Both the position numbers and the translations under genes were made by a program. The notes beneath the pieces were generated by a model, which did no database searches, was not told the origin of the DNA, and worked only from the letters and a program-made list of their open reading frames with translations. Source: Candidatus Aegiribacteria sp. (GTDB lineage: Bacteria > Fermentibacterota > Fermentibacteria > Fermentibacterales > Fermentibacteraceae). From it: 10,292 nt of DNA. Where the stretch lies: positions 1-10,292 of the forward strand of contig JAIOSX010000071.1 in NCBI GenBank assembly GCA_021107345.1. The letters are read 5' to 3'. Every line of letters begins with the position of its first letter. The stretch's first letter is position 1. Of this stretch, positions 1-10,292 are shown piece after piece.

Positions 1-972
1 CTTTTCAGAAGTTTTCTCGATCTCTTCCGCCTTAAGTAAAAGGGGGAGCTTTCTACGTTTGCCGATTATGTTATATCAAAGTACGGTAATAATATATACA
101 ACTATTTCTTCAAGGGATATACTGATAAATTCATCGGGTGTAGCGCCAGGGAATTGCATATCGACTGGGCTGAAGCAGGAGTGAACCGGGCTGTTATAGA
201 TAAGAACGTAAGGGCAGATGACCTTTTTTCCCTGCTCAAGAGCATCCTTATCCCGAGACCGGTATCAACGAACTTCTATTACCCGTCATATGGTGGAATT
301 CAAACCTTCTGCGATAAACAGGCAGAGAGGATTCGGAAGAATGGCGGCAAAATAATCTATGGCTGTCGAGCAACTGGCGTTGAAACCGGGAACGGGAAGG
401 TTTCAGGAGTGAAAACCGCTGACATGGGGATAATCCCGGCCGATCATGTCTACTGGTCGGCTCCTGTATCGATTCTCTTTCCTGATGCGGGATTCAGATT
501 CATGGATACCCTCTTATGCAACATAGCCCTGTCGAAAGAACAGAAAAACCAATATCAGTGGTGTTACTTCGGTCAGGAGGATATTCTCTTCAGCAGGCTG
601 ACCGTACCGCGGAACTTCAGAGCCGATACGGTTCCTTCTATGGCCGACAGCCTGATAGTTGAGATAACTCTTAACAACCAGGAACAGAGGAATGATATCG
701 AAAGCCTGAAAGCCAGGCTGATCGATGAACTGGAAAGGGTGGAGGCACTTTCAGCCTCCGATATCCTTTTCATGGACTGGCAGGTAGTTCCTGCAACCTA
801 CCCGCTGTACGACCTTGAGTACAGAAAGAGATTATCCGCGCTGGTACTGCCCGAAGGCCTTGACCTTACAGGCAGGTGCGGTTCATTCTGGTACAACAAT
901 ATGGACCATTCCATCGGAGAGGCCCTGGCCATCTCCTCGGGAAAGGCTTTTTCGAAGGATTTCTGGAAATAA
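1..972 (+). CDS. FAD-dependent amine-oxidase/UDP-galactopyranose-mutase-like oxidoreductase, 3' part, with an in-frame stop
   Basis: This is the C-terminal portion of a flavoprotein of the amine oxidase / protoporphyrinogen oxidase / UDP-galactopyranose mutase superfamily. The N-terminal FAD-binding GxGxxG region lies outside the window. Visible landmarks are a helical substrate-domain segment with FADYVISKYG and YNYFFKGYTDKFIG (about 43-135), the block beginning GGIQTF that returns to the Rossmann core and ends ADHVYWSAP, and the C-terminal FAD-binding motif GRCGSFWYNNMDHSI typical of this group. The reading frame continues upstream of the first possible start codon (TTG at 154) with good family-like sequence, so 154 is not a natural start. 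However, TAA at 37-39 interrupts the same frame, with plausible protein (RSFLDLFRLK) just before it. The gene is therefore either a nonsense-mutated pseudogene or carries a sequencing error. Substrate is unknown; cell-surface sugar or isoprenoid/porphyrin chemistry are both possible. No terminator is seen after its TAA at 970-972. Confidence 0.7.
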
Positions 973-1003
973 GCAGCATCAGCAGCCGGACACCTCAATT
1001 CCA

Positions 1004-1032
1004 TTGCTCTATAACTCCTAAAACATTATATA
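1004..1032 (+). promoter_or_regulatory. Candidate sigma70-type promoter for the B12 riboswitch operon
   Basis: TTGCTC at 1004-1009 and TATATA at 1027-1032 are separated by 17 bases, in the only gap between the upstream gene (stop at 972) and the riboswitch. Transcription would begin around 1039-1041, just before the first paired base of the aptamer at 1047. The -35 matches the consensus at only three positions, so position and spacing are the stronger argument. Confidence 0.35.
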
Positions 1033-1046
1033 TCATTTGAAATATT

Positions 1047-1188
1047 GGTCGCGGGGTGCAGGAAGGCGGTGTGAATCCGCCACGGTAGCGCCACTGTAAC
1101 CGGGTACCAAACCCCATTGATGCCACTGCCGCAAGGTGGGAAGGCGGGGAAAGGGATGATCCGGAAGTCAGGATATTGCACCGCGGCC
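1047..1188 (+). promoter_or_regulatory. Cobalamin (B12) riboswitch aptamer
   Basis: The conserved cobalamin-riboswitch core is readable: GGTGTGAATCCGCCACGG (1069-1086), GCCACTGTAACC (1090-1101), TGCCACTG (1121-1128), GGTGGGAAGGCGG (1135-1147) and the B12 box CCGGAAGTCAGGA (1161-1173). The outer P1 stem closes well: 1047-1054 pairs with 1181-1188 (one G-U), then after a two-base bulge (1055-1056) 1057-1060 pairs with 1177-1180. It senses adenosylcobalamin or a related corrinoid and should switch off the downstream receptor/lipoprotein operon when the ligand is abundant. Its position directly upstream of a TonB-dependent receptor is the usual arrangement for btuB. The expression platform is listed separately. 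Confidence 0.95.
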
Positions 1189-1231
1189 TGAAACAGAGTC
1201 CCCGCTTAAAGGGATCAAGTTTTAGGCTCAG

Positions 1232-1267
1232 CCTCCGCGGCTTGTGTAAGCTGCAGGAGGTTTTTTT
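1232..1267 (+). terminator. Riboswitch expression platform: intrinsic terminator overlapping the SD of the receptor gene
   Basis: CCTCC (1232-1236) pairs with GGAGG (1256-1260), and CGGCTT (1238-1243) pairs with AAGCTG (1248-1253, one G-U), with a GTGT loop. Seven T's (1261-1267) follow immediately, giving a classic Rho-independent terminator. GGAGG at 1256-1260 is also the Shine-Dalgarno of the gene starting with GTG at 1268, and the T-run is exactly its 7-base spacer. The 5' part of the stem contains CCGCGG (1235-1240), identical to the self-complementary CCGCGG of the 3' strand of P1 (1181-1186). A ligand-free antiterminator pairing between those two copies is therefore possible; this last point is inference. 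Confidence 0.85.
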
Positions 1268-3214
1268 GTGCTACAGCTGCTTTTGCTTCTTATCGCCATG
1301 TCACAGGCTGAACTGTCCATTGCCGATTTATCCGGTCATCCTGTCACTGGAGCCTCCATCAGTACAGACAATGCACTCATCGGCATTTCTGATGTCATGG
1401 GAATTGTGTCCCTTCCCGATGGAACGGATTCAGTGGAAGTAAGGGCAATCGGATACGAAAAATGGGAAGGTATAATACCATCCTCCGGCAGGATATTTCT
1501 GGCGTCCGTTCCTGTTCCCTCCGGCATGGTAATTCTGGTAACTGCCACTCGCGGTGGATTCAGGGATCAGTTTCCCGCTACAACCGTCCTGAACAGGAAT
1601 GACATGGAATACCTGGGAAGATCCGGTTTGCGGAGCCTGAGCAGCAGAAGCAGCGGTATATACGTCCGTGAATACGGAGGAGCGATGCCGGTGATCTCCA
1701 TCTCCATAAGGGGAAGTGACGCGGCACATTCCGAATACTACGTCGATGGACATGAAATCAGCAGTTCAATGGACTGTCTCCCTGGAATGACGGTGGATCC
1801 TGTTCTGTTCGGCGGGCTTGAAATATCAAGAGGAGGGGGATCGGGCTTTCTCAAGGGAGGTATGGCAGGTACCCTGAACTTCGTTCCGGAATCCACAAAT
1901 TTGCCTCCAAGAGCTTCCCTGAATGCGGGTGATGACAGCTCAATCTCTTTTTCAGGTGGGTTTTCAGCAGGTATTAACAGGATAGCACTCAGCATCAGAA
2001 GACTTGCAGGTATATCAGGATCCACAGCTCATGACGGTGCCATTCTCATCCATGGGAATGCTCACCCTTTCAATTACGGCTTCCTTGCAATTGTCTCCTC
2101 CGGAGAAACAGAAAGCCCTGACTGGACCCTTCCCACCGACGGTACAAGAAAAAGGTACAGCCTTGACGGCTGGGGCAGGTGGAGTCCGGGCAGAATAAGG
2201 CTTTCAGCCGGCATGAGAACGGGAAGACATGAGTACCTGAGCACTACACCATCTTCGGTGGATGATACGCACGATGAACTTACCGGGGATATAAGTGCTG
2301 AATACACTGTTCCTTTACTTCCTTTTCATCTTGGTATTTCCGCAAGTTCCTCATTGGACCGAGTTTGGAGCACCTCTATAGGAGAAAGGGATAGGCTGAC
2401 CGTTGAAACAGCTGTAACCGCGGGATACGGTGACGGACTGTCACTCTCAGCTTCTGCGTCTGTTAATGCGGTCCCTTCTGCAAGAACCATGTATGGAGCG
2501 GTTCTTTCAGCAGGCCTGCCAGTGCTGGATTCGCTGGTGCTGCTGCATACTACAGCATCAACAGGTTTCAGGCGACCATCACTTAACGATCTCTACTGGC
2601 CGGAAGATAATTTTGCTCGTGGGAATCCTGATCTTCTTCCGGAAACATCATTGGAATTTGAAAGCGGAATTTCATTAAGTGGTCTTGACCGGCTAAAATT
2701 CTCGATAACAGGTTTTATTGCGGAAACAGATGATCTTATAAGGTGGGAGCCGGGGGAGGGCGGAAAATGGTCTCCCGTGAACATTTCAAGAGCTCTCAGA
2801 AAGGGGATCGAAACGGAAATATGGTTATCGAACAACCCCTTTGAAATAACCGCTGCTTTTACACTGCTTGAAGTTACGGACAACTGCAGTGAATCTGTGA
2901 ATTACGGTAGAATTCTTCCTTATACACCTGATTACACCTTCGGTGTTCAGGCAGGATTGGAATTTCCCTGCTGGGCTCACTGGTCAATATCCGCAAATGG
3001 AATGGGTGTAAGGTTTCAGAACTATAGCGAAACATCATGGATGCCTGCCTACACTACTTTTTCGGCTGGTGTCGATCTGCTTCTCGAATTCATGGGTAAT
3101 TTTTCTGTGAACGGCTCGATTGAAAACCTCTTCAACGATGAGTACCAGGAAACCAGCGGATACTCCGGGAAACCGAGAACTTTACACTTTGGAATCAATT
3201 GGAACGGAAATTGA
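1268..3214 (+). CDS. btuB: TonB-dependent outer-membrane receptor, BtuB-like (cobalamin uptake)
   Basis: A 648-residue outer-membrane transporter, predicted to import cobalamin or another corrinoid using TonB energy. Residues 1-14 are a short, very hydrophobic signal sequence without a basic residue. Residues 15-80 look like a small beta-sandwich (carboxypeptidase-regulatory-like) domain. A TonB-box-like segment (MVILVTA) lies at 87-93. The plug runs about 100-207 with ISIRGSDAAHSEYYVDG and the LEISRGGGSGFLKGG block. The rest is an alternating beta-barrel ending in NLFNDEYQ and GKPRTLHFGINW. Start choice: in-frame TAA at 1247-1249 leaves GTG 1268 as the first option, and GGAGG sits 7 bases upstream. 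Substrate assignment rests mainly on the cobalamin riboswitch just upstream and the BtuG-like gene 10 bases downstream; protein motifs alone would give only TonB-dependent receptor. The plug and barrel appear complete. Confidence 0.88.
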   Translation: MLQLLLLLIAMSQAELSIADLSGHPVTGASISTDNALIGISDVMGIVSLPDGTDSVEVRAIGYEKWEGIIPSSGRIFLASVPVPSGMVILVTATRGGFRDQFPATTVLNRNDMEYLGRSGLRSLSSRSSGIYVREYGGAMPVISISIRGSDAAHSEYYVDGHEISSSMDCLPGMTVDPVLFGGLEISRGGGSGFLKGGMAGTLNFVPESTNLPPRASLNAGDDSSISFSGGFSAGINRIALSIRRLAGISGSTAHDGAILIHGNAHPFNYGFLAIVSSGETESPDWTLPTDGTRKRYSLDGWGRWSPGRIRLSAGMRTGRHEYLSTTPSSVDDTHDELTGDISAEYTVPLLPFHLGISASSSLDRVWSTSIGERDRLTVETAVTAGYGDGLSLSASASVNAVPSARTMYGAVLSAGLPVLDSLVLLHTTASTGFRRPSLNDLYWPEDNFARGNPDLLPETSLEFESGISLSGLDRLKFSITGFIAETDDLIRWEPGEGGKWSPVNISRALRKGIETEIWLSNNPFEITAAFTLLEVTDNCSESVNYGRILPYTPDYTFGVQAGLEFPCWAHWSISANGMGVRFQNYSETSWMPAYTTFSAGVDLLLEFMGNFSVNGSIENLFNDEYQETSGYSGKPRTLHFGINWNGN

Positions 3215-3224
3215 AAGGAAAATG

Positions 3225-4235
3225 ATGAAAAGATACCGTCCCGGATTAATAACTCTTACCTGCTATATTCTGATAAGCCTGGTTACGGCATCATGCAATT
3301 CACCTGTTGAACCTAATCCTTCTTCTAACCCCGGTGGCACGGTGATTGCATGGTTCAACGGGCTTGGTAATACAGTTGATCTCTACTTCCCTGAAAGCGA
3401 TTCACTGGTATCAACGGCCTATGTTACCGGAAATGCACCAAACGATTTCCTATATCTTGGTTCGGACAATCTCGCGGTTCTGAGCTCCCTTTCCTCTATT
3501 CTCCAGGTAGTCGATCTGTCCGTATCGGGATCGATTCTGCACGAGATCGCCTTTCCGGGGAACAGCAATCCATATTCAATGGCTTACGGCTACGACAGTA
3601 TCTGGGTAACTCTGCTGCTCACCGATCAGATAGTAACCGTATCAACTGTGACATGGACGCTTGGCGGAGCAGTGGATGTTCCCGACTATCCTTACGGAAT
3701 CGCACTGGCAGCGGGTAACATCTTTGTAAGTCATGGTGATTACTTCCCGGATACAACACCCGGTGGTGTAACGGTCATCGATGCTGTAACCCTTGAGGAG
3801 ACCGGCTGGATAGACACCGGGCAGAACACAACCGAGCTGTGGTACTGCAGTGAGACGGGCAATATTCATGCATTCTCCTACACCTATACAGATGACGGTG
3901 TCGTTTCAATCATCGATCCCGTCACAGCAACGATCAAAGCCCAGGTTAATACCGGAGGTACTCCGTTCTCACCAGTCAGACTGGGCAACTCCTTTGCATG
4001 CTGTGATGGATTTGGATCATCAATATTCTTCTACAACGAATCCGGAGTACTTCAATCAACATGGACGCCCGATTCATCAATCACGCTGGCGGGCCTGGCT
4101 GTCAGCGGGGACACTCTTTACATGACCGATTTCGTCGAAGACAAGGTCTATATGGCTCTCTGGGAGTCTCAGGTTCTTCTTGGCTCACTAACAGCCGGAG
4201 ACGGCCCCCAGGGAATAGTTGCAATAGAAAGATAG
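3225..4235 (+). CDS. BtuG-like beta-propeller surface lipoprotein (B12-binding partner of BtuB)
   Basis: A 336-residue protein, second gene of the riboswitch operon. It starts with a lipoprotein signal: basic MKRYR, a hydrophobic core (8-20), then TASC with C24 as the likely lipidated cysteine, followed by a flexible NSPVEPNPSSNPGG linker. The remainder is built of short beta-strand repeats of the YVTN/YncE propeller type, such as NDFLYLGSDNLAVLSS, YSMAYGYDSIWVTL, YGIALAAGNIFVSHG and GVTVIDAVTLEETG; several have the pattern hydrophobic-gap-VIDP/VIDA. In Bacteroides, BtuG is a surface beta-propeller lipoprotein encoded next to BtuB that captures B12 with extreme affinity. Same fold type, size class, lipid anchor, gene order and riboswitch support the same role here, by inference. 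ATG 3225 is preferred (AAAGGA five bases upstream); ATG 3222 would add one Met. The open frame reaches back to 3120 inside the receptor gene, but a signal peptide would then be buried. Confidence 0.75.
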   Translation: MKRYRPGLITLTCYILISLVTASCNSPVEPNPSSNPGGTVIAWFNGLGNTVDLYFPESDSLVSTAYVTGNAPNDFLYLGSDNLAVLSSLSSILQVVDLSVSGSILHEIAFPGNSNPYSMAYGYDSIWVTLLLTDQIVTVSTVTWTLGGAVDVPDYPYGIALAAGNIFVSHGDYFPDTTPGGVTVIDAVTLEETGWIDTGQNTTELWYCSETGNIHAFSYTYTDDGVVSIIDPVTATIKAQVNTGGTPFSPVRLGNSFACCDGFGSSIFFYNESGVLQSTWTPDSSITLAGLAVSGDTLYMTDFVEDKVYMALWESQVLLGSLTAGDGPQGIVAIER

Positions 4236-4241
4236 GGAATT

Positions 4242-4322
4242 GGGGGTCGGGCCTAACATCTGAATATTTGTTACATATTAAACATAAACAGTCAATATGT
4301 TTAGATGTTAGGTCCGGCCCCC
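4242..4322 (+). repeat. Large imperfect palindrome, REPIN/MITE-like element or terminator hairpin
   Basis: Arms 4242-4261 and 4303-4322 are 20-base inverted repeats that differ only at two G-U-compatible positions. Pairing continues to 4267/4297, giving about 26 base pairs around a 29-base AT-rich loop. An alternative inner stem pairs 4273-4279 with 4294-4300. The arms are GC-rich at the outer ends (GGGGGTCGGGCC / GGTCCGGCCCCC) and AT-rich inside. Only three T's follow, so it is a poor classical terminator, although it lies 6 bases after a stop codon and could still end the B12 operon transcript. The outer arm resembles palindromic repeats I recall near REP-associated tyrosine transposases, but no transposase is present and only one copy is in the window. 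Confidence 0.7.
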
Positions 4323-4329
4323 TTTCTGC

Positions 4330-4358
4330 GTGACCGAAGGCTAATACTTTCGTATGAT
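4330..4358 (+). promoter_or_regulatory. Candidate sigma70-type promoter of the glycosyltransferase/K+ channel operon
   Basis: GTGACC (4330-4335) and TATGAT (4353-4358) are separated by 17 bases and match the -35 and -10 consensus at four and five positions. The predicted start near 4365 leaves a leader of about 30 bases before ATG 4397, which has GGGAGGT at 4387-4393. The promoter sits just after the palindrome, which would insulate it from the B12 operon. Confidence 0.5.
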
Positions 4359-4396
4359 ACTTATCCGTTCATTCAGGGAGATATCAGGGAGGTAGA

Positions 4397-6769
4397 ATGA
4401 CTGCTCTTTCATGTGACCTGCACGTTCATTCAAAGTATTCGAAGGAATCCGGACGATGGGCTCTCCGATCGCTCAAAGCTCCCGAAAGCTTTACTCCACC
4501 GGAGTTGATATACGAACTTGCGCGAAAGCGAGGCATGGATTTTGTCACAATAACAGACGTTAATACGATCGAAGGAGCACTTAGCATATCTCACCTGCCG
4601 GGAACTTTCATCAGTGAGGAAATAAGGACATACATTCCAGGAACCAGAACTTCGGTTCATATACTGGCATTCAACATCACGCAGCACCAGCATGATAAAA
4701 TAATCACCCTGAGAGATTCATTCCCGTCCCTGATGGATTATTTTGAGGATAAAGGCATAATCCATTCACTTGCTCACCCTTTCTATTTCCCGGATACCGA
4801 TCTGAAAAGCGATGAATTCGTAAACATCGTACAGAGAATCGGACTGGTCGAATCTCTTAACGGCACAAGATCCAGACAGGAAAATGAGTCAGTTCTTCCA
4901 ATTGTCAGATCAATAAAAAGCGATCCTGAGTTCACCGGTTTCACCGGAGGTTCCGATGATCACTGCGGCAGGTTCATTGGTCTGACATATACGGAAGTTG
5001 ATGGAGTGGAGAACCTGGAGGATTATCTGAATCGGATAAACCATGGGGAAGGACTCCCCAGAGGAGAACACGGTAACGCCATACGATCCGCCTACTCAGT
5101 TTACTCCATCGCATATTCCTTCTACAGAGACAGGCTTACCGCCAAAAAGATACCGGCAATAGCCACTCTGGCTGCAGATCGATTCTTCAGGCCATCTATT
5201 TCTTCCGATGAACCTACTGTATGGCATAAGGCGGATTTCCTTTTCCACCAGCTTATGAAGAAAGCCAAGAAATCAGGAGAATCGGATTTTGAAACGATAT
5301 TCGCCGATCAGCTTATAGAAATCGGCAAGGATCTTAATCTCCGTTCAGGAAGTCCCGAGCTTGAAGCCGAAGGAATAGACGAGCGAACGTTTGAAATTCT
5401 TAACAGGCTCAGTAACAAGTTATTCCAGCATTATTCCTCACTGCTGGTCAAACGGATCTCGGATGGAAGACTTCTCGATGCCCTGGAAGCATTTACCGCT
5501 CTTATCCCGGTTATTCTTCTCAATATTCCATATCCCATGGCATATCTGAGCAGAAAAAAAGGGAGAGAGGCCGTTGAAAGAATTGCTACTGCAGTTTCAC
5601 CGGATATCTCAGGAAGCATGAAAAATCCCGATAGAAGGGTCTGGTTCACCGATACAATAGATGATCTTAACGGTGTTTCCAGAACGATTCAGAAATGCAG
5701 CCGCCTGGCTATGGACAGCAGTAGGGACATGGCGGTGATAACCTCGCAGAGCAGACCTCTTTCCTTCCCTGGATGGGTGGTTAATTTCCCTCCGATCCGC
5801 GAATTCCCAGTACCGGATTATCATTCAAAACTCCTCTCCATTCCACCTTTTCTTGAAGTTCTCAGGTTCGTTGAGGATGAAGGGTTCGGTATGATGTACA
5901 TATCCACGCCGGGTCCTGTTGGATTTGCAGCGCTTGGCATATCAAGGATTCTTGGCATTCCTGTGGCGGGCATATACCACACCGATTATCCAAGGCATGT
6001 GAACCATATCGCCCAGGATGGCAAGATGGGGGAGTGGGCAGGAACTGCAGCGGCGTGGTTCTACAGCAATGTGGATGTAGTTCTGGTTCCAAGCATGTAC
6101 TACATGGATGATCTGGAGAAAATGGGAATTCCCAGGGATAGAATGAAGCTGTTTCCCAGGGGAACTGACTGCAGTGTTTTCTCCCCGGACTGGAAGTCGG
6201 ATGAATTCATATTGAAGTTCGGGGGGAATCCCGAATCCATGAGACTCTTGTACGCGGGGAGAATTTCCCGTGAAAAGGATCTGGATGTTCTGGCAAAGGC
6301 ATTCATAATCGCCCGCAGCACTATGCCTGACCTCGAGCTCTATCTGGCCGGGGACGGCCCATTCAGGGCGGATCTTCTTAATCAGCTCAGCGGAAAAGGA
6401 TGTTACTTCTGCGGAGTTCTACATGAGGAAGATCTTTCCAGGGCTTACGCATCATGTGATATTTTCGTTTTCCCAAGCTCAACCGATACTTATGGCAACT
6501 CCGTTCTTGAAGCTCAGGCTTCGGGACTTCCCGCAGTGGTCAGCGATATGGGGGGACCTCAGGAAATAATCGAACCCGACAAAACAGGCCTTGTTTTCTC
6601 AAGTCACGATCCTGTATCCCTGGCTGAAACCATACTGAGAATTGCTCAGAACAAGGAATTACGGGATTCAATGAGCAAAAATGCCAGGATTATGGCAACT
6701 GCAAGAACATGGGAAAAGGCATTCGATGAACTCTGGAGCATTTCACCAGATAATTTCAAACAAGTATAA
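4397..6769 (+). CDS. PHP-domain / GT4 glycosyltransferase fusion protein
   Basis: A 790-residue two-part enzyme. Residues 1-225 form a PHP (polymerase and histidinol phosphatase) metal-hydrolase domain: DLHVHSKYS (H9, H11), VTITDVNTIEG (51-60 region), SEEI (73-76), H88, HSLAHPF (H123, H127) and GGSDDH (184-189). About 230-405 is a mostly helical linker with a hydrophobic stretch (364-384) that could touch the membrane. Residues 413-790 are a GT-B fold retaining glycosyltransferase of family GT4: WFTDTIDDLNGVS (415-428), HTDYP (528-532), YAGRISREKDLD (619-630), AGDGPF (651-656) and the DX7E donor motif (D697, E705) in TDTYGNSVLEA. This GT part resembles the MgtA/SqdX-type subgroup, so a nucleotide-sugar donor and a lipid or surface-glycan acceptor are likely; neither is known. 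Odd: the histidine expected after TD in PHP motif II is V55. GGAGG at 4388-4392 supports the start. It ends 8 bases before the channel gene. Confidence 0.9.
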   Translation: MTALSCDLHVHSKYSKESGRWALRSLKAPESFTPPELIYELARKRGMDFVTITDVNTIEGALSISHLPGTFISEEIRTYIPGTRTSVHILAFNITQHQHDKIITLRDSFPSLMDYFEDKGIIHSLAHPFYFPDTDLKSDEFVNIVQRIGLVESLNGTRSRQENESVLPIVRSIKSDPEFTGFTGGSDDHCGRFIGLTYTEVDGVENLEDYLNRINHGEGLPRGEHGNAIRSAYSVYSIAYSFYRDRLTAKKIPAIATLAADRFFRPSISSDEPTVWHKADFLFHQLMKKAKKSGESDFETIFADQLIEIGKDLNLRSGSPELEAEGIDERTFEILNRLSNKLFQHYSSLLVKRISDGRLLDALEAFTALIPVILLNIPYPMAYLSRKKGREAVERIATAVSPDISGSMKNPDRRVWFTDTIDDLNGVSRTIQKCSRLAMDSSRDMAVITSQSRPLSFPGWVVNFPPIREFPVPDYHSKLLSIPPFLEVLRFVEDEGFGMMYISTPGPVGFAALGISRILGIPVAGIYHTDYPRHVNHIAQDGKMGEWAGTAAAWFYSNVDVVLVPSMYYMDDLEKMGIPRDRMKLFPRGTDCSVFSPDWKSDEFILKFGGNPESMRLLYAGRISREKDLDVLAKAFIIARSTMPDLELYLAGDGPFRADLLNQLSGKGCYFCGVLHEEDLSRAYASCDIFVFPSSTDTYGNSVLEAQASGLPAVVSDMGGPQEIIEPDKTGLVFSSHDPVSLAETILRIAQNKELRDSMSKNARIMATARTWEKAFDELWSISPDNFKQV

Positions 6770-6777
6770 GTGAAAAT

Positions 6778-8034
6778 ATGTTACTCTTGAGCAGATCCGA
6801 ACATTCCCGTAATCCATTCGGCAAGATGAACCGATGGCATGGTTTTGCATACTTCCTTTCGAGCAAAATCACTGTGGCCCTGACTCTTTTCGTGATTGTC
6901 ATGAGTATCGGTGTATCGGGTTTCATGATATTCACCACCCATAAATCAGGTATAGTGAAGGATCAACTTACAAATACCCTTCAGTACCTTCGAACTGTGG
7001 AATCTCCCACCACTCTTCAACTCTCCGAAATAGCTGATATACAAATGCAGCTGGATGAAAGCACTTTCGCCGGTGAACTTCTTCTTTCCGGTTATATGAC
7101 CGCAATCACAATCACCACAGTTGGATTCGATGATGTCATCAGGGAATACGCCTACGATTTCATGGATCAGAAATGGCGAAGGGCTTACAATATCTGGGTA
7201 ACGATATTTGTACTGATAGCCTATATGGCAATTCTTTACGTGAATGCTAATTTCGTAGCTTACCTCGTGGGAACACGCCTGGCGGAGAACATGAAAAGAC
7301 GTCTGCTGCTCAAGAATATTTCGCGTTTGAAAGGTCATTACATCGTATGCGGTTGCAGCGGAGCAGGTAGCGTTGTCATATCGGAGTTCCTCAGAACAGG
7401 AATACCCGTTGTGGGTATTGATGTCGGTGAAGACTCACCTTGCAACTTCAGGAAAAGAAATGGCTTCTTCTATCTTACCAGAGACAGATCGGATGATGTT
7501 CTCTTTGAAGAAGCGGGGATCAGCAAAGCCAGGGGGCTGGTATCTGTACTTCAGGACGATAGTGATAACCTCTATCTGACACTTACAGCACATCTTATGA
7601 ATGATGAACTCAAAATAGTCAGCAGGGCGGCAGGTGAGGAAAACGAGGAAAAACTTGCACTTGTAGGAGCCGACGTATCCTTCACACCATCCATCGCGGT
7701 TGGAAAGAAACTTGTTGCTGGTATTCTCAACAGAGAGACCATGGATTTCATGGAAAGGATGATTGACAGCAAGGATCAGAACTGCAGAATGGAGGAACAT
7801 ACAATCACCGACGACTGCCCCTCGATAGGAAAGACACTGAGTGAGATCAACCTCGGCAGGATAACCGGTATAAGTGTGTTTGCCATAATGAAACAGAATG
7901 GTTCGGTAGTGTACAATCCCGGAGCGGATTACATACTTGAACAGGCTGATGTTCTACTCGCCATAGAATCCCCTGAACAGCTCAAGCTTCTCGCCAGAAC
8001 CCTGCATCGGTCCGGGAAGAGAGGAATACTGTGA
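6778..8034 (+). CDS. Two-TM potassium channel with cytoplasmic RCK (TrkA-N/TrkA-C) domain
   Basis: A 418-residue inner-membrane K+ channel subunit of MthK/GsuK-like layout. TM1 is about 31-52, followed by an unusually long extracellular stretch (53-104), a pore helix with selectivity filter TTVGFDD (113-119), and TM2 about 138-164. The RCK N-lobe is about 185-310, starting HYIVCGCSGAG with the beta-2 acidic end near D215, and the RCK C-lobe (TrkA-C) is about 335-410. Four subunits would form the pore, with RCK domains sensing a nucleotide or ion. Two departures: the filter reads TVGFD instead of TVGYG, and the nucleotide-loop GxGxxG has serine (S194) at the middle glycine. The gene follows the glycosyltransferase by 8 bases with no clear SD, suggesting translational coupling; ATG 6826 is an alternative start that keeps TM1. 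Its stop overlaps the next gene by 4 bases. Confidence 0.88.
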   Translation: MLLLSRSEHSRNPFGKMNRWHGFAYFLSSKITVALTLFVIVMSIGVSGFMIFTTHKSGIVKDQLTNTLQYLRTVESPTTLQLSEIADIQMQLDESTFAGELLLSGYMTAITITTVGFDDVIREYAYDFMDQKWRRAYNIWVTIFVLIAYMAILYVNANFVAYLVGTRLAENMKRRLLLKNISRLKGHYIVCGCSGAGSVVISEFLRTGIPVVGIDVGEDSPCNFRKRNGFFYLTRDRSDDVLFEEAGISKARGLVSVLQDDSDNLYLTLTAHLMNDELKIVSRAAGEENEEKLALVGADVSFTPSIAVGKKLVAGILNRETMDFMERMIDSKDQNCRMEEHTITDDCPSIGKTLSEINLGRITGISVFAIMKQNGSVVYNPGADYILEQADVLLAIESPEQLKLLARTLHRSGKRGIL

Positions 8035-8789
8035 ACTATTCCGATAGCAACGGTCCGGTTTGTGTAGTATGCGGGGCCGGTGAAACGGGGCTTTTCGTTA
8101 TTAAGGAACTCGTTAAACATGGTTTTCCAGTTACTGCTGTGGATAAAGATCCCGATACCCTGAAAACAGCAGCTGACCTCGGTGAGAACGTAGGAACGGT
8201 ACAGGGCAACTGTCTTACAGACAGTATACTGAAGAAAGCAGATCTGATCGATGCACAGGCACTGTTCTGTGTACTTCCAGACGACAGAAGTAATGTGTTC
8301 CTCAGCCTTTCCGCAAGAAGGATCAACCCCGAGCTGGAGATATATTCGGTGGCATCCGATATCTCTGCAGAAAGGAAATTGAAGCTTGTTGGAACAAAAA
8401 GAACTGTTAATCAGGATATTGCGGAAGGATTCAGGATCTCAAATGAAATGATCCGACCCAATGTTGCGAGATTTCTTGACAGAATTGTCTTTGCCCGAGA
8501 GAATACTGAGGGTTATCTCAGTATAGATATCGGTAAGGGATGCCCTTCCGCAGGCTGGACACTTAAAAAGCTGCAACTGCACGGGGACACAGGTGTTGTG
8601 ATAATAGCCGTCAGGAGAAGAAACGATAGCTATGTTTACAGCCCTTCAGGAGATTACAGGCTGTCAGAAGATGATTGTCTTATATGCTTTGGTACAGAGG
8701 ATGACAGGAAAGCTATTCAGAACCTTCTGTGGAGCGTGCGGGAAAAAAAGGAAAAATGGGGCATGCTCCGGCATAAATTCGTGAAATAG
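8031..8789 (+). CDS. Stand-alone TrkA/RCK regulatory protein, partner of the K+ channel
   Basis: A 252-residue soluble protein with one TrkA-N Rossmann lobe (about 10-130) and one TrkA-C lobe (about 160-238). The nucleotide loop is intact: VCVVCGAGETG with G15, G17 and G20, and D38 at the end of the next strand (VTAVDKD). It has no membrane segment. It begins with GTG at 8031, overlapping the channel stop in the GTGA configuration, with GAGAGGA at 8019-8025 as SD, so the two products are made in coupled fashion. The likely role is to assemble with, or regulate, the RCK domains of the preceding channel and bind NAD(H) or ATP/ADP. By annotation habit it could be called TrkA, but no TrkH/KtrB transporter gene is in the window, so the channel is the better partner. 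It ends 3 bases from the opposing tRNA gene. Confidence 0.87.
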   Translation: MNYSDSNGPVCVVCGAGETGLFVIKELVKHGFPVTAVDKDPDTLKTAADLGENVGTVQGNCLTDSILKKADLIDAQALFCVLPDDRSNVFLSLSARRINPELEIYSVASDISAERKLKLVGTKRTVNQDIAEGFRISNEMIRPNVARFLDRIVFARENTEGYLSIDIGKGCPSAGWTLKKLQLHGDTGVVIIAVRRRNDSYVYSPSGDYRLSEDDCLICFGTEDDRKAIQNLLWSVREKKEKWGMLRHKFVK

Positions 8790-8792
8790 AAT

Positions 8793-8869
8793 TGGTCGGG
8801 GCGGCCGGATTTGAACCGGCGACCCCCTGCTCCCAAAGCAGGTGCGCTACCGAACTGCGCCACGCCCCG
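8793..8869 (-). tRNA. tRNA-Pro (anticodon UGG), CCA encoded
   Basis: Read on the - strand it folds into a full 77-base cloverleaf: acceptor CGGGGCG/CGCCCCG, D stem GCGC/GCGC with AGTTCGGTA loop, anticodon stem CCTGC/GCAGG with loop TTTGGGA (anticodon TGG, complement of 8833-8835), variable loop GGGTC, and T stem GCCGG/CCGGC with TTCAAAT loop. The discriminator is A (8796) and CCA is encoded (8793-8795). It is oriented against the upstream operon. Confidence 0.97.
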
Positions 8870-8884
8870 ATCACTGAAGGCCAT

Positions 8885-8914
8885 ATACTACAAATTCTCA
8901 TGCCCGCCTGACAA
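8885..8914 (-). promoter_or_regulatory. Candidate promoter of tRNA-Pro
   Basis: On the - strand, TTGTCA (8909-8914) and TAGTAT (8885-8890) are 18 bases apart, matching five and four consensus positions. The start would fall about 8-10 bases before the mature 5' end of the tRNA at 8869. Position, orientation and strength all fit the tRNA gene. Confidence 0.5.
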
Positions 8915-8934
8915 GTGGTAAATCTGCGGATGGC

Positions 8935-8964
8935 TTGACTTTTACAGCCACAGGAAATCATATT
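8935..8964 (+). promoter_or_regulatory. Weak candidate promoter of the M14 carboxypeptidase gene
   Basis: TTGACT (8935-8940) and CATATT (8959-8964) lie 18 bases apart, upstream of ATG 9027, and match five and four consensus positions. The rest of the 157-base gap between the tRNA and the carboxypeptidase gene is AT-rich and shows no other structure I can support. The promoter is divergent to that of the tRNA without overlapping it. Confidence 0.3.
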
Positions 8965-9026
8965 TGCGCTTATTACAATCCTTTGACTGCTTATCATGAC
9001 TTGCATTTTTGAGAGGATCTATTCAA

Positions 9027-10292
9027 ATGTTGAAGAAACTTGCATTAATTCTGTTTATAATGGCAGCTTTCTCTTTTGCAGGCAGAACAATGCTGTCGAA
9101 TAATTTCAGTTATTCTGTTCCCCATTACTCCGTCACACTCAGAGGCATCAATATGTCGGACATAAGAATCCTTGAGGAACAGGGATTCCTCATCGAATGG
9201 GCACACAGCGGAAAGGCCATGATATACGTTGATGCACCACAGGAGGAAATGCTTCGTCATATGGGCTTTAATCCTGCTCAGGTGCCTATAACAGAACCCC
9301 TTGTACCCTATCCATCACTTCAGGACATTTACGATTCAATTGATGCTGTTATTGCCGCCCACCCGGGAATTTGCAGGAAGGTCACAATAGGCACCAGTGT
9401 TGAGGGAAGATCCATTGTAGCTGTTGTCGTTTCCGACAATGTCTCCACCGAGGAAATCGAACCCGAGATGAGAATCCACGGCGGAATACATGGTGATGAA
9501 CCGGCAGCCTCAACCACAACTCTCAACTTCCTCGAAGTTCTGACGGACAATTACGCCACAAGCCCGATGTGCACATACATAGTGAACAATACTGAAACCT
9601 GGATAATTCCGGTTCTCAATCCGGATGGTTACTTTCATGATCAAAGGACAAATGCACACGGAATCGATCTGAACAGGAACCTCAGCTACATGTGGACCGG
9701 TTCTGGAGGTGGATCAGCTCCATTCTGTGAACCCGAAACCGCCGCTCTGCGAGACCTCACGATGCAGAGCTGGCCGGATATAGAGAATTTCATTAATCCC
9801 TTCACAGCCGGTCTCTCTCTGCATGGCGGCGAGAAATGCATTAATACTGTATGGAACTACACCGAGGTTCCTCTTCCTGAAGATTCGGGACTGATACATC
9901 AGCAGGCAATTGATTACGCCTCTGCTCCGGGAATAGTAAGCTATTTCAGCGGAGGTTTCTGGATCGCCTATCCGGGAGCCAGCTGGTACGCGATTAATGG
10001 TGATGTCAACGACTGGAGCTACGGCGAATGCGGAACTGTCGACCATACAATAGAAGTCCACGAGAATAAGCATGTATCTGACTGGCCGGGTGTTGACAAC
10101 GCACACTACATGGCAATACTGGAGTTTTTCACGAACAGCACCTACGGCATCTGGGGTACTGTAACCGATTCATCCGGAAACCCTATCGACGCCCAGCTTG
10201 CATTAGGTATCCACGACGGTACCGATTCAGAATCACTCAGATTCTGCAGAACGGACGTGACCCTCGGTGATTACCATAAAGCACTTCTTCCG
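9027..10292 (+). CDS. Secreted M14 family zinc carboxypeptidase, 3' end outside the window
   Basis: The frame is open for 422 codons to the window edge. Residues 1-19 are a signal peptide (MLKK, hydrophobic core, SFA before GR), so the enzyme is exported. A short pro-like region (about 20-95) precedes the M14 catalytic domain (about 96-370). Zinc ligands are H155 and E158 in HGGIHGDEPA and H266 in SLHGGEK. NPDGY and DLNRN (N216, R217) supply substrate-carboxylate contacts, and E343 in TIEVHE is the likely general base. All key residues are present, so it should hydrolyse C-terminal residues of peptides or related amide bonds. After about residue 373, GIWGTVTDSSGNPI starts a transthyretin-like carboxypeptidase regulatory domain, which is cut off. 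ATG 9027 is supported by AGAGGA at 9012-9017, nine bases upstream. Further C-terminal sorting domains, common in such secreted peptidases, would lie beyond the window. Confidence 0.92.
   Translation, partial: MLKKLALILFIMAAFSFAGRTMLSNNFSYSVPHYSVTLRGINMSDIRILEEQGFLIEWAHSGKAMIYVDAPQEEMLRHMGFNPAQVPITEPLVPYPSLQDIYDSIDAVIAAHPGICRKVTIGTSVEGRSIVAVVVSDNVSTEEIEPEMRIHGGIHGDEPAASTTTLNFLEVLTDNYATSPMCTYIVNNTETWIIPVLNPDGYFHDQRTNAHGIDLNRNLSYMWTGSGGGSAPFCEPETAALRDLTMQSWPDIENFINPFTAGLSLHGGEKCINTVWNYTEVPLPEDSGLIHQQAIDYASAPGIVSYFSGGFWIAYPGASWYAINGDVNDWSYGECGTVDHTIEVHENKHVSDWPGVDNAHYMAILEFFTNSTYGIWGTVTDSSGNPIDAQLALGIHDGTDSESLRFCRTDVTLGDYHKALLP

Follow-up and report, generated by a model that had tools for sequence, protein, structure and literature searches.

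The window, as we call the whole 10,292-nucleotide stretch of DNA that was analysed, carries on its forward strand a cobalamin riboswitch, a gene for a TonB-dependent receptor and, directly behind it, a gene for a propeller lipoprotein. The features to which we refer are the following.

1035..1199, + strand: cobalamin riboswitch aptamer RF00174 (77.7 bits, E 3e-18, full model 1-189)
1230..1262, + strand: expression-platform hairpin (-20.9 kcal/mol, z -3.96)
1268..3214, + strand: BtuB-like TonB-dependent receptor, 648 aa, GTG start (Pfam plug and barrel)
3222..4235, + strand: BtuG-like seven-bladed propeller lipoprotein, 337 aa (AF2 model, Foldseek)
3222..3296, + strand: signal peptide with probable lipid-anchor Cys25, LVTASC (hydrophobic N-terminus, conserved Cys)
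3400..4196, + strand: propeller body (about residues 60-324) with a history unlike that of the receptor and the flanks (conflicting trees, identity breakpoints)

Riboswitch, leader and receptor

The first-pass annotation had placed a canonical cobalamin aptamer ahead of the receptor gene, and this holds, the RF00174 match lying above the gathering cut-off of 31.5 bits. Downstream of it, the hairpin is equalled in stability by 1 of 200 shuffled sequences, contains the Shine-Dalgarno AGGAGG (1255-1260) within its 3' arm, and is followed by seven U (1261-1267) and then by the GTG start of the receptor gene. From its sequence it reads as an intrinsic terminator and/or a lock on the ribosome site; it is absent from the output of a consensus scan. 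If the element behaves like known B12 riboswitches, the operon would be expressed under B12 shortage and switched off upon B12 binding.

The receptor frame likewise proved to be what had been proposed, with Pfam matches to TonB_dep_Rec_b-barrel (6e-25) and Plug (2e-6), the plug being preceded by an additional domain at the N-terminus (about residues 15-80). Plug and barrel are thus present, and by profile as well as by fold the protein is closest to BtuB among the TonB receptors: the six best PDB matches of the family profile are E. coli BtuB (best E 7e-56), which ranks above every other TonB receptor among the profile matches listed, and the best 13 Foldseek matches of the AF2 model (pLDDT 87.1) are all BtuB. 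Against the NCBI BtuB equivalog TIGR01779 the window receptor scores 74.6 bits, below the cut-off of 599.7 bits.

The propeller lipoprotein and its distribution

The first ATG of the lipoprotein (3222) comes after a gap of 7 nt behind the receptor gene and the second (3225) after one of 10 nt, the latter being the spacing of 10 bases given in the first-pass annotation. The presumed anchor residue, Cys25, is conserved in at least 90% of 44 homologues of the lipoprotein. Of these 44, 30 fit a narrow lipobox pattern; the window protein, with Thr at position -3, does not, and we take its LVTASC to fit the broader PROSITE lipoprotein rule. The AF2 model (pLDDT 92.4) comprises 28 strands in seven blades, a propeller and no other fold, and its best 16 PDB matches in Foldseek are all BtuG. 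The mature protein has a net charge of -29 and a pI of 4.05, and of the 16 aromatic positions conserved overall, Y174, Y222, F264 and F304 lie in four B-C loops on one face.

Searches with the single protein miss the link to BtuG, which appears with profiles or folds only. By itself, the window lipoprotein matches no Pfam family above cut-off, including DUF5074 (PF16819), the family of BtuG, and it reaches 17.5 bits against the NCBIfam YVTN repeat, whose cut-off is 27.85. The profile of its family, on the other hand, matches BtuG1 at 4e-11. In the fold comparison, the identity of the lipoprotein to BtuG is 13-17%. Since a single-sequence Pfam or YVTN match above cut-off is missing, it is from the profile of the family and from its predicted fold that the protein is described as a YVTN/YncE-type propeller.

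The named relatives belong to Candidatus Aegiribacteria and the Fermentibacterota rather than to the Bacteroidota, in line with the earlier impression that the rest of the window does not look like Bacteroides, and the survey covered 42 genomes of this phylum. The lipoprotein is present in 36 of them. Of the 34 in which its neighbour could be tested, 33 have the receptor immediately upstream, and all 28 in which the contig extends far enough have a B12 riboswitch ahead of the receptor (27 above the curated cut-off; G037 at 48.1 of 50 bits). In the window and these 28 genomes the riboswitch is on the same strand, 44-95 nt from the receptor, and since it is found in every reachable case the arrangement cannot be attributed to chance. 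The pair is thus kept in most of the genomes surveyed, and homologues of the lipoprotein are not normally found there away from the receptor gene. In G012, the receptor closes an operon that runs from the riboswitch through cobC-like, cobU, cobT and cobS genes. An apparent fusion of lid and receptor in G020 and G018, where the propeller is covered by open frames of 1,026 and 1,036 aa, was ruled out: the upstream part of these frames is rich in Arg and runs out of frame through the receptor gene, which is GC-rich. As to cobamide metabolism, CbiC, a corrin-ring step, was found in 0 of the 42 genomes, a FecCD permease in 40 and the methylmalonyl-CoA mutase family in 38; judged by gene content, the organisms look dependent on cobamide import.

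A second BtuG-like propeller, lacking a lipobox and in most cases bearing a C-terminal sorting domain, occurs in 20 of the 42 genomes. At 19 of its loci it has a B12 riboswitch of its own 67-95 nt upstream, and its gene is followed by one for a protein of unknown fold. An assignment of this second protein to DUF4465 (BtuJ-type B12 binder) was rejected, as it found no Pfam or PDB support; a weak NCBIfam match to the Leptospira LIC_13355 lipoproteins (1.5e-4) is far below cut-off, and tblastn against plasmids found nothing.

Kinship, function and exchange of the lid

The first-pass annotation had left it open whether the lipoprotein is a distant or an independently formed version of BtuG. The Foldseek ranking, together with two features common to the window family and BtuG1, a loop containing ND and a long loop in blade 4, argues against a separate origin, in which some generic YVTN/YncE propeller was recruited as the lid of a B12 receptor and works in the same way with no kinship to BtuG. 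Such convergence is nevertheless favoured by the low identity and by 1l0q, the YVTN propeller of an archaeal S-layer protein, which outscores BtuG by profile and ties with it by fold. What makes a distant homologue of the Bacteroides BtuG more likely than an unrelated recruit is the bridge by sequence provided by the second riboswitch-linked propeller family (A4), whose nine best PDB matches are BtuG (E about 1e-9; next 8e-8) and which is homologous to the window family (hhalign 99.1%, E 9e-19). DUF5074 is matched by 16 of 17 A4 members and, at E 0.1 or better, by 9 of the 44 relatives of the lipoprotein, but in control genomes without BtuG the same model also matches propellers. Because of these controls and the atypical lipobox, we have given convergence more weight and a BtuBG unit less, and still regard independent recruitment as unlikely.

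The earlier proposal of a BtuB and BtuG-like unit outside Bacteroides is supported by the fold, the pairing of the genes, their link to the riboswitch and the taxonomy, and the locus is in our view quite probably a unit of the BtuBG type by which Fermentibacterota capture and import cobamides. By analogy with the BtuBG structures, from which we infer B12 binding, surface exposure and a lid-receptor complex, the lipoprotein would be held in the outer leaflet by its lipid anchor and would catch corrinoids on the conserved loop face of its acidic, seven-bladed disc, and the lid would close on the receptor and hand the vitamin on for TonB-driven import. It is very unlikely that the lipoprotein instead faces inward on the outer membrane as a periplasmic chaperone passing B12 from the receptor to an inner-membrane ABC importer; propeller metallochaperones such as AztD, which are periplasmic, do share the fold, but the BtuG likeness speaks against this role, the sequence itself being neutral as to the side. 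One could also imagine a lipoprotein of the B12 regulon that does not bind B12, e.g. one that helps to assemble or protect the receptor, as riboswitch linkage is no proof of binding and BtuL of B. theta is reported to show no cobalamin binding (PMC12751083). Given a BtuG-like fold with conserved aromatics in four loops of one face, we rate this as slightly less probable still.

Returning to the BtuBG-type unit, its signal peptide keeps the type of the receptor lineage, unlike the propeller body, as if the latter had been swapped between lineages like a cassette. The identities of receptor and lid are correlated (Mantel r 0.85, reached by 0 of 2000 permutations), which reflects mostly shared ancestry and is no evidence of interaction. 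The alpha-type receptors can be split at 16 columns into the two that go with lid I and the six that go with lid II; the genomes are too few for an interpretation. The natural exchanges are ready-made chimeras for testing lid-receptor recognition.

The second, secreted propeller points to B12 capture by a released protein. We would advance, as a tentative and somewhat doubtful joint reading, that lids of the BtuG type are older than the Bacteroidota or spread more widely, and that Fermentibacterota have two forms of them. In the first, receptor-linked lids would be interchangeable cassettes on a fixed receptor and signal peptide, traded perhaps to escape phages or bacteriocins or to change the cobamide preference. 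In the second, the secreted sorting-domain BtuG and its partner, under B12 riboswitches of their own, may form a released or surface-tethered B12 trap (a 'cobalophore protein') feeding the receptor-linked lid. A parallel for such a trap is HasA, which feeds HasR with heme.

Comparison with known systems

The BtuB-BtuG system of Bacteroides thetaiotaomicron (BT1953-54 and paralogues) has in common with the window a riboswitch, a BtuB-type receptor and an adjacent lipoprotein (a probable one in the window), which in both is an acidic seven-bladed propeller, in the window a putative lid (charge -18 for BtuG2, PMC10404256). B. theta is without a B12 pathway (PMC6143338), as in our reading of the window's phylum. 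The window differs in belonging to another phylum, in its 13-17% identity and lack of a DUF5074 match, in the apparent exchange of the propeller body between lineages, and in a model with four strands in all seven blades, whereas blade 6 of BtuG2 has two (PMC10404256). E. coli BtuB has the same receptor fold and is the best profile match to the window receptor, which departs from it by the extra N-terminal domain and by falling far under the equivalog cut-off; E. coli is also without any BtuG homologue (PMC6143338). XusA-XusB (DUF4374) of Bacteroides likewise combines a TonB receptor with a seven-bladed propeller lipoprotein, its substrate being a siderophore, unlike the B12 link of the window (PMC13142918). 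This pair is absent among the 50 fold matches listed for the lipoprotein, which is uninformative either way. For 1l0q, also compared with the lipoprotein, we know of no receptor or B12 link.

Among the matches listed from open-licence PMC (titles and starts of abstracts), there was no report of BtuG outside Bacteroidetes or of B12 uptake in Fermentibacterota. Lipoprotein-capped TonB receptors have been called seemingly exclusive to Bacteroidetes (PMC10404256), and BtuG has been discussed as a possible answer to gut crowding (PMC6143338). The present locus would extend lipoprotein-capped receptors to another phylum, and the conservation of such a BtuBG-like pair in a phylum represented here by metagenome bins only argues that lids are not only a feature of Bacteroidetes or of the gut.

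Organization and conservation of the operon

The window's operon opens with a full-length cobalamin riboswitch, followed by a BtuB-like TonB-dependent receptor and a lipoprotein with a predicted propeller fold. Counted from the receptor stop, the lipoprotein ORF begins after 7 nt if it uses its first ATG and after 10 nt if it uses the second. The hairpin that separates the riboswitch from the first gene holds the Shine-Dalgarno motif AGGAGG inside its 3' arm; seven U and then the GTG start at 1268 come after it. It may act as a terminator, as a lock on the ribosome site or as both, and it was not among the calls of a consensus terminator scan of the window. The gene end upstream of the unit gives a weak FAD-oxidoreductase match, and of the 14 loci compared, 12 have a homologue of the downstream glycosyltransferase gene next to the receptor-lid pair.

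1035-1199: cobalamin riboswitch, full-length (cmscan, 77.7 bits, E 3e-18)
1230-1262: hairpin between riboswitch and first gene (-20.9 kcal/mol, z -3.96)
1268-3214: receptor ORF, plug and barrel domains
4397-6769: GT4 glycosyltransferase; its N-terminal part resembles PHP/CehA below cut-off
6778-8789: two neighbouring TrkA-type genes; weak ion-channel match for the first of them
8869-8796, minus strand: tRNA, beyond the TrkA-type genes
9009-10292: zinc carboxypeptidase (M14), cut by the window end

By searches that each scored only about 8,000 candidates, we found at least 88 homologues of the lipoprotein by sequence and 130 by family profile (120 of them listed). Among the matches listed, the named homologues came only from Candidatus Aegiribacteria, Candidatus Sabulitectum, Fermentibacteraceae or Fermentibacteria, and all 16 genome-contig loci with the lipoprotein are titled Aegiribacteria or Fermentibacteria(ceae). 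NCBI taxonomy places Aegiribacteria within the FCB group.

Across 42 Fermentibacterota genomes, the profile of the window's lipoprotein family (A1) matched in 36 at E 1e-20 or better and in 37 at 1e-8, with no strong match in G016, G019, G021, G026, G033 and G040. Two of these six, G019 and G021, have a riboswitch in front of a receptor gene that is truncated by the contig end. The first-pass annotation would have been undermined by homologues normally lying away from btuB, and the opposite was found: the receptor is directly upstream of the lipoprotein in 33 of the 34 genomes whose contig shows that side (those of G027 and G042 end too early), and a riboswitch match accompanies the pair in all 28 genomes whose contig reaches there, its position being lost to contig ends in G001, G003, G008, G013, G017, G027 and G042. 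Of these matches, 27 exceed the curated cut-off, the sole case below it being G037 (48.1 bits versus 50), and the riboswitch lies 44-95 nt before the receptor on the same strand in 29/29 cases (28 genomes plus the window). In one branch of the phylum the same pair stands under the AdoCbl-type aptamer RF01482 instead of RF00174 (L059, L060, L065-L067, L069, L071, L073, L074, L076). At one locus (G028, L076 1447-3280) the receptor gene is spread over several frames, by frameshift or sequencing error.

The exception is G012, where a riboswitch lies directly 5' of the lipoprotein without a receptor between them. A member of the receptor family is the last gene of another riboswitch operon in this genome, preceded there by a cobC-like histidine phosphatase gene, cobU, cobT and cobS. 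This split arrangement could possibly be due to an assembly fault.

L102 3637-8635: receptor operon of G012
L015 4985-5869: lipoprotein of G012, alone behind its own riboswitch

Elsewhere, G034 (L088-L090) has extra B12 riboswitches before cobinamide-salvage-like genes (CobS match), a 414-aa gene and a lone BtuB-like receptor.

Conflicting histories of lid and receptor

Trees were built for the upstream oxidoreductase (12 genomes), the receptor (14), the downstream glycosyltransferase (12) and the propeller (14). The first three each group G002, G006 and G024 with 100/100 support, whereas in the propeller tree G002 and G024 form a group with the window and G023 (100/100), set off by a long branch (0.76) from G006 and all others. 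Constraining G002, G006 and G024 together was rejected on the propeller alignment (AU P 4.5e-55), as was uniting the four genomes with the first lid type on the receptor alignment (AU P 1.4e-5), although the groups were first spotted in the same data, which keeps these P values from counting as a blind test. Each of the two receptor types occurs with each of the two lid types.

DNA identity per 100 bases locates the change. Between the window and G011 it is 72-94% across riboswitch, receptor and glycosyltransferase, versus 47-60% at 3400-4199 and 67-70% at 4200-4399. The window and G002 share 49-70% within the receptor gene; the figure rises to 66-85% at 3300-4199, the contrast being less sharp on the glycosyltransferase side (57-84%). 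The window lid's signal peptide is most like those found with receptors of its own lineage (identity of 0.75 and 0.61 in two 12-residue blocks, versus 0.38 and 0.38), the linker blocks at residues 25-60 do not discriminate between lineages, and similarity flips from about residue 61.

3400-4196 (and L002, L006, L011): stretch coding for the propeller body, whose history departs from that of the receptor, signal peptide and flanking genes

The likeness of the signal peptide to its own lineage, together with this flip, suggests that the propeller body was exchanged as if it were a cassette while the signal peptide stayed. For BtuG2, PMC10404256 describes the receptor holding the stretch after the lipid anchor, a likely hinge, and one could speculate that this stretch is related to the exchange pattern.

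A second riboswitch-linked propeller and the need for cobamides

The phylum has 51 RF00174 sites that score over cut-off, and 19 of them, spread over 18 genomes, are followed at 67-95 nt by the gene of a different propeller, about 398 aa long (A4).

L047-L050, L053, L079, L082-L087, L091-L096, L101: second-operon loci

A whole-genome search of the 42 genomes found A4 in 20 at E 1e-20 or better, adding a G042 copy 763 nt past a riboswitch and a G010 fragment, with no strong member away from these loci. A lipobox is found in 0/17 aligned members and a C-terminal secretion sorting domain in 16/17; we infer that the protein is secreted. It is followed in the 19 loci by a protein of about 270 aa (broken in G028, shortened in one G002 copy), for which a search of 13 members recognised the sorting domain in seven and no known family besides it. 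The partner is served by a riboswitch of its own in G016 and G042, beside an oppositely directed one: in G042 (L077/L078) one of the two riboswitches serves the propeller and the other its partner, and in G016 (L080) the contig ends on the side of the propeller.

The nine best PDB matches of the A4 profile, built from 17 sequences picked at riboswitch loci, are BtuG2, BtuG3 and 3dsm chains (E about 1e-9), followed by NHL-repeat and designed propellers from 8e-8 and by BtuG1 only at 6e-4; DUF5074, the Pfam family of BtuG, matches 16/17 members (best 5e-9). Since A4 is also homologous to the window's lid family (hhalign probability 99.1%, E 9.4e-19), it forms a sequence bridge to BtuG, which makes common descent of lid and BtuG likelier than convergence.

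A search for CbiC, which belongs to the de novo route to the corrin ring, matched 0/42 phylum genomes and 7/14 control genomes. The 0/42 fits a dependence of Fermentibacterota on imported cobamides. FecCD-type permeases occur in 40/42 genomes, the methylmalonyl-CoA mutase family in 38/42, the B12 methionine-synthase activation domain in 12/42 and CobS in 4/42; all of these genomes are metagenome bins whose completeness is not stated, and the lack of a gene in any one of them therefore carries little weight.

Relation to BtuBG

Wexler et al. (PMC6143338) report BtuG only in Bacteroidetes, among 313 human-gut genomes; since these were gut genomes, Fermentibacterota probably fell outside the sample. 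According to Abellon-Ruiz et al. (PMC10404256), only Bacteroidetes seem to have TonB receptors capped by a lipoprotein, and among the open-licence papers listed in our literature search none reported BtuG outside that group in its title or the opening of its abstract. The window's lipoprotein does not score as a member of DUF5074, the only curated family that could have identified it, and we therefore class it as BtuG-like rather than as a BtuG. The window's unit nevertheless very probably works like BtuBG, with a lipoprotein that would be lipid-anchored on the outer face, bind B12, move as a lid and hand its ligand over to the receptor.
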